A DNA stretch of 64,000 nucleotides, taken from Bacteroidetes bacterium MED-G17. Its GTDB lineage: Bacteria > Bacteroidota > Bacteroidia > NS11-12g > UBA9320. The notes under the pieces are model-generated. The model was not told the DNA's origin, did not search any database, and saw only the letters and a list, made by a program, of their open reading frames with translations. A program made the position numbers and the translations under genes. Positions 1-64,000 of the stretch are shown here, in pieces (position 1 is the stretch's first letter; every line of letters begins with the position of its first letter). The stretch is from assembly GCA_002457675.1 (NCBI GenBank), contig NTKK01000007.1, positions 1 to 64,000 on the forward strand, given 5' to 3'.

Positions 1-2
1 TT

Positions 3-140
3 ATGCATCTTATGCATCTTGATTTTGAAGGGGCCAAAGAATTTAATATTCTCTCTTTTGCGGTACTGCCCCTATTATTTGTCATTTGGTTCAAATGGCT
101 TTTGGCAGAATTTGGAATCAAGATTTTACGGAGATTTTAG
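3..140 (+). CDS. DUF2752-like membrane protein, C-terminal fragment
   Basis: An open frame runs in from the left edge and stops with TAG. The 45 visible residues contain one hydrophobic segment (ILSFAVLPLLFVIWF) preceded by HLDFEGAKEFN and end in a basic tail (KILRRF). This resembles the end of DUF2752 proteins, in which a CPGCGxTRA motif is followed by an HGDF-like loop and a last membrane helix; the CPGCG part would lie outside the window. The function of DUF2752 is unknown. The true start is not visible, and the two in-frame ATGs near the edge are probably internal. Family assignment is by pattern only. Confidence 0.45.
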   Translation: MHLMHLDFEGAKEFNILSFAVLPLLFVIWFKWLLAEFGIKILRRF

Positions 141-154
141 ATTTTTATTTCTAA

Positions 155-190
155 GAAGAAAAAAAGCCCGCTGACAGCGGGCTTTTTTTA
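155..190. terminator. Bidirectional intrinsic terminator
   Basis: A perfect 8-bp G+C-rich stem (165-172 with 176-183, loop GAC) is flanked by an A-run on the left and a run of seven T on the right. It can therefore end transcripts on either strand. It lies between the convergent DUF2752-like gene and the C1 peptidase gene. It is the clearest intrinsic terminator I found in the window. Confidence 0.9.
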
Positions 191-205
191 TATGTTTACT
201 TTTTT

Positions 206-1408
206 TTAGTAAATCGTTTTAACTAGTTTCTTTGGCAAAGCATTCTTATGGACCAATATATTAATGGTTTTATAAGCTACATATGGCATGCTTGCATAAA
301 GAAAACCTTCACAGTAGTTGGATTTTCCCCAAGAATTTTTGACTGCAAAATATGGGATACCATTTTGGTCTACTACCATTCCAGTAATATGCATCCCATG
401 ATCATCTGTGGTGGCATAATTATCGAATGCTTTTTGGCGTATTGCCTGATCTATTTTCATTTCTGCACCAGGATAAAGTAGTTGATTGCCCATCCTTTCA
501 GCACCAGCACTTCTAAATCCATTTTTATCTTGCCCCCGCATTCCAAGTTTACTTTCATCAGTAGGTACAATAGCTAAACCATAACGGTAAGCGAAACCTT
601 TTTCAGAGACATCAGCACCCCATGCGAAAGTATAACCTTTGCTAATCACCCCCTTCATTACAGCCATAAATTCATTTAAGGGCAGGTTGAAAACCGTTTT
701 CTGCGCCCAATTATCAGGGACTTCCATAACAAAATGGCTATAAAAAGGATGGTGAGTAAAGGATGAAAGTGCAACATAATCATTCATATTCAGACCTAGA
801 GAAGAAGCAAAAGTTTTTGGGCTATATACTGCGCCTTTGTAACTAAACTCTTTTGGTACTTCACCTAAATATGCATCCAATATACCTTCAAAAGCTTTTA
901 GCCAAGAAGAGGTCAACTGACCTTGTTTATTTGCAATTATGCCTTTAAGGAAACCACTGAGTGCAGCAACCATTTCCCCATGGTTGTGGTTGTCTAAACC
1001 ATATTCTAAGCCTCCGTAGACCGATTCTGGCACCATCCCATAATTTTTGATTACCAACGGTATGTCATGAAAAGCGCCCCCCTCAGCAAAGTTGATTTTA
1101 CCATGATACCTTACATATTGTTTTGCTTTTTCAATATATGCATTTCTAACCACAAACATTTCACTAAGCTTGTGCTCACCTTTCCCCAATCGCATAACCT
1201 CAGACTCAAAAAATGAAAGTGCCGAAAAACTCCAGCAGGTAGATGTTCGGTTTTGATTTTGAACCTCCAAGGCGTCCGCCGCATGTAATGTTTTGAAAAA
1301 ATAATGACCATTCTTGCAATTTTTTAAGGTATCACTTGCTAAAAGCGACTTTTGGAAACCCACAAGACCAAAAAACAGAACGGTACAGACAACTATTAGA
1401 TTTCTCAT
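206..1408 (-). CDS. Secreted C1-family cysteine peptidase (bleomycin hydrolase/PepC-like)
   Basis: This 400-residue protein has an N-terminal signal peptide (MRNLIVVCTVLFFGLVGF) and the papain-like triad of the bleomycin hydrolase family: Cys58 in NRTSTCWSFS, His337 in DDHGMHITG and Asn358 in VKNSWG. Family members are aminopeptidase-like thiol proteases; the signal peptide points to the periplasm or outside. The open frame extends 61 codons upstream, but that part overlaps the neighbouring gene, and the ATG at 1408 directly precedes the signal peptide. It is the last gene of the manC operon, 16 nt after the MBOAT gene, and is followed by the terminator at 155-190. Its physiological substrate is unknown. 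Confidence 0.85.
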   Translation of the reverse strand: MRNLIVVCTVLFFGLVGFQKSLLASDTLKNCKNGHYFFKTLHAADALEVQNQNRTSTCWSFSALSFFESEVMRLGKGEHKLSEMFVVRNAYIEKAKQYVRYHGKINFAEGGAFHDIPLVIKNYGMVPESVYGGLEYGLDNHNHGEMVAALSGFLKGIIANKQGQLTSSWLKAFEGILDAYLGEVPKEFSYKGAVYSPKTFASSLGLNMNDYVALSSFTHHPFYSHFVMEVPDNWAQKTVFNLPLNEFMAVMKGVISKGYTFAWGADVSEKGFAYRYGLAIVPTDESKLGMRGQDKNGFRSAGAERMGNQLLYPGAEMKIDQAIRQKAFDNYATTDDHGMHITGMVVDQNGIPYFAVKNSWGKSNYCEGFLYASMPYVAYKTINILVHKNALPKKLVKTIY

Positions 1409-1424
1409 AGGGCAATAATACAAA

Positions 1425-2945
1425 TCAAAACTGAAAATAAATGAAAGGCTGGTTTTCAGAACTAACCGACTGAAAACATAATATAACCACAAGGAATAGA
1501 AACATGACTTTAGCCAGATTTGGCCAAGAATTAAAGGTAATTTGTGCTTTTTGCTTCCAGGTGGTAGGGATAAAATGTGTAATAAATCCAAAAATCATCA
1601 AAGCAAAAACTTTCCAATAAGCACGGAATATTTCAAATATTTGAAACCCCTCAAATTGATATATAATCTGATTCCCCATTGCTTTAACGATATCCATATT
1701 TGCGGAGCGGAAGTATACCCAACAAAAACATACGAAATGAAATGTAAGGACTTGCGCATATAATTTGTAAAATCCCTTAGGGTTTTGAGACCATTTGAAT
1801 TTTTGAGTATATAATTTGTGTACAATCAATGCCAGGCCATGAAAACCTCCCCACCAAATAAATTTTGTGGCCGCGCCATGCCATAAACCACCAAGCAACA
1901 TAGTAATCATTAAATGTAGATAGGTTCTAAAATTGCCTTTTCTATTGCCGCCCAAAGAGATGTATAAATAATCTCGAAGCCAAGAACTGAGGGAAATATG
2001 CCACCTTCTCCAAAAATCTGTAATACTTAATGCTTTATATGGTGAATTAAAATTTATAGGCAAAGAAAATCCCAGTAAGGCTGCGAGGCCAATAGCTATA
2101 TCAGAATAGCCAGAAAAGTCCGCATAAATTTGTAATGCATAGCCATAAACGGCCATGAGGTTACTAAAACCACTGTATAATTCAGGGGCTTCAAAGACCC
2201 TATCTACAAAATTTACGCTTATATAATCTGAAATAACTACTTTTTTAATCAAACCAATGATTATCAAATAGATTGCTTTCCCAAATTGCGTTCTGGAAAG
2301 TTGATATTCTTGTTGTATTTGAGGTAAAAAATCTTTCGCTCTTACTATTGGTCCCGCAACCAATTGAGGGAAAAAAGAGACGAAAAACCCAAAATCAAGT
2401 AAACTTTTGGATGCAGGAATGTTCCCTCGATACACGTCTATGCTGTAGCTAAGTGTTTGAAAAGTATAAAAAGAAATACCAACAGGTAAGAATATGCTAT
2501 TGATTGCAAAATTTGAGGCAAAAATTTCATTTGAAAATAGGTGCATAAAATTAATTACATGCCAATTCAGGCCAAACCAATAATTAATTATGTCTACTAT
2601 GTAGTAGGCATATTTGAAAAAAACAAGTAGACCAAAATTGCTTAATAAGCTTAGCGATAAAAAAACTTTTTTCCATGACCTTTTCGATGTTTTAGCTATT
2701 GCCAAACCTAAATAAAAGTCAATTGCAGTAGAGAATAGTAAAATAAAGAAATATAAGCCACTTGTCTTGTAATAAAAAAACAAGCTAAACACAAATAAAA
2801 AAGCGTTTCGTGCAAGCTTCTTTTTGCTAAAATTGAATAAAGTAAAAATACCAAATGCTATAGTAAACAATAGCAAAAAATGATAATGATTGAAGAGTAA
2901 TGGACTACCAGAATTATAGAAAAAAATTTCTTTAATTTTCAACAT
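1425..2945 (-). CDS. MBOAT family membrane O-acyltransferase (AlgI/DltB-like)
   Basis: A 506-residue polytopic membrane protein with the MBOAT signatures: an RRWHISLSSWLRDYLYISLGG-like block (W-R-R-W-H) and, further on, the GGLWHGAATKF block with the invariant histidine. Such proteins move acyl groups from the cytosol to extracellular polysaccharide or teichoic acid acceptors, usually with a periplasmic SGNH partner. Exactly such a partner lies upstream: its TGA overlaps this ATG by one base (TGATG), implying translational coupling. With manC at the head of the operon, O-acetylation of a mannose-containing surface glycan is a reasonable inference; the acceptor is not shown. Confidence 0.88.
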   Translation of the reverse strand: MLKIKEIFFYNSGSPLLFNHYHFLLLFTIAFGIFTLFNFSKKKLARNAFLFVFSLFFYYKTSGLYFFILLFSTAIDFYLGLAIAKTSKRSWKKVFLSLSLLSNFGLLVFFKYAYYIVDIINYWFGLNWHVINFMHLFSNEIFASNFAINSIFLPVGISFYTFQTLSYSIDVYRGNIPASKSLLDFGFFVSFFPQLVAGPIVRAKDFLPQIQQEYQLSRTQFGKAIYLIIIGLIKKVVISDYISVNFVDRVFEAPELYSGFSNLMAVYGYALQIYADFSGYSDIAIGLAALLGFSLPINFNSPYKALSITDFWRRWHISLSSWLRDYLYISLGGNRKGNFRTYLHLMITMLLGGLWHGAATKFIWWGGFHGLALIVHKLYTQKFKWSQNPKGFYKLYAQVLTFHFVCFCWVYFRSANMDIVKAMGNQIIYQFEGFQIFEIFRAYWKVFALMIFGFITHFIPTTWKQKAQITFNSWPNLAKVMFLFLVVILCFQSVSSENQPFIYFQF

Positions 2946-4126
2946 CAGTCCAGTCTTTTTTCATAAGCATCTAAAATAGACTTGTACAGCCAACTTCCCA
3001 TAAGTTCATATCCTTCTTGTGTAAAATGAACTAAATCATATTGTGCCAAACCTTCGTTGCGCCAAGTTTTCATTGAGAACTCCCCGCCCATTAATTGATT
3101 AAAATCCCAAATGGCAAAATTATTGGCTTCCGCAAGTTCCGCTATAGCACTCCTTATTGCAGGGTTGTTAAAATTATGATAACGCCTATATCTGTAACTA
3201 TCTCCTGGTGTACTAACCAAAATACAAACTTGCGGCATGGCTTCTTTTATTTTATTAATTAAGCGTTGATAATCATTTTTGAAGCAATAATTACAAAATT
3301 TTGATTGTGGCATATAACCATCATTGGTTCCAAGAGAAATAACAACCAATTGAGGGTTTAACTGCTTTAAATGGTTTACGAAATAAGTATTTTTAAGTGT
3401 ACTGTTCACACTAGCTCCATTTAGTCCTACGCTATGATACAAAACGCCGGGATGTCCATTTTTCGCATTAAACCCAAAAAAGTGGAAGTCGCCCTGTTTA
3501 ACTGAGTCCGACCAAATTTTGAGAGAAATGTTATTTTGTAAAGAATCAAAAAAATAACGTCTACCAACACCATTGATATCTCTTCCTGAGAAACCATTTA
3601 TTTTCGGAAAGATGTGCTCACTAGCGCGATAAAAACAATCAAGTTCTAAAAAATCATATCGGGATTGTTGATCTAAAAATTTTAGACTAAAGTTACTAGT
3701 AGCCGATTTTGTTGATATTGTGAGACCAGACAATCCAAAAGGTTCACTATCTCTGAAATTTGTACTCTTATTTGCTTCCCAGTTGCCCTCAGATGTTATC
3801 TCCAAAAAAGAAGAACCATTGGTTGACGCAAGTTGATATGGAATAAAAAAACCTCTTCCTGCATTGCCAAAATCTCTTTGCCAAAGCCTTCTGCACGTTT
3901 GAGTAAAATAATCTGCTTGCACATGAGAATCTCCTATATGAACAATGTTAATGGCGTACTTTTTACCAAAAACTAATGAATCCAGCTGCTGAAAAAACAA
4001 ATCCAAAGTTTTGGCATTTTGGATAAAATGGTTTTTTGGCAATTCCCTATTCTTTTTATACCAGGCTTGGGCATACAACAAGTTATTGAAGAAGCAAATA
4101 ATAATGAACGTAGCAATATTTCTCAT
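2945..4126 (-). CDS. Secreted SGNH/GDSL hydrolase-fold protein, probable O-acyl transferase partner of MBOAT
   Basis: This 393-residue protein has a signal peptide (MRNIATFIIICFFNNLLYAQ) and SGNH blocks: HIGDSH (Ser67, block I), SLGTNDG (block III Asn, near residue 265) and a C-terminal DLVHFTQEGY (Asp364, His367). SGNH proteins beside MBOATs (AlgX/AlgJ, PatB types) complete acyl transfer in the periplasm. The gene sits between manC and the MBOAT gene with one-base overlaps on both sides (TAATG and TGATG), so the three are very likely made together. A plain esterase role cannot be excluded. Confidence 0.82.
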   Translation of the reverse strand: MRNIATFIIICFFNNLLYAQAWYKKNRELPKNHFIQNAKTLDLFFQQLDSLVFGKKYAINIVHIGDSHVQADYFTQTCRRLWQRDFGNAGRGFFIPYQLASTNGSSFLEITSEGNWEANKSTNFRDSEPFGLSGLTISTKSATSNFSLKFLDQQSRYDFLELDCFYRASEHIFPKINGFSGRDINGVGRRYFFDSLQNNISLKIWSDSVKQGDFHFFGFNAKNGHPGVLYHSVGLNGASVNSTLKNTYFVNHLKQLNPQLVVISLGTNDGYMPQSKFCNYCFKNDYQRLINKIKEAMPQVCILVSTPGDSYRYRRYHNFNNPAIRSAIAELAEANNFAIWDFNQLMGGEFSMKTWRNEGLAQYDLVHFTQEGYELMGSWLYKSILDAYEKRLD

Positions 4127-5211
4127 TAATTGAAATATCCGTTAAATTTTTCCCTTATTTTCTTTACCATATGTTTTATTTTTCCCTCGTTTTTTTGGTG
4201 GCACACCAAAACAGCCTTATCTGTACTAACAACAAAAACGTCTTCTAAGCCATCTATCACCACCAAGCGTTCTCCTTCAGAAATAATAAGAGAATTGGTT
4301 GTATCCTCAACATGAATATTTTCACCAAGAATAAAATTATTCGATCCATCTTTGGGCGCAAAATCATAAAGTGATTTCCATGTCCCCAAATCACTCCAAC
4401 CAAAACTAGAAGGCAACACATATACATTATTTGCCTTTTCCATAATCGCATAGTCTATAGAGATAGATGCAGATTTTTCATATGCTTCCCTGATGGATTC
4501 TTCCTCCAAATCTGTATAATAGTTGATTGATATGGCACCAAATAACTCATCTATTTCTTCTGCATAGGATTTAAATGCCTTAATCGCAGCCTCAACATTC
4601 CAAATAAATATCCCTGCATTCCACAAAAAATCTCCGCTGTCTAAAAAAGTTTGAGCCAATTCTAAATGAGGCTTTTCGGTAAATGTGACAACTTTTTTGA
4701 AATTTTCTTTATCCTTTTTTATGTCATATTGAATGTATCCGTAACCTGTATCAGGTCTATGTGGTTGAATACCTAATGTAATTAGCACATCTTCTACAGC
4801 TGCAAAGGCAAAAGCATTATCAATGTACTCCAAAAATGCCGCTTCATCAGTTATTAGGTGGTCTGATGGAGCGATTACGCAAAGAGCGTTCTCATTCTTA
4901 ACTCTAATTTTATAGCTTGCATAGGCTACACATGGCGCTGTGTTTTTGGACGTTGGTTCCATGAGGAGATTTTCATCCACTATTTGTGGTAATTGACTGT
5001 TTATCAATTTTTTATACTTTGAATTACTTACAATAATGATATTTTCTGTAGGTATGATTTTTTCAAAACGCTCAACAGTCATTTGCAATAAACTTTTGCC
5101 CATACCTAAGATATCTAAAAACTGTTTGGGCATGTTTTCTTTACTCATAGGCCAAAATCTACTACCTATACCACCTGCCATAATTATTGCGTAATGCCTA
5201 TTTCTATCCAT
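4126..5211 (-). CDS. manC: Mannose-1-phosphate guanylyltransferase
   Basis: It makes GDP-mannose from mannose 1-phosphate and GTP. The nucleotidyltransferase motif MAGGIGSRFWPMS is at residues 11-23, followed by MPKQF, with later blocks IAPSDH, FTEKPH, WNAGIFIW and SSFGWSDLGTW. At 361 residues it matches single-domain enzymes; the C-terminal isomerase domain of bifunctional ManC/AlgA is absent. The open frame also allows a GTG at 5223, but the ATG at 5211 is preferred. It heads a minus-strand operon with an SGNH and an MBOAT gene, suggesting supply of sugar nucleotide for an acylated surface polysaccharide. It is divergent from recQ. Confidence 0.92.
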   Translation of the reverse strand: MDRNRHYAIIMAGGIGSRFWPMSKENMPKQFLDILGMGKSLLQMTVERFEKIIPTENIIIVSNSKYKKLINSQLPQIVDENLLMEPTSKNTAPCVAYASYKIRVKNENALCVIAPSDHLITDEAAFLEYIDNAFAFAAVEDVLITLGIQPHRPDTGYGYIQYDIKKDKENFKKVVTFTEKPHLELAQTFLDSGDFLWNAGIFIWNVEAAIKAFKSYAEEIDELFGAISINYYTDLEEESIREAYEKSASISIDYAIMEKANNVYVLPSSFGWSDLGTWKSLYDFAPKDGSNNFILGENIHVEDTTNSLIISEGERLVVIDGLEDVFVVSTDKAVLVCHQKNEGKIKHMVKKIREKFNGYFN

Positions 5212-5316
5212 TTTATTTTTCACTGAATTTCTTATTTAAAATTTTAATATTTTTTTAACCCAATTTTTGTTTAATTTAGTCCAAGCAAATGTCAGTTTTT
5301 TGCGCCCTATTAATCA

Positions 5317-7509
5317 ATGATACAGGAATCTATAGATTTAAAAGTTGCACTGAAAGAGTTTTTTGGTTTCGACAAATTTAAGGGAAATCAAGAAGTCGGA
5401 ATTGAAACAATTTTATCAGGCAACGACTGCTTTATAATTAAGCCCACGGGAGGTGGGAAATCTTTATGTTATCAACTTCCTGCATTAATTAGTGAAGGTT
5501 GTGCTATTATCATTTCGCCGCTGATTGCATTAATGAAAAATCAAGTTGACGCAATAAGAGGTTTCGGGGAAAGTGATGCAGTCGCCCACTTTTTAAATTC
5601 AACACTAACAAAGAATCAAAGTCAAAAGGTAAAAAATGACGTAAGTTTAGGGAAAACAAAATTGCTCTACATAGCACCAGAAACCTTAAAAAAGGAAGAA
5701 ACTATAGCATTTCTAAAGTCTGTGAATATTTCTTTTGTTGCCGTAGACGAAGCACACTGCATCTCCGAATGGGGCCACGATTTTCGACCTGAGTATAGAC
5801 AAATCAAACAGATGGTTAAGCAAATTGACAATGTTCCCATTATGGCATTAACCGCTACTGCTACACCTAAGGTTCAACAAGATATTCAGAAAAATTTGGA
5901 TATGTCGGATGCCAAAGTTTTTAAGTCTTCATTTAATCGTGATAACCTTTATTATGAAATAAGACCAAAAGGTGCCAAAGAAACCACACTAAAAGGCATA
6001 CTTGGCATTATAAATCGATTTAGAGGGAAGTCTGGGATTATTTATTGCTTAAGTCGGAAGAAAGTAGAACAAGTTGCAGAAATTTTACAGGCCAACAATA
6101 TAAAAGCCCTTCCTTACCATGCAGGTATGGACACCAAAACACGCAGTAAACATCAAGACCAATTTCTTATGGAAGAAGTAGATGTTATTGTGGCTACAAT
6201 TGCATTTGGAATGGGTATTGACAAACCCGACGTTCGCTTCATAATTCACTATGATGTACCCAAGTCAATTGAAGGATATTATCAAGAAACAGGTCGTGCA
6301 GGACGGGATGGAATAGAATCTACCTGTGTACTTTTTTATAACCCAAACGATATTGAGAAACTTGAGAAATTTTTAAGAGATAAACCTGTATCTGAGCGAG
6401 AAATTGGTGAACAATTAATTGCAGAAATGGCTAGCTATGCAGAATCTTCTCAATGCAGAAGAGAACTTTTATTGCATTATTTTGGAGAAAGCTACAATAA
6501 AGATCAATGTCTGGATTTATGTGATAATTGTAGACATCCAAAAGAAAAAGAAGACGTAACACACGAACTAACCCAATTGCTTACTGTAGTTGGCCAAACT
6601 GGTGGTATGGTAAGAACAAGGCATATTGTGAATATATTGGTAGGCAAAGCTATTCCGGAAGTTAAAGCTTATAAACATCACGAATTGCCATTTTTCGGGT
6701 TGGGGAAAAAGCGACAAGACATCTTTTGGAAAAGTCTTTTAAGGTATGCAGTGCTTCATGGTTGGGCATTGAAAAATATTGAAAAATATGGATTAATAAG
6801 TATAACTGAGGAAGGCAAAAAATTCTTAAAACAACCTATAGATTCTCAACTCGCCATAGATACAGAATTTGAAAAAGTGTCAGAAGAAGATTTTGAAAAC
6901 AGCAAAATTGAAAGTATCCACGATGAAAATTTATTTGAAATTCTAAAGGAAGTACAACGAGAAGTCGCCCGCAGCAAAGGCCTACCCCCCTATGTTATTT
7001 TTCAAGAGAGTGCCCTCGAAGACATGGCTACAAAATACCCAATTAACTTATCCGAAATGGAGAATATCAATGGAGTTGGGAAAAACAAGGCGAAAAAATT
7101 TGGGGGTCAATTTATCGAGGTAATTGCTAAATATGTTAAAGAAAATGACATTGAAAGACCAGAAGATATTTTACTTAAATCGGTAGTAAATAAGTCGATC
7201 AAAAAGATACACATCATCCAAAACATTGATAAAAAACTACCCGTTGAGGATATCGCCAAATCTGTAAACCTCACCATGAATGAACTTTTGAATGAAATGG
7301 AGAATATTGTTTACTCAGGTACCAAATTAGATTTATACTACTACATAGATGAACTAATGGATGAAGAGGTCTGCGACGAAATTTTTGATTACTTCAAAGA
7401 ATCTGAAGATAATTCTTTGGACTTAGCTTATGAAGAATTTGATGAAGAATTCAGCCATGATGAATTGCACATCATGCGCATCCAGTTTATTTCCGATGTA
7501 GCAAATTAA
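5317..7509 (+). CDS. recQ: ATP-dependent DNA helicase RecQ
   Basis: A 3'-5' DNA helicase for recombination and stalled forks. The order is canonical: Walker A PTGGGKS (residues 43-49), VDEAHCISEWGHDFRPEY, motif III LTATAT, motif VI YYQETGRAGRDG, a zinc cluster (CRRELL...CLDLCDNC, four Cys, about 386-411), RQC winged helix and an HRDC-like region containing MENINGVGKNKAKKFG. The last 90 residues form an acidic extension with another helical module. The length of 730 residues is normal for Bacteroidota RecQ. It is divergent from manC; a 51-nt gap separates it from tRNA-Gln, which has its own promoter. Confidence 0.96.
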   Translation: MIQESIDLKVALKEFFGFDKFKGNQEVGIETILSGNDCFIIKPTGGGKSLCYQLPALISEGCAIIISPLIALMKNQVDAIRGFGESDAVAHFLNSTLTKNQSQKVKNDVSLGKTKLLYIAPETLKKEETIAFLKSVNISFVAVDEAHCISEWGHDFRPEYRQIKQMVKQIDNVPIMALTATATPKVQQDIQKNLDMSDAKVFKSSFNRDNLYYEIRPKGAKETTLKGILGIINRFRGKSGIIYCLSRKKVEQVAEILQANNIKALPYHAGMDTKTRSKHQDQFLMEEVDVIVATIAFGMGIDKPDVRFIIHYDVPKSIEGYYQETGRAGRDGIESTCVLFYNPNDIEKLEKFLRDKPVSEREIGEQLIAEMASYAESSQCRRELLLHYFGESYNKDQCLDLCDNCRHPKEKEDVTHELTQLLTVVGQTGGMVRTRHIVNILVGKAIPEVKAYKHHELPFFGLGKKRQDIFWKSLLRYAVLHGWALKNIEKYGLISITEEGKKFLKQPIDSQLAIDTEFEKVSEEDFENSKIESIHDENLFEILKEVQREVARSKGLPPYVIFQESALEDMATKYPINLSEMENINGVGKNKAKKFGGQFIEVIAKYVKENDIERPEDILLKSVVNKSIKKIHIIQNIDKKLPVEDIAKSVNLTMNELLNEMENIVYSGTKLDLYYYIDELMDEEVCDEIFDYFKESEDNSLDLAYEEFDEEFSHDELHIMRIQFISDVAN

Positions 7510-7511
7510 AA

Positions 7512-7543
7512 ATTGGTAGAATAAAAAAGCTTGCCTAAATTTG
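7512..7543 (+). promoter_or_regulatory. Bacteroidota-type promoter of tRNA-Gln
   Basis: A -7 element TAAATTTG (7536-7543) matches TAnnTTTG exactly. A -33 element ATTG (7512-7515) lies 20 bp upstream, the usual spacing for the primary sigma factor of this phylum. The expected transcription start near 7550 is about 11 nt before the mature tRNA. Confidence 0.65.
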
Positions 7544-7560
7544 CCCGCCCATTGGGGAAT

Positions 7561-7631
7561 TGCCCGATCATCTAATGGCAGGATACCGGTTTTTGGTACC
7601 GTTTGTCTAGGTTCGAATCCTAGTCGGGCAA
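7561..7631 (+). tRNA. tRNA-Gln (anticodon TTG)
   Basis: The acceptor stem TGCCCGA pairs perfectly with TCGGGCA. The anticodon loop is TTTTGGT with TTG at positions 34-36, which reads Gln. The T arm is CTAGG-TTCGAAT-CCTAG. The bottom pair of the anticodon stem (27-43) is a C-T mismatch. The discriminator is A and no CCA is encoded. The gene is 71 nt long and lies between recQ and prs. Confidence 0.95.
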
Positions 7632-7684
7632 CACAAGTTTATGATAATCTTCACCTTTAAGGTTTAGATGACAGTAGAACAATT

Positions 7685-8659
7685 ATGACAGCGCTAAAAA
7701 ACCAAGTCAAAATCTTCTCTGGAGAGGCATCCAACTATCTCGGTGAAGAAATTACCCAAGAGTTAAACTCTCCACTGGGTTCTGTGAACATTGCGCGTTA
7801 CAGCGACGGAGAGTTCCAGCCAAGTATCAATGAATCGGTTAGAGGTTTTACCATCTTTATTGTTCAATCTACTTTTCCTTCTCAAGACAACTTAATGGAA
7901 TTGCTACTTATCATTGATGCTGCCAAGCGTGCTTCCGCATATAAAGTAGTTGCAGTGATGCCATATTTTGGGCTTGCAAGACAAGATAGAAAAGACAAGC
8001 CGCGCGTACCCATTGGTTCTAAAATGGTGGCCAACATACTCACAGCCGCCGGTGCAGATCGAATCATGACGATGGACCTGCACGCACCCCAAATTCAAGG
8101 TTTTTTTGACATACCCGTTGACCATTTAGACTCCTCCGTAATTTTTGTTCCCTACATAAAGTCTTTGGGATTAAAGAATTTAAAGTTGGCTGCTCCTGAC
8201 ATTGGAGCGTCAAAAAGGGTTAGAGAATTTGCCAAATTTTTGAATGTAGAAATGGTCATCTGTGACAAAGAAAGAAAACGTGCTAATGAAGTAGCATCAA
8301 TGACCATTATTGGTGATGTCAAAGGATACGATATTGTTTTAGTAGATGATATTTGTGATACCGCCAACACCTTGGTGAAAGCTGCAGCTTTAATAAAAGA
8401 AAAGGGTGCAAATAGTGTGCGAGCCGTTTGTACTCATCCTGTATTAAGTGGACAAGCATATACCAAAATTCACCATTCAGAATTGGATGAACTGGCGGTA
8501 TGCAATACCATCCCAGTGAAAAATAATCAAACACCTAAAGTAAAAGTTTTGTCGGTAGCCACATTATTTGCCGACGCCATATCAAATGTAGCCAACAATG
8601 GTTCAATTAGCTCACTATTCAAAATTGATCCAGCTACCCAGTCACATCTAAAACTGTAA
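7685..8659 (+). CDS. prs: Ribose-phosphate pyrophosphokinase (PRPP synthetase)
   Basis: It makes PRPP from ribose 5-phosphate and ATP for nucleotide, His, Trp and NAD synthesis. Class I features are visible: FxGxA-like start (IFSGEASNYL), ARYSDGE, the flexible PYFGLARQDRKDKPR loop, MTMDLHAPQIQGFF with the catalytic His, and the PRPP-binding VLVDDICDTANT. It has 324 residues, near the usual 310-320, and ends with a short extension. It is followed after 19 nt by rplY on the same strand, and the two are probably cotranscribed. Confidence 0.96.
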   Translation: MTALKNQVKIFSGEASNYLGEEITQELNSPLGSVNIARYSDGEFQPSINESVRGFTIFIVQSTFPSQDNLMELLLIIDAAKRASAYKVVAVMPYFGLARQDRKDKPRVPIGSKMVANILTAAGADRIMTMDLHAPQIQGFFDIPVDHLDSSVIFVPYIKSLGLKNLKLAAPDIGASKRVREFAKFLNVEMVICDKERKRANEVASMTIIGDVKGYDIVLVDDICDTANTLVKAAALIKEKGANSVRAVCTHPVLSGQAYTKIHHSELDELAVCNTIPVKNNQTPKVKVLSVATLFADAISNVANNGSISSLFKIDPATQSHLKL

Positions 8660-8678
8660 TTTTTTAAAAAAAAATAAA

Positions 8679-9299
8679 ATGAAAGTAATCGCTTTAAAAG
8701 GAGAAAAAAGAAAACAAACCGGATCCAAAGTTGCCAAAAAAATTCGTCAAGAGGGCAAAGTTCCTTGCGTTTTTTACGGCAATGGACAAAATGTCCATTT
8801 TGATGTGTTTTTAAATGATTTTAATACATTGGTATACTCTCCCGAAACGTATATCGTTCAACTCGATTTAAATGAAGAACAATATATATGTAAATTACAG
8901 GATATTCAATTTCACCCTGTAAGTGAGGTCATCCTTCATGCAGACTTTTTGCATCTCGATCCAAAAAAATCCATAACACTAGAACTTCCTGTGCAAACAG
9001 TGGGTGTTGCGCCAGGTGTTCGAGAAGGAGGTAAATTACAAACCCGCCAGAAAAAAGTAACAGCCAAAGGTAAGCTTCAAGATTTCCCCAATTACATAGA
9101 AATCAATATTGATGGAATGGAAATTGGAGACAACGTTCGAGTAAAAAATATTGCTTCAGGGAAATTAGAACTTTTAGATTCTCCAGAAAATCCTATAATC
9201 TCTTGTGTAAAAACAAGAGCAAGTATTAGTGCGGATGCATCTTCCCCCGAAGGAGAGAATGGTGAAGCACCAGCCGTTCAAGCAGAAGAAACGAATTAA
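8679..9299 (+). CDS. rplY: Ribosomal protein L25/TL5 (general stress protein Ctc type)
   Basis: This protein binds 5S rRNA in the large ribosomal subunit. It starts MKVIALKGEKRKQTGSKVAK, with the conserved R-x-G-K-V-P-C-V-F-Y-G motif, and continues with the C-terminal TL5 beta domain; at 206 residues it is the long Ctc form. The tail is acidic and low-complexity (SPEGENGEAPAVQAEE). It follows prs by 19 nt. Its TAA overlaps the stop codon of the convergent epimerase gene by 4 bp. Confidence 0.95.
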   Translation: MKVIALKGEKRKQTGSKVAKKIRQEGKVPCVFYGNGQNVHFDVFLNDFNTLVYSPETYIVQLDLNEEQYICKLQDIQFHPVSEVILHADFLHLDPKKSITLELPVQTVGVAPGVREGGKLQTRQKKVTAKGKLQDFPNYIEINIDGMEIGDNVRVKNIASGKLELLDSPENPIISCVKTRASISADASSPEGENGEAPAVQAEETN

Positions 9300-10312
9300 T
9301 CGTTTTCAATCTGAACAGTTTTATAATAAGTACATATTTTTTCTACTTCTTTAAGGACTGGTGTATAGGTAAACGAATTTGCCTGTTTCAGTATTTTTTG
9401 ACCGTCAAACTTTCTATCTTGTACCGCACTTCGAGCATTTTCAGCAGAAAAATAGCTTCGTTTGCCTGTTATGGCCTCTCTTACTGCAAAGAGCCTCCAC
9501 GCCCATTCTGCCCTTCGAATTGTGATAGGAATTTGAGGCTTTTTAGTTCCTAATTGCTCTGCAATCACATCAAATATTTTTTTGAAAGGATAATTGTCTT
9601 CACTTAACAAGAACTGTTCAGTGCTTCTTTCATTAACCATCCATAAAACTGCTTTTGCTACATCAGTTGCCGTCACAAAACCGGTTGAGCCTATGCCATA
9701 AAATGGAAATTTTCCTCCGAAAAGCTTAAAAAAATGTGCTGTTCCAGAGCTCCAATCTCCAGCACCAATAATCAAACTTGGATTTATTATCCCTACTCGC
9801 AGGCCTTCGGCTGAAGCTCGATGAACTTCCACTTCTCCAAGATATTTTGACTTTGCATAATGCCCTTTGCCTTCCTCATAAAACATTGAGGACTCATTGA
9901 TCTCCATATGAGACTTAGCGCCTAAAGTACTCACAGAACTTACATGTAAAAAGTAATCCAACCCACATTCCAAAGCGTAATTGATAAGGTTTTTTGTTGC
10001 TTCTACATTAACTTCATAAAGCAGATGAGCATCTTTAGGATGAAATGAAACAACACCTGCAGAATGAATTACAGTCTTTACTTTGGTCAGTGTATCCTTT
10101 ATAATTTCCTCATCAAATAAGTCTCCTTGCAACCATTGCACCTTATTCAAATCTATTTCGTAACCAATAGAGGTGTAATAATCAGCTATAATTTCCAGCT
10201 GTTTAAGCGAACTACTAGGTCTTTTTAAAGCCACAAGCTCTTTTTTATCAATCAACATCTGGCAAACGATGTGTCCACCCAAAAAACCCGTTGCACCAGT
10301 TATAAAATACAT
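9296..10312 (-). CDS. NAD(P)-dependent epimerase/reductase of the extended SDR family
   Basis: A 338-residue extended short-chain dehydrogenase. The Rossmann motif TGATGFLGGH is at residues 5-14, VIHSAGVVSF near 88, and the catalytic S and Y-x-x-x-K are visible (SSVSTLGA; HYAKSKYLGE). The C-terminal half resembles 3-beta-hydroxysteroid-dehydrogenase or dihydroflavonol-reductase-like proteins, so the substrate is open. The stop overlaps that of rplY by 4 bp; the gene is divergent from the ureohydrolase-like gene. Confidence 0.8.
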   Translation of the reverse strand: MYFITGATGFLGGHIVCQMLIDKKELVALKRPSSSLKQLEIIADYYTSIGYEIDLNKVQWLQGDLFDEEIIKDTLTKVKTVIHSAGVVSFHPKDAHLLYEVNVEATKNLINYALECGLDYFLHVSSVSTLGAKSHMEINESSMFYEEGKGHYAKSKYLGEVEVHRASAEGLRVGIINPSLIIGAGDWSSGTAHFFKLFGGKFPFYGIGSTGFVTATDVAKAVLWMVNERSTEQFLLSEDNYPFKKIFDVIAEQLGTKKPQIPITIRRAEWAWRLFAVREAITGKRSYFSAENARSAVQDRKFDGQKILKQANSFTYTPVLKEVEKICTYYKTVQIEND

Positions 10313-10338
10313 GTGGATAAAATCAAAATAGAGTCATC

Positions 10339-10346
10339 TACTTTTG
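10339..10346 (+). promoter_or_regulatory. -7 element before the ureohydrolase-like gene
   Basis: TACTTTTG is an exact TAnnTTTG match, 13 nt before the ATG at 10360. The expected start of transcription would leave a leader of roughly 7 nt. No clear TTTG is seen at the -33 position, so this call rests on the -7 box and its location in a divergent intergenic region. Confidence 0.45.
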
Positions 10347-10359
10347 AAATTCAAAGGTA

Positions 10360-11439
10360 ATGATAGATTCTTTTTTCAGCACCATTCCAAAATTAGACCG
10401 ATATCCGAAACTTTCACTGGGTAACCAAATACTAGATATTCATGATTTTAAAGAAAACCCTGAAGAAGGTGTGGTGATTTTTAGCGTCGGACACGAAGTC
10501 AAGGACGCCAAAATGGTACGCGACTTTTTGTATTGTTTATTTCCTCAAAATATTTGGCCAAAAACATATGATTTTGGGTTTTTTCAGGTCAAGCAATTTA
10601 ACTCGATGAAAAATTTACAAGAAACCATAGAAGAACTTTATGCCTGTAATATGGTCGTTCTCGTGATAAACCATACCGATTTTGAAGAGGTAAATCATAC
10701 TATTTATCAAAGTTGTGAACAATTAAAACAAGACATTAGCCTTACTCAAATTTCTCCCAAAATTGAACTTGAGGAGAATTCTTTTCTACATAAAGTCTGT
10801 ACACACGAGCCAAACTATTTATTCAATGTTCGTCTACTTGGCTTTCAAAACTATTTAAATCCCCGCACCAATATTAGCACAGCAGAGAGTATGAATTTTC
10901 AATTAATGAGGCTAGGGATTTTAAAAGAAGATATTCAACAAGCAGAACCTTTTATTCGTGAAAGCCAAATTGTTTTTATGGATTGTAATGCTATAGAAAC
11001 CGCAAGTTTTCAGCAAAATAGTATGCACCTACCCAACGGGATTAATGGTTATGAAATGTGTCAATTGGCTTGGTTCTCTGGCATGAATGATATGATTAGG
11101 TGCTATGCGCTTATGAATGCACGAGGAAATTCAAATTCCCCCCAAGATCATCGTTTATTGGCTCAGAATATATGGCATTTTATAGAAGGGATGTCCAACC
11201 GAAAAAGTGACCATCCCAATTGGCATGAAAACTTTATGGTGTATACATGTCAAGTAGAACCCGAGGTAGTGCTCTCATTTTACAAAAGCAAAAGAACTGA
11301 TAGGTGGTGGTACAACATTCCAAACTTATCTGCTGGAAAGCCTATTTTTTTTCCTTGCAGTTACACGGACTATCATGACGCTTCGCATGGCAATCTTCCA
11401 AAAAGCTATTTTGGTCATCTAGAAAGATACGACTCTTAA
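10360..11439 (+). CDS. Arginase/formiminoglutamase-fold protein lacking metal ligands
   Basis: The 359-residue protein follows the ureohydrolase fold but not its chemistry. Where active enzymes have GGxHS, DAHxD and DxDxxDP manganese-binding motifs, the corresponding stretches read VLVINHTDFEE, SLTQISPKIEL and VFMDCNAIETASF, so most of the Asp and His ligands are gone. Related proteins in Bacteroidota are often annotated as formimidoylglutamase, but catalysis looks unlikely. The C-terminal half (HPNWHENFMVYTCQVEPEVVLSFYKSKRTDRWW) has no counterpart in arginases that I recognise. A structural or regulatory role is possible; none can be shown. Confidence 0.7.
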   Translation: MIDSFFSTIPKLDRYPKLSLGNQILDIHDFKENPEEGVVIFSVGHEVKDAKMVRDFLYCLFPQNIWPKTYDFGFFQVKQFNSMKNLQETIEELYACNMVVLVINHTDFEEVNHTIYQSCEQLKQDISLTQISPKIELEENSFLHKVCTHEPNYLFNVRLLGFQNYLNPRTNISTAESMNFQLMRLGILKEDIQQAEPFIRESQIVFMDCNAIETASFQQNSMHLPNGINGYEMCQLAWFSGMNDMIRCYALMNARGNSNSPQDHRLLAQNIWHFIEGMSNRKSDHPNWHENFMVYTCQVEPEVVLSFYKSKRTDRWWYNIPNLSAGKPIFFPCSYTDYHDASHGNLPKSYFGHLERYDS

Positions 11440-11505
11440 AGACCAAACATGTTGATAATAAAGCAGAAAAACTTGAGGTTTATTGTACTTTATGTTTAAA
11501 AGAAA

Positions 11506-13821
11506 TTATTCATCGAATAAAGACGACTCATCTGTTCTTTTTGCCTTATTTCCCCTCGGTTTCTTGACAACTTTTATATTCGGATTTAGCGCATTTCCAT
11601 TCACTTTCAAGCTTACTTTGCTACTATTTGCCGTGCTTTCAATACCTCTATCTCGTCTTTTTTTGAAGAAAACGGATTTATTTACCAAATAACTGCCAAT
11701 ATCAAGCTCTACCTTGTAGTCAATTTCGTTATCAAAACTGTGTCTACCCGAAATCTCGAGATTTACCAAATCATTCCGGATGAGCGTGGGAGGAAAAATA
11801 ATTTGCTGATCTTTTATTTCAAGGGTGTTTTCTAAGGTCTTAAACCTCACATCACTCAAACTATTAACATCCAACAATTTTGAAATTTCCTGCAAAGTTT
11901 TGTATTTATATAGCCTCCCATCTTGAATCTTAAGTTGCGCTTTGGCCTTGATGCTTGGCAATACAAAACCTGAAGAATCTATTTTCGCCGAAAAATCTAA
12001 TTTGATGTCGGCCATTCCCATTAAATTTTTTGAACCAATTTCTGATTGACCAAATTCATCCATACTTTTAAATAATTTTTGAATATCTACCTGATTAAGA
12101 TCAAGCTTGCTTTGTAGTTGTTCATTTGCATAGCCCCCATTACACAATATTTGACCATCACAGCTTTGAAAAGCTAAATTACTCCAATACCAATTTTGCT
12201 TGTTGTGAAAAAATTTCCCTTGAACATCTGTAGCCACAAAATTGTCAAAAGAAAATTCATCAATATTCAAAATCAGGCCACCCTCAATTTCTGGAGAGGC
12301 ACCCTTTAGTGGCTTCTGTCGTTTCTTTTTAAAAGATTTATATAGCTCATCCATTTTTAAAAAATCAAGTGATATTTGACCCGTATATGCCCATGTATTT
12401 TGATTGACCCGATATTCTACATTTATTTTAGCTTCCACCGGGGATTTGTTCAGCAACCCTTTCTGACACTGCAATTGGGTTCGTTTATTTTGTAGATTTA
12501 GTTGAACATCGAAATTTTCAAAATTTACTCCTCTATTCATCTCTTTATAATCTCCTTTAATATTGGCATGAGCAACTAAGTTATTTTGTGGAAGCCATTT
12601 GCCTTGATTGTTTTGTATATCGCCATGGGCATCAAAATGTATGAGCAAATTCGACTCGCCAGGTATTTCTAATCCCATTGATGTCAAAAAGGTACTTTGA
12701 ACGCTACCCTTTATGTTTTTTAAACGTATTTTATTTTGCGCGTAGCTAAGTTCTCCACTAAGTTGATTTTGTTGATTTTTTAGTTGTTTTAGTGCCAAGT
12801 TCAGTTGGTGTTGACCATTTTTAAATTGGTGGTTTGCCCCAAATTTCACTAAAGAAAACCTCCTGTTTTTGTATGAAAAACTCGAATTATTGCCATATAT
12901 CTCTGTACTTGTTCTGATCCTTCCATCTTCTCCGTGCGCCCTGCCTTGAACTTTTAGGTAACCTAGAATATTTTTGGTAGGTATTTTAGAATCCGCGGCC
13001 AATGAGTAAAGCAAAATAGATGGCGAAATTTGTTCCGAAGCATATTCTACTTGCCATTTATTTGAACTTTCCGTCCAAGAAAAATCTCCCTTAAGTGACA
13101 AGTCACCAGCATGATTTAAATTGAGCTGCATCTTTTGTAAATATCCTTTTTTATCTCTTTGATGTATGCGAAGATCTCCAAGAAGTTTAATGTGCAAGTT
13201 CTTGGGCAATTTCTCACCTTTATTTTGCCATTTTCTTACTACCATTTCTGACTTTTGATTAAAAGACCAGATGCTGTCAAGTGCTATTTTTACCTTGCTT
13301 TTTGTCAAAAATAAATGTGCTTGACTTGCCTTGTCGTCTTCAAATAAAACCTCAATGTTATTTAACTCTAGCAACTTACAAGACCAGAACGGGTTTTGGT
13401 CATTGCTGGTATTTTTCTTATGTGGTCTTATTATTTGAAAGTTGTTGTTTTTGGCTCCTTTGAATATTCGTATTTGACCATTTGAAATACGAATTTTCTC
13501 TACCTCCCATTTACCACGAAAAATTTTTACTGGATGAAAAGTCAATTGTAGTGACTCTAAGCCCAATAGATCTTTTTGGAAATGCTGAGTAGACTCTTCT
13601 ATACGCAAATTTTGAAGCTGAATATTGATAAAAGGGAAGGAAGAAAACGGATCAACAGATAGTTTTTGTAAATGGCCTTTTACAACTAGTTGTTTATTTA
13701 TTTCGACCATTAACAAATCTTTTGCCTGGCTGCCCAAATAATAGGCAACAGAAAAAAACAGCAGTAAAAATATCGTTAGACACAGAGCGAAAATTTTTGC
13801 TATTTTTTTAATTTTTTTCAA
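11506..13821 (-). CDS. AsmA-like envelope protein
   Basis: A 771-residue protein with an N-terminal membrane anchor (about residues 8-28) and a long beta-rich periplasmic part. The opening pattern (anchor, then INKQLVVKGHLQKLSVDPFSSFPFINIQLQNLRIEE) and C-terminal FSAKIDSSGFVLPSIKAKAQLKIQDGRLYKYKTLQEISKLLDVNSLSDVRF-type region are typical of AsmA/TamB-like lipid-transport bridge proteins. Such proteins help move phospholipid between membranes. It stands alone on the minus strand, convergent with the ureohydrolase-like gene. The C-terminus is very basic. Confidence 0.75.
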   Translation of the reverse strand: MKKIKKIAKIFALCLTIFLLLFFSVAYYLGSQAKDLLMVEINKQLVVKGHLQKLSVDPFSSFPFINIQLQNLRIEESTQHFQKDLLGLESLQLTFHPVKIFRGKWEVEKIRISNGQIRIFKGAKNNNFQIIRPHKKNTSNDQNPFWSCKLLELNNIEVLFEDDKASQAHLFLTKSKVKIALDSIWSFNQKSEMVVRKWQNKGEKLPKNLHIKLLGDLRIHQRDKKGYLQKMQLNLNHAGDLSLKGDFSWTESSNKWQVEYASEQISPSILLYSLAADSKIPTKNILGYLKVQGRAHGEDGRIRTSTEIYGNNSSFSYKNRRFSLVKFGANHQFKNGQHQLNLALKQLKNQQNQLSGELSYAQNKIRLKNIKGSVQSTFLTSMGLEIPGESNLLIHFDAHGDIQNNQGKWLPQNNLVAHANIKGDYKEMNRGVNFENFDVQLNLQNKRTQLQCQKGLLNKSPVEAKINVEYRVNQNTWAYTGQISLDFLKMDELYKSFKKKRQKPLKGASPEIEGGLILNIDEFSFDNFVATDVQGKFFHNKQNWYWSNLAFQSCDGQILCNGGYANEQLQSKLDLNQVDIQKLFKSMDEFGQSEIGSKNLMGMADIKLDFSAKIDSSGFVLPSIKAKAQLKIQDGRLYKYKTLQEISKLLDVNSLSDVRFKTLENTLEIKDQQIIFPPTLIRNDLVNLEISGRHSFDNEIDYKVELDIGSYLVNKSVFFKKRRDRGIESTANSSKVSLKVNGNALNPNIKVVKKPRGNKAKRTDESSLFDE

Positions 13822-13956
13822 TCGGCTACAAAGTTGAACTCTGCAAAAAAAGCGAACAACTTTAGTTTAACACGTTATTTGTCTTATGTATAGTATTGAG
13901 CCCACTTTATTTTTTTACTATTGAATTTTTGTTCTATTTTCGCCCTCCCAAAAAAA

Positions 13957-14034
13957 GGGCGATTAGCTCAGTTGGTTTAGAGCACCTGCCTTACAAGCAG
14001 GGGGTCGTTGGTTCGAATCCAACATCGCCCACCA
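13957..14034 (+). tRNA. tRNA-Val (anticodon TAC)
   Basis: The acceptor stem GGGCGAT pairs with ATCGCCC. The D arm is GCTC...GAGC, the anticodon stem-loop is CCTGC-CTTACAA-GCAGG with anticodon TAC, and the T arm is GTTGG-TTCGAAT-CCAAC. Unlike tRNA-Gln in this window, the CCA end is encoded (14032-14034). A TATTTTCG box at 13935-13942 is a candidate -7 element. The accessory-looking stretch follows directly on its 3' side. Confidence 0.97.
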
Positions 14035-14048
14035 AAAATCTTACTCCT

Positions 14049-14195
14049 TCAAACATGATAATTTCCCTGCTGAATAGCTAAAAGTCCCTCTTCAATAAGT
14101 TTTATCGAATTGACTTCAAAACTATCTGATTGATTGCTTTGTAGAAAAAAATAGCCACTTCCAATTAGGGTGGCTGTAAAATGAAGGCCTATACT
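14049..14195 (-). pseudogene. Startless ORF fragment, possible gene remnant
   Basis: The frame gives about 48 residues of plausible protein (…FTATLIGSGYFFLQ… ending LIEEGLLAIQQGNYHV) before a TGA. It is closed upstream by a TAG and contains no ATG, GTG or TTG near its beginning. It looks like the C-terminal end of a small protein whose front part is lost. I do not recognise the family. Confidence 0.25.
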
Positions 14196-14253
14196 CTATA
14201 TTATCATTATGAAAAATCTCTATTCTATGAAATAGAATTCGCCTTAGCTTACC

Positions 14254-14394
14254 ATGACCAGAATGAACAAGAAAATAATCAAACTTTTGCCTTATGTTTT
14301 ACCGAAATATAAACAAGCAGAAAAACAAGAACCCACAACAGAACTAAATATTCCCATCGAGGCTTGGATTGATACAATAGAATGGGTTTCTTGA
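14254..14394 (+). CDS. Small hypothetical ORF
   Basis: This is a 46-codon ORF from ATG to TGA with a basic N-terminus (MTRMNKKIIKLLPYV) and an acidic, Trp-containing C-terminus (IPIEAWIDTIEWVS). Another short frame (14211-14312) overlaps it in a different phase. Neither has a recognisable family or promoter, so it may be a remnant rather than a gene. Confidence 0.2.
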   Translation: MTRMNKKIIKLLPYVLPKYKQAEKQEPTTELNIPIEAWIDTIEWVS

Positions 14395-14468
14395 AAAAAT
14401 TGAATAAAAAAAAGGCGAACTTTAAAGCTCTACCCTTTTGTTAAAAGTGACACCCGATTTTTATCTTA

Positions 14469-14867
14469 TCATTTAACAGTAAAAACTACTTCATCACAAG
14501 GTTTAATTTTCATTTCGCCAGCTCTTATAATTTTATTCTGTTTGGTATTTATAATTTTATATTGATAGATACTCGCAACAATTTCATAGGTACACTCTTT
14601 AGCTCCTGATGGTGTAATTAATGTTGTAGCCTCATCACTCTCTGATTTCTTATCTTTCAGTTCAACAGAAATAGTTTCTTGCATTTTATTGAATATGCAA
14701 AAATCAGCAGTATTGGAATTGCATTCTGATTCAGTTTCTTTATTGTTCTTTTTTAAACTCATAATTTCAACCGCCACCTTAGCACCCTCCAAAATATCTT
14801 TACTAATCTGTGCTTTAGTGGCTATTGAAATAAAACAACAAAGGAAAGAGCGTAGAACTTTATTCAT
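14469..14867 (-). CDS. Secreted small protein of unknown function, third ORF of Cys-rich cassette
   Basis: A 132-residue protein with a signal peptide (MNKVLRSFLCCFISIATKAQ) and four cysteines in the mature part: ESEC, DFC, KEC and KPC. The C-terminal half (ECTYEIVASIYQYKIINTKQNKIIRAGEMKIKPCDEVVFTV) is probably beta-rich. It lacks the six-cysteine pattern of the two ORFs upstream but starts only 2 nt after the preceding stop, so it is very likely cotranscribed. I recognise no family. Lysine-rich, low-complexity stretches suggest fast divergence. Confidence 0.6.
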   Translation of the reverse strand: MNKVLRSFLCCFISIATKAQISKDILEGAKVAVEIMSLKKNNKETESECNSNTADFCIFNKMQETISVELKDKKSESDEATTLITPSGAKECTYEIVASIYQYKIINTKQNKIIRAGEMKIKPCDEVVFTVK

Positions 14868-14869
14868 TT

Positions 14870-15373
14870 TTAGTTAAGGGTAATTATATCATCTTTAATA
14901 GTGAAACTTTTTGTATTGCCGTTTCTTGGATTGTTGATAATTCCGCTTAGTGTGCAATCGCTACACTTATCACTATTGCAAAACGTAGCAACATATTTTT
15001 TGTATTTAGTACATTTTCCAGCAACATTACATTTACACTTCATGGAACTGCCTAAAGAATTACCGTCAATAAAAGGCGATTGGTTGTCTGTATCTGCTGG
15101 GACATCAAGGGCAACGATATAATCTCCAATATTTACAAATACAATTTTTCTATTATTTGGGTTATCTGAGTGAATTAAATTCTCCTCAACAAATATTAAT
15201 TCCTTTTCAACAATAGGGTGATTGTGAAAGGCAGGAGGTAGCATTACTTTGCCTTCTAAATCTGAAAAATCATTTATGCCTTCTACTTTGTCTTTTTCAA
15301 ATATTACCATCTCTACAACTTCCACGTAATTATCTTCTATTTTTATACTTGATTTTTTTTGCAAAGGTCGCAA
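14870..15373 (-). CDS. Cysteine-rich ORF, probable downstream half of a frameshifted or recoded gene
   Basis: This 167-codon frame has no signal peptide, and its only upstream start is a TTG at 15373, inside the end of the preceding ORF. The next ATG is at residue 22. Near its end it carries C-x-C-x(5)-C-x(10)-C-x(4)-C-x(2)-C, the same spacing as the ORF upstream, preceded by a similar beta stretch (IVFVNIGDYIVALDV against VYFTVPEGYTVIGV). A -1 shift in the A8 tract (15353-15360 on the plus strand) would join both frames into one secreted protein of about 267 residues with two six-cysteine domains. Whether this is programmed recoding, a phase-variable tract, a recent mutation or a sequence error cannot be told here. 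Confidence 0.55.
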   Translation of the reverse strand: MRPLQKKSSIKIEDNYVEVVEMVIFEKDKVEGINDFSDLEGKVMLPPAFHNHPIVEKELIFVEENLIHSDNPNNRKIVFVNIGDYIVALDVPADTDNQSPFIDGNSLGSSMKCKCNVAGKCTKYKKYVATFCNSDKCSDCTLSGIINNPRNGNTKSFTIKDDIITLN

Positions 15374-15672
15374 CTCACCATATTACAACTATATTTTCCC
15401 AATGCATAAGCTGGTTCGCACCCTTCGCCACCATCTTTACACATACATCTTACCGAACCATCTGTTCCTCCATTGACAAATGCTTCACTTTCGGTTACGC
15501 CAATGACGGTATAACCTTCAGGAACAGTAAAATAAACGGTGTTATCTACTTCGTTAAATTCTGTACCTTCAGGAAAGTTGTATCGATTAAATGTTGGGCT
15601 TTGTGCTTTACTGCAATTTGTAGTAAACAACATTCCAAATGTTGCCACCACTAATAAAAATAGTTTATTCAT
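15343..15672 (-). CDS. Secreted six-cysteine domain protein, upstream half of paired ORFs
   Basis: The first ORF of the cassette encodes 109 residues beginning MNKLFLLVVATFGMLFTTNCSKAQ, a signal peptide whose Cys20 could act as a weak lipobox. The mature part is a short beta region (FNEVDNTVYFTVPEGYTVIGV) followed by C-M-C-x(6)-C-x(10)-C-x(4)-C-x(2)-C and a stop a few residues later. The spacing could serve disulfides or metal binding; nothing decides which. It overlaps the next ORF by 31 nt in another phase, with an A8 run just before its stop. Two Crp/Fnr-like palindromes lie upstream. No family recognised. Confidence 0.65.
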   Translation of the reverse strand: MNKLFLLVVATFGMLFTTNCSKAQSPTFNRYNFPEGTEFNEVDNTVYFTVPEGYTVIGVTESEAFVNGGTDGSVRCMCKDGGEGCEPAYALGKYSCNMVSCDLCKKNQV

Positions 15673-15706
15673 AGCGACAATTTATGTATTGTTTTTGCAA
15701 GTAATA

Positions 15707-15720
15707 TTGATTCAAATCAT
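15707..15720. promoter_or_regulatory. Crp/Fnr-type palindrome, proximal
   Basis: TTGATTCAAATCAT fits the Fnr-type pattern TTGAT-N4-ATCAA except for the last base. Its centre (15713.5) is 41.5 bp upstream of the ATG at 15672. If transcription starts at or next to the start codon, as the short promoter spacings elsewhere in this window suggest, this is the classical class II activator position. Confidence 0.5.
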
Positions 15721-15749
15721 AATTCAAAAAACAAGAAAATTCCCCGAAT

Positions 15750-15763
15750 ATGATTTAAATCAT
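15750..15763. promoter_or_regulatory. Crp/Fnr-type palindrome, distal
   Basis: ATGATTTAAATCAT is a perfect 14-bp palindrome of the same shape as the proximal box (ATGAT-N4-ATCAT). The centres are 43 bp apart, about four helical turns, so two dimers would sit on the same face of the DNA. Both boxes lie in the 187-bp gap between the cysteine-rich cassette and the end of the deacetylase gene. Confidence 0.5.
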
Positions 15764-15859
15764 GTTCATATTGAAAAAATAACAGTTAATTAGCCTATTT
15801 CATTTAACTGCTTGACTTGAACAGATTTAACTTTTTCTAGCGTTAATTTACTAATAAAT

Positions 15860-16762
15860 TTAGAAATACATCTCTTGTGCCACCCGATATGTATTTGCAT
15901 GGGCTTCAATGATGTGCTTGATATTTGGTGAATAACCCCCACCCATACTTACCGCAATGGGCACCTTATTGCTCCTTGCCAAAGAAAAAACCATTTCATC
16001 CCTTTGCTTGCAGCCCGCCATACTTACCTTCAATCGACCCAGTTTATCGTGTTCTAAAATATCCACCCCACTTTGGTAAAAAATTAGGTCAGGTTCAACT
16101 TTATCTATCAATTTGGGCAGATGTTCGCTGAGTAAATTCAAATAAGCCTTGTCTTCAACACCGTCTGGTAATGCAATATCCAAATCTGATTTTTCTTTTT
16201 TCAGCGGGTAGTTTTTGGCACCATGCATGCTGAAGGTAAACACACTTTTATCGTTTTCAAAAAGCTTTGCATTCCCGTTTCCTTGATGCACGTCTAAATC
16301 TACGATCAAAATTTTTTGAACCTCTCCGGCGGCGAGCAAAATATTTGAAGCAATGGCGAAATCATTGAATACACAAAAGCCTTCTCCCCTGTCTGCGTAA
16401 CTGTGGTGTGTTCCACCGGCAATATTCATAGACACACCGTTTACCATGGCATAACGCGCGCACATTAGTGTGCCCATTGCTATGTGCTTACCTCGAGAAA
16501 TAAGCTTGGGACTCATTGGGAAACCAATTCTTCGCGCTTCCAATTTTGATAAAGTGTTGTTGTTTAATTTGTGTAAAAACTCTGCACTGTGGGTGCGTAA
16601 AATTTCTTGGTCTGAAATTGATGGTGGGTGAAAAAACTGGTCTTCACTTACAGTACCCTCGTAAATCAACTGCTCAGGCAGCAATTCATATTTTTCCATA
16701 GGGAAACGATGACCTTCAGGCAGCTCATACTTGTAAATAGGCGAAAAAGCTATCTTGAGCAT
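15860..16762 (-). CDS. Histone deacetylase/AcuC-family amidohydrolase
   Basis: A zinc-dependent deacetylase fold of 300 residues. The diagnostic blocks are present: GGTHHSYADRGEGFCVFND (double-His active site), DLDVHQGNGNA (zinc ligands Asp and His), SMHGAKNYP, YQSGVDILEHDKLG (third zinc ligand Asp) and a C-terminal MGGGYS. Bacterial members deacetylate small molecules or proteins such as acetyl-CoA synthetase; the substrate here is unknown. It is downstream of and parallel to icd, with a 35-nt gap, so it may be the last gene of the sucA-icd unit. Confidence 0.9.
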   Translation of the reverse strand: MLKIAFSPIYKYELPEGHRFPMEKYELLPEQLIYEGTVSEDQFFHPPSISDQEILRTHSAEFLHKLNNNTLSKLEARRIGFPMSPKLISRGKHIAMGTLMCARYAMVNGVSMNIAGGTHHSYADRGEGFCVFNDFAIASNILLAAGEVQKILIVDLDVHQGNGNAKLFENDKSVFTFSMHGAKNYPLKKEKSDLDIALPDGVEDKAYLNLLSEHLPKLIDKVEPDLIFYQSGVDILEHDKLGRLKVSMAGCKQRDEMVFSLARSNKVPIAVSMGGGYSPNIKHIIEAHANTYRVAQEMYF

Positions 16763-16797
16763 TTCATTTATACGACCAAATGACTCAATTTGTTTGG

Positions 16798-19002
16798 CTA
16801 AAACTTATCTAAAAGCTCATTGAAGGTTTTGCTTGGTCGCATTATTTCTATAGTCTTTTTTTCATTTGGCCAATAGTAACCACCTATATCTGCTGTTTTC
16901 CCTTGCACCTGAATTAATTCTTTATTGATTGTTTCCTCATGCTGAGCCAATTGCTTGTAAAGAGAAGAAAATATTCTTTTTAATTGTTGGTTCTTATCTT
17001 GTTCAGCCAATTTTTCTGCCCAATATAATGCCAAATAAAAGTGGCTTCCTCTGTTGTCTATACCGCCTAATTTTCTGCTAGGAGATTTGCCCTGTTTGAG
17101 CAATTTTTCGGTAGCTTGGTCTAAAGAATTGGCCATGATTTGCGCGTCTTCATTATTATTTTTTTGTGCTAGATGCTCTAAAGAAACAGCAATTGCCAAA
17201 AACTCACCTAAGCTATCCCAACGCAGATAGTTTTCTTTGATTAGCTGTTCAACGTGTTTGGGTGCGCTACCTCCAGCCCCGGTTTCAAAGAGCCCACCAC
17301 CCATTATTAGCGGTACAATTGACAACATTTTGGCACTTGTACCTAATTCCAAAATAGGGAATAAATCTGTTAAATAGTCTCTCAATACATTTCCTGTAAC
17401 AGATATGGTATCTTCTCCATTTTTTACCCTTTGCAAGGTAAAGCGCGTCGCCGCTTCAGGGTTTAAGATTTTTATATTAAGATGACTTGTATCTATTTCA
17501 TTTAGCTTGTGCCTAAGTTTTAGGATGATTTCTTTATCGTGAGGTCTATTTTCGTCCAACCAGAAAACTGCTGGGTCACCTGTTTTTTCCGCTCTTTCTA
17601 TACCGAGATCTATCCAATTTTGGATAGGTAAATCTTTTACTTGGCACATTCGAAAAATATCCCCGCTGGCTACTTCTTTGCTAATAAGTGTATTTCCTTT
17701 TTCATCAATCGCATGGATGATGCCTGCTTCTTTAAGCTCAAATGTTTTATCATGACTTCCATATTCTTGGGCTTTTTGTGCCATGAGGCCAATGTTGCTA
17801 ACTGTGCCCATAGTCTTTGGATCAAAGGCACCATTTTCTTTACAGAAATCTATAGTTGCTTGGTATACAGCCGCATAACTACTTTCAGGGATAACCGCCA
17901 AAGTATCTTGGATTTTGCCTTCTTTATTCCACATTTTGCCACCTTCTCTTATCATGGCGGGCATACTGGCGTCAATAATAACATCGCTAGGAACATGCAA
18001 ATTACTGATGCCATTAGCTGAGTTTACCATAGCTAAATCTGCTTGATTTGCTATTATTTGTAGCATTTCATTTTTTATTTTTTCTTGTTTTTCAGTGCTG
18101 AGTATTGCTAGTTTTTGCTCTAAAACAGCCACTCCGTCATTAGGGTTGACATGAATATCATCAAGCAAGGTGCCGTATTTATTCCACAATTCTTTGAAAT
18201 ATATTTTTACAACATGACCAAAAATTATGGGATCGGAAACCTTCATCATTGTCGCTTTAAGATGCGCTGAAAACAAAAGGTTTTCCTTTTTTGCTATTTC
18301 CAGTTGCGCTTCTAAAAAAGTACAAAGCTTATCTATTTGAAATACAGAAGCGTCCAATATTTCACCAGCTTCTAAAGGCGCCCATGCTCTCAGTTCTTTT
18401 TGTTTTCCTTTTGTATCCTCAAATACAATTTTGAATTTTGTAGCTGCTTTTAGTGTTAGAGCCTTTTCGTTGTGAAAGAAGTCGCCATTTTGCATGGTGG
18501 CCACCCTTGTTTTGCTGTCCTTTGACCAATTACCCATTCGATGTGGATTTTTCTTTGCAAAATTTTTGACCGCTTTTGGAGCCCGTCTGTCAGAATTCCC
18601 CTCTCTCAGAACTGGGTTGACGGCACTACCTTTGACCCTATTGTATTTTTGTACAACTTCTTTTTCTTTTTCCATTTGAGGATTTTCAGGGAAATTGGGA
18701 ATTAAATACCCCTTGTCTTGTAACTCTTTTATTGCGTTTTTGAGTTGTGGAACAGAAGCCGAAATATTTGGTAGTTTGATGATGTTTGAATCCGACATTT
18801 TGACCATCTTGCCCAGCACATTTAAGTCATTGGTTACCTGCTGCTCTGGAAATTGAGCAAGGATTCTTGCTGCCAAAGAAATATTCTTCAATTCAACTTC
18901 TACGTCAATTTTATTAAGAAAAGACTTGACAATAGGGAGAAGAGAGTAAGTAGCCAGCATGGGTGCCTCATCAGTCAAAGTATATGTAATGGTGCGCTTC
19001 AT
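16798..19002 (-). CDS. icd: Isocitrate dehydrogenase (NADP+), monomeric type
   Basis: It oxidises isocitrate to 2-oxoglutarate with NADP+. The 734-residue length and sequence blocks ([28 protein letters not shown]-like region, [34 protein letters not shown]) mark the large single-chain IDH family rather than the dimeric ICD. The frame could begin at a TTG (19014) overlapping sucA, but the ATG at 19002, 4 nt after the sucA stop, is preferred. Cotranscription with sucA places two consecutive TCA-cycle steps in one operon, in reverse order of the pathway. Confidence 0.95.
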
Positions 19003-19006
19003 AATT

Positions 19007-21721
19007 TTATTCAAAAGCTTTTTTAATTATTTCATTTTGTTCACTCAAATGCACGCTTGCATATCCTGTTGCAGGCGTGGCACTTGATTGTCTCCCTAGG
19101 TAAGTAAATTGTGTAGGCCAATCATAGCGCAGCATATGTTGCCATGAACCCATATTTTTGGGTTCTTCTTGCACCCACAGAACATTTGCTTTAGGATGCT
19201 TTTTTATTTCTTGAATCATCTGATTTTCTGGCATTGGATAAAGTTGTTCAACTCTAACAATGGCCACGTCTACAATATTTTCCTTTTGTTGCTTCTCTAG
19301 TAAATCGAAATAAATTTTCCCCGAACAAAAAATTAACTTTCGGGCATTTTGCTCTACTACATTATCTTTAATCATTTCTTTAAATCCTCCGCTTGTAAAA
19401 TCTTTTATTTCACTTACCGCTTTAGTATGTCTCAACAAACTCTTTGGGCTCATGACTAGCAAAGGCACTCTAAAATTTCGGTGAATCTGTCGTCTTAAAG
19501 CGTGGAAAAAATTTGCTGGCGTGGTAATGTTGCACACTTGCATATTTTGGTTTGCACAAAGTTGTAAATACCTCTCCAATCTTGCAGAGCTGTGTTCAGG
19601 GCCTTGACCTTCATGGCCGTGAGGCAATAGCATTACCAAACCACTGTAATTGCCCCATTTGGTTTGTCCACTAGCTATGTATTGGTCTATTGTCACTTGA
19701 GCTCCATTGGCAAAGTCTCCAAATTGTGCTTCCCAAATTGTAAGTGCATTTGGTGCCATATTGCTATAGCCATATTCAAAACCAAGTACGGCAAATTCAG
19801 AGAGTAAGGAATTATGAATTTCAAATGTGCCTTGTTTTTCAGAAATATGCTGCAAGGGTATATGTTCTTTTGTTCCGTCTTCTGAAATAATTACTGCATG
19901 TCTGTGAGAAAAAGTTCCTCTTTCACAGTCTTGTCCAGTCATTCTTATATCTGTTCCCTCATCTAGCAGACTGGCATAGGCAAGTAATTCTCCCATGGCC
20001 CAATCAAGTCGATTCTCATCAATCATTTTTTTCCTATCGTCAAAAATTCTTTTTATTTTTTTGAATGTTTGGTGATCTTCTGGAATATGTATGATTTTAG
20101 AGGAATATTCAAGAACTTGTTTTGTTGAAATTGCTGTTTTTGGGGACTTTGAAAAATCTTTTTCATTACCAGCTCTAAAACCCGCCCAGGTAAGCACCTC
20201 TCTTTGGTTATTTTCATCTCCTTTATCTTCTCTTACTTCATCAAGTTTTTGTTGCAGCAATGCTTTAAAATCTTTCTGCATTTCCTTAGCTAGGTTCGCT
20301 TCAATGTCACCTTGATTTTTCAGCTTTTCTAAATAAATTTCTCTTGGGTTAGGATGCTTGGCAATAGATTTATACAAAACAGGCTGTGTAAATCTTGGTT
20401 CATCTCCTTCGTTATGCCCATATTTACGATATCCTAATAAATCAACAAAAACATCACTATTAAATTTTTGCTTGTATTCCATTGCAATTTTTATTGTGTG
20501 AACAACTGCTTCGACGTCGTCTGCATTAACGTGGAATATAGGACATTTGGTTACTTTTCCGATGTCTGTGCTATAAATCGAGCTACGTCCATCAATATAA
20601 TTTGTTGTAAAGCCTATTTGGTTGTTTGTTACAATATGCATGCAACCTCCTACATCATAAGGCAGTAACTTGCTCATCTGAACTACTTCATAAATTATTC
20701 CTTGGCCTGATATACTGGCATCTCCATGAATAAGTATTGGGCATATTTTATCAACGTCTTTGCCAAATCTATTATCCAATTTGGCTTTTGCCATACCTTT
20801 TACAACAGGGTTTACACTCTCCAAATGACTTGGATTTGCGGCCAAAGTTAGTCGTACAATATCCCCATTATTGGTGACCACCTCTGATCTGTAGCCCATA
20901 TGATATTTTACATCTCCCTGAAAAACCGCCTCTTTGTAAGCTTTACCCTCAAATTCACCAAAAATTTCATGGTAAGTTTTTTGCATAATATTCGCTAAAA
21001 CATTTAGCCTCCCACGATGTGCCATTCCTAAAACGAATTCTTCGACGCCAATCTGATGTCCATACTCAATTACGGCATCTAAAGCGGGTATAAGGGTTTC
21101 TAAACCCTCTAGGGAGAAACGTTTTTGACCCACATATTTGGTGTGAAGAAAATTTTCAAAAGTTACTGCCTCATTGAGTTTTCTCAAGATTTCTTTTTTT
21201 TCTTTAAGATCAAATTCTGGTGTATTTTGGTTCCGCTCTAATTTTTCTTGCAACCATTTTCTTCGCTCAGGTTCTGGAATATAGGTGTATTCAACGCCTA
21301 TACTTTTGCAGTAGGTATTTTCCAGATGCTGAATTATTTCTTTCAATTTTGCCCTGCCAATACCTATAGTATGGCCCGCATTGAAAAATTTATCCAAGTC
21401 TCCCTTTTCTAAACCAAAATTTTCTATTGCTAAAGTAGGTTCATATTTCCTTCTATCTCTTACTGGATTTGTGCGGGTAAAAAAATGTCCACGAGAGCGG
21501 TAGCCGTTATTGATTAAATTGAGCACATTTATTTCTTTTATACCAGCTTGGCTGGTAGTTTTTCCATCAGCATCTAAACCACTTTTATCATAGGCTAAAT
21601 CAAAACCTTCAAAGAATCTTTGCCACCCATAATCTACGGAATTTTTATCCGCTAAATATTGCTCATACAAGTTGTCTATAGCGGACATGTCAGCATTGCT
21701 AAGATAGGAGTGTTCCAACAT
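19007..21721 (-). CDS. sucA: 2-Oxoglutarate dehydrogenase E1 component
   Basis: The thiamine-diphosphate decarboxylase subunit of the 2-oxoglutarate dehydrogenase complex, 904 residues. Seen in order: the N-terminal E2-binding-like stretch (SYLSNADMSAIDNLYEQYLADKNSVDYGW, shown here in part), GMAHRGRLN, the ThDP-binding GDASISGQGIIYE and NNQIGFTT, YRKYGHNEGDEPRFTQP, and the C-terminal GQGPEHSSARLERYLQ. It heads a unit with icd and perhaps the deacetylase. The E2 partner (sucB) is not in the window; an lpd (E3) gene is 5 kb away. It is divergent from mfd. Confidence 0.96.
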   Translation of the reverse strand: MLEHSYLSNADMSAIDNLYEQYLADKNSVDYGWQRFFEGFDLAYDKSGLDADGKTTSQAGIKEINVLNLINNGYRSRGHFFTRTNPVRDRRKYEPTLAIENFGLEKGDLDKFFNAGHTIGIGRAKLKEIIQHLENTYCKSIGVEYTYIPEPERRKWLQEKLERNQNTPEFDLKEKKEILRKLNEAVTFENFLHTKYVGQKRFSLEGLETLIPALDAVIEYGHQIGVEEFVLGMAHRGRLNVLANIMQKTYHEIFGEFEGKAYKEAVFQGDVKYHMGYRSEVVTNNGDIVRLTLAANPSHLESVNPVVKGMAKAKLDNRFGKDVDKICPILIHGDASISGQGIIYEVVQMSKLLPYDVGGCMHIVTNNQIGFTTNYIDGRSSIYSTDIGKVTKCPIFHVNADDVEAVVHTIKIAMEYKQKFNSDVFVDLLGYRKYGHNEGDEPRFTQPVLYKSIAKHPNPREIYLEKLKNQGDIEANLAKEMQKDFKALLQQKLDEVREDKGDENNQREVLTWAGFRAGNEKDFSKSPKTAISTKQVLEYSSKIIHIPEDHQTFKKIKRIFDDRKKMIDENRLDWAMGELLAYASLLDEGTDIRMTGQDCERGTFSHRHAVIISEDGTKEHIPLQHISEKQGTFEIHNSLLSEFAVLGFEYGYSNMAPNALTIWEAQFGDFANGAQVTIDQYIASGQTKWGNYSGLVMLLPHGHEGQGPEHSSARLERYLQLCANQNMQVCNITTPANFFHALRRQIHRNFRVPLLVMSPKSLLRHTKAVSEIKDFTSGGFKEMIKDNVVEQNARKLIFCSGKIYFDLLEKQQKENIVDVAIVRVEQLYPMPENQMIQEIKKHPKANVLWVQEEPKNMGSWQHMLRYDWPTQFTYLGRQSSATPATGYASVHLSEQNEIIKKAFE

Positions 21722-21776
21722 TATGGGGCAAATTTAAGCCCATCTTAAAATTTATCATCAAAGCATAAGATTTGGA

Positions 21777-21784
21777 TACTTTTG
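21777..21784 (+). promoter_or_regulatory. -7 element of the mfd promoter
   Basis: TACTTTTG matches TAnnTTTG exactly and ends 7 nt before the ATG at 21792. The predicted transcription start falls at or next to the start codon, implying a leaderless mRNA. The best -33 candidate is TTTA at 21751-21754, with 22 bp spacing. Confidence 0.5.
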
Positions 21785-21791
21785 CAAGCCC

Positions 21792-24700
21792 ATGCGGGTA
21801 GAACACCTTATTGAATTTTATGCAAAAGATCGCTTGGTTAACCAGTGGGTGGAAGAAATTTTGAGTGAAAAGAAAGGTGCATGGTCTATTGAAGGGGCAA
21901 AAGGAAGTTTTGAGGCTTTACTCATTGCGCATGGATTTAAATCAAAGCAAGAAAATACTTTACTCATCCTGGAAGATGAAGACACGGCGGGAAATTTTGC
22001 AAATGATTTAAACTTATTTCTTGCTGAAGAGCGTGCTTTCGTTTTAAATTCATCTTTCAAAAGGCGTTTTGATCCATCTTATCAGAACAAAAATTCTGTA
22101 CAAGAGAAAGCAGAAATTATCCAAAATTTAACAATTGGGAAAAAAGCAAAAATTGTGATTTGTCATCCAGAAAGTTTGTCAGAAAAAATCATTTCTTCTT
22201 CAGCTTTTGAAAAAAATAAACTCTTGTTTCAAATAGGTGACGAATTTGATTTTGAATTCTTAATTGAGTCTTTAAATTCATACGGGTTTTCTAGAGAAGA
22301 CTTTGTCTATGAACCAGGACAATTCGCAATCCGTGGAGGAATCGTTGACATATTTTCCTTTTCAAGTGAAGTGCCCTACAGATTAGAACTCGCTGGGCTT
22401 AAAATTGAATCCATTCGTCAGTTTGATCCAATCACACAATTGAGTATTAAGGAAATGGCTTTCACACATATTGTTCCCAACATTCAAGAGGATGAAATTA
22501 GCGGCAATCGTGTGGGCCTGCTTTCTTATTTCAAACAACCCTCACTTATTTTTTGTAAACAGCTACCCTCGGTATTAAATACCATCGAAAAGGGACTAAA
22601 AAAGGTGCCGAAAAACGTAAATTCAAGTGAAATTTATGAAAATGTAGTAGACATAGAAAATCAACTCCAAGCCCATTGCATTATTGAGTTAGAAGGACAA
22701 AAGTATTTTAAAAGCAAGGGTAGTTTTAATTTTGAGACAAAACAGCAGGCTCATTTCAATAAAAACTTTCATCTGTTTGCAGAAGAGCTAAACGCCAATA
22801 GTAAAATTGGCATAATGAATATTATTGGCTCAAGTCAAGTAAAACAAATAGATCGTATTTCGAGTATTCTAGAAGATTTAGGCAAATCTGTAAACTTTGA
22901 ACCGTTGTATGAAGGTTTTAGTAGTGGCTTTTATGACGCGAGGAATAAAGTAGCTATGTATACAGATCATCAGTTATTTGGGCGTCATTTTCAATATAAA
23001 CTGAAGTCAAAATATAGCACCAATCAAGCCCTAAGTATAAAGGAACTAAAAAATCTTAACCCAGGTGATTTCATAGTACATATTGATCATGGTGTGGGTC
23101 AATTTGAAGGATTACAAAAAATTGAAATTGCAGGTAAATTCAAAGAAGCTGTAAGAATTCGTTATAAAAACAATGATCTACTGTATGTAAATATTGCCTC
23201 CCTACACAAAATTTCAAAATATGTTGGCAAGGAGGGTACTCCCCCAAAGCTAAATAAATTGGGGTCTGATGCTTGGCAGAATTTAAAGAGAAAAACAAAG
23301 AAGCGAATAAAAGACATAGCTCGTGATTTGATAAAGCTATACGCTAAAAGAAAATCTGAAAAAGGATTTGCCTTCAGCCCAGATTCCTATCTGCAGATTG
23401 AAATGGAAGCAAGCTTTTTGTATGAGGATACGCCAGACCAGGCCAAGGCAAGTGAAGAGGTAAAAAGAGATATGGAAAAAAACTACCCAATGGACCGCCT
23501 TATTTGTGGAGACGTTGGGTTTGGGAAGACAGAAATTGCCATGCGCGCTGCATTTAAGGCTGCTACAGACAGCAAACAAGTTGCAATTTTAGTTCCTACA
23601 ACCATTTTGGCTCAGCAACATTATTATTCATTTCGAAAAAGATTAAAAGACTTCCCAGTACATGTAGATTATATAAATAGGTTTAGAACTCAAAAAGACG
23701 TAAGTCAAGTACTCTCCAAACTTAAGGAAGGTAAAATAGACATCCTCATCGGAACACATAAGCTACTTAGTAAGTCCACTCAGTTTAAAGATTTAGGATT
23801 ACTAATTATTGATGAAGAGCAGAAATTTGGAGTTTCAGCAAAAGAAAAACTCAAAGAAATAAGAGTGAATGTGGACACATTAACCCTCACCGCCACACCC
23901 ATACCAAGAACCTTACACTTTAGCTTGATGGGCGCTCGCGACCTCTCAATAATTCAAACGCCACCGCCTAATAGAAGACCAATACAAACGCAAATACACA
24001 CATTTAATCATGATACCTTAAAAGAAGCCGTTGAAAATGAAATTGCAAGAAAAGGTCAAATTTTTTTCATTCACAATCGTGTGCGCGATATTGAAGAATA
24101 TGCCTTGTTAATTAAGTCATTAGTACCTGAAGCCAAAGTTGCTGTTGGGCATGGACAAATGCCTGGAGACCAACTAGAAAATGTTATGCTAAAATTTATT
24201 GAAGGGGATTTTGATGTACTTGTTGCCACTACGATTATAGAAAGTGGTTTGGATATAACGAATGCCAATACGATCATCATAAACAATGCACATGCCTACG
24301 GTCTGAGCGATTTACACCAAATGAGAGGCCGAGTAGGGCGTTCCAACACGAAAGCATATGCACTGATGTTCTGCCCGCCGATACATGCTTTAAATGACGA
24401 TGCGAGAAGAAGAATGCAGGCAATTGAAGAATTTAGTGATTTAGGATCTGGTTTTGGAATTGCCATGCGTGATTTAGACATTAGGGGTGCTGGTAATCTT
24501 CTTGGCGGAGAACAAAGTGGTTTTATCGCGGACATTGGCTTCAACACATACCATAAAATATTAGACGAAGCGATAGCAGAATTAAAGGACGATGAATTCA
24601 AGAATCTTTTCGACCATAAACAAGACAATAAATATATTCATACTGATACAGTTGTAGAAACAGATCTAGACGCAAATATCCCAGAAAATTATGTGAGTAG

Positions 24701-25088
24701 TACTGCAGAACGTTTATCACTTTACAATCAGGTATCACAAATTGAAAATAAAGCTCAAATGGAAAGTTTTGTCAAGCAGCTAAATGATCGTTTTGGGGAG
24801 TTGCCCAAAGAAGTGTTTCAACTGCTAAATTGTTTGAAAATAAAGTGGATAGGACAAAAATTACACTTTAGTAAAGTAAGCTTCAAAAAGCGTAGCTTGC
24901 GATGCCATTTTTCAGACAATTTAGATGAAGATTATTTCCAAGGGCCTCAATTTGGTGCTTTGTTGATGTATATTCAAAATCACCCTCACAAAGTAAGTCT
25001 AGAACAAAAGGGTGAGAAACTCTCTATACGGTTTAAGGAGGTCAATAACCTTGCTGAAGCTAATAAATCTTTAGAAAAGTTGCTTTAA
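21792..25088 (+). CDS. mfd: Transcription-repair coupling factor Mfd
   Basis: It removes stalled RNA polymerase and recruits UvrA to template-strand lesions. The order of modules over 1098 residues is canonical: UvrB-like N-terminus (FAIRGGIVDIFSFS), RNA-polymerase-interaction domain (GDFIVHIDHGVGQFEGL, near 430), Walker A CGDVGFGKTE, DEEQ box (IIDEEQKFGV), TATPIPRTLHFSLMG, the RecG-like MRGRVGRSNTKAYA block and a C-terminal TRCF domain. The stop overlaps that of kynU by 4 bp. It is divergent from sucA. Confidence 0.97.
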   Translation: MRVEHLIEFYAKDRLVNQWVEEILSEKKGAWSIEGAKGSFEALLIAHGFKSKQENTLLILEDEDTAGNFANDLNLFLAEERAFVLNSSFKRRFDPSYQNKNSVQEKAEIIQNLTIGKKAKIVICHPESLSEKIISSSAFEKNKLLFQIGDEFDFEFLIESLNSYGFSREDFVYEPGQFAIRGGIVDIFSFSSEVPYRLELAGLKIESIRQFDPITQLSIKEMAFTHIVPNIQEDEISGNRVGLLSYFKQPSLIFCKQLPSVLNTIEKGLKKVPKNVNSSEIYENVVDIENQLQAHCIIELEGQKYFKSKGSFNFETKQQAHFNKNFHLFAEELNANSKIGIMNIIGSSQVKQIDRISSILEDLGKSVNFEPLYEGFSSGFYDARNKVAMYTDHQLFGRHFQYKLKSKYSTNQALSIKELKNLNPGDFIVHIDHGVGQFEGLQKIEIAGKFKEAVRIRYKNNDLLYVNIASLHKISKYVGKEGTPPKLNKLGSDAWQNLKRKTKKRIKDIARDLIKLYAKRKSEKGFAFSPDSYLQIEMEASFLYEDTPDQAKASEEVKRDMEKNYPMDRLICGDVGFGKTEIAMRAAFKAATDSKQVAILVPTTILAQQHYYSFRKRLKDFPVHVDYINRFRTQKDVSQVLSKLKEGKIDILIGTHKLLSKSTQFKDLGLLIIDEEQKFGVSAKEKLKEIRVNVDTLTLTATPIPRTLHFSLMGARDLSIIQTPPPNRRPIQTQIHTFNHDTLKEAVENEIARKGQIFFIHNRVRDIEEYALLIKSLVPEAKVAVGHGQMPGDQLENVMLKFIEGDFDVLVATTIIESGLDITNANTIIINNAHAYGLSDLHQMRGRVGRSNTKAYALMFCPPIHALNDDARRRMQAIEEFSDLGSGFGIAMRDLDIRGAGNLLGGEQSGFIADIGFNTYHKILDEAIAELKDDEFKNLFDHKQDNKYIHTDTVVETDLDANIPENYVSSTAERLSLYNQVSQIENKAQMESFVKQLNDRFGELPKEVFQLLNCLKIKWIGQKLHFSKVSFKKRSLRCHFSDNLDEDYFQGPQFGALLMYIQNHPHKVSLEQKGEKLSIRFKEVNNLAEANKSLEKLL

Positions 25089-26368
25089 AATTTGAGTAAA
25101 ATTTGCGCTAAACGCCAAATATCCTCAAACGAATTATAGAGTGGAACAGGTGCCATTCTTATAACATTTGGCTCTCGCCAGTCTGAAATAACCCCATTTT
25201 TATTCAAATACTTATACAAATCTTTGCCTTCATGTCCAGTAAGTATTGATAACTGCGCCGCTCTAGATTTAGGCGTTATAATTTGAAAATTAAGCTTGGG
25301 GTTGTTTTGGGCACAATAGGTCAACACAAAATCAAGATATGAAGTGAGCATGTCCCTTTTATTTACCAAAGTATCCATTTTAATTTGAGAAAAAATGTCA
25401 AGCGATACTTTATGAACAGCCATACCAAAAATAGGTGCGTTGCTAAGTTGCCAACCCGCGGCGCCTGGCTCAGGATTAAATCCTTTATTCATTTTAAATC
25501 TCTCTGACTCAAGCTGTCCCCACCAACCAGCCAATCTTGGCATTTCCTTATTTTTTACGTGCTTCTCATGAATAAAAACACCCGAAACATTACCTGGTCC
25601 TGAATTTAGGTATTTGTACGAGCACCAAGACGCCCAATCAACTTGCCAATCGTGTAGTTTTAATTCTATATTTCCGGCAGCATGCGCCAAATCAAAACCA
25701 GCAATAGCGCCTACCTCATGTGCTTTTTGAGTGATTTTTTCTATGTCAAAAACTTGACCAGTATAATACTGAACGCCTGGCAAAAAGACCATGGCTAAAT
25801 CTTCTTTATGTAATTCTATCAATGCAATAATATCCTCCGTTCTGTGGTGATGTTCATCATCGCGCGGTTTTACTTCAATTAATACGTCTTCATAATCTAG
25901 TTGATGATGTTTGGCTTGCGTTTCTAAAACATACATATCACTTGGGAAAGCACCCGACTCCATAAGAACCTTGTAACGTTTTTTGGTAGGTTTATAAAAT
26001 GAGGTAAACATTAGATGCAGATTAACTGTGAGTCTGTTCATAGCGACTACTTCATTTTCGTTTGCTCCTAAAATATGGGTAAGCCCTGGATTTAAAAATT
26101 TATGGTAATGCATCCAAGGATTTTTACCTTGAAAATGCCCTTCTACCCCCATATTGGCCCAATCGTCCAATTCAGTTTTTATGGCCTGATGTGTATTTTT
26201 AGGCTGAAGTCCTAAAGAATTTCCAGTTAAATAAATTACATCCTTGCCTCCATGCCGTGGAATAAAGAATTTTTTTCTGTAAGAGGCTAACAGATCTTGA
26301 GTATCAAGATTCTTAGCAAACTCTTGAGTAAGCTCGAACTTTTTGTTGTATTGTTTAACACCTTGCAT
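25085..26368 (-). CDS. kynU: Kynureninase
   Basis: A PLP enzyme that cleaves kynurenine or 3-hydroxykynurenine to (hydroxy)anthranilate and alanine. The 427 residues include IYLTGNSLGLQPK near the N-terminus, GVEGHFQGKNPWMHYH, the PLP region DLAHAAGNIELKLHDW and the Schiff-base lysine in CSYKYLNSGPGNVSG, all characteristic of KynU. No other kynurenine-pathway gene is in the window. It is convergent with mfd (4-bp overlap) and follows the WG-repeat gene by 2 nt. Confidence 0.95.
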   Translation of the reverse strand: MQGVKQYNKKFELTQEFAKNLDTQDLLASYRKKFFIPRHGGKDVIYLTGNSLGLQPKNTHQAIKTELDDWANMGVEGHFQGKNPWMHYHKFLNPGLTHILGANENEVVAMNRLTVNLHLMFTSFYKPTKKRYKVLMESGAFPSDMYVLETQAKHHQLDYEDVLIEVKPRDDEHHHRTEDIIALIELHKEDLAMVFLPGVQYYTGQVFDIEKITQKAHEVGAIAGFDLAHAAGNIELKLHDWQVDWASWCSYKYLNSGPGNVSGVFIHEKHVKNKEMPRLAGWWGQLESERFKMNKGFNPEPGAAGWQLSNAPIFGMAVHKVSLDIFSQIKMDTLVNKRDMLTSYLDFVLTYCAQNNPKLNFQIITPKSRAAQLSILTGHEGKDLYKYLNKNGVISDWREPNVIRMAPVPLYNSFEDIWRLAQILLKF

Positions 26369-26370
26369 AT

Positions 26371-26925
26371 TTAATTCTTGATATTGTCGGTTCTGATTTC
26401 TGAAAAAAAGTTTTCAAAATCATAATTTTCCCACAATCCTAATGAATCGGAAGGGATAAAAACATTCCCATTCTTGACATAAGGTTTTAATTTATACGGT
26501 TCTGTTTTTTTGTTTACAGTGTTAGAAATCAAAATTAATTGCCAGCTTTGTTCATTAAGAACACTAGCACAATTTGGTGTTTCAAAGTAGACTTCTTGAT
26601 AATAGATAGGAACTCGTGTGCGGTTTAGTGTGTCAATGATTCCCCACAGAGAGTCCTTGCCGACCAAACTCAGCCCGTTTACGTTAAAACTCTGCACAAG
26701 GTCATATTCGAATGGACAAAGCGTATCTCCATGAATATTTATAAAAGCATATTTATCTCCCTTGTTTACAAAAGCGAATCCATTTGTGAAAGTGGAAAAC
26801 TCTGTATAAATAAACGCATCTGATTTATAGGCATATTTTTTACTGGTTTTATCCTGTAATAGATTTTGGGCGTACATACAATTTGCACAGGGAATCAAAA
26901 AAAATATAGCAATCAATCGAAGCAT
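26371..26925 (-). CDS. Secreted WG-repeat-like protein
   Basis: A 184-residue protein with a signal peptide (MLRLIAIFFLIPCANCMYAQ). Two units resemble WG repeats (GFAFVNKGDKYAFINIHGDTLCPFEYD and LWGIIDTLNRTRVPIYY, the latter part given only to show the motif). WG-repeat proteins are common exported proteins in this phylum and of unknown role. It sits between lpd and kynU with gaps of 9 and 2 nt, so it is probably cotranscribed, without an evident metabolic link. Confidence 0.6.
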   Translation of the reverse strand: MLRLIAIFFLIPCANCMYAQNLLQDKTSKKYAYKSDAFIYTEFSTFTNGFAFVNKGDKYAFINIHGDTLCPFEYDLVQSFNVNGLSLVGKDSLWGIIDTLNRTRVPIYYQEVYFETPNCASVLNEQSWQLILISNTVNKKTEPYKLKPYVKNGNVFIPSDSLGLWENYDFENFFSEIRTDNIKN

Positions 26926-26934
26926 ATAAACGTT

Positions 26935-28326
26935 TTAGTTGTGGAGCGCTCTGTTTTCAGTAGCAGCCAATGCAGCCTCTTTTATCACCTCAGAAGTAGT
27001 TGGATGTGCATGAGAAATTCGAGCAATATCTTCTGCGCTTGCTCTAAATTCCATTGCGGTTACTGCCTCCATAATCATATCAGCCGCTCGAGCTCCAATA
27101 ATGTGGACGCCCAAAATTTCATCGGTATTTTGGTCTGATAAAATTTTTACAAACCCTTCTGGATCCATCCCAGCCACGGCTCTTCCATTGGCTCTAAAAG
27201 GAAATTGCCCCACTTTATATGCTTGCTTGTTTTCTTTCAGTTGCTCTTCAGTTTGTCCTACACCTGCAATTTCAGGCCATGTATAAACCACGCCAGGGAT
27301 AAGGTTATAGTTTATATGTGGTTTCTGACCAGCAATAGTTTCTGCAACAAAAACACCTTCTTCCTCTGCTTTGTGCGCCAACATGGCTCCTTTGATTACA
27401 TCTCCAATGGCATAAACCCCATCCGCTTTGGTCTGAAGTTGTTGATCAACAGAGATTCGTCCTCGTCCATCTAATTCTATACCAATATTTTCTAGGCCTA
27501 GTCCTTCCGTATAGGGTTTTCTCCCAACGGAAACCAAGCAATAATCTCCTTCCAATTTCATCTCACTTTTTTCCCCTTTTGCCAAAACAATTATTTGACT
27601 CCCTTCATTTTTTACTTCAGTTACGGCATGCCCTAAGTATAATTTTACCCCTTGTTTTTTCATGATTTTGGCCATTTCTTTTCCCAGTGACATGTCCATT
27701 CCTCCAATAAGCGCGTCTGCATATTCAACGATTGACACTTTGGACCCTAACCTATTGTATACTGAACTTAGTTCTAGACCTATTACTCCCCCACCAATTA
27801 CTATTAAATGTTTAGGGATTTCTTTAAGCGCTAGAGCGCCAGTGCTTGACAATATTCTTTTTTCATCTATCTCTAAATTAGGTAATCTTCCAGATTCGGA
27901 TCCTGTAGCGATAATTATTTTATTGGTTTGAATGCTTTGTTCTTTTTCACCCGATACTTTAATGTGGTTTTTACCTACTATCGTTCCCAAACCTTTGATT
28001 ACTTCTATTTGATTTTTTTTCATCAAGAAATTGACGCCATTCACCATTTGATCAACTACCTCCTGCTTTCTAGCCATCATTTGAGGAAAATTTACTTGCA
28101 TTTTTGAAATGTCGATTCCGTGTTTGGCAAATTTGTGTTGAGCCTCATAAAATTTTTCACTAGAATCTAGTAACGCTTTACTGGGTATACAGCCAACATT
28201 AAGACAGGTGCCTCCCAAAGTGTTTTCTTTTTCAATGATGGCAGTTTTAAGACCTAGTTGGGCGCATCTGATAGCAGCCACATAACCTCCAGGACCAGAA
28301 CCAATAATTGTTACATCAAACTTCAT
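26935..28326 (-). CDS. lpdA: Dihydrolipoamide dehydrogenase (E3)
   Basis: The FAD flavoprotein that reoxidises lipoyl groups of 2-oxoacid dehydrogenase complexes. It has the FAD motif IIGSGPGGYVAA near the start, the redox disulfide in GGTCLNVGCIPSK, the NAD motif VIGGGVIGLELSS, YAIGDVIKGAMLAHKA and the C-terminal catalytic SHAHPTTSE. A TTG at 28338 is in frame, but the ATG at 28326 gives the usual MKFDVTIIGSG start and 463 residues. It can serve both SucA and the pyruvate dehydrogenase E2 in this window. Confidence 0.97.
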   Translation of the reverse strand: MKFDVTIIGSGPGGYVAAIRCAQLGLKTAIIEKENTLGGTCLNVGCIPSKALLDSSEKFYEAQHKFAKHGIDISKMQVNFPQMMARKQEVVDQMVNGVNFLMKKNQIEVIKGLGTIVGKNHIKVSGEKEQSIQTNKIIIATGSESGRLPNLEIDEKRILSSTGALALKEIPKHLIVIGGGVIGLELSSVYNRLGSKVSIVEYADALIGGMDMSLGKEMAKIMKKQGVKLYLGHAVTEVKNEGSQIIVLAKGEKSEMKLEGDYCLVSVGRKPYTEGLGLENIGIELDGRGRISVDQQLQTKADGVYAIGDVIKGAMLAHKAEEEGVFVAETIAGQKPHINYNLIPGVVYTWPEIAGVGQTEEQLKENKQAYKVGQFPFRANGRAVAGMDPEGFVKILSDQNTDEILGVHIIGARAADMIMEAVTAMEFRASAEDIARISHAHPTTSEVIKEAALAATENRALHN

Positions 28327-28406
28327 ATAAGTATACAAAGTAAATTAATAGACAGCTACTGAAAAAAAAATCCTGCGGATATAGAATAAATCCAGAGAAA
28401 TAATGT

Positions 28407-28868
28407 TCAGAATACCTCTCGATCTTTACTAATTTCCAGACCTACCGACTTTATTCCCTGTAATGTGTCAACACGCATATATTGTTGTACCCAAAAAGTG
28501 AAAGTGTCTTGGTGGGTTAATTTCTTGTTTTGAAATAATGGCAAGGAATAATGTCTTAACCGACCACCCCCTTTACCTAACCATTTACCTTGTTTGGTAG
28601 CAAGTGTCATTTGTATTTGTTCCGGCTCTTTTTTGTCTGACATATTATATCTGAACCAAATATTTCGATAAGGATAATCTGTTAAGATAGTAAAATGAAG
28701 ACTTCCATTGTATGTATAGGTAGTATCCAAAGCAGAAATATGAAAATATTTTGGGTTTTTATAAGCCCACTTGGTCTCACCGAATGTATCATACTCGGAA
28801 TAAACTAATCTTTCGTTGCAGGATAACAAACTAAAAAAAATCAATAATGGATAAGTTATGCTTTTCAA
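28407..28868 (-). CDS. gldH: Gliding-motility-type lipoprotein GldH-like
   Basis: A 153-residue lipoprotein: MKSITYPLLIFFSLLSCNE gives a lipobox LLSC with Cys17. The body has GldH features: ILTDYPYRNIWFRYNMSD and a C-terminal FWVQQYMRVDTLQGIKSVGLEI. GldH is an essential lipoprotein for gliding and type IX secretion in Bacteroidota. The only workable start is TTG at 28868; the upstream in-frame ATG is closed by a stop after three codons. It follows the PLP enzyme by 12 nt. Confidence 0.82.
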   Translation of the reverse strand: MKSITYPLLIFFSLLSCNERLVYSEYDTFGETKWAYKNPKYFHISALDTTYTYNGSLHFTILTDYPYRNIWFRYNMSDKKEPEQIQMTLATKQGKWLGKGGGRLRHYSLPLFQNKKLTHQDTFTFWVQQYMRVDTLQGIKSVGLEISKDREVF

Positions 28869-28880
28869 TGTGTTACGAAT

Positions 28881-29756
28881 TTACAATTTCATCAAGTGGT
28901 TTGTCATTTTTTCTGAGAACCATCCTGTTTTTCCACCTGTATGGATATACAAAATTGTTTCATCATTTTTAAATTTTCCGGATGTTATGGCATCCTTCAA
29001 AAAATTCATTGCCTTAGCTCCATAAATGGGATCCAACAGAATACCACTTTTTTGAACAAGTTCTTTTACGACCGCTAATTCTTCAGTATTCAATTTTTGA
29101 AAACCCAATTTTTGATAGAATGTATATTGTCTTGTTGTGATAGATTTTACAAGTTTTTCGATACCCAATCGATCATTCACAACAGAAATTGCATGTATCT
29201 CAGTTTCCCATTTTTTTTGTTCCACAGATTGAAGAATTCCACTCAATGTAGTACCTGTCCCAACAGGGGTTATGATGTGATCAAAGGAATTTGGGAGTTC
29301 TTCCACTATGGCTTGGCAACCCTTTGCCCCCAATGAAGATGCTCCACCCTCAGGTATAAAATATTGGTTGCCGATCTTTCCAAAGGACTGACGCTGATTT
29401 GCAAAATCTCCTCGAGTCAAATAGGCTATCTCCATGCCATACAACATGCAAAGTTTTAAAATTGGATTAATTTTTTTGGGCCGTTCACCTTTTACAAATC
29501 CCTTGGTCTGAAAACCACCAATAGCTCCATATGCAGCCAGTGCTAAAAGGTGATTGGAGTAATAGCCGCCATAACTTACTAAAATTTGTGCATTATCTTC
29601 TTTTGCATGTTTTGCGTGAAAAAAAATTTTTCTAAGTTTATTCCCTGAAACAAAGGGATGTATCAAATCATCTCTTTTTATCCAAACCTCTTTATTAAAA
29701 AGATGAATCTTGTGTAAAGGAGATGGTATTTGAAAATATTGCTCAGCTGTATTCAT
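28881..29756 (-). CDS. PLP enzyme, ACC deaminase/D-cysteine desulfhydrase family
   Basis: A 291-residue fold-type II PLP protein. WIKRDDLIHPFVSGNKLRK holds the Schiff-base lysine and the SxxN phosphate contact; VSYGGYYSNHLLALA, the glycine loop TPVGTGTTLSGIL and GGKTGWF follow. Members desulfurate D-cysteine or deaminate 1-aminocyclopropane-1-carboxylate; which one is not decided by the sequence, and D-cysteine desulfhydrase activity is more usual outside plant-associated bacteria. It overlaps recX by 14 nt. Confidence 0.85.
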   Translation of the reverse strand: MNTAEQYFQIPSPLHKIHLFNKEVWIKRDDLIHPFVSGNKLRKIFFHAKHAKEDNAQILVSYGGYYSNHLLALAAYGAIGGFQTKGFVKGERPKKINPILKLCMLYGMEIAYLTRGDFANQRQSFGKIGNQYFIPEGGASSLGAKGCQAIVEELPNSFDHIITPVGTGTTLSGILQSVEQKKWETEIHAISVVNDRLGIEKLVKSITTRQYTFYQKLGFQKLNTEELAVVKELVQKSGILLDPIYGAKAMNFLKDAITSGKFKNDETILYIHTGGKTGWFSEKMTNHLMKL

Positions 29757-30201
29757 TGCTTCCCAATTTTTGCCAAATCAAGTCTGGTTCATACCCCCGA
29801 GAAATACAATATCTTGTAACAAAAATTTTCTTCTGATACCCTTTACCTTTTGCCAATTTCCATCGTTTTTTTATGATTTCTTCAAGTGTTTTTTCATAAT
29901 CTGATTCATTAATTTCACGCATGGCTTTATTGATACAAAATGGGGATACTTCTTTGAATTTTAGCTTCGATTCAATTTTTTTTCTTCCCCATTTTTTTAT
30001 TCGAAATTTTCCTCTTGCAAAAGCCGAAGCAAACCTTTGCTCATTGAGAAAGTTTTCCTCAATCAATTCAGCAATTATTTGTTCTGCTTCTAAGCTATTG
30101 GTGTGTAAGCTCTTCAGCTTCTCTCGCACCTCCTTCTGACATCTTTCTTGGTAAGCACAAAAAGACTGAATTTTTGCTTTTATCTCAAGAATGCTGCTCA
30201 T
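29743..30201 (-). CDS. recX: Regulatory protein RecX
   Basis: A 152-residue, highly basic helical protein with the RecX three-helix repeat pattern: REVREKLKSL, LIEENFLNEQRFASAFARGKFRIKKWGRKKIESKLK, then a third repeat ending ISRGYEPDLIWQKL. RecX modulates RecA filaments. recA is not in the window. The start (ATG 30201) overlaps the end of the upstream DUF2007 gene by 17 nt, and the end overlaps the PLP enzyme by 14 nt, so the three form a compact operon with gldH. Confidence 0.88.
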   Translation of the reverse strand: MSSILEIKAKIQSFCAYQERCQKEVREKLKSLHTNSLEAEQIIAELIEENFLNEQRFASAFARGKFRIKKWGRKKIESKLKFKEVSPFCINKAMREINESDYEKTLEEIIKKRWKLAKGKGYQKKIFVTRYCISRGYEPDLIWQKLGSNEYS

Positions 30202-30394
30202 TCCGCAATATTTCCTGCGCTTTATTTAGTTGATTTTCTGGAACTATTAAAATAATTCCTCCCAATACATTTCCATATAAGCTGGCCATCTGTTGGTTTT
30301 CTAGACGTACCATTAAACCTGCCAATTCAAGTTTTTCTGCGTCAAAATGAGCCAAAATTGGCGACTGATACTCCCTTACTTTTGCAAATTTCAT
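30185..30394 (-). CDS. DUF2007-type small protein
   Basis: A 69-residue soluble protein that fits the DUF2007 pattern of a ferredoxin-like alpha-beta module: Y-Q-S-P-I-L-A-H-F-D-A-E-K-L-E-L-A-G-L (written with separators), a central LYGNVLGGIILIVPE strand and a final amphipathic helix. The family is described as putative signal-transducing; no role is established. It heads the recX / PLP enzyme / gldH group and is divergent from murF-alr. Confidence 0.75.
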   Translation of the reverse strand: MKFAKVREYQSPILAHFDAEKLELAGLMVRLENQQMASLYGNVLGGIILIVPENQLNKAQEILRNEQHS

Positions 30395-30416
30395 GTCAGC
30401 AGGGTGTAAATTTAAT

Positions 30417-30424
30417 TATTTTCG
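30417..30424 (+). promoter_or_regulatory. Candidate -7 element of murF-alr
   Basis: TATTTTCG differs from TAnnTTTG at one base and ends 6 nt before the ATG at 30431. The same octamer stands before tRNA-Val (13935) and before the secreted cupin gene (39409). It predicts transcription starting at the start codon. Confidence 0.35.
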
Positions 30425-30430
30425 CTAGCC

Positions 30431-32845
30431 ATGCTTTTTCTAGCAAAGGAAGTTGCTGATATTCTCCAAATTAACTACTCAATTTCTGCACCTGACAGGG
30501 CAATAAGTAAAATTAGAACAGATAGCCGTAGCCTTCCCATTGGAGATGATGAACTTTTTGTTGCAATTATTGGCAAAAACCACGATGGCCACCAATTTGT
30601 GGAAGACTTGGAAGAAAAAGGTCTAAACAACTTCTTGATTTCTCAAGCTCCTAAAAATCCAAAACAGAATACGAACTACTTCATAGTAGAGGACACATTA
30701 AAAGCACTCCAATTACTTGCTGAAAAATACCATGAAAAATTTGACTTGCTTACCATCGGTATCACTGGGAGTAATGGGAAAACTGTATGTAAGGTTTGGC
30801 TTAAACAAATTTTGCAAAATCACTTTAAAACATTGGCTAGCCCCAAAAGTTATAATTCACAGGTAGGTGTTCCGCTGAGTTTGCTTCAAGTAAATGATCA
30901 AACCGAAATTGGAATTTTTGAAGCTGGAATCAGTAAGAAAAATGAGATGCATAAACATGCCCAAATGATGAAAGCTCAAGTGGGGATATTTACTCATCTA
31001 GGCGATGCACATGCAAAAAACTTTAATAGTCTCTCAGAAAAATTAATGGAGAAACTGAAATTATTTGAGCATGCAGAAACAATCATTTTTCCTTCAGATA
31101 ACGATCTTGTTTATGCAAGAATTTGCGAGCTATATCCCACTAAAGAGCTAATTTCTTGGGGAAAAAAGAAGCGCTCTGATTATAAATATAGAGCGCAATT
31201 GGAAAAGGGAAAATGTCATATAGAAATTAATAAAGGGCGCAGTAGTTTACATTTTTTCATTGCATTTACTGATGAAGCTTCCATTAAAAATGCTGTAAGC
31301 TGTATTGTTTGCTCTCTTAAATTGGGCCTTTCTCGAGCACAGATTCAACATGGACTTGAAAATCTGCAAATAGTAGAATTACGCATGGAGAAAAGACGAG
31401 GTATTAATAACTGTGAAATTATTTTAGATGCATATAATGCAGATATAAACTCCCTACAAATTGCTCTTGATGAGTTAGCGAAGCATAACAAAAGCAAAAA
31501 AAAATCACTAATTCTTTCGACGTTTGACGAAAACAAAGAAAACCCCTTAGAATTGATTGCAAAGTGGCACAGAATAAATCCTTTGTATAAACTTCTTTTG
31601 GTGGGCAAACATGAGGTGCCCAAATCTATTCAAACCATTTCTGAAAGTTTTAACACGAGCAGCGAATTATTAAAAAAAATACCAGAGATCACATTCGAAA
31701 AAGAGATTGTTTTAATTAAAGGTTCTAGAAGGTTTAAACTGGAAAAAGTTGCGGCCTCACTCGCTGAAAAATCAAACCAAACCCTATTTGAGGTAAACTT
31801 AAATGCCTTAGAAAATAACTTAAATATTTTTCGCTCAAAACTAGCACCCAAGACAAAAATAATGATTATGGTAAAAGCTTTTGCTTATGGCAATGGTGGT
31901 AGTGAAATAGGCCAATTTTTGAGCCAAAAAAATATTGACTACTTAGCAGTTGCTTATGTTGACGAGGGGGTTGCACTCAGAAAATCAGGAGTTGAAACAC
32001 CAATTATGGTATTGAGTACCCAACCAAATCAAATTGAAGAAGCGATAAACTATAAATTAGAACCTGTCATATACAGCTTACGGTTTTTACAACAGATTAA
32101 AAATCAAAAGACATTTATGAAAAAAAATATCCATATTGAATTGAATACTGGAATGAATCGGCTAGGCATAAATAAGGAAGAGATACCGAGTGTTATTCAA
32201 GAACTTATAAACAGCAAATTATCAGTAAAATCAGTATTTAGCCACTTAGTTCAGTCAGAGATCCCCAAGGATACTTTTGGGGAAATCCAGATTAGTGAAT
32301 TCCAACAAATGTGTGAAGCTCTTCAAACTGGTTTGAAAAAATCTTTTGTAAAACACATATGTAACAGCATGGGAATCATTAATTATCCAAATGCACATTT
32401 TGATATGGTTCGTTTAGGTTTAGGCTTATACGGTTTAAGTAGAGAAAAGGCGCTTGAAAATGTAGGCGTAGTAAAATCATACATTAGCCAAATAAGAACA
32501 GTAAAAAAAGGAGAAAGTATTGGTTATGGAAGAAAAAATAAAACAAAAACCGATAGAAAAATTGCTGTAATCCCCATAGGGTACGCTGATGGTTACAGCA
32601 GAAAATTTAGTCAAGGGAAGGGGTTTTTCATTATTCAAAACAAACACGCACCTGTGGTTGGTAATGTGTGCATGGATATGACCATGTGCGACGTTAGTGA
32701 AATTGATTGCAAAGAAGGAGAGCGAATTTTTGTTTATAAATCTGCAAAGCACTTCTATGAATTAAGTAAAAACATTGACACCATACCTTACGAACTAATA
32801 AGTACAATTTCTCAAAGAGTTCCCCGCAAATTCACTTATGAATAG
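30431..32845 (+). CDS. murF-alr: Bifunctional MurF ligase / alanine racemase
   Basis: A fusion of 804 residues characteristic of Bacteroidota. The N-terminal half (to about 455) is UDP-MurNAc-tripeptide:D-Ala-D-Ala ligase with the ATP loop ITGSNGKTVCK and domain TFDENKENPLELI. The C-terminal half is a PLP alanine racemase with the Schiff-base lysine in MIMVKAFAYGNGG, GMNRLGI, the catalytic tyrosine region VCMDMTMCDV and IPIGYADGYSRK. The protein couples D-alanine production to peptidoglycan precursor synthesis. It is convergent with thyA: the two stop codons abut (TAG followed by CTA). Confidence 0.95.
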   Translation: MLFLAKEVADILQINYSISAPDRAISKIRTDSRSLPIGDDELFVAIIGKNHDGHQFVEDLEEKGLNNFLISQAPKNPKQNTNYFIVEDTLKALQLLAEKYHEKFDLLTIGITGSNGKTVCKVWLKQILQNHFKTLASPKSYNSQVGVPLSLLQVNDQTEIGIFEAGISKKNEMHKHAQMMKAQVGIFTHLGDAHAKNFNSLSEKLMEKLKLFEHAETIIFPSDNDLVYARICELYPTKELISWGKKKRSDYKYRAQLEKGKCHIEINKGRSSLHFFIAFTDEASIKNAVSCIVCSLKLGLSRAQIQHGLENLQIVELRMEKRRGINNCEIILDAYNADINSLQIALDELAKHNKSKKKSLILSTFDENKENPLELIAKWHRINPLYKLLLVGKHEVPKSIQTISESFNTSSELLKKIPEITFEKEIVLIKGSRRFKLEKVAASLAEKSNQTLFEVNLNALENNLNIFRSKLAPKTKIMIMVKAFAYGNGGSEIGQFLSQKNIDYLAVAYVDEGVALRKSGVETPIMVLSTQPNQIEEAINYKLEPVIYSLRFLQQIKNQKTFMKKNIHIELNTGMNRLGINKEEIPSVIQELINSKLSVKSVFSHLVQSEIPKDTFGEIQISEFQQMCEALQTGLKKSFVKHICNSMGIINYPNAHFDMVRLGLGLYGLSREKALENVGVVKSYISQIRTVKKGESIGYGRKNKTKTDRKIAVIPIGYADGYSRKFSQGKGFFIIQNKHAPVVGNVCMDMTMCDVSEIDCKEGERIFVYKSAKHFYELSKNIDTIPYELISTISQRVPRKFTYE

Positions 32846-33640
32846 CTAAACAGCAACTGGAGCAGTGATTTTTGGATGTGGATTGTAATCCATCAATTCA
32901 AAATCATCAAAATCAAAATCAAAAACAGATGTTACTGAAGGATTTAATTTCATTTTGGGATATGGTCGAATATCTCTTTCCAACTGCTCTTTTACTTGCT
33001 TAAAGTGATTATTGTAAATATGGGCATCTCCAAAAGTATGAACAAATTCTCCTGCTTGAAGACCACAAGATTGAGCCATCATGAGGGTAAGTAAAGCATA
33101 GCTCGCAATGTTGAAAGGGACACCCAAAAATAGATCAGCACTTCTCTGATAAAGTTGACAACTCAATTTTTCATTGGATACATAAAATTGAAATAAACAA
33201 TGGCATGGCGCCAAAGCCATCTTATTTAAATCTCCGGGATTCCATGCACTCACGATAATTCTTCTAGAATCAGGATTGTTTTTAATTAAATCTAAAGCTT
33301 GACTTATTTGGTCTACCGTAGTTCCGTCTGCAGCACCCCAACTTCTCCATTGTTTTCCATATACTGGGCCCAAATCTCCATTTTTGTCGGCCCATTCATC
33401 CCATATCTTCACCTTATTTTCCTTTAAATAAGCAATATTTGTATCACCCTTCAAAAACCAAAGCAACTCATATATTATTGATTTTAGATGTACCTTCTTT
33501 GTTGTAACCAAAGGAAAGGTAGTGGACAAATCAAACCGCAGCTGCCCCCCGAAAGTACTTCTTGTTCCAGTACCTGTTCTATCTGATTTATCTACACCGT
33601 TTTCAAAAACAAAACGCAAAAAGTCTTCATACTGCCCCAT
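32846..33640 (-). CDS. thyA: Thymidylate synthase
   Basis: It methylates dUMP to dTMP using methylene-tetrahydrofolate. The 264 residues match the E. coli length. Visible are [32 protein letters not shown], the active-site Cys in [30 protein letters not shown] and the [10 protein letters not shown] end. A TTG at 33652 is in frame, but the ATG at 33640 gives the standard MGQYEDFL start. It is divergent from pdhC and convergent with murF-alr. Confidence 0.97.
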
Positions 33641-33710
33641 GATAATGTTCAAATGTAAAACAGGAATATATTTCCGTTCTCAACAATATACCAACTTATA
33701 AATAGTGTAT

Positions 33711-33718
33711 TAGATTTG
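33711..33718 (+). promoter_or_regulatory. -7 element of pdhC
   Basis: TAGATTTG is an exact TAnnTTTG match in the divergent thyA-pdhC gap, 10 nt before the ATG at 33729. The implied leader is about 4 nt. No convincing -33 TTTG is seen at the expected distance. Confidence 0.45.
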
Positions 33719-33728
33719 TAACAATCAA

Positions 33729-34940
33729 ATGGCGAAAGCAATTAAACTACCTCGGATGACAGACACCATGGAAGAAGGCGTCGTAGCATCATGGTTGGTC
33801 AAAGTGGGGGATGAAATTAACCCAGGCGATATGGTGGCAGAGGTTGAAACAGATAAAGCCACTATGGAGTTAGAAAACTTTGAAAAAGGAGAAATTTTAC
33901 ACCTTAATGTGGCCGAAGGCGAGACCCATCCAGTTGGAACTGTTATAGCAGTTGTAGGAGCAAAAGGAGAAGACTACAATAGCGTAATTACAGAAGAAGC
34001 AGGTGAAACAAAAGAAAAAAGTGAAGAAGTGCAAGCATCCAATAAAGATGGAAAACTTGAAATAGAGCAAAAGCCAATTATCCAAGAAAAAGACGCTAGG
34101 ATAAAGGCTTCGCCTTTAGCAAAAAAAATAGCATCAGAAAAAGGTGTTGATTTGAGCCAAATAAATGGATCCGGAGAAAATGGCAGAATAATTAAAAGAG
34201 ATCTTGAAAACGTACAAACAAGTCAACAAAGTGAGGTTCCCAAACTTAGCCAAGGAACAGAACGTTTTGATGAATATAGAGTTTCTCAAATGAGAAAAAC
34301 GATTGCTAAGCGTCTAGCTGAAAGCAAATATACTGCTCCACACTTCTACTTAACAATGGAGATAGAAATGGATGCAGTATTGTATGCTAGAAAACAAATG
34401 AATCAAATTAGTGATGTCAAAATATCTGTTAATGATCTCGTGGTTAAAGCATGTGCTTTATCCTTAAAGAAACACCCTAATGTAAATTCTAGCTGGCTTG
34501 GTGATGTAATTCGAATAAACCACCATACCCACATTGGTGTCGCTGTAGCTGTAGAAGATGGACTTTTGGTTCCGGTAATAAAATTTGCTGATCAAAAATC
34601 ATTAAGTCATATATCCAAAGAAGTCAAACAACTCGCTGGTAAGGCCAAAAATAAAACCCTTGAACCAAAAGAATGGGAAGGAAATACTTTTACTATTTCA
34701 AACTTAGGCATGTTTGGCATTGATGAATTTACAGCTATTGTTAATCCTCCGGATGCATGTATTTTGGCTGTAGGCGGAAGTAAAGAAACAGTGATAGTAC
34801 GAAACGGACAAATGGAAATAGCAAACATCATGAAAGTTACACTTAGCTGTGACCACAGAGTTGTTGACGGTGCAACTGGTTCCCAATTCCTACAAACGCT
34901 AAAAGCTTATTTAGAGCAACCTGCCACCATGTTGGTCTAA
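33729..34940 (+). CDS. pdhC: Pyruvate dehydrogenase E2, dihydrolipoamide acetyltransferase
   Basis: The core acyltransferase of a 2-oxoacid dehydrogenase complex, 403 residues. It has one lipoyl domain with the modified lysine in VETDKATMELE (about residue 43), an acidic linker, an E3/E1-binding domain (ASPLAKKIASEKGVDLSQ, near 125-145) and the catalytic CATc domain with the C-terminal SCDHRVVDGA. The start PRMTDTMEEGVV is the PDH-E2 type rather than SucB. E1 genes are not in the window. Confidence 0.92.
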   Translation: MAKAIKLPRMTDTMEEGVVASWLVKVGDEINPGDMVAEVETDKATMELENFEKGEILHLNVAEGETHPVGTVIAVVGAKGEDYNSVITEEAGETKEKSEEVQASNKDGKLEIEQKPIIQEKDARIKASPLAKKIASEKGVDLSQINGSGENGRIIKRDLENVQTSQQSEVPKLSQGTERFDEYRVSQMRKTIAKRLAESKYTAPHFYLTMEIEMDAVLYARKQMNQISDVKISVNDLVVKACALSLKKHPNVNSSWLGDVIRINHHTHIGVAVAVEDGLLVPVIKFADQKSLSHISKEVKQLAGKAKNKTLEPKEWEGNTFTISNLGMFGIDEFTAIVNPPDACILAVGGSKETVIVRNGQMEIANIMKVTLSCDHRVVDGATGSQFLQTLKAYLEQPATMLV

Positions 34941-34980
34941 TTTTATTTTGAAATTATACTTCAACAACTTATGTTCGTAG

Positions 34981-35025
34981 GGTCTAATCGCAATCTTAAG
35001 CACACAAACCAACTATGATTAGACC
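34981..35025 (+). promoter_or_regulatory. Long-loop inverted repeat in the rho leader
   Basis: GGTCTAATC (34981-34989) and GATTAGACC (35017-35025) form a perfect 9-bp stem around a 27-nt loop, 17 bp before the rho ATG. A run of four T follows 4 nt later, too short for a normal terminator. It may be a weak pdhC terminator, an operator or part of rho autoregulation. Confidence 0.45.
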
Positions 35026-35042
35026 TCACTTTTAACATACGA

Positions 35043-36605
35043 ATGTTTCACTACAACGAACTAACCGAGAAACTCGTTTCAGAATTACGCGAAGTTTCTG
35101 CTGCTATGGGTATAGAAACCAAAGGCCTGAAAAAGGATGATTTGGTCAACAAAATTTTAGACTTCCAGTCTAGAAACCCAGAAAAAATAGAAAATCAAAC
35201 AAATAGCTCGGATACAAAAAATGAAAAAGATGACGTATCCAAAAACCAAGTGGACAAAAAGCAAAAAAGAAGAAAACGAATAAATACCAAGCCATCAAAT
35301 GGTGTTTCGAATAACGGAACAAATCCATCCGAGACAAAAGAGCAAAAAATAGAACTTTCTGAAAAAAGTAACCAAAAGTCACAATCAGAGCGTAAAGAAG
35401 AGAAAGTTAATGACCTAGAAAGGGAACAAAAAGAACAAGCCCGGAGAGAAAGAAGAGAAAAAGCGGAAAAACTTATGGCATTTTTAGATAAAGAAGGGAA
35501 AGTAACATGCCAAGGAGTTTTAGAACTTAATAATGACGGATATGGATTTCTTAGAAGTGCCGATTATAACTACCAACCTTCACCTGACGATGTTTATGTA
35601 AATCCAAGCACCGTAAGACAAAATGGCCTAAAAACTGGAGACGTCGTAAAAGGAGGTATTAGGCCCCCTAAGGAAGGTGAAAAATATTTTGCCTTATCAT
35701 CAATTGAACTTGTAAATGGAAAAAACCCAAATCAATTAAGAGAACGAGTAACTTTTGAACACTTAACCCCACTTTTCCCGGATGAAAAATTAAATCTTGA
35801 GGATAAATCAGATGCTTATTCCAACAGAATTATTGATTTGGTGACTCCAATTGGTAAAGGCCAAAGAGGGCTAATAGTGGCCCAACCCAAAACTGGAAAA
35901 ACTAACTTGCTTAAAGGAATTGCCAATGCCATAAGCACCAATCATCCAGAAGTTTATATGATTATTTTATTGATTGACGAGAGACCTGAAGAAGTAACCG
36001 ATATGGCAAGAAGTGTGAATGCTGAGGTAGTTGCGTCAACCTTTGACGAACACGCAGATAAGCATGTAAAACTTAGCCACATTGTATTAGAAAAAGCAAA
36101 AAGAATGACTGAATGCGGACACGACGTTGTTATACTCTTAGACTCAATTACCAGATTAGCAAGGGCTTATAATACGGTCCAGCCGGCCTCTGGGAAAATA
36201 TTATCTGGTGGTGTAGATGCAAATGCTTTGCACAAACCCAAAAGATTCTTTGGTGCAGCAAGAAATATAGAAAATGGCGGATCCCTAACCATCATTGCAA
36301 CAGCTCTTATTGACACAGGCTCCAAAATGGATGAAGTAATCTTTGAAGAATTTAAAGGGACCGGCAATATGGAATTGCAACTAGATAGAAAATTATCAAA
36401 CAAAAGAATCTATCCTGCAATCGATATAGTCGCATCAAGTACCCGAAGAGATGACTTACTTTTAGACAAAAATGCACTCCAACGTATGTGGGTGCTGCGG
36501 AACCATTTGGCGGACATGAATAGTGAAGAAGCTATGAATACTTTGCTAAAACATATGGAAGGTACACGGAATAACGATGAATTTTTGATTAGTTTAAACG
36601 GCTAG
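35043..36605 (+). CDS. rho: Transcription termination factor Rho
   Basis: A hexameric RNA helicase of 520 residues. The N-terminal Rho-N helix bundle ([17 protein letters not shown]) is followed by a long lysine-, glutamate- and asparagine-rich insert (about 48-145), the cold-shock-like RNA-binding domain ([21 protein letters not shown]), Walker A QPKTGKTN, Walker [27 protein letters not shown] and the R-finger region. The charged insert is usual in Bacteroidota Rho. The stop is 1 nt from that of the convergent GbsR-like gene. A leader inverted repeat precedes it. Confidence 0.97.
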
Positions 36606-36606
36606 C

Positions 36607-37098
36607 TTATTTCATAAACCATTTGAAAAATGTAGATTCATTTGCTCTGGAAATTAAATCTAAGGCTGTTTCTGTTTTTCTAGCAAATTTACCTACCTCT
36701 TTGCTCACTTTTCTAAATTCCTGAGCATGTTTATTTCTACCTTTTATATCTTTAACTTCATTTACCATTTTTAATACCGGCTCAAGTTCTCTTTTTTTTC
36801 TTTCTCTACCAACCTTTTTTGCCACATCCCAAATATCTTTTTCCGCAAAAAAATACTCTCTTCTCTCACCGGGTAAGAATTTTTTATAAGCCAAACCCCA
36901 ACTCAAAAGTTCTCTAACATTCATATTTGCATTGCCTCTCGATATATTCAATTCTTTCATTATCTCATCCGTGCTCATTGGTTTGGGGCTAATAAGCAAT
37001 AACGCATGAATCTGTGCCATGGCCTTACTCACGCCCCAATTACTCCCCAATTGACCCCAAGCTTGAATGAAATTTTCTTTGGCTTCTCTTAACTCCAT
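36607..37098 (-). CDS. GbsR/MarR-like winged-helix regulator
   Basis: A 163-residue DNA-binding protein. The helix-turn-helix region is MSTDEIMKELNISRGNANMNVRELLSWGL (motif positions roughly 40-68), with the WG-x(0,2)-LGSNWG-x-S-K-A-M-A-Q-I-H-A start typical of GbsR-type regulators. The C-terminal half is a basic amphipathic helix, probably a coiled dimerisation region. Target genes are unknown; no ligand can be inferred. It ends 1 nt from rho. Confidence 0.8.
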   Translation of the reverse strand: MELREAKENFIQAWGQLGSNWGVSKAMAQIHALLLISPKPMSTDEIMKELNISRGNANMNVRELLSWGLAYKKFLPGERREYFFAEKDIWDVAKKVGRERKKRELEPVLKMVNEVKDIKGRNKHAQEFRKVSKEVGKFARKTETALDLISRANESTFFKWFMK

Positions 37099-37154
37099 CT
37101 TTCAAAAGTAAAAGCACGTCTTGAATTTTCAAGATTTATTGAAAGTTTATGTAA

Positions 37155-38342
37155 CTACTGGAAATCCGTGGTAAGTTTAAACCTAGAAATTCTAGCGTTC
37201 CCTTTATCTACGACATATAAAATTTTGTTGGCATATGCAACCGCTGCCGGATTGTTAAATTCTAACAAACCTGCACCAGAACCTCCAAATGAGGAATATA
37301 TAAACTTCCCAGAAGGGTATCCAGGCGGAGGATTTATACCTTCAAAACCATTGAAGGTAAATTGAAATACTGAATCCTTTTCGGTATCAGCAACAAAAAT
37401 ATAATTGCTGCCATCACCTGTAATTGCTAAACCTTTGGGCAAACCAAACTTATTGGATTCAGACAAAAATCCATCTGCTTTACTTGTATCTTCTGTGGGT
37501 AAATTTCTCGGGGTATAGCTACTTCCAAACTCACTTTCTAAATAATCTACTATTCTGGTTTTTATTTGGCTTTGGTCATCTATAGAAGAATACACAAAAG
37601 AGCCATTCCCGCCAGCTGTAATTTGGGGTGGTTGACAGAATGTAGAGATCGCCGCAGGTTTTTTGAAATAGTCTCTATAAAAACCTCCTCCGGAAAGGGA
37701 GATGTTAATAGGTGTAATAAGTTCGTCTGTCTTGGAAAAATGAAGTACCGCATCATCAGGGCCGCCCAATTTAGAGACATTGTTGTCAACACCTGTTCTG
37801 CAAATTAAATACCCATTATCTGCTCGAACCGAAATATCGGTAAATTTAACTTCTGCATCACTCAATTTAAACGTTTTTGTGAGATAAAATGGGTGGATTA
37901 GTGTATCAATCACTTGTGCATTTTGTAGTCCATACCCTTGCTCACCAATGGCCAAATCAATCCTGTAAATGCAACTTAACTCATATTCCACACCACCAAC
38001 TTTTTTACCCACGGTGCCTAAAGCAAGTATATTTAGACTTCTATCTTGAGCGATATGATGCACCCCCTTTATTTTTATTTTTCCAAGCTGCTTAGCTGCT
38101 TCATCAAAACAAATTATTTCCTCAGTACCTTGATCTACAACATATAAAAGTTCGTCAAAACCTGCTACTATATCTGTTGGATTATTAAATCCTTTTAAGA
38201 AAGGCTGAATGGGCACAAAAGCAACATCACGGGCCTGAAAAACAGGCTTATCTATAAAATCGATATCCGTTTTGTCCCCGAAGTACTTTTCACAACCCAT
38301 TAAGCTGATAAGTAAAACAAAAAGCATTAAAAATTTATTCAT
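37155..38342 (-). CDS. Lipoprotein with NHL/beta-propeller-like repeats
   Basis: A 395-residue lipoprotein with lipobox LMGC (MNKFLMLFVLLISLMGCEKYF). The body repeats short strand motifs such as PTDIVAGFDELLYVVDQGTEEIICFD, YIFVADTEKDSVFQF and VAYANKILYVVDKGNARISRF (each shown only in part), the pattern of NHL-type propellers that bind ligands or peptides outside the cell. The ATG at 38342 overlaps the stop of the PorQ-like gene (ATGAATAA) and is preferred over the one at 38357. Probably translated with that gene. Confidence 0.75.
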   Translation of the reverse strand: MNKFLMLFVLLISLMGCEKYFGDKTDIDFIDKPVFQARDVAFVPIQPFLKGFNNPTDIVAGFDELLYVVDQGTEEIICFDEAAKQLGKIKIKGVHHIAQDRSLNILALGTVGKKVGGVEYELSCIYRIDLAIGEQGYGLQNAQVIDTLIHPFYLTKTFKLSDAEVKFTDISVRADNGYLICRTGVDNNVSKLGGPDDAVLHFSKTDELITPINISLSGGGFYRDYFKKPAAISTFCQPPQITAGGNGSFVYSSIDDQSQIKTRIVDYLESEFGSSYTPRNLPTEDTSKADGFLSESNKFGLPKGLAITGDGSNYIFVADTEKDSVFQFTFNGFEGINPPPGYPSGKFIYSSFGGSGAGLLEFNNPAAVAYANKILYVVDKGNARISRFKLTTDFQ

Positions 38343-39342
38343 TACGTTTTTTCTCATTGAAATTTAGAGCCAGACCAATCAAATGTTGAGTTCCAAGACC
38401 TACGCTAGGTAGAACACTGTAATCAATTTTTAATGGATGTTTCCCAAGACGAGATTGTAAGGCTAGACCAAAAGTTGGTAAGTTTTGTGCTTTTAACGCC
38501 ATTCTATATCCAGCCCGTATAAACAACAATGAGCTATATTGATATTCAAATCCAATCCGGTAATTCTCAGAATTATCATTTGGGTGATTCAATTGAAAAG
38601 CAGAAATAATTTTATGGTATCCCTTTTTCAATACATTAAATGAGAAGCCCATCTTAAAAGTTGTTGGCACCGTACTTTGAGATAGAGAATAATCATCTCT
38701 ATTGAAGTTGTTTGGCAGATCATCCAATTCTATTGATGAGTTACCTCCAAAGTTTTGAAAAAGAACAGCAAATTTCAAATCACGCACCCCTAGATCATAT
38801 AAAAAACCTAAATCACCTGTTGCAGTCTGATTTGTTGCGCCTGCCAAATTTTCAAAAACATATTTTATTGTGCCTCCTACCGAAAATTTACTAGACAACC
38901 TCTTTGAATAACTGAATCCTAGATAAGAGAAATGCGTGCCGAACTTTTCACCTGTTCCTTGCGGCATAAATTCTGTTCTAACTTCCATTAAGCCAGTATT
39001 TAGCGAATTGACCGTTAAGGCCCAACTTGCTCCATTTTTGGCAGGTTTTATCCAAGAAATATAGCTTTGGTGAACGCCAGCACCTAAAACTGCATTTGAA
39101 AGTGCTAACTGCTTCGAACCATGCAATGCCAGTGCGCCAGGGTTGTTATTCACTGAATAAGGGTTGGCTTCTAATGCGGCACTTGCACCGCCCATAGCAA
39201 TCGACTGAGGACTTAAGTCATTTTTTAAAAAGCTTAGCGTACTAAGTCCTACCCGCTGACCACCTAATACAGGCAAGACTTGCCCTCTAGCAGCTAAGCA
39301 AAGCATCAATGAAAAAAGGCATATAAAACTGCGGTTTTTCAT
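38335..39342 (-). CDS. porQ: PorV/PorQ-family outer-membrane protein (type IX secretion)
   Basis: A beta-barrel protein of 335 residues after a signal peptide (MKNRSFICLFSLMLCLAARG). The N-terminal VGLSTLSFLKNDLSPQSIAMGGASAAL and NNPGALAL motifs place it in the PorV/PorQ family, whose members bind or anchor cargo of the type IX secretion system. PorQ is the closer match by the FLxNxxSPRxxAMGG-like pattern. The open frame extends 22 codons upstream, but the ATG at 39342 starts the signal peptide. Consistent with gldH in the same window. Confidence 0.78.
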   Translation of the reverse strand: MKNRSFICLFSLMLCLAARGQVLPVLGGQRVGLSTLSFLKNDLSPQSIAMGGASAALEANPYSVNNNPGALALHGSKQLALSNAVLGAGVHQSYISWIKPAKNGASWALTVNSLNTGLMEVRTEFMPQGTGEKFGTHFSYLGFSYSKRLSSKFSVGGTIKYVFENLAGATNQTATGDLGFLYDLGVRDLKFAVLFQNFGGNSSIELDDLPNNFNRDDYSLSQSTVPTTFKMGFSFNVLKKGYHKIISAFQLNHPNDNSENYRIGFEYQYSSLLFIRAGYRMALKAQNLPTFGLALQSRLGKHPLKIDYSVLPSVGLGTQHLIGLALNFNEKKRNE

Positions 39343-39386
39343 AAAAATCAAATGTAGAATTGTTTTCGCGAATTGCACATTAAATG

Positions 39387-39416
39387 TTTGTAAAGGCATA
39401 GGATTCATTATTTTCG
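39387..39416 (+). promoter_or_regulatory. Promoter of the secreted cupin gene
   Basis: A -33 TTTG (39387-39390) and a -7 TATTTTCG (39409-39416, one mismatch to TAnnTTTG) are separated by 18 bp. The predicted start of transcription is about 2 nt before the ATG at 39424, a near-leaderless arrangement. Confidence 0.5.
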
Positions 39417-39423
39417 AATTTCT

Positions 39424-39837
39424 ATGCGTTGGTTGTTTTTGGTACTTTTAGCTGCGTTATTTTATTCGAATAATTACGCCCAACAAATTACCGCAGTCCA
39501 CAGAATAAAGCCTGATAAATCAAAAAATATCACTGTAAAAAATCTCAACCACAACAAAAATGCATCTACTTTTTTGGTTTGGGTGCAAGACAGCGTGGGA
39601 GCACATAAACATATACATCACCAAGAAATAGTTTATATCCTTAAAGGAAAAGGTATATTTAATTTGGGCGAAAAGTCCTTTAAAACTAAAAAAGGAGACG
39701 CTGTGTTTATTCCAAAAAACACCTATCATTCAGTGCATGTAAACTCAAGAAAAGCCATGCAAGTTTTATCTATTCAATCACCCTATTTTGATGGCACTGA
39801 TCGACATTTTAAAAAAAACATAAAAAACTCTCAATGA
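39424..39837 (+). CDS. Secreted cupin-domain protein
   Basis: A 137-residue protein with a signal peptide (MRWLFLVLLAALFYSNNYAQ) and one cupin barrel. Motif 1 is GAHKHIHHQEIVYILKGKG with three histidines and a glutamate for a metal; motif 2 is GDAVFIPKNTYHSV. It probably binds a metal and a small ligand in the periplasm; no enzymatic role is implied. Its TGA overlaps the ATG of the biotin-carrier gene (ATGA), an odd pairing of an exported and a cytosolic protein. Confidence 0.8.
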   Translation: MRWLFLVLLAALFYSNNYAQQITAVHRIKPDKSKNITVKNLNHNKNASTFLVWVQDSVGAHKHIHHQEIVYILKGKGIFNLGEKSFKTKKGDAVFIPKNTYHSVHVNSRKAMQVLSIQSPYFDGTDRHFKKNIKNSQ

Positions 39838-40253
39838 TGGATGTCAAAAAAATCTCAGCCAATCAATTTCATCTCCTACAAAATAACACCAGTTACAACA
39901 TAACTGTACTTGGTGTTGATTGGGAAAACCATACTTTACAAGTTTTAATCAATGACCAGAGAGTAGAAGTAAAGCACGAAACCGATTTGGATAAAACGCT
40001 AAAAAAAATGGGCTTTGATAACAAAAAGTCAGATATCCAAACAGAAATATTTGCACCCATGCCAGGTCTTATTTTAGACGTTTTGGTAAAAGAAAATCAA
40101 CAAGTTATTAAAGGTGATTCTTTGGCTGTAATTGAGGCGATGAAAATGGAAAATGTAATCAAAGTTGATTTTGATTGCTTTGTAAAAAAAATACACGTTT
40201 CAAACAAAGACAAAGTAGAAAAAAACACGCTGCTATTTGAAGTAAACGTGTAA
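39834..40253 (+). CDS. Biotin carboxyl carrier domain protein
   Basis: A 139-residue cytosolic protein whose C-terminal 70 residues are a biotinyl domain: APMPGLILDVLVKENQQV and the biotinylation motif EAMKMENV, with Lys as the acceptor. The N-terminal part resembles the linker preceding the carrier domain in Bacteroidota acyl-CoA or oxaloacetate carboxylases. No carboxylase or transferase subunit lies nearby, so its partner must be encoded elsewhere. It overlaps the cupin gene by 4 nt. Confidence 0.85.
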   Translation: MMDVKKISANQFHLLQNNTSYNITVLGVDWENHTLQVLINDQRVEVKHETDLDKTLKKMGFDNKKSDIQTEIFAPMPGLILDVLVKENQQVIKGDSLAVIEAMKMENVIKVDFDCFVKKIHVSNKDKVEKNTLLFEVNV

Positions 40254-40287
40254 AATTATCATTATAAAAGTTCCCATATCTTTTGCT

Positions 40288-41328
40288 ATGAAAAAATTGT
40301 CTATTATAAAATTTCTATTTTTTCTTGCTCTATCACCGACAACTTTTTTGTACGCCCAAAGCCACAAGGAAAAAATTATACAAAAGAAAAGAGAACTTCG
40401 CTTAGCGGAAAAGACCTATAAGGATGCCGAAAAAAAATTTAACAGCCTAAGGGATGAACTATACCAATTAAGACTTAAAAATGGTTATTGGACTCGCCAA
40501 GGATTTTTAGGTATCAACTTTAGTCGAGCTGAATTTAACAATTGGGCTGCAGGTGGGGCGAACTCTTATGCAGTAAATAGTACCTTAACCTGTAAGGCAG
40601 ATTACAAGAAAAATAAATTTACTTGGGAAAATTTCGTAGACTTAAGTATTGGATTTACAAAAAACGCAGATGAAAATTCAAAGAAAAGTGAAGACAAAAT
40701 TGACATACTTTCCAAATTTTCCTTTGAAACAAAAAAGCGGGCCAAATTTCGATTTGCTGCTTTATTAAATTTTAAATCACAATTTGCCCAAGGTTTCGAT
40801 TTTAGCAATGAAGAAAAACCAATTCTCAACTCGCGTTTTTTTGCACCTGCCTATATCTTATCATCCTTAGGTTTTGAATATAAACCAACTCAACCCCTTT
40901 CCTTATTATTCTCCCCAGCATCTGGAAAATTCACTATTGTGCAAAACAAAGCTCTAGCTGAAAAACATTTTTTTATTCCTAGTTCCGCAGCAAACCCAAA
41001 TTTTCGTTCTGAATTAGGCGCCTCACTAAACGTTCTAATTCAAAAGAGAATAAGAAAAAGTATAAATCTTCGTTCTCGCTTGGAATTATTCAATAATTAC
41101 TTAGACCCAAATAGAGCAAACAGAAAAAATATAGACATTAGTTGGGAAACGAGCCTCAATTTTAAGATTAGTAAATACATTGGTGTTTCATTTCTTACCT
41201 ACCTGCTCTATGACGATGACATAAACATTACCTTTAAAGTAAATGAGCAAGGAGTTGAAATTGAAAAATTGGGCCCAAAAATCCAATTTAAGGACGTTCT
41301 TGGTATTGGCTTCTCCTATCAATTCTAA
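40288..41328 (+). CDS. DUF3078 outer-membrane-like protein
   Basis: A 346-residue exported protein: signal peptide (to FLYAQ), a short coiled-coil (about 22-63, KIIQKKRELRLAEKTYKDAEKKF pattern), then W-T-R-Q-G-F-L-G-I-N-F-S-R-A-E-F-N-N-W-A-A-G-G, the hallmark of DUF3078, and alternating beta strands ending in FGFSYQF-like aromatic residues. It is probably a small outer-membrane barrel. The function of the family is unknown. It follows the biotin carrier by 34 nt. Confidence 0.78.
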   Translation: MKKLSIIKFLFFLALSPTTFLYAQSHKEKIIQKKRELRLAEKTYKDAEKKFNSLRDELYQLRLKNGYWTRQGFLGINFSRAEFNNWAAGGANSYAVNSTLTCKADYKKNKFTWENFVDLSIGFTKNADENSKKSEDKIDILSKFSFETKKRAKFRFAALLNFKSQFAQGFDFSNEEKPILNSRFFAPAYILSSLGFEYKPTQPLSLLFSPASGKFTIVQNKALAEKHFFIPSSAANPNFRSELGASLNVLIQKRIRKSINLRSRLELFNNYLDPNRANRKNIDISWETSLNFKISKYIGVSFLTYLLYDDDINITFKVNEQGVEIEKLGPKIQFKDVLGIGFSYQF

Positions 41329-41344
41329 TAATCCTTTAACTTTG
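41315..41344 (+). promoter_or_regulatory. Promoter of the metal-uptake group
   Basis: A -33 ATTG (41315-41318) and an exact -7 TAACTTTG (41337-41344) are spaced by 18 bp. Transcription would start near 41350, exactly where a CTG begins the best signal peptide frame. Confidence 0.55.
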
Positions 41345-41349
41345 TAATT

Positions 41350-41709
41350 CTGAAAAAATTTGGTCACATAATATTGATCATTGGTTTTGGCTTAGGAAGC
41401 TGGGGAATGGACATCTCTGCATGCTGTTGTTCTATTTATGAAAAAATTGTTTGCCAAGAAAATTGTTTAAATGATTTAAATTGTTGCCAAACAGAGAGTG
41501 ATCAGGGATGTTGCAATAGAGAAATTGACCTTACAAACCACTTTCAAACACCACTTCCCATAAAGCTGGTTAAGAATTTTGGCAAAGTTCCCTATCAGCC
41601 CGTAAGTATTTCAATTCCCTATGGATTTGAAAGTAAACGAAAAATAGCTCCTCCATACAATAACGTAAATCGAAAATGCTATTTGTTTCTCATGAATTTT
41701 CAAATTTGA
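41350..41709 (+). CDS. Small exported Cys-rich protein beside metal receptor (HYC_CC_PP-like)
   Basis: The frame holds ACCCSIYEKIVC, NCLNDLNCCQ and DQGCCN, i.e. many cysteine pairs, and then a hydrophilic tail. The first usual start is TTG (41374), but extending to CTG (41350) yields an ideal signal peptide MKKFGHIILIIGFGLGSWG. The small-protein, TonB-receptor and HMA order resembles copper-linked loci in Bacteroidota where a small HYC_CC_PP-type protein precedes the receptor. A role in binding copper or a similar metal is inferred. The start codon is uncertain. Confidence 0.6.
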   Translation: MKKFGHIILIIGFGLGSWGMDISACCCSIYEKIVCQENCLNDLNCCQTESDQGCCNREIDLTNHFQTPLPIKLVKNFGKVPYQPVSISIPYGFESKRKIAPPYNNVNRKCYLFLMNFQI

Positions 41710-41786
41710 TACTCTTTTATTAGGGAAAAGATAAGCTACTCAGCATATCAATCTCAAAATAAAAGCCAATCAAAACAACAATCCAC

Positions 41787-44036
41787 ATGAAGAAATACAT
41801 AATATTTTTGCTCTTACTCGGAACTTTGTACGTGCAAACTTTCTCTCAAAATATTGAGGGAACCATTTATAAAAAATCAACCAAAGAAACGGCCGAAGGG
41901 GTTTTAATCAGCTACCTCAACAAAGGCAATTTTGTAATTACTGATAGTACAGGCAAATACGCTTTCCCATTTCAAAAAGAAGGACTATTGATTATTAACC
42001 AACAAGACCAACTTATAGACAGCATTTATATTACAAAAAGTGGCACTTATGATTTTTATCTTCAAGATATTACAGATTTAGGTGGTGTAAAAGTAGAAAG
42101 TAAAAAAAAGGATGCCAATATTTCTATGTTTAAGGTCCAACCAATTATTAATATTTCAGAGAAAGAATTTCAAAAATTTGCCTGCTGCAATCTTTCCGAT
42201 GCATTTCAAGGACTTTCACAAGTGGATATTAGTTATGCTGATGCCGTTAGTGGCATAAAGCAAATACAATTACTTGGCTGGGACGGTCATTATACTCAAA
42301 TCACAAGTGGTGCCTTACCATCAGTTGATGGTATAGACGCTTATGATGGCTTAACATATGTACCCGCTCCTTTAGTAAGAGGTATTCAACTAACCAAAGG
42401 ACCGGGGTCTGTCGTAAACGGTTTTGAAAGTATGACAGGACAAATAGATTATCAGTACAAAAGTCCAGATGCAGACGAAAAATTACTTGTTGATTATTTT
42501 TCTGCAGGGAAACCAAAAAACGAATTAGATATCAGCTATCGACACAGTTTTTCTGATAAAATTAGCTCCCGATTGTCCGTGCATCTTCACCATCAACCAT
42601 ACTTCTTAGACAGAAACAACGATGGTTTTTCAGACATTCCTGTTGAGAACCGACTTATCATAGACAACCGCTGGAAGTTAAATCTAAAAGAAAACTGGAA
42701 AGCACAATTTGGGATTAATTTCATAAAGACACAGAGAAAAGCAGGAACAGAAAATACCTTAAATGGAGATACATTAACTTTTTCGGATAACCTATTCAAC
42801 AATCAAAATAAAAAATTTGAATTTTGGGGCAAAACAGGTTTTGTTGTTGGAAACGAGGCCAGTATAGGCATACAGCTTAGACATAAAATACAGCAAAAAG
42901 AACTGGAACGTTTTCCCACAGCAAAATTATCCCCATTTATCTATGCGATGGATAAGGCGCAGCTAAGTCAAAACCACACTTTGTTAAATATTATTTTTCA
43001 AAAAACTTTATTGAATGAAAAGTTAGTACTTAAAAAAGGTGTCAACTTATTTAGAAGGGTAGATAGCACAAGGACTAGATACCAAGATATTTTCCCAAGA
43101 ACATTGCATGATACCTTACACCAAAACAATATTGGCTTTTTCTCTGAAACCCAATATAGCCCAAGTAAGCGCACCACTGCAATTCTTGGATTGAGATATG
43201 ATATCAATTCAATTTTTAAGAACTTTTTAACTTACCGATTTAATATTCGACATCGATTGCCCAATAAAAGGACAACATTAAGAATGAATTTCGGGAATGG
43301 ACGCAGAGCTGTGAATACAATTGCTGACTATCAAAAGATTTTTGTTGGCAACAGGTACATATCTGAAAATCTTAATTTACTTCCTAATCAAATGGACCAC
43401 TCCATTAATACAGGTATTTCGGCAAGCCATTTATTCAAACTGAATTACCGTGACCTACAAGTTAACTTAGACTTTTATTATATGGAATTCCAAAAACGCT
43501 ATGTGCCTGATTTTGAAAACGATGGTTTTTTCAATTTGCATTTAACAAATGATGCGGGCTACTCTAGAAGTCTTCAAAGCCAAATTGATTGGGATATTCA
43601 CAAGAAAATAGATCTTAGGTTAGGCTACAGATATTTAGACGCTAAGACCCGCTATTCGGGAGAGGGTAATGCTTTACTCAGAAATTGGTTAACCCCAAAA
43701 CACAGAATTGTTCTGGCATATACCCAAAAACTTGCGAAAAAATGGGATGGCTCTATTATTGCCAACTGGAATAGCAAGCAGCGCACACCACTAAGCACGA
43801 AAACTGAAATACCAAATTATTACGTCTTTAATGTCAACTTCAATTACCGACTTGAAAAAATGAACTTCTTTTTTGGATCAAGTAATTTATTTGACTTTAA
43901 AGTAGACCGCCCTATAGCAAATATTGAGTACTCAAGTAGACCTGACTTTGACGCGGGATTTGCAGGTGGACCTGTTTTGGGAAGAAATATTTATGCTGGT
44001 TTTCGCTACCGTTTAATGGAAAAGAAAGAAAAGTAG
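41787..44036 (+). CDS. TonB-dependent outer-membrane receptor, probably for copper or a similar metal
   Basis: A 749-residue receptor: signal peptide, a carboxypeptidase-regulatory-like domain (about 20-95), a plug, and a 22-strand-type barrel ending in FAGFRYRL-like aromatic strands. The plug contains FACCNLSDAFQGLSQVDISYADAVSG and IQLLGWDGHYTQI (parts shown), the CCNLSE-type signature of receptors found with heavy-metal genes. The paired cysteines and the neighbouring Cys-rich and HMA proteins support metal uptake or binding, though no energy-coupling genes are present here. Confidence 0.85.
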   Translation: MKKYIIFLLLLGTLYVQTFSQNIEGTIYKKSTKETAEGVLISYLNKGNFVITDSTGKYAFPFQKEGLLIINQQDQLIDSIYITKSGTYDFYLQDITDLGGVKVESKKKDANISMFKVQPIINISEKEFQKFACCNLSDAFQGLSQVDISYADAVSGIKQIQLLGWDGHYTQITSGALPSVDGIDAYDGLTYVPAPLVRGIQLTKGPGSVVNGFESMTGQIDYQYKSPDADEKLLVDYFSAGKPKNELDISYRHSFSDKISSRLSVHLHHQPYFLDRNNDGFSDIPVENRLIIDNRWKLNLKENWKAQFGINFIKTQRKAGTENTLNGDTLTFSDNLFNNQNKKFEFWGKTGFVVGNEASIGIQLRHKIQQKELERFPTAKLSPFIYAMDKAQLSQNHTLLNIIFQKTLLNEKLVLKKGVNLFRRVDSTRTRYQDIFPRTLHDTLHQNNIGFFSETQYSPSKRTTAILGLRYDINSIFKNFLTYRFNIRHRLPNKRTTLRMNFGNGRRAVNTIADYQKIFVGNRYISENLNLLPNQMDHSINTGISASHLFKLNYRDLQVNLDFYYMEFQKRYVPDFENDGFFNLHLTNDAGYSRSLQSQIDWDIHKKIDLRLGYRYLDAKTRYSGEGNALLRNWLTPKHRIVLAYTQKLAKKWDGSIIANWNSKQRTPLSTKTEIPNYYVFNVNFNYRLEKMNFFFGSSNLFDFKVDRPIANIEYSSRPDFDAGFAGGPVLGRNIYAGFRYRLMEKKEK

Positions 44037-44059
44037 TTGGAATTATGTACCTTTACGAA

Positions 44060-44389
44060 ATGAAAAAATATTTTTTAATGACAGCCCTGTGTGCTCTAGT
44101 TTCACTATCTGTTCAGGCAAAAAAAGTAGAAACCAATTTCAAAGTTTATGGCCAATGTGGAGGTTGTAAAGATAAAATTGAAGCAAAACTACTTGACAAA
44201 AAAGGGATTACTTATGCGCAATGGAACGTAAAGACAAAAGATCTAAAAGTAGTGTATAATGACAAAAAAATGTCAGAAAAAGATATACATCATATCATTA
44301 GCGAATTGGGCTACAGTACAGATCAGAAAAAAGCAAATCCTACTTGCGAAAAAAAATTACCAAAATGCTGCCAGCCTGGTGGCCATTAA
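44060..44389 (+). CDS. Exported heavy-metal-associated (HMA) domain protein
   Basis: A 109-residue protein with a signal peptide (MKKYFLMTALCALVSLSVQA) and a ferredoxin-like HMA domain: V-Y-G-Q-C-G-G-C-K-D-K-I-E binds a soft metal through CxxC, with ISELGYSTD at the end of the fold. The tail (CEKKLPKCC) adds three more cysteines. Periplasmic delivery or scavenging of copper is likely. ATG 44060 is preferred over ATG 44045, which would put five extra residues before the signal peptide. Confidence 0.85.
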   Translation: MKKYFLMTALCALVSLSVQAKKVETNFKVYGQCGGCKDKIEAKLLDKKGITYAQWNVKTKDLKVVYNDKKMSEKDIHHIISELGYSTDQKKANPTCEKKLPKCCQPGGH

Positions 44390-44395
44390 TTTTAA

Positions 44396-45034
44396 TTGGC
44401 TCAACAAAAGCGTAAGCGTTTTGCAGAATTTTCATCCTTTTCTAATACCGTAGAAAAGGATGTTTCTTTTAAAGGGAATTGGAACCGCGCATTCTTTCAA
44501 AATGATTTTCCAATATGCCTTGAATTGGCATGCGGGAAAGGTGAATATACTATTGGTCTTGCAGAAATTTTTTCCAACCAGAATTTTATTGGCGTCGATA
44601 TCAAAGCAAACAGAATGTGGAAAGGCGCCTCATATGCATTAGAAAATAAATTAAGCAACGTAGGCTTTTTAAGAACCCAGATTGACCATATTGAAAACTA
44701 TTTTGGACATAGTGAAGTTGATGAAATATGGATTACCTTTCCTGACCCACAGCACAAAAAAGCGCGTAAAAGGCTAACAAATCCATTTTTTTTAGACTAC
44801 TACCGAAAAATCTTAAAACCGAAAGCCCGCATCCATCTGAAAACAGATGATGACTTACTCTATGAATATACATTAGAAGTCATTGACCAACTCAAGTTAC
44901 CAATACACAACCAAAGCGCAAATATCTATTCGAAAGAGGAAATCAACCTAAAACTTCAGATAAAAACATTCTATGAAAAAATTTGGTTAGAAGCTGGAAA
45001 AGAAATTAAGTATATACAATTTTCATTAAGCTAA
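44396..45034 (+). CDS. trmB: tRNA (guanine-N7-)-methyltransferase
   Basis: It makes m7G46 in tRNA. The 212 residues start with [10 protein letters not shown] and contain the SAM-binding [27 protein letters not shown] and the catalytic [13 protein letters not shown], all hallmark TrmB motifs. The only possible start is TTG (44396), since an in-frame TAA lies one codon upstream. Its stop overlaps that of the convergent djlA-like gene by 4 bp. It follows the HMA gene by 6 nt. Confidence 0.93.
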
Positions 45035-45768
45035 ATCCCCCTTTCCTTGGAAATTCTTTCATAAGCAGCTTGCACCTTTTTAAACTTTTCTTCGGCTGCC
45101 TTGCTATGCTCTGGACCTAAATTTGCAACCAAATCTGGATGATATTTTCTTGCCATTTTTCTGTACGCCTTTTTTATTTCTTCTACAGATGCAGAGGAAT
45201 CTATCTCCAGTACTTGATAGGCAGATTCAATACTTTCAGTTTTAAACATAGCTCCTATAGAATTGAACTCACTAGGATTAATATTTAAATAGTTGGCAAT
45301 GTCCTTTAGCAAGTCCAGCTCACTTTGGCTTATATGTCCATCCGCTTTAGCGACCCCAAAAAGATAATGAAGTAGTTGAATCCTTGCTGAAATTTGCATG
45401 AATCGCGACACTTGTTGACACAAAGCGGAAACTTGTAAATTTTCGTTTTTCAGAATTTCCCGCAAGCGAAGCATGTCTTTTTGGGTTTTAGCAATCCCAA
45501 AATTGGCGACAAAAAAATCTTTTACATAGGTTAATTCTTTTTTAAGAATTCTACCATCTGCCTTCATAATAGCGGCGGAAAGTATTAGTAAAATTTGCGT
45601 AAAATCTTGGGTGCTAGGGCCTGCTCCATAAGTTTGTGATGGACTTCGAAAAGTCCGAAATTCTATTCTTCTAGATTGATCAAGGTAATTCCCAATAAAA
45701 AAGCCAATAATAGCTCCAAAGCCTCTAAAAAAAACAAAACCTAATATTGCACCTACCCATCTTAGCAT
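45031..45768 (-). CDS. TerB- and J-domain protein, DjlA-like co-chaperone
   Basis: A 245-residue protein with a glycine-rich N-terminal membrane segment ([23 protein letters not shown]), a TerB-like helical domain (about 55-165) and a C-terminal J domain with [14 protein letters not shown] (the HPD motif). The order is that of DjlA, which stimulates DnaK at the membrane. The gene starts directly after the DUF4340 stop (TAAATG), so the two are translated together with lptB. Confidence 0.88.
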
Positions 45769-46716
45769 TTAGAAGTCAACCGCTCTTTTTAAAATATCTT
45801 TAAAGACAAATTGCTGAATTACGAAGACTTTATCTTCATTATTTAACCTTGCATTGTAACGACTTGGGTCTTTTGTTAACCGTTTACCGTCCTGCGTATA
45901 TAAGCCATGCATTTTATCATAGCTGTCTCGATAGAATATATCCAACCCTGTTTTTTCACCATTTTTAGACCAAATTTCTAAAATCGCGAAGGGAGAAGCA
46001 CCAAAAATCGTATCCCGTTTGGATTTTGAAATTATATCAAAACCTTCTGCATATTTTCGAGTGAAGGAACGAAAATATGATCTCTTCATTTGCGATTTAA
46101 TTGTTTTCATTCCACTGCGGGTAATGATGGTATTGCTGGAATTATTTAAAAGCTCAAATGAATATTCTGGATTTTGCGGGTAGCTTAGGTTTACTTTTTC
46201 AATTTGGTTAGCTGAAATATCAAATAATTCTTTACTCTGCCACTGTGATTTATCTACCGAATATCGAATATTTAGATAGCCATTAAACCCAGGTACGTGT
46301 GTTACATAAGGAGTCTTTGCTCCATCCATAAGCATGTAAGTTCCTAACATGTCAGGTGTGGTACCCCCTACATAGTAAGTTTTTATATTTTTATTCTTGC
46401 TATAGAGTTCTACTTTTTTTCCTGTGATGCTCATAGTTTTAAGTACGTTGTTTCTAGCTGGCTTAGCCGCAGGACCCTTCACTTTTATTTTACTTATAGT
46501 TTCCTTTAGGAGCAAATTAATTGCAACCTTGGAAACTTTGGAACTATCTTGAAGGAACCAATTTTCATTTCTTTTTTCAAGAATCACATAATTCCCATTT
46601 TTTTTGGAAATGAAAATTTTATCGACGAATTCTGGATTTTCCACAGCAAATGACTTTATCTTATCGTTGTTTTGACATGCTGCAAAAAGTAAAAATATAA
46701 TTAGCCCTCTTTTCAT
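45769..46716 (-). CDS. DUF4340 lipoprotein
   Basis: A 315-residue lipoprotein with lipobox LFAAC (Cys14). The DUF4340 pattern is visible as repeats of a short beta module: NYVILEKRNENWFLQDSSKVSKVAINLLL, VELYSKNKNIKTYYVGGTTPDMLGTYM and the region around KVNLSYPQNPEYSFEL (all given only in part). The family is exported and of unknown function. The gene begins within the last codons of lptB (4-nt overlap), which suggests an envelope role. Confidence 0.8.
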   Translation of the reverse strand: MKRGLIIFLLFAACQNNDKIKSFAVENPEFVDKIFISKKNGNYVILEKRNENWFLQDSSKVSKVAINLLLKETISKIKVKGPAAKPARNNVLKTMSITGKKVELYSKNKNIKTYYVGGTTPDMLGTYMLMDGAKTPYVTHVPGFNGYLNIRYSVDKSQWQSKELFDISANQIEKVNLSYPQNPEYSFELLNNSSNTIITRSGMKTIKSQMKRSYFRSFTRKYAEGFDIISKSKRDTIFGASPFAILEIWSKNGEKTGLDIFYRDSYDKMHGLYTQDGKRLTKDPSRYNARLNNEDKVFVIQQFVFKDILKRAVDF

Positions 46717-47435
46717 CTTAATTCAAAGTTTTTACCCAAATATACTTTTCTCACCATTTCATCATTGGTCAATTCTTCTACCTTACCGCTCTTTAATAAT
46801 TTTCCTTCAAACATAAGATAAGCTCTATCTACTATACTAAGTGTTTCGTGTACGTTATGATCTGTAATCAGAACGCCAATATTCTTACTTGTAAGTTGCA
46901 AAACAATCTGTTGTATATCTTCAACTGCTATGGGGTCTACCCCTGCGAAGGGTTCATCGAGTAATACAAAATTGGGGTTTACTGCCAAAGCTCGTGCAAT
47001 TTCTGTTCTTCGTCTTTCGCCACCTGAAAGAACAGAACCCATATTTTTTCTCACTTTTTGCAAACTAAATTCATCAAGTAGACTTTCCACTTTTTCTTCT
47101 CTTTGGCTCTTTGAAATATTTTGCATTTCTAATACGGAACGTATGTTGTCTTCAACACTCAAACCTCTAAACACACTCGCCTCCTGAGGAAGATAACCAA
47201 CCCCTTTTTGCGCTCTTTTGTACATAGGATATTTGGTAAGCTCGTGATCATCGAGGAAAATACTTCCCTCGTCTGGTTTAATCAAACCTACAATCATGTA
47301 GAACGTGGTTGTTTTCCCTGCTCCGTTGGGACCTAATAAGCCGACTATTTCGCCCTGCTCTAATTCAAGACTAATTTGGTCTACCACTTTTCTTTTTCGA
47401 TACTGTTTGACCAAATTGCTTGCGCTTAGCTTCAT
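46713..47435 (-). CDS. lptB: LPS export ABC transporter ATPase LptB
   Basis: It powers lipopolysaccharide transport across the envelope. Walker A GPNGAGKTTTF is near residue 36, the Q-loop VGYLPQEASVFRGLS is the LptB-specific form, the signature is LSGGERRRTEIARAL and Walker B is VLLDEPFAGVDPIA. Using ATG 47435 gives 240 residues, the standard length; the 18-codon extension upstream lacks homology. It leads the lptB / DUF4340 / djlA-like operon. Other lpt genes are not in the window. It is divergent from the serine hydrolase. Confidence 0.95.
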   Translation of the reverse strand: MKLSASNLVKQYRKRKVVDQISLELEQGEIVGLLGPNGAGKTTTFYMIVGLIKPDEGSIFLDDHELTKYPMYKRAQKGVGYLPQEASVFRGLSVEDNIRSVLEMQNISKSQREEKVESLLDEFSLQKVRKNMGSVLSGGERRRTEIARALAVNPNFVLLDEPFAGVDPIAVEDIQQIVLQLTSKNIGVLITDHNVHETLSIVDRAYLMFEGKLLKSGKVEELTNDEMVRKVYLGKNFELR

Positions 47436-47529
47436 CGCCTTCAAAGGAAACCAAAGCTTTGGTAAATTTGCAAATTGTACGTAAAACAAATTTGAAATTT
47501 ATTATTTATAATCGAATATTGTTCTGATT

Positions 47530-48690
47530 ATGAGAAAATTAATTATTTCATCTCTCAAACTTTTACTGGCATTTTCTAGCGCATTAATCCTATTTATATC
47601 CTTTCCTCAGAATAGATATTTGTATAGGGTTTTGGGTGATACAATTTTTAAATTTCGTTTTGGGCCAGACCAAAAGTTTTATTTGAACAACCCAAACAGG
47701 GTAGTCAAAAAAGCTAAATCTATTTCTTGGCCGGTGAGCAAATTTTACAATACATGGAATGAATCTAAAGCGTTTAATCAAATTCATAAGGATAAAGAAT
47801 CTTTTGCCTTTTTGGTTTTGCATAAGGATTCACTGATATACGAAAAATATTGGTCTAATCATACAGACAGCGCTCTTTCTATGTCTTGGAGTATGAGTAA
47901 AAGTGTTATTGGTATGCTTATCGGGGCAGCAATTAGAGATGGATACATTAAAAGTGAAAATGATTTAGTAGGTAATTATTTGTCAGAATACGAGGGTAAA
48001 AAACTTACCATCAAGCATCTATTAAGCATGAGCAGCACCATAGATTATCATGAAGCGTATAAAAATCCATTTGCATATACGGCCAAAACGCTTTACGGAA
48101 GACCTGTTTACCAGACCACTTTGGGCTATAAGATGGATGGGGAACCGGGAAAGATTTTAAATTATAGAAGTGGAGAAACACAATTATTAAGCTTTATCCT
48201 TTCAAAAGCGACAAAGCAGTCTATTGCTGAGTATGCGAGTGAAAAAATTTGGCAACCAATGGGTGCAGAAAATAATGCCCTTTGGGCTTTATCCTTTGGA
48301 GACAGTTTAGAACTAGCATACTGCTGTTTAAGTTCTACAGCCCGAGATTTTGCCAAAATAGGCCAGCTTTGGATGAATAAAGGAATTTTTTTGAACGGCG
48401 ATACGTTGGTCAATGAAGATTTTTGGCAGAGGTCCATAAAACCGGCAGATTTACTTGAAAAAGATGGACAAAAAAATAAGCGATATGGCTATCAATGGTG
48501 GATTGGTCATTACAAAGGAGAGTCTTTCTTCTACATGAACGGCTTAAACGGACAATTTGTACTTTGTATGCCAAATAAAGAAATAATTGTTCTCCGACTC
48601 GGAAATAAAAAAAGTAAAAAAGACAAGGACTATCATTGTCCTGATATATATAAATATCTGGATTTTGGTTTAGAAATATGTAGATTTTAA
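47530..48690 (+). CDS. Serine hydrolase, beta-lactamase/DD-peptidase fold
   Basis: A 386-residue protein with an N-terminal membrane anchor or signal (LKLLLAFSSALILFISF). The class C-type active site is visible: SMSWSMSKS with the S-x-x-K nucleophile, a Y-R-S-G-E-T block as the second motif, and YGYQWWIG near the C-terminus. Such proteins include esterases, peptidases and transesterases; the substrate is unknown. The stop overlaps that of the DUF5686 gene by 4 bp. Confidence 0.85.
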   Translation: MRKLIISSLKLLLAFSSALILFISFPQNRYLYRVLGDTIFKFRFGPDQKFYLNNPNRVVKKAKSISWPVSKFYNTWNESKAFNQIHKDKESFAFLVLHKDSLIYEKYWSNHTDSALSMSWSMSKSVIGMLIGAAIRDGYIKSENDLVGNYLSEYEGKKLTIKHLLSMSSTIDYHEAYKNPFAYTAKTLYGRPVYQTTLGYKMDGEPGKILNYRSGETQLLSFILSKATKQSIAEYASEKIWQPMGAENNALWALSFGDSLELAYCCLSSTARDFAKIGQLWMNKGIFLNGDTLVNEDFWQRSIKPADLLEKDGQKNKRYGYQWWIGHYKGESFFYMNGLNGQFVLCMPNKEIIVLRLGNKKSKKDKDYHCPDIYKYLDFGLEICRF

Positions 48691-51182
48691 AACCTTACTA
48701 CTGCTTGCCCTTTTATACCAAATTTTCTTGTATTGGCTTGGTCTAGGTAAGTTAGTCTGTGTATAAAATCAATGCGGATAAATTTAAAGATATTTTCTAT
48801 TGCATAACCTACTTCTACATACGGTTTATTATCTGCAAATGAGCCGACTGGCGTAACCCTATCTCCATTAAGATCAACTGTAGGAATTAGGTTTCTATTG
48901 GCTTGACTAAGAGAACCATAAGCCATTTTGGTGTTTGCCGCTAATCGCCATTTCAATTTGTTCATAAGCGGTATCCTATTCAATATAAGTCCATTAAATA
49001 AATGCTCATACATAAATGAAATTTTTTGATCTGCAACAAATTCAAAGAAATCCATCAAGTTATACGCTGAAGTTTGCGACAAAAAAGATTGATTTCCTCG
49101 AAGCACGTCCAATTCGGGATATGGAACCGTTCCAAAAATTTTACTCGCTGTGATATTATACTCAATTGAGCCGAAAGCCCCCAAACTAGTTGATTGACGA
49201 ATATTCAATTCACACTTATCAAAGTTAAAATCACCCCCGAATAAACCCTTAAATCCCTTGGTATAGGTAAGCGTAAATGCAGGAGATTTTAGATTCCCCA
49301 TGCTATATCGATTGTTTTTTCTCACAACAAATAACTCTTTTGGACTCCACCTTCCAGATACACTTAAGGTGTTAGTTTTGAAGCTATTGCTCATTATTGT
49401 ATCGCCTTCAGTTTTCTGTTTATAATACTGAAAATTAAAATCAGAAAAATTTGGGAAATAAAATTCCTTGGACCTAAGCTGTATTTTTTGTGTGTATCCT
49501 TTGAACAATTCTGACTCCAAATATAAATTTTGCTCTAAGGTTTTATTTAGTCTATTAGAGCCCAATGTGGATGACGCGTTGAATAGAGCACTCGTCCCAT
49601 AGTTTTGATTTGTGACACCTATTTGCTCCACATCTTTTTTGGCACTTATGCCAATTTTTGTCCAATCGGTTCTTGAAAAAATATACTCGGCTGTTGCTCC
49701 GTATTTCCACTCTTTATCCCCAAAACCATAAGCGCCATAAGCTTTGAATACTGTCTTTTTACTAAATAACTCGTTGGTTCTGAAACCTAAACGTGATCTA
49801 AACCCTTCTAGTTGATTGAATCCGAGCAAATACACATAAGGGCCGATGTCTATTTTATCGAATGATTTATAACCCTCTACAATAAATTCTGCCAAATCAA
49901 CATAGGTCTTAATTACAGGTTGATTGGTTAAAGAATCTACGAGTTTGTAAATTTTTTGATCGCTATGCGATGGCTTTTCATGTCGGGAGGTATCCCAAAA
50001 TTGATCATTTCTTGAAAAAGCTCTTTCATCAACAATAATTTTGTCTTCATAAAAATTAATCGCTCGTGTTTTACCTATATGAAAATCTTTGTTAGAGGTA
50101 TAATACTGCCCAATCATACCAACGGTTTTTTTAGTGATTTCCCCAATATCGATCAAAACACGAGTTTTTTGAGGAAGCCAAATATTTTTTTCCACCTCTA
50201 TCATTTCCAGCTGAATCTTTAATTTTTCAACAAAATTGATGTTTGCTTGATTCGTGATTTCCAAGATAGCTCTTTTCAGTGCAAAACTTGAATCTTGAAT
50301 CCAAATGACACCTTTAAACACTAAATCTTTTTCATTTTTTGGATTTAATTGTATTTGATAGGTTTTTTTATTGTCTAAATAAGGTGTATCAATTAAGGTG
50401 AAAATATAATAGCTCAAAGAAGAATTGGACAGAGGTGAGATAAAATCTTTATCTAAAATATATAAACTGTTTTGACTGAAATTATAGGTTTGAAATGTGG
50501 ACCCAAGTAGTTGACTGATATAGCTTTCATCTCCTACACCTACCCCTTGAATTTTTGTACCTAAAATTTCTTCTTTTGTCCGACGGGGATTGTTTCTAAA
50601 ATAAAACTTACTTGCGGTCTCAGAGATAAAAACAGGTAAAACAGGTTTTAAGCTGTCAATTTTAAATGAGCTAATTGTATCAAAAAGTGGCCTCATAGCC
50701 TCAAATACTTTTCTTTTTTTAAATTTTTCTGTGATGTTGTCAACTGCTAGTTGAACCCTAGTGTAACTACTGTGTTCATAAGCTTCTATCCTTTCATAAT
50801 TATATTTTGATTTATTTTTTTGTGCTTTTTTGATGATAGGCAGTGCGGGATTTGCTCCAGGTTTGATCACGAATTCAGTTAATCCATGGGCTTCTGGCTG
50901 CAAACCAATATTCATTTGCGAAATACCCGTTTCAATTGACTTGGTGATGGAAACATATCCAATAAAATTTACCACAATCGAGTCAAAATTATTTTCAGAT
51001 TGCAAGAAATAGTTGCCATCAAAATCGGTAATGGTTCCTTCTTGTGCATTTTTAAATACTATATTGACATAAGGTAGTGGTTCTCCACTTTGAGCGTCTA
51101 TTATTCTTCCACTAATTTTTACTTGTGCGAAAGCAAGGGTGTTGAAAAAGAATAGTGGGAAAATATACTTCAAATGTCCCAT
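48687..51182 (-). CDS. DUF5686 / carboxypeptidase-regulatory-like outer-membrane protein
   Basis: An 831-residue exported protein. After a signal peptide (MGHLKYIFPLFFFNTLAFAQ) comes a CarboxypepD_reg-like domain (VKISGRIIDAQSGEPLPYVNI, about 21-105), then the DUF5686 region and a long beta-rich C-terminal half ending RFGIKGQAVVRF-like, the pattern of an outer-membrane barrel. The family is abundant in Bacteroidota and uncharacterised. The frame can start at a TTG 36 nt earlier, but ATG 51182 opens the signal peptide. Confidence 0.8.
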   Translation of the reverse strand: MGHLKYIFPLFFFNTLAFAQVKISGRIIDAQSGEPLPYVNIVFKNAQEGTITDFDGNYFLQSENNFDSIVVNFIGYVSITKSIETGISQMNIGLQPEAHGLTEFVIKPGANPALPIIKKAQKNKSKYNYERIEAYEHSSYTRVQLAVDNITEKFKKRKVFEAMRPLFDTISSFKIDSLKPVLPVFISETASKFYFRNNPRRTKEEILGTKIQGVGVGDESYISQLLGSTFQTYNFSQNSLYILDKDFISPLSNSSLSYYIFTLIDTPYLDNKKTYQIQLNPKNEKDLVFKGVIWIQDSSFALKRAILEITNQANINFVEKLKIQLEMIEVEKNIWLPQKTRVLIDIGEITKKTVGMIGQYYTSNKDFHIGKTRAINFYEDKIIVDERAFSRNDQFWDTSRHEKPSHSDQKIYKLVDSLTNQPVIKTYVDLAEFIVEGYKSFDKIDIGPYVYLLGFNQLEGFRSRLGFRTNELFSKKTVFKAYGAYGFGDKEWKYGATAEYIFSRTDWTKIGISAKKDVEQIGVTNQNYGTSALFNASSTLGSNRLNKTLEQNLYLESELFKGYTQKIQLRSKEFYFPNFSDFNFQYYKQKTEGDTIMSNSFKTNTLSVSGRWSPKELFVVRKNNRYSMGNLKSPAFTLTYTKGFKGLFGGDFNFDKCELNIRQSTSLGAFGSIEYNITASKIFGTVPYPELDVLRGNQSFLSQTSAYNLMDFFEFVADQKISFMYEHLFNGLILNRIPLMNKLKWRLAANTKMAYGSLSQANRNLIPTVDLNGDRVTPVGSFADNKPYVEVGYAIENIFKFIRIDFIHRLTYLDQANTRKFGIKGQAVVRF

Positions 51183-51244
51183 TTTGTTCAAACATGTAAA
51201 GAAATTTACGAACTGCAAAGAGTTACAGCATATTTAACATAGTT

Positions 51245-52012
51245 TTAGCTTAGTAAAAAACTTCCAACCGCATGCAAAAAGCTGTCAGGATTTTCAGCAT
51301 GAACCCAGTGTCCAGCATTTTGCAACTCTTCTAAATGATAATTGGGAAATCTTTTGCGCATTTCGTTAAAATCCTCAGATTGGATATAATTACTTTTTGC
51401 ACCTTTAACAAAAAGGGTGGGCTTAGAAAATTTATTTATAAGCACAGGACTACTCATAATGTGTTTATAATTGTTTTCAATAGCAGGTAAATTCATCTTT
51501 AACTTATACCCTCCTTCCTCTCGTCGTTTAAGATTTTTAAGTAAAAACATCCTTACCGCTTCATCCTTTTCATATTTTAATAGATTAAGATTTGCTTCTT
51601 TTCTACTAGAAAGGTTTTCAAACGTAATTGATTTGAGGGCTTCGAAATACTTTTCATGACCACCCCAATATTTTTTTGGAGCAATATCAACCACTACCAA
51701 TTTGTCTATTTTGGCCGGAGAAATGTTGGTCGCCTGCATGGCTGTTTTACCTCCCATTGAGTGTCCTATAATGCTATAACTATCAATGTTAAGATGTGTC
51801 GCTAAATTTTCTAAATCCTTGGCCATAATTGTATAATCCATTTCAGGAGAATGGAATGACAATCCATGATTTCTTTGATCAACTGTGTATATGGTAAAAT
51901 CCTCTTGCAGTTTATTGGCAATTAAATGCCAATTATCTAACATGCCAAAAAGACCATGAAGGATGAATACAGGGTATTTACCTTGCCCATATTGTTTGTA
52001 GTGCAAAAGCAA
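51245..52012 (-). CDS. Alpha/beta hydrolase, YbfF-like esterase
   Basis: A 255-residue hydrolase: oxyanion HGLFGMLDNW near residue 19, DQRNHGLS, the nucleophile elbow IGHSMGG, and a catalytic His in AGHWVHAENP at the end. The acyl thioesterase/esterase YbfF of enterobacteria has the same arrangement. No ATG fits: a TAG lies just upstream, so the start is TTG at 52012 (or TTG 52006). It follows alanine dehydrogenase by 3 nt. Confidence 0.85.
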   Translation of the reverse strand: MLLHYKQYGQGKYPVFILHGLFGMLDNWHLIANKLQEDFTIYTVDQRNHGLSFHSPEMDYTIMAKDLENLATHLNIDSYSIIGHSMGGKTAMQATNISPAKIDKLVVVDIAPKKYWGGHEKYFEALKSITFENLSSRKEANLNLLKYEKDEAVRMFLLKNLKRREEGGYKLKMNLPAIENNYKHIMSSPVLINKFSKPTLFVKGAKSNYIQSEDFNEMRKRFPNYHLEELQNAGHWVHAENPDSFLHAVGSFLLS

Positions 52013-52015
52013 TTT

Positions 52016-53128
52016 CTATAAGAACTTATCTACTGAATGGTAAGGTAGCTCGAATGCGTCTGCAACGCCTGCATAAACAACATGACCATTTATAATATTG
52101 AGGCCTTTTTGTAATTCCTCATTTTCAATAGAGGCTTGTTTCCAACCTTTGTTTGCTAATTGTATGGCGTAAGGCAAAGTAGCATTGGTCAATGCGGACG
52201 TAGAGGTAAATGGAACAGCACCAGGCATATTTGCTACACAATAATGAACAACGCTGTCAATAATATATGTTGGCTCTTCGTGAGTAGTTGGTTTACAAGT
52301 CTCTATACAACCGCCCTGATCAACCGCCACATCAACAAGAACGGTCCCCTCTTGCATCGTTTTTAACATATCCCTTGTGATTAGATTAGGTGCTTTGGCT
52401 CCAGGAATTAATACAGCTCCCACAATTAAATCCATATTAGGAATAAGCTCACGGATATTCATTTCATTGCTATATCTTGTAGTTACATTTGCTGGCATTA
52501 CGTCATTTAGGTATCGAAGTCTGTCTAAATTTACATCCAAAATTGTGACTTGCGCACCCAAGCCGGCCGCCATTTTTGCCGCCTGTGTGCCCACAATTCC
52601 TCCACCAATAACTAAAACTTGACCGGGAGAAACGCCAGGAACTCCACCCAAAAGTACTCCTTTACCTCGAGTGGGTTTTTCTAGATATTTTGCTCCTTCT
52701 TGTATAGCCATTCTTCCAGCAACTTCGCTCATAGGAATTAATAATGGTAAAGTACCTTTTTTACTCTCTACTGTTTCATATGCCAAACAAACGGATTTAC
52801 TATCAATCATAGCTTTTGTAAGCGGTTTATGCGACGCAAAATGAAAATATGTAAACACCAGTTGATCTTGTTGTATCAAATCATATTCATGCTCAATTGG
52901 TTCTTTAACTTTCATTATCATCTCCGCACTCGCATAAACCTCTTCTATCGTATTGAGCAATTTAGCTCCGGCACTTTCATATGCCTGATTGCTAAATCCA
53001 CTTCCAACACCAGCGTGACTCTGAACAAATACTGTATGTCCGCGCTTGGTTAGTTCCAAGGCACCACCAGGTGTCAATGCAACTCTATTTTCATTGTTTT
53101 TAATTTCTGTTGGTACGCCTATTATCAT
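52016..53128 (-). CDS. ald: Alanine dehydrogenase
   Basis: It interconverts L-alanine and pyruvate plus ammonia with NAD. The 370 residues begin MIIGVPTEIKNNENRVALTP, followed by the catalytic lysine region, HFASHKPLT, the NAD-binding VIGGGIVGTQAAKMAAGLGAQVTILD and IPGAKAPNLIT. The start at ATG 53128 is preferred over the frame extension at 53149. It is divergent from the TrpF-like gene, and the hydrolase gene follows 3 nt downstream. Confidence 0.95.
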   Translation of the reverse strand: MIIGVPTEIKNNENRVALTPGGALELTKRGHTVFVQSHAGVGSGFSNQAYESAGAKLLNTIEEVYASAEMIMKVKEPIEHEYDLIQQDQLVFTYFHFASHKPLTKAMIDSKSVCLAYETVESKKGTLPLLIPMSEVAGRMAIQEGAKYLEKPTRGKGVLLGGVPGVSPGQVLVIGGGIVGTQAAKMAAGLGAQVTILDVNLDRLRYLNDVMPANVTTRYSNEMNIRELIPNMDLIVGAVLIPGAKAPNLITRDMLKTMQEGTVLVDVAVDQGGCIETCKPTTHEEPTYIIDSVVHYCVANMPGAVPFTSTSALTNATLPYAIQLANKGWKQASIENEELQKGLNIINGHVVYAGVADAFELPYHSVDKFL

Positions 53129-53219
53129 CTTTTTTTGAAATCGAAGCAAAAATAATCGCTTATTGCTTTGTTTATTACCAACATTTCATAATACTTCTTG
53201 GTTTAATTCGCAGAATAGT

Positions 53220-53681
53220 ATGAAAATTAAATTATCAAATGTCAATTCACTGACTGTAGCCAGATACGCCGCTGGTATTTCTATTGATTTTATAGGATTT
53301 TCTTTACGTTCACAGGATGAGCAATCTTTAACACCTAGAGAAGTTTCTGAGATTTTAACTTGGATAGAGGGACCAAAAGTTGTTTTGGAAATTGATGAAA
53401 ATCACGTATACGATATAGCTGAATTTCAAAAAATGTTTGATCCTTATGCTTTTGAAATAATCACAGATAAAGAGCAGCAAAAATTTTGGACCCGATTTAA
53501 AGAAACAATATTGACACCAAATGATGGTATTTTTTTGAATATTGAACAAGGAGAGAACTTAAGAAATTTAGAAAACTTTGATGGTGTAAATATTTTGGCT
53601 CCTCAAGAGCGTGAGACAGGAATTTTGAATTTCGAAGCTTTTGATAGCTTCATCGAAGAGCTTAGAACTGTTGACCAATAA
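53220..53681 (+). CDS. Degenerate TrpF-like (phosphoribosylanthranilate isomerase-fold) protein
   Basis: A 153-residue protein whose start MKIKLSNVNSLTVARYAAGISIDFIGFSL (part of a longer match) follows the N-terminal pattern of TrpF: K-I-C-G-I ... A ... G-x-D-x-I-G-F. The catalytic cysteine position of KICGI is replaced (KLSNV), and the protein is about 50 residues shorter than TrpF, so isomerase activity is doubtful. No trp genes are near. The end overlaps the convergent bamA by 20 bp. ATG 53220 is chosen over an ATG 57 nt upstream. Confidence 0.55.
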   Translation: MKIKLSNVNSLTVARYAAGISIDFIGFSLRSQDEQSLTPREVSEILTWIEGPKVVLEIDENHVYDIAEFQKMFDPYAFEIITDKEQQKFWTRFKETILTPNDGIFLNIEQGENLRNLENFDGVNILAPQERETGILNFEAFDSFIEELRTVDQ

Positions 53682-56187
53682 AAAAGTGAAACTGACCAGG
53701 TGTCTTACCACTTGGATCTAGTACCAATGGATCAAAGCCCCAAGCATAGTCTATACCTAAAAGACCAAACATGGGCAAATTCATCCTTACCCCGAAACCT
53801 GCAGCACGTCGAACATCAAAAGGATTAAATAGGTTACTTTGAAGCCAAGCATTTCCTGCTTCTAGAAAAACTTGACCATATATAGTAGCGGATGGATTTA
53901 ATGACAATGGGTAACGCAACTCTAAGGTATATTTTGAAAAAATTGTTGACCCTGCACCATGGCTTCTTGACAATGATTGGTCGTCATAACCTCTTTGAGA
54001 GACGATATCCGTTCCATAAAGTGTAAATCCATTTAGTCCTGAACCACCCACTCTAAATCGTTCAAATGGGGAAAATCCTATATCTTGATTATAAATCCCT
54101 ATTAAACCGAAGCGCAGTTGAGGCGCCAGTACCAATTTACCAAAAAGTCTTGAGAACCATTGGGCATCAAATTTCCATTTGTGGTATTCTATCCATTTGA
54201 ATTTTTCTTCCGCTACAAGTTCCATGTAATTTTTTTCAACAAATGAAGAGTAAGGTGGTGTTGCTTGTAAATTGAACTTGAAGTTGGATCCATTTTGAGG
54301 ATAAATAGGATGGTCAGTAGAATTTCTGCTGAGATTAAAGTTGAAATTAATATTGTTTGAAAACCCATCGGAGTAGCCAAAACCTGCACTACCTGTTCCA
54401 AAACCGAGTAAATTGCCATTTGCTAGATTATATCTTTGGTAAGTGGCAGATATGCCTAAAGTGAAATAATCGTCAGGCCATTTTAGGAGTGTTCCAAGAG
54501 CAAAGGTTATACCTGTTGTTTTTAATGTGGCTCTATTTGGGTCACCAATTGGTCGGAAATTACTTTGAATGGAGTGGAATACACTTCCTGTAAATGAGTT
54601 TGGTTTTCTCCCACCTAACCAAGGTTCTGTGAAACTAAAATTATAACTCTGAAAACCTAATCCATTGGATTGCATTCGGAGCGTGAGTCTTTGTCCGTCA
54701 CCGCTTGGTAAAGGCGTCCAACCCCCTTTTTCAAATATTTTTCTTGCAGAAAAATTGGTTAGTTGAAGCCCTACTGAGCCTACAAAGCCCCCAAAACCCA
54801 AACCGCCCCAACCACCTGATGCTTCTATTTGGTCAGAAGGTTTTTCTTCTACTTTGTATTCCAAGTCAACCGTTCCATTTGCAGGGTTTGGTACAGGGTT
54901 TACATCCAAAGTTTCTGGGTTGAAATAGCCCAAAGCAGCTAATTCTCTTAAAGATCTTTGAATATCAGAACGACTAAATTTTTCACCCGGTAAAGTTCTT
55001 AATGACCTAATAATAACATGATCACTCGTTTTGTCATTGCCCGAAACTGTTACTCTATTAATACTTGCTTGTTTGCCCTCGTGGATTCTAATTTCAAGAT
55101 CTATAGAGTCATTTTCAACAGCTACCTCCACTGGGTTTACTTGGAAAAATAAGTATCCATTGTCCATATATATCCCAGATACATCAAGCCCTTCTGCATT
55201 CATTTGAAGATTTTCGTTTAGTTTATTTTCGTCATATAAATCTCCTTTTACAATGCCCAATATACTATCTAGCTGTCCATCTCTGTATAGCGTATTTCCA
55301 ACCCAATTGATGTTTCTAATAAAGTACTTTTGTCCTTCTTTCACCCAAATTTTTAACTTTAAGTATTTGTCTGATATTTTGTATAAACTATCTTTAATTA
55401 GCTCGGCATCTCTAAAGCCATTTTGGCGGTATGCAGAAATTATTTGTGGTTTGGTTTCTTTGTATTTGCTTTCAACAAACTTTGAGCTAGCAAAAGGATT
55501 TATCTTTTTGTGTTTTCTTTTCGGTTTTAATTCCTTTCTGAGAATTTTCTTTTCCATCTTATCTACGCCTACAAAATCAATATCATACAGTTTCATTTTT
55601 CTGCCTTTATTGACTGTTATTCTAAAGATTTTTTTGTTTTTGGCCTTAAGTTCATTTTCAATTTGAATATTCACTTTGGCATTGTAAAAGCCTTTTTCTT
55701 TAAAGTAGCTAAGTATTTCATCTTGAGTTTGGTTTACAAGATTTTCCGTAATTATTTTTCCTCTTTTTAAATCAATTTCATCACGGAGATTATTTTGGTC
55801 ACTTTTCCCTAAACCTTTAAATGAGAAAGCCGAAAGTTTTGGCCTTTCTTCTACATTGATATTGAGAAAAATTTTGTTTTCTAGCACACCAGTTGAGAGG
55901 ATTTGGACTTCAGAAAACCATCCTTTTTGCCACAATTTTTCTGCTGCTTTTCTTATTTGCTCACCTGGTACTTTTATCTCTTTACCTGGAGTTAAACCAC
56001 TCATGATGGCAATCAAATTTTGGTCGAGTGTTTTAGTCCCTGATACTGTGATACTGCCTATAGTGTATACGTCAGGGTAGGTATAATTAAGACTTATTTG
56101 TTTTACGGTGTCTTGCGCTATGGAACGCTGAAACAGAAAGGATGTGAACAAGAAACAAAGGGCAGCATATCTTCTATTCTTTAACAT
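53662..56187 (-). CDS. bamA: Outer-membrane assembly factor BamA
   Basis: An Omp85 protein of 841 residues: signal peptide (LCFLFTSFLFQRSIAQ), five POTRA-type repeats over about 50-430 (e.g. IGSITVSGTKTLDQNLIAIMSGL, GDLYDENKLNENLQ, PGEKFSRSDIQRSLREL), and a 16-strand barrel with GGSGLNGFTLYGTD and a C-terminal aromatic FFIGQQF. It folds outer-membrane proteins. It starts inside the last codons of uppS (14-nt overlap). No skp/ompH genes follow, unlike many relatives. Confidence 0.96.
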   Translation of the reverse strand: MLKNRRYAALCFLFTSFLFQRSIAQDTVKQISLNYTYPDVYTIGSITVSGTKTLDQNLIAIMSGLTPGKEIKVPGEQIRKAAEKLWQKGWFSEVQILSTGVLENKIFLNINVEERPKLSAFSFKGLGKSDQNNLRDEIDLKRGKIITENLVNQTQDEILSYFKEKGFYNAKVNIQIENELKAKNKKIFRITVNKGRKMKLYDIDFVGVDKMEKKILRKELKPKRKHKKINPFASSKFVESKYKETKPQIISAYRQNGFRDAELIKDSLYKISDKYLKLKIWVKEGQKYFIRNINWVGNTLYRDGQLDSILGIVKGDLYDENKLNENLQMNAEGLDVSGIYMDNGYLFFQVNPVEVAVENDSIDLEIRIHEGKQASINRVTVSGNDKTSDHVIIRSLRTLPGEKFSRSDIQRSLRELAALGYFNPETLDVNPVPNPANGTVDLEYKVEEKPSDQIEASGGWGGLGFGGFVGSVGLQLTNFSARKIFEKGGWTPLPSGDGQRLTLRMQSNGLGFQSYNFSFTEPWLGGRKPNSFTGSVFHSIQSNFRPIGDPNRATLKTTGITFALGTLLKWPDDYFTLGISATYQRYNLANGNLLGFGTGSAGFGYSDGFSNNINFNFNLSRNSTDHPIYPQNGSNFKFNLQATPPYSSFVEKNYMELVAEEKFKWIEYHKWKFDAQWFSRLFGKLVLAPQLRFGLIGIYNQDIGFSPFERFRVGGSGLNGFTLYGTDIVSQRGYDDQSLSRSHGAGSTIFSKYTLELRYPLSLNPSATIYGQVFLEAGNAWLQSNLFNPFDVRRAAGFGVRMNLPMFGLLGIDYAWGFDPLVLDPSGKTPGQFHFFIGQQF

Positions 56188-56935
56188 TTCCGTATCTTCT
56201 ATTTCGTTTTTGATAATCAATTATTGCTTCAAAGAGATGCTCTTTTTGAAAATCTGGCCAAAGAACATTGGTGAAGTAAAATTCACTATAGGCCAATTCC
56301 CAAAGTAAAAAATTACTAAGGCGGAGCTCTCCACTGGTCCTAATTAATAAATCTGGATGGGGAAATGACTTGGTAGTAAGGGTATTGTTGATTTTCTCTT
56401 CATCAATTTCATCAATTTCAATTTCACCATCTAATACCTGTTGTGCGATGTGCTTTACGGAATTTACAATGTCCCATTTAGCACTGTAACTTAATGCAAG
56501 AATGAGTGTCATTCTTGTATTATTTGTTGTTTGGACGATCACTTTTTCTAATGTCTTTTTAGTTTTGTTAGGAAGTGAATCTGCGTTACCAATTACTTCA
56601 AGCTTTATATTATTTTTATTTAGTGTTTCCTCTTCTCTATTAAGGCTCTCTACCAAAAGATTCATTAGCGCATTTACTTCTTTTTGGGGTCTTTGCCAAT
56701 TTTCTGTGCTAAATGCATAAAGTGTTAAAAAAGGTATACCCAACTCAGCGCAAGCCTCAGTTGTTTCTCGCACTGCCTGGATAGCACTGTTGTGCCCAAA
56801 GATCCGTAATTTGCCTCTTTGGGTTGCCCAGCGTCCATTCCCATCCATAATGACAGCGAGGTGCTTAGGTAGATTTTTAGAATCTATCTGCCCCAGTAAT
56901 CCCTCTTGACTTTTGTTTTGTACCCTGGCCAGCAT
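56174..56935 (-). CDS. uppS: Isoprenyl transferase (undecaprenyl diphosphate synthase)
   Basis: A cis-prenyltransferase that makes the lipid carrier for cell-wall and glycan synthesis. It shows HLAVIMDGNGRWATQRG, the TLYAFSTENWQRP block, and the C-terminal LLIRTSGELRLSNFLLWELAYSEFYF (part), all invariant in the family. At 253 residues it has the usual size. The start codon used lies within the end of the upstream DUF6089 gene (52-nt overlap); a later start is not obvious. It leads into bamA with a 14-nt overlap. Confidence 0.95.
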   Translation of the reverse strand: MLARVQNKSQEGLLGQIDSKNLPKHLAVIMDGNGRWATQRGKLRIFGHNSAIQAVRETTEACAELGIPFLTLYAFSTENWQRPQKEVNALMNLLVESLNREEETLNKNNIKLEVIGNADSLPNKTKKTLEKVIVQTTNNTRMTLILALSYSAKWDIVNSVKHIAQQVLDGEIEIDEIDEEKINNTLTTKSFPHPDLLIRTSGELRLSNFLLWELAYSEFYFTNVLWPDFQKEHLFEAIIDYQKRNRRYGNVKE

Positions 56936-57720
56936 TTAATTGGTGTAAATCTGTATGAAATAGATGCTTGAGCAAAAATAACCCAATCCTTGGTTTGTGG
57001 GTCTCCCCTAAACTTTCCTTTTTGGGATTGTGGATTTGGATATAGTTCGACGCTTCTATCCGATAATTTTGCTGATAAAACCCCAAATTTCTCCTCTTGC
57101 TCTTGCAAATCTGGGTATCTTCCGCTCACATCATCAAGGTGATCAGTATAGGTTTTTCTCCAAGAAGCCGCGATAGCCACTACCCAATTCTTTTGCAGGT
57201 TAAATTTAAGCCCAAAGCTGAATGGAAGGGCTATTTGGATATTCTTATATTGATTCTTGGAATTTTGTCCTTCTGTATTGTGCTCAATTAGGTTATGTTT
57301 TCTGCCACCAAGCTCTGCCCTTGGATTAAAGTAAAATATGGAGAGACCAGTTGAAACAAAAGGTGTGAAATTTTTATCATGTGCGCCTATTCCAAAAGGG
57401 AAGAAGTTAAACTCGATGTTGTTACTTAGTTCAAAGTAGTTTGAAAAAAAGTGTAGGTTTCTTGTTTTATTTTGCTCGAAAAGTGAATCAGCACCTGATA
57501 TTCTTGTAAACAATAAAGACGGTTTCCAGGAAAAGTAGGGGTTCCAGTTTTTCTTTGCAAAAAGTGCTACTGAAGGGTGAATATTGTCTGCTTGGACGTT
57601 AGGTGTCATTTCCCCTAAATATTTTGAGGCACCAAATGAGGAACCCAATTCCCATTCTTGGGAAAATACCTGCTCCGATAAGAACAGAATGAATATTAAA
57701 GGGATAATTCTTTTAATCAA
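56884..57720 (-). CDS. DUF6089 family outer-membrane-like protein, copy 1
   Basis: A 278-residue exported protein with signal peptide (IIPLIFILFLSEQVFSQ), GSSFGASKYLGEM near the start of the mature part, and beta strands typical of small barrels; TDHLDDVSGRYPDL is the conserved region shared with the next gene. DUF6089 is found beside bamA in Bacteroidota and may have an envelope role; none is established. It is the second of two tandem paralogues between nadK and uppS. Confidence 0.75.
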   Translation of the reverse strand: MIKRIIPLIFILFLSEQVFSQEWELGSSFGASKYLGEMTPNVQADNIHPSVALFAKKNWNPYFSWKPSLLFTRISGADSLFEQNKTRNLHFFSNYFELSNNIEFNFFPFGIGAHDKNFTPFVSTGLSIFYFNPRAELGGRKHNLIEHNTEGQNSKNQYKNIQIALPFSFGLKFNLQKNWVVAIAASWRKTYTDHLDDVSGRYPDLQEQEEKFGVLSAKLSDRSVELYPNPQSQKGKFRGDPQTKDWVIFAQASISYRFTPIKCWPGYKTKVKRDYWGR

Positions 57721-57737
57721 GTGAATGTTAAATTAAC

Positions 57738-58670
57738 TTAAAAAGTTGGGCACTTTGCTCGTGTACTGTTTATCCTATAGGTGAGCGATATACCTAAGAT
57801 TGAATACAAATCAAACTTACTGTCGTCGCCTCTAGGACTTTCAGTTAGGTCGAGCGGTGGATTGTTTAAACTTCTATCACTCATATAAGCCGCTATTGGT
57901 CCATTGTGGGCCTGCACAAAAAGAGGTTCTGGATAGGACAAACTTACATCATCAAGATAATCAGTAAAAGTTATTCTAGTCGCGTATTCAAGTCCAATAT
58001 TCCAATTCTTATTGAGTTTGAATTTTACCCCCAAGCCAACTGGAATTGCCAATTGGGTTAATGAGTATCTTCTACGATCGTTATATTCGGTGGATTCTTG
58101 ACCCTCCGTACTTAATGGTTGAAGGTCCACCCATTCTCCGTCTAAATTTCGTAAGTCACCCTGAACTCTAGCCAATTCAGCAGAGGTCAAATTACTTGCG
58201 TGCTTACTATTCATAAATGCATCATAATCAAACTGTGCTTTTGGTTTGAAACTGAATACAGAAAGACCTGTCATGATATAAGGAACAATTCCTTTCTCTT
58301 GTCTTGGAGAAATTTGGACCAAGCTTAATTCGACGGCGCCAGTGAAATCTAGAATATCTGACTTAAAATGTAAATTTCTATTGGCACGTTCATCAATATT
58401 TGGGTACCATCTATCATCTCCAGAAACTTGATTATATGTTCCTGAAAATCGTAGGGTAATAATTGGGTTAGGATTCCACCGCGTAATAAGACCTATACTT
58501 GGACCTATTCCTTCGGGAGCGAACCAAGTATTGACCAAGTCACCCGTATAGTGACTCACGCCACCCACAAGGCCAAATTCTAAGGAACTTATTCTTTTGT
58601 ATGATTGTGCATTGGACGCAAAACCTTTGAGTAGAGAGAATGCCAAAAAGAAAAATACTTTACGCTTCAT
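57738..58670 (-). CDS. DUF6089 family outer-membrane-like protein, copy 2
   Basis: A 310-residue paralogue of the neighbouring protein: signal peptide MKRKVFFFLAFSLLKGFASNAQ, then FGLVGGVSHYTGDL, and the shared TDYLDDVSLSYPEP block near the end. It carries an insert (about 150-190) that its neighbour lacks. The frame extends 35 codons upstream, but ATG 58670 opens the signal peptide. The pair suggests an ancient tandem duplication in the nadK-uppS interval. Confidence 0.75.
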   Translation of the reverse strand: MKRKVFFFLAFSLLKGFASNAQSYKRISSLEFGLVGGVSHYTGDLVNTWFAPEGIGPSIGLITRWNPNPIITLRFSGTYNQVSGDDRWYPNIDERANRNLHFKSDILDFTGAVELSLVQISPRQEKGIVPYIMTGLSVFSFKPKAQFDYDAFMNSKHASNLTSAELARVQGDLRNLDGEWVDLQPLSTEGQESTEYNDRRRYSLTQLAIPVGLGVKFKLNKNWNIGLEYATRITFTDYLDDVSLSYPEPLFVQAHNGPIAAYMSDRSLNNPPLDLTESPRGDDSKFDLYSILGISLTYRINSTRAKCPTF

Positions 58671-58744
58671 GGTCAGAATATACAAATATAGCCTTATCAA
58701 AACGCTTTTTATGGCATTTAAGTACGTGAAAATTAAAATTTCGT

Positions 58745-59617
58745 TTATACAAGGTTTCGGTTGTCTAGCCCCCAAAGCAATTTGCCTCGAAGGGTATTGA
58801 GATAATCATCTTGATGAAATCTCATCATATTGAAGGTGAAGTTAGCTCGCCGAACAGCCAGCTGAGCTGCACTTTTTATACTTACACTCTTAGAGTCAAT
58901 GGTTGCCAAAATAGAGTCATTTCTACCGATAATTTCATAACTGATTACGTTGTCATCTGAAAGGACGGCAGGACGTACATTTAGGTTATGTGGCGCTATT
59001 GGGGTCAAAACCAAACTTGATGATTGAGGAAATAAAATAGGACCGCCGCAACTTAAGGAATAACCTGTTGAACCGGTTGGACTTGCTGTAATAAGACCGT
59101 CACTCCAATATGCGTTTAGAAATTCGCCATTTAAATAAGTATTTACCGTTATCATACTCGCACTATCTTTTTTGTGTAAAACAAAATCGTTAAGCGCATA
59201 AGGGAAATCCCCAAACATTGGAATATCGGTTTCAATTGACAGCACTGTCCTTTTATCCAAGAAATAATTGTGTTCAACAATTTTGTTCAATACGTATTGT
59301 AAATCTTGCTCTTGTACACTTGCTAAAAAGCCCAATCGTCCGACGTTAATTCCTAAAACTGGAATTCCGCTTTTTCGAACAATGTGAAGTGTGTCAAGCA
59401 CAGTTCCATCGCCACCAATACATATTAGGCACTCAAAATTGTGTTCTCCAGCAGATTCAAAAGCGGGAATATTATTGGGGAAATCTTGCCCAAGCAGTTC
59501 TCTACAATTTGCATGTAAAGCGACTTGAATATTCATGTTTTCAAGAAGTTTTATCAATTCAACAAGTATCCTTTTAGGTCCTTCTCCTATGTTTCTGGTG
59601 TAAATTCCAATTTTCAT
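58745..59617 (-). CDS. nadK: NAD kinase
   Basis: It phosphorylates NAD to NADP. The 290 residues contain the nucleotide-binding CIGGDGTVLDTLHIV, GINVGRLGFLA and the catalytic SPTGSTGYSLSCGGPI and ITPIAPHNLNVRP blocks. It lies 2 nt before the BamA-like gene in the cluster order; the DUF6089 pair follows. The gap to the paralogue start (58671-58744) holds no feature I can name. Confidence 0.96.
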   Translation of the reverse strand: MKIGIYTRNIGEGPKRILVELIKLLENMNIQVALHANCRELLGQDFPNNIPAFESAGEHNFECLICIGGDGTVLDTLHIVRKSGIPVLGINVGRLGFLASVQEQDLQYVLNKIVEHNYFLDKRTVLSIETDIPMFGDFPYALNDFVLHKKDSASMITVNTYLNGEFLNAYWSDGLITASPTGSTGYSLSCGGPILFPQSSSLVLTPIAPHNLNVRPAVLSDDNVISYEIIGRNDSILATIDSKSVSIKSAAQLAVRRANFTFNMMRFHQDDYLNTLRGKLLWGLDNRNLV

Positions 59618-59619
59618 TT

Positions 59620-61017
59620 TTAAAAAGTTGATAAAAAACTAAAATACAAATAAGGTTTCGATCTTCGATTGGCTGAATACTCCACTTTAAATATTCTATC
59701 ATTCCACCACAAAAAATGCAATCCAACACCATAGCCAAGTAGATACGAATTATTCAATTGATTCCCACTAGAAAACAACTGGTTGTCTACCCATGCTTGA
59801 TCAATGTGTGCAGTGGCGAACATATTGAACGGAATATTTTTATAATTATCAAATGGCAAACGATTTAAATGGAAAGTCTTATTCTGAACAATTTGATAAT
59901 ACATACTGTTTTGATTGCTTACATATTGAGCTCCATCAATGACATTGTTCTCATATCCTCTTAAAACATCTCTATAACCCAAAGATTTGTAAAAATAGTA
60001 GGGTTGCACAGGACTGCTTACTTTACCCTGTATTTTGGTAATCCCACCCCAGTTGTTGTGCCATTTTTTTGCTTGAATAAAGCTCAACTTGGCTTGCCAA
60101 ATGGGTTTGTTTTGCGTGTTTAAAAAGTGAATCCATTTGTTGTCCATTGCAAAATACTTTCCATTGGTAGGGTAGTACTTGTTGTTGCGCTGATCATACT
60201 CCATTTCATAAGATAAACTAAGTGTTTGTTGGTAATTATTTTGGTCATTGAAAATGAACTTTGGATTTAACTCTTTTGCCACCGTATCATGCACCTTTAC
60301 CGACTGAAAATCAATACCCATTTTGTGACGAAAAAAGTATTTAGGTCTAAATTCCATTTCTAATTGCGCTATGTTTTTGGTAATCATATTGACGCCAATC
60401 ATTCGAAAAAATTGCAGTTTGTCGTTGAAGGTATTGTACCAAATTTCTTCATTTTTCTTTTGATTTATTTTTGCTTTTGCACTCCATTTTTTCGCTTTGT
60501 CAATATTTGGAATTTGATATTCTGCACCCAAAGATTTTGTGTAGCCTTCTGAAAAAGTAAGTTTTAAAGTTTCATTTCTTCCCCGTAAATTGAATAAAAA
60601 TAAATACATGCCATAATTGGTTCTTTGTGGATCAAGATTAAATTGAATCCATTGGTTTATATTTCTATCCGCAGACTCTACAAAAGGCCAAGGCCATAAA
60701 TACCAGCGCTCAACTAATTTAACTACCACTTTTATTTTTCTGCCTTGACTATCAATAAATTGGGTAGAAACCAATACGTCATTAAACAGTTTAAGATTCC
60801 ACAATAAGTTTTTGCTAATTTGGAGCAATGAGTCGACACTTTGCAAAGAGTAGGTTGACTTGGAGCTTAGTAGAATTTCTCTTAATATGACACTTTCTTT
60901 AGTTCGCTTATTTCCAATAATTTCTATTTTGTCTACTTGAACTTTTTGCGCACTTGCCTTAAAAATTGAAAAAATAAATAAGAGAATTACTACAACGCTT
61001 TGTTTGGCATCATACAT
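59620..61017 (-). CDS. POTRA-containing outer-membrane barrel protein (Omp85/TamA-like)
   Basis: A 465-residue exported protein with a signal peptide (VVVILLFIFSIFKASAQ). The N-terminal part is a POTRA-like module (VDKIEIIGNKRTKESVILREILLSS, written only in part), followed by a barrel ending SKPYLYFSFLSTF. The aromatic C-terminus suits insertion by BamA. It is shorter than BamA and has fewer POTRA repeats, so it may be a secretion or assembly accessory. It overlaps the hydrolase gene upstream by 8 nt. Confidence 0.75.
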   Translation of the reverse strand: MYDAKQSVVVILLFIFSIFKASAQKVQVDKIEIIGNKRTKESVILREILLSSKSTYSLQSVDSLLQISKNLLWNLKLFNDVLVSTQFIDSQGRKIKVVVKLVERWYLWPWPFVESADRNINQWIQFNLDPQRTNYGMYLFLFNLRGRNETLKLTFSEGYTKSLGAEYQIPNIDKAKKWSAKAKINQKKNEEIWYNTFNDKLQFFRMIGVNMITKNIAQLEMEFRPKYFFRHKMGIDFQSVKVHDTVAKELNPKFIFNDQNNYQQTLSLSYEMEYDQRNNKYYPTNGKYFAMDNKWIHFLNTQNKPIWQAKLSFIQAKKWHNNWGGITKIQGKVSSPVQPYYFYKSLGYRDVLRGYENNVIDGAQYVSNQNSMYYQIVQNKTFHLNRLPFDNYKNIPFNMFATAHIDQAWVDNQLFSSGNQLNNSYLLGYGVGLHFLWWNDRIFKVEYSANRRSKPYLYFSFLSTF

Positions 61018-61762
61018 GCTTTTCTAGAAAAGTATCCAGCAGTTTATTGAAGACTTCAGGGTGTTCCATCATGGGTGCGTGCCCACATTTATCAATCCAC
61101 AGCAACTCCGCATTGGGAAGTGTATCTCTAAATTCTTCTGCTACTTGCGGGGGCGTAATGTTGTCATTTTTTCCCCATATCAGACATACAGGCAAGTGCA
61201 TTGTCTTTAAATCTTCTTTCATATTGTGTCGTATGGCAGATTTTGCCATAGCCAAAATTCTAATCACCCGATTCCTATTGTTAATGGTTTCAAAAACCTC
61301 ATCTACCAATTCTCTAGTGGCTGTTTTAGGATCATAGAAAGTAACTTCTACTTTCTCCTTTATATAAATATAGCTCCCTCTTTTTGGATATGTATCGCCC
61401 ATTGCGCGCTCATACAAACCCGAACTCCCTGTAAGCGTAAGGGTTTTTGTTTGGCTCTTCTTGTTGGCATAATAATATAAACCAACATGCCCACCAAGAG
61501 AATTCCCTATAAGATGAACCTCTCCGTAGTTTTTGTGCAGAAGAAATCTATCTAAATATTCTGCTAGCCCTTTTACACCTACTTTTTTTAGTGGCATGTC
61601 AAAGATGGGCAAGAGAGGAATTACCACCCTGTATTTTTTTGAAAAATGATCCAATACGCCATTCCAGTTGCTTAAAGCACCCATTAAACCATGAAGCAAA
61701 ACCAATGTCTCTCCTTGTCCTTGCTCCACATATTTAAATTCTCCCTCTTCAATTACATTCAT
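61010..61762 (-). CDS. Alpha/beta hydrolase
   Basis: A 250-residue cytosolic hydrolase: oxyanion loop LHGLMGALSNW near residue 27, nucleophile IGNSLGGHVG (Ser in N-S-L-G-G), a cap of charged helices, and KCGHAPMMEHPE with the catalytic His. The substrate is unknown; similar proteins include C-C hydrolases and esterases. The ATG at 61762 gives a normal start; an in-frame ATG lies 12 nt upstream. Its end overlaps the POTRA gene by 8 nt, so both belong to the bamA-side cluster. Confidence 0.85.
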   Translation of the reverse strand: MNVIEEGEFKYVEQGQGETLVLLHGLMGALSNWNGVLDHFSKKYRVVIPLLPIFDMPLKKVGVKGLAEYLDRFLLHKNYGEVHLIGNSLGGHVGLYYYANKKSQTKTLTLTGSSGLYERAMGDTYPKRGSYIYIKEKVEVTFYDPKTATRELVDEVFETINNRNRVIRILAMAKSAIRHNMKEDLKTMHLPVCLIWGKNDNITPPQVAEEFRDTLPNAELLWIDKCGHAPMMEHPEVFNKLLDTFLEKHV

Positions 61763-61803
61763 TGTGAAAAGCAAATAAAGTCAATAAATATTCAAGAATT
61801 TTA

Positions 61804-62991
61804 CTATCCTTTTAGCCAATTGTCCAAATAAGCATACTTTGAACAAATATTTCCGTTAGAAACCAATGTTGCCTCTTTAATAATTTTACCATTATTCAAA
61901 AGTTCAGGAATAATTAAAGTTCGCATTTTTTTGCTAAAATCTTCCGAAGCTGATTTTGGTAGTTCTGAGGGCAAATTGGTAACGGACATTATATCTATAG
62001 TATTGTTTTCGAATGGTTTACCCGGTTTTTGGGTTTTCAAATCCCAACCAATAATTGGGTCTTCAATGGTGGTTGCCTTCCATGTTATGGGAATGGAACC
62101 CTCCACATCGCAGGTAATGTCTGCAATTGTCTTTATGCGCACGTCTTGAGACAAATCATCTTTTGAAAACAAAGGTTCCATATCATTCTCCCAATACATT
62201 CCGTTGATAAGAAGATCTGCAGCAAACAAATAAGGCTTAAATATAGACTTATAGGCATTGTGATTTTTGAAAAAGTGTTGTTTCTCAAAATGTTCTCCAT
62301 TTTTTCTTTGATAAAGGTGTTCATCTTTTAACTGCGTAAAAATTGTTCCAGAAGGTGTATTTAAAAACGTACTTGGTGAAACTTCCTTGATTTTCAAATA
62401 ATTTAAAACTTCTCTTATCCCGTAACTGACATTTCCTGTACCAGTGAATACAATTTTCATCTCGGGTATTTTACTATTTTTTAACTTGGTGCGTAAAGCG
62501 TCATAATCAAGCATTTGATGCGCTGGAGAAAGTGTTTGCTGCTTATGCTTTTTGAAATAGGTTCTAAACCCGTTATAGGTGCCCACAATGCCTGCCCACT
62601 TGCCAAAACCTATTAGTCTTTGCCCTTTGTTGTCTTCAAGACATTCATAGTCAATAAGTGTACAATTTTTGTCAACGAGTGCTTGTAAGCGATTCTTGTT
62701 GTACGGCTGTTTTTTGATGGTATGACTAAAAAAAAGGTAGGTTTTGTTGGGAATTAACTCTTCAATGGGAACCTCCTTCACCCCAACTAATATATCTGAC
62801 GTGGAGGCGCGAGTGACCAATTGTAAACCAAGGTTTGCGTATTCTTCATCTTTAAATACCCTAAAATTTGAACGTTCTACCACAATATCCAAAAGGGGAA
62901 AAACTTTCTTCAGATAGGCCGCATCAGCAGGGGTTAGCCCTGCTCTATTGTCTTCTGGCTTTTTGCGTTCAGCGAGTATTCCTATTTCCAT
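61804..62991 (-). CDS. Saccharopine/alanine dehydrogenase-like NAD(P) oxidoreductase (LYS1 type)
   Basis: A 395-residue protein of the AlaDH/PNT/LYS1 superfamily: GILAERKKPEDNRAGLTP at the N-terminus, a Rossmann loop FTGTGNVSYGIREVL, and IADITCDVEGSIPITW near the C-terminus, which recalls lysine-forming saccharopine dehydrogenase. The actual substrate is not known. An in-frame ATG at 63042 would give 17 more residues but would overlap the ssrA promoter region, so ATG 62991 is preferred. It may start the nadK/bamA unit. Confidence 0.7.
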   Translation of the reverse strand: MEIGILAERKKPEDNRAGLTPADAAYLKKVFPLLDIVVERSNFRVFKDEEYANLGLQLVTRASTSDILVGVKEVPIEELIPNKTYLFFSHTIKKQPYNKNRLQALVDKNCTLIDYECLEDNKGQRLIGFGKWAGIVGTYNGFRTYFKKHKQQTLSPAHQMLDYDALRTKLKNSKIPEMKIVFTGTGNVSYGIREVLNYLKIKEVSPSTFLNTPSGTIFTQLKDEHLYQRKNGEHFEKQHFFKNHNAYKSIFKPYLFAADLLINGMYWENDMEPLFSKDDLSQDVRIKTIADITCDVEGSIPITWKATTIEDPIIGWDLKTQKPGKPFENNTIDIMSVTNLPSELPKSASEDFSKKMRTLIIPELLNNGKIIKEATLVSNGNICSKYAYLDNWLKG

Positions 62992-63029
62992 TCTCAACGA
63001 AGGTATAGCAGATTGTTGATTTATGGTTT

Positions 63030-63037
63030 TACCTTTG
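63030..63037 (+). promoter_or_regulatory. -7 element of ssrA
   Basis: TACCTTTG is an exact TAnnTTTG match on the plus strand, 29 nt before the mature tmRNA end. A TTG at 63013-63015 is too close to be an ideal -33 box. RNase P would remove the roughly 23-nt leader. Confidence 0.4.
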
Positions 63038-63066
63038 TACATTATTTATTGTTCTTTGAACACCTT

Positions 63067-63433
63067 GGGGCTGACATGGTATTGACGGGATGGCTCTTGA
63101 GGTATAAGCATGCAGAGCTTTGTATGATTGGCTCTTAAACCTAATTATACAAATTTTATTTGGCGAATCTAATTACGCCATGGCTGCCTAATCAGATTAG
63201 GTAAACCATCGGTTCCCAATGGCTTGGTTTTGGCTGCTATTGATTAGGAACTGTTCAACTACGCCAAGATATCCAAGGGCGATGTTCACCAACCTGCGGA
63301 TTATTGCGTGAACTAAGGCAAATTGCAGGCCTGACACAAGCCTTTTTTTGCTCGAAAAACAATTGTTTCTAAGCATGTAGAAAATGCCATTCAACACCTT
63401 CTCCGGACCCGGGTTCGACTCCCGGCAGCTCCA
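63067..63433 (+). ncRNA. ssrA: Transfer-messenger RNA (tmRNA)
   Basis: The 5' end GGGGCTG pairs with CAGCTCC at the 3' end to close the tRNA-like domain, and a T arm with GGGTTCGACTCCC is present. The tag reading frame is GGC GAA TCT AAT TAC GCC ATG GCT GCC TAA (63162-63191), coding GESNYAMAA. The tag resembles Bacteroidota tags of the GExNYALAA kind, here with Met instead of Leu in the degron. The CCA end is not encoded. tmRNA rescues stalled ribosomes with SmpB; smpB is not in the window. Confidence 0.95.
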
Positions 63434-63548
63434 CTTTTTACCTTTCACTTTATTTCAAAACTTTTCTTTTTTGTTCATACTTACTGAAAAACGATGAAAG
63501 CAGAACAATACGCACCAAACAGCTCAAAAAAATAGCTATATTGCCCGC

Positions 63549-64000
63549 ATGAAGAAATACATTATTTCATCCGCAATTCTATTTGTTGTGGTCTTTTCAA
63601 GCTATGCACAAGATAAATCTTCCGATTTACAGACCTTAATTGACCTGATGCAACAAGAAAAAATGATTGACCAAATGATGAGCAATATGTCTAGTATCAT
63701 GAAACAACAAGCCCAAAGTCAAATTACTGGTGATGAAGCTGAGCAGAAAATGGATAGTTATATCCAGTTTATGACCGAGGAACTGAAAACACTAACAAAA
63801 AGATTGGTAAATGAGGACCTTCCTGGGATCTATGATAAATACTTTTCACACGAAGAAATAAAAGACCTAATTGCGTTTTATGAATCTTCAACTGGTCAAA
63901 AGATGCTCGAAAAAACGCCAAAAATATCGAAAGACCTATTGGAAATCATGATGAAAAAATATATCCCAGCATTTCAACAAAAGTTGATGGAAAAAATGCA
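63549..64000 (+). CDS. DUF2059 exported protein, 3' end beyond the window
   Basis: The first 150 codons are visible. A signal peptide (MKKYIISSAILFVVVFSSYAQ) is followed by a helical, methionine-rich stretch (EKMIDQMMSNMSSIMKQQAQ) and the DUF2059 core: YFSHEEIKDLIAFYESSTGQKMLEKTPKIS (part). Proteins with this domain are exported and of unknown function. The frame is open at the right edge, so the C-terminus lies outside. The gap to ssrA (63434-63548) shows no clear terminator. Confidence 0.8.
   Translation, partial: MKKYIISSAILFVVVFSSYAQDKSSDLQTLIDLMQQEKMIDQMMSNMSSIMKQQAQSQITGDEAEQKMDSYIQFMTEELKTLTKRLVNEDLPGIYDKYFSHEEIKDLIAFYESSTGQKMLEKTPKISKDLLEIMMKKYIPAFQQKLMEKM

Follow-up and report, generated by a model that had tools for sequence, protein, structure and literature searches.

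Slippage on poly-A runs is known from tssM of Citrobacter rodentium, where transcriptional frameshifting occurs at an A11 run (PMC4256274), and in many genomes selection against slippage is visible at runs of nine nucleotides (PMC1088944). The gene described here lies in a 64,000-nucleotide stretch of DNA from Bacteroidetes bacterium MED-G17, the whole of which we call the window. It resembles tssM in that a poly-A run marks the point at which a truncated and a full-length form diverge. Unlike the A11 run of tssM, the window run is A8 and its full-length product is putative, and the conservation of the run expected of poly-A slippage genes was not found among the relatives. These relatives also recall CTnDOT-type conjugation operons, with which several are associated, and GG-leader RiPP precursors (TIGR04149), in that one precursor-like peptide shares a hairpin. 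Unlike the Tra families of CTnDOT-type operons, however, the six-cysteine protein has no Pfam or NCBIfam match; the window copy in particular matched no curated Tra family and does not lie within a tra operon. Unlike TIGR04149 precursors, members of the family have Sec signals and lipoboxes, lack a GG leader and match no RiPP model in NCBIfam. At the window, NCBIfam gave no match to TIGR04149 or lanthipeptide leaders for ORF1–3, and no maturase lies beside the gene. No described lipoprotein encoded between traG and traI was found in the literature searched.

At 14870–15672 on the reverse strand, the window holds one gene of about 267 codons, interrupted by a length change in the A8 run unless slippage restores the frame (Table 1). 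The two open reading frames, ORF1 and ORF2, share 31 nt at this run but are read in different frames, and the ORF1 frame is lost after module 1. ORF2 lacks a separate signal peptide, and the first start codon available to it is a TTG within ORF1. The preliminary description had given both frames the spacing C-x-C-x(5,6)-C-x(10)-C-x(4)-C-x(2)-C. Indeed, the match is exact, with C-x-C-x6-C-x10-C-x4-C-x2-C at residues 76, 78, 85, 96, 101 and 104 of ORF1 and C-x-C-x5-C-x10-C-x4-C-x2-C at residues 113, 115, 121, 132, 137 and 140 of ORF2. The similar beta stretch reported before each cysteine set corresponds to hydrophobic stretches that are predicted strands, and the signal peptide assigned to ORF1 was recovered, with either a lipobox-like TTNC at residue 20 or a signal peptidase I site after KAQ. 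The window copy accordingly retains an export signal, two modules with a hairpin before each, and twelve cysteines; we regard this anatomy of one gene encoding two exported modules as close to certain. The context is ordinary housekeeping, with tRNA-Val (13957–14034) on one side and a histone-deacetylase-like gene on the other, and no mobile genes were seen in the window neighbourhood of the gene.

Table 1 Features of the interrupted gene and the ORF that follows it, in window coordinates.
Feature	Position	Strand	Description
ORF1	15343–15672	-	109 aa; 5' half of the gene, with the signal peptide and first six-cysteine module
ORF2	14870–15373	-	167 aa; 3' half of the gene: linker and second six-cysteine module
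ORF3	14469–14867	-	Small exported protein; start 2 nt past the ORF2 stop
Signal peptide	15601–15672	-	ORF1 residues 1–24, by sequence inspection; predicted helix 4–16
Module 1	15355–15573	-	Hairpin PEGTEFNEVDNTVYFTVPEGY and six-cysteine part; Cys codons 15361–15447
Module 2	14954–15151	-	Hairpin RKIVFVNIGDYIVALDVP and six-cysteine part; Cys codons 14954–15037
A8 run, site of the frame break	15353–15360	-	Coding strand 5'-TTTGCAAAAAAAATC

When the joined protein was searched against the order (108 genomes), a relative was identified in one genome (G078) that aligned over residues 27–267 without stops (E = 1.9e-62, 43–44% identity). This relative is a single 293-aa ORF (L004:1498–2379) on contig DIUJ01000050.1 of Bacteroidetes bacterium UBA6161; ORF1 aligns with its residues 1–125, and ORF2 is 44% identical to its 3' half. 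A second close relative (L031, genome G1099) likewise has both halves in one continuous ORF, a state found in the relatives but not in the window copy. The UBA6161 junction reads TGT AAA AAA TCA, an in-frame A6 where the window has A8. The single continuous frame of the relatives and the A8 in place of an in-frame A6 indicate that the window gene was split by a homopolymer length change, and the earlier reading as two adjacent genes is not supported. In the tree, the window copy groups with L004 and L031 (100/99) on a branch of 0.88, about twice that of its sister (0.41), which fits relaxed constraint. ORF2 has accumulated no additional stop or frameshift. Most likely, the window organism has this gene in an inactive state or makes only the secreted one-module form from it.

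Profile searches returned about 20 further members, scattered sporadically over Bacteroidota. Members occur in other orders (G108, G560 and, with two copies, G142), and partial forms comprise a C-terminal half (G191) and a single module (G824). The gene is present in one of 38 genomes of the window's taxonomic family, that of the window itself, in two of 108 of its order, and in 20 of 398 of the order of G142; a search of genome contigs returned only UBA6161, on the same contig as L004. No relative was found among viral contigs, phages or plasmids. Three candidate members (L005, L009 and L016) were rejected as chance or lipoprotein-signal matches.

The family alignment contained 20 rows, made up of 18 intact relatives and the two window halves. 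Conservation at nearly every one of the twelve cysteine positions reaches at least 90% of the covering rows, against about 20% identity elsewhere, and the profiles of module 1 and module 2 match each other (hhalign probability 94.5%, E = 8e-8). Cysteine conservation at this level of identity, together with the match between modules, places the pattern beyond chance; with the export signal, the match supports the original proposal of an exported six-cysteine module present twice. Mature proteins mostly have exactly 12 cysteines, and most relatives carry a lipobox at the N-terminus. A few members have a charged stretch after the cysteine, such as CKKDD in L034, which appears to resemble the K-(D/E)2 signal for surface export known from Capnocytophaga (PMC5080379). 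The copy in G1071 (L045/L050) no longer has the cysteine part of module 1, which is kept in its near relative in G1127 (L039). A member ORF in G108 (L021:6319–7152, reverse strand) has no signal peptide and is immediately followed by an ABC transporter gene.

That no known family was recognised at first sight was borne out by searches against known families. None of the 20 members matched a Pfam family, and NCBIfam gave no family match for ORF1–3 or the members scanned, in both cases beyond resemblance at the level of signal peptides; PHROGs yielded nothing convincing, and the profile had no convincing match among PDB sequences. The family is sporadic and unnamed, exported, found in Bacteroidota, and typically built of two homologous modules.

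An AlphaFold2 (AF2) model of L004 computed with the family alignment is mostly beta (pLDDT 83.6, pTM 0.77). In both modules the strand order is a hairpin, the CxC strand, a second hairpin and a last strand, and a single-module model of window ORF1 gave the same module (pLDDT 80.9). Foldseek searches at E ≤ 0.001 left both the whole L004 protein and the ORF1 module without a match in the PDB, and the whole protein without one in a viral library. Of the outcomes that the preliminary description named as refuting its reading, a profile hit to a known family did not occur, and, as regards superposition of the two domains, the modules share their strand order.

Clustering of neighbouring genes, the survey of other Bacteroidota proposed with the preliminary description, revealed no partner common to the whole family. 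In four genomes (G943, G729, G1114 and G1060), however, the member immediately follows traG and precedes the next tra genes, and in a fifth (G1142) it lies just downstream of a CTnDOT-type conjugation operon; the tra neighbours match TraG P-loop, DUF4133, CtnDOT_TraJ, Transposon_TraM and DUF4138. G729 and G1114 belong to different genera and carry near-identical copies, indicating that the gene moves between species. Two changes on the tree are required to account for the conjugation label. Most members, including that of the window, are away from tra genes. In two of the conjugation operons the six-cysteine gene is followed by the gene of a second small lipoprotein (L057:8745–9128 and L065:7804–8169), the former having no Pfam match. 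In UBA6161, 300-nt direct repeats that are 93% alike (L028:8151–8450 and 10132–10431) bracket the copy and overlap helix-turn-helix genes, one on each side of the family gene. By inspection, the copy in G1099 has transposase-like genes on its flanks.

Resemblance to GG-leader precursors was seen at two further loci. A RiPP-like precursor with a GG leader in G175 (L027:6476–6841, reverse strand), which scores below the TIGR04149 cut-off and lies near lanthipeptide-type enzymes and a C39 transporter, contains the family's first hairpin, LPEGTEMVEQGSVIYFTLPNGY (LPEGTE..VIYFTLPNGY), at 16.9 bits, whereas the best of 999 shuffles scored 8.7. In G142, one member is immediately followed by a GG-type precursor-like ORF whose core is Cys-rich (9949–10149); in this cluster (L022:8857–16491) there are also genes for an outer-membrane barrel protein, for a radical SAM/SPASM maturase and for a C39-type ABC transporter.

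There is a substantial minority chance that the break arose as an error of sequencing or assembly, the gene being intact: homopolymer differences of one nucleotide are frequent among such errors, ORF2 is otherwise undamaged, and an intact two-module form is the usual state among relatives. However, 22 comparable runs (A/T of at least 8, G/C of at least 6) lie inside intact ORFs of the window, with no other split gene seen, which lowers the chance of such an error while leaving it present; the doubled branch length also speaks against it. Alternatively, slippage of RNA polymerase or the ribosome on A8 could give both a one-module ORF1 product and the full two-module protein. In line with this, the run sits exactly at the module boundary, ORF1 alone would stop just past a complete module, a one-module relative is known (L019), the ORF2 frame is still open, and a -1 slip on A AAA AAT would join the two frames. 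Yet the run is not conserved, with an in-frame A6 in UBA6161 and differences in other members, A8 is shorter than the length at which selection against slippage shows (PMC1088944), no stimulating structure was detected downstream (z = -0.79), and 19 other A/T runs of at least 8 sit in intact window genes; we consider slippage improbable. A programmed ribosomal frameshift was also considered and is disfavoured by the same lack of a stimulating structure.

That two separate one-module genes and ORF3 form a real secreted cassette is scarcely credible. ORF1 and ORF2 are both open and ORF3 follows closely, but the full-length relatives are single ORFs, and ORF2 lacks a signal peptide and first starts inside ORF1. 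ORF3 is an orphan whose mature part contains four cysteines; no relative turned up among the order's 108 genomes, and it is missing next to the closest relatives, L028 and L053. The position given earlier for a third small secreted ORF was correct, and ORF3 is probably co-transcribed with the split gene; it is not part of a conserved cassette, and the 'undescribed system' built on it is not upheld. The preliminary description also left the modules as either disulfide-stabilised or metal-binding. We favour the former, and the modules are probably disulfide-stabilised. Extra cysteines are often paired (C41/C67 in both L042 and L044), as expected of disulfides. Metal binding of a metallothionein-like or Fe-S kind would be suggested by the CxC and CxxC motifs, and neither DsbB nor VKOR was found in the window's genome; the export signals and lipoboxes, the beta-hairpin setting, the paired extra cysteines and the presence of VKOR in some hosts, UBA6161 included (4 of 20 member-carrying genomes), make it unlikely. 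The occurrence of VKOR and DsbB by itself did not distinguish between disulfides and metal.

Taken together, we lean towards a split gene for an exported two-module, disulfide-locked envelope protein borne by mobile DNA, an account that we consider the probable one overall. The intact protein would leave the cell by the Sec route, and most members would be lipidated and held in the outer membrane. Two small beta modules would make up its fold, with three disulfides locking each; on biochemical grounds the disulfides are the weakest step, given the distribution of DsbB and VKOR. The protein may have an accessory role in the envelope, in binding or in structure, and would travel with mobile DNA; in one lineage, where it is encoded between traG and the next tra genes, it may serve the conjugation machine. 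The patchy distribution in the family and order and the near-identical copies in G729 and G1114 support spread by mobile DNA. Against this account stand the location of most members away from conjugation genes, the housekeeping surroundings of the window copy, the lack of a DsbB or VKOR match in the window's genome and of VKOR in most genomes with members, and the possibility that the break, with no further lesion in ORF2, is an assembly error. An envelope-accessory function, taken by itself, is plausible but falls slightly short of an even chance. Very unlikely, in our estimate, is a bolder version, in which the protein is an undescribed outer-envelope component of conjugation with a new disulfide-locked fold, captured by the chromosome in several lineages, and in which A8 toggles between one- and two-module forms in the window organism; recipient contact or entry exclusion may be examples of its role.

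These results add an exported cysteine-rich family that is absent from Pfam and NCBIfam; for its predicted fold, Foldseek returned no PDB match. What had looked like a new cassette is a split gene, which calls for caution in reading homopolymer-rich assemblies. Some conjugation operons of Bacteroidota hold an uncharacterised gene that is amenable to knock-out, and the traG-linked members are those most worth an experiment.
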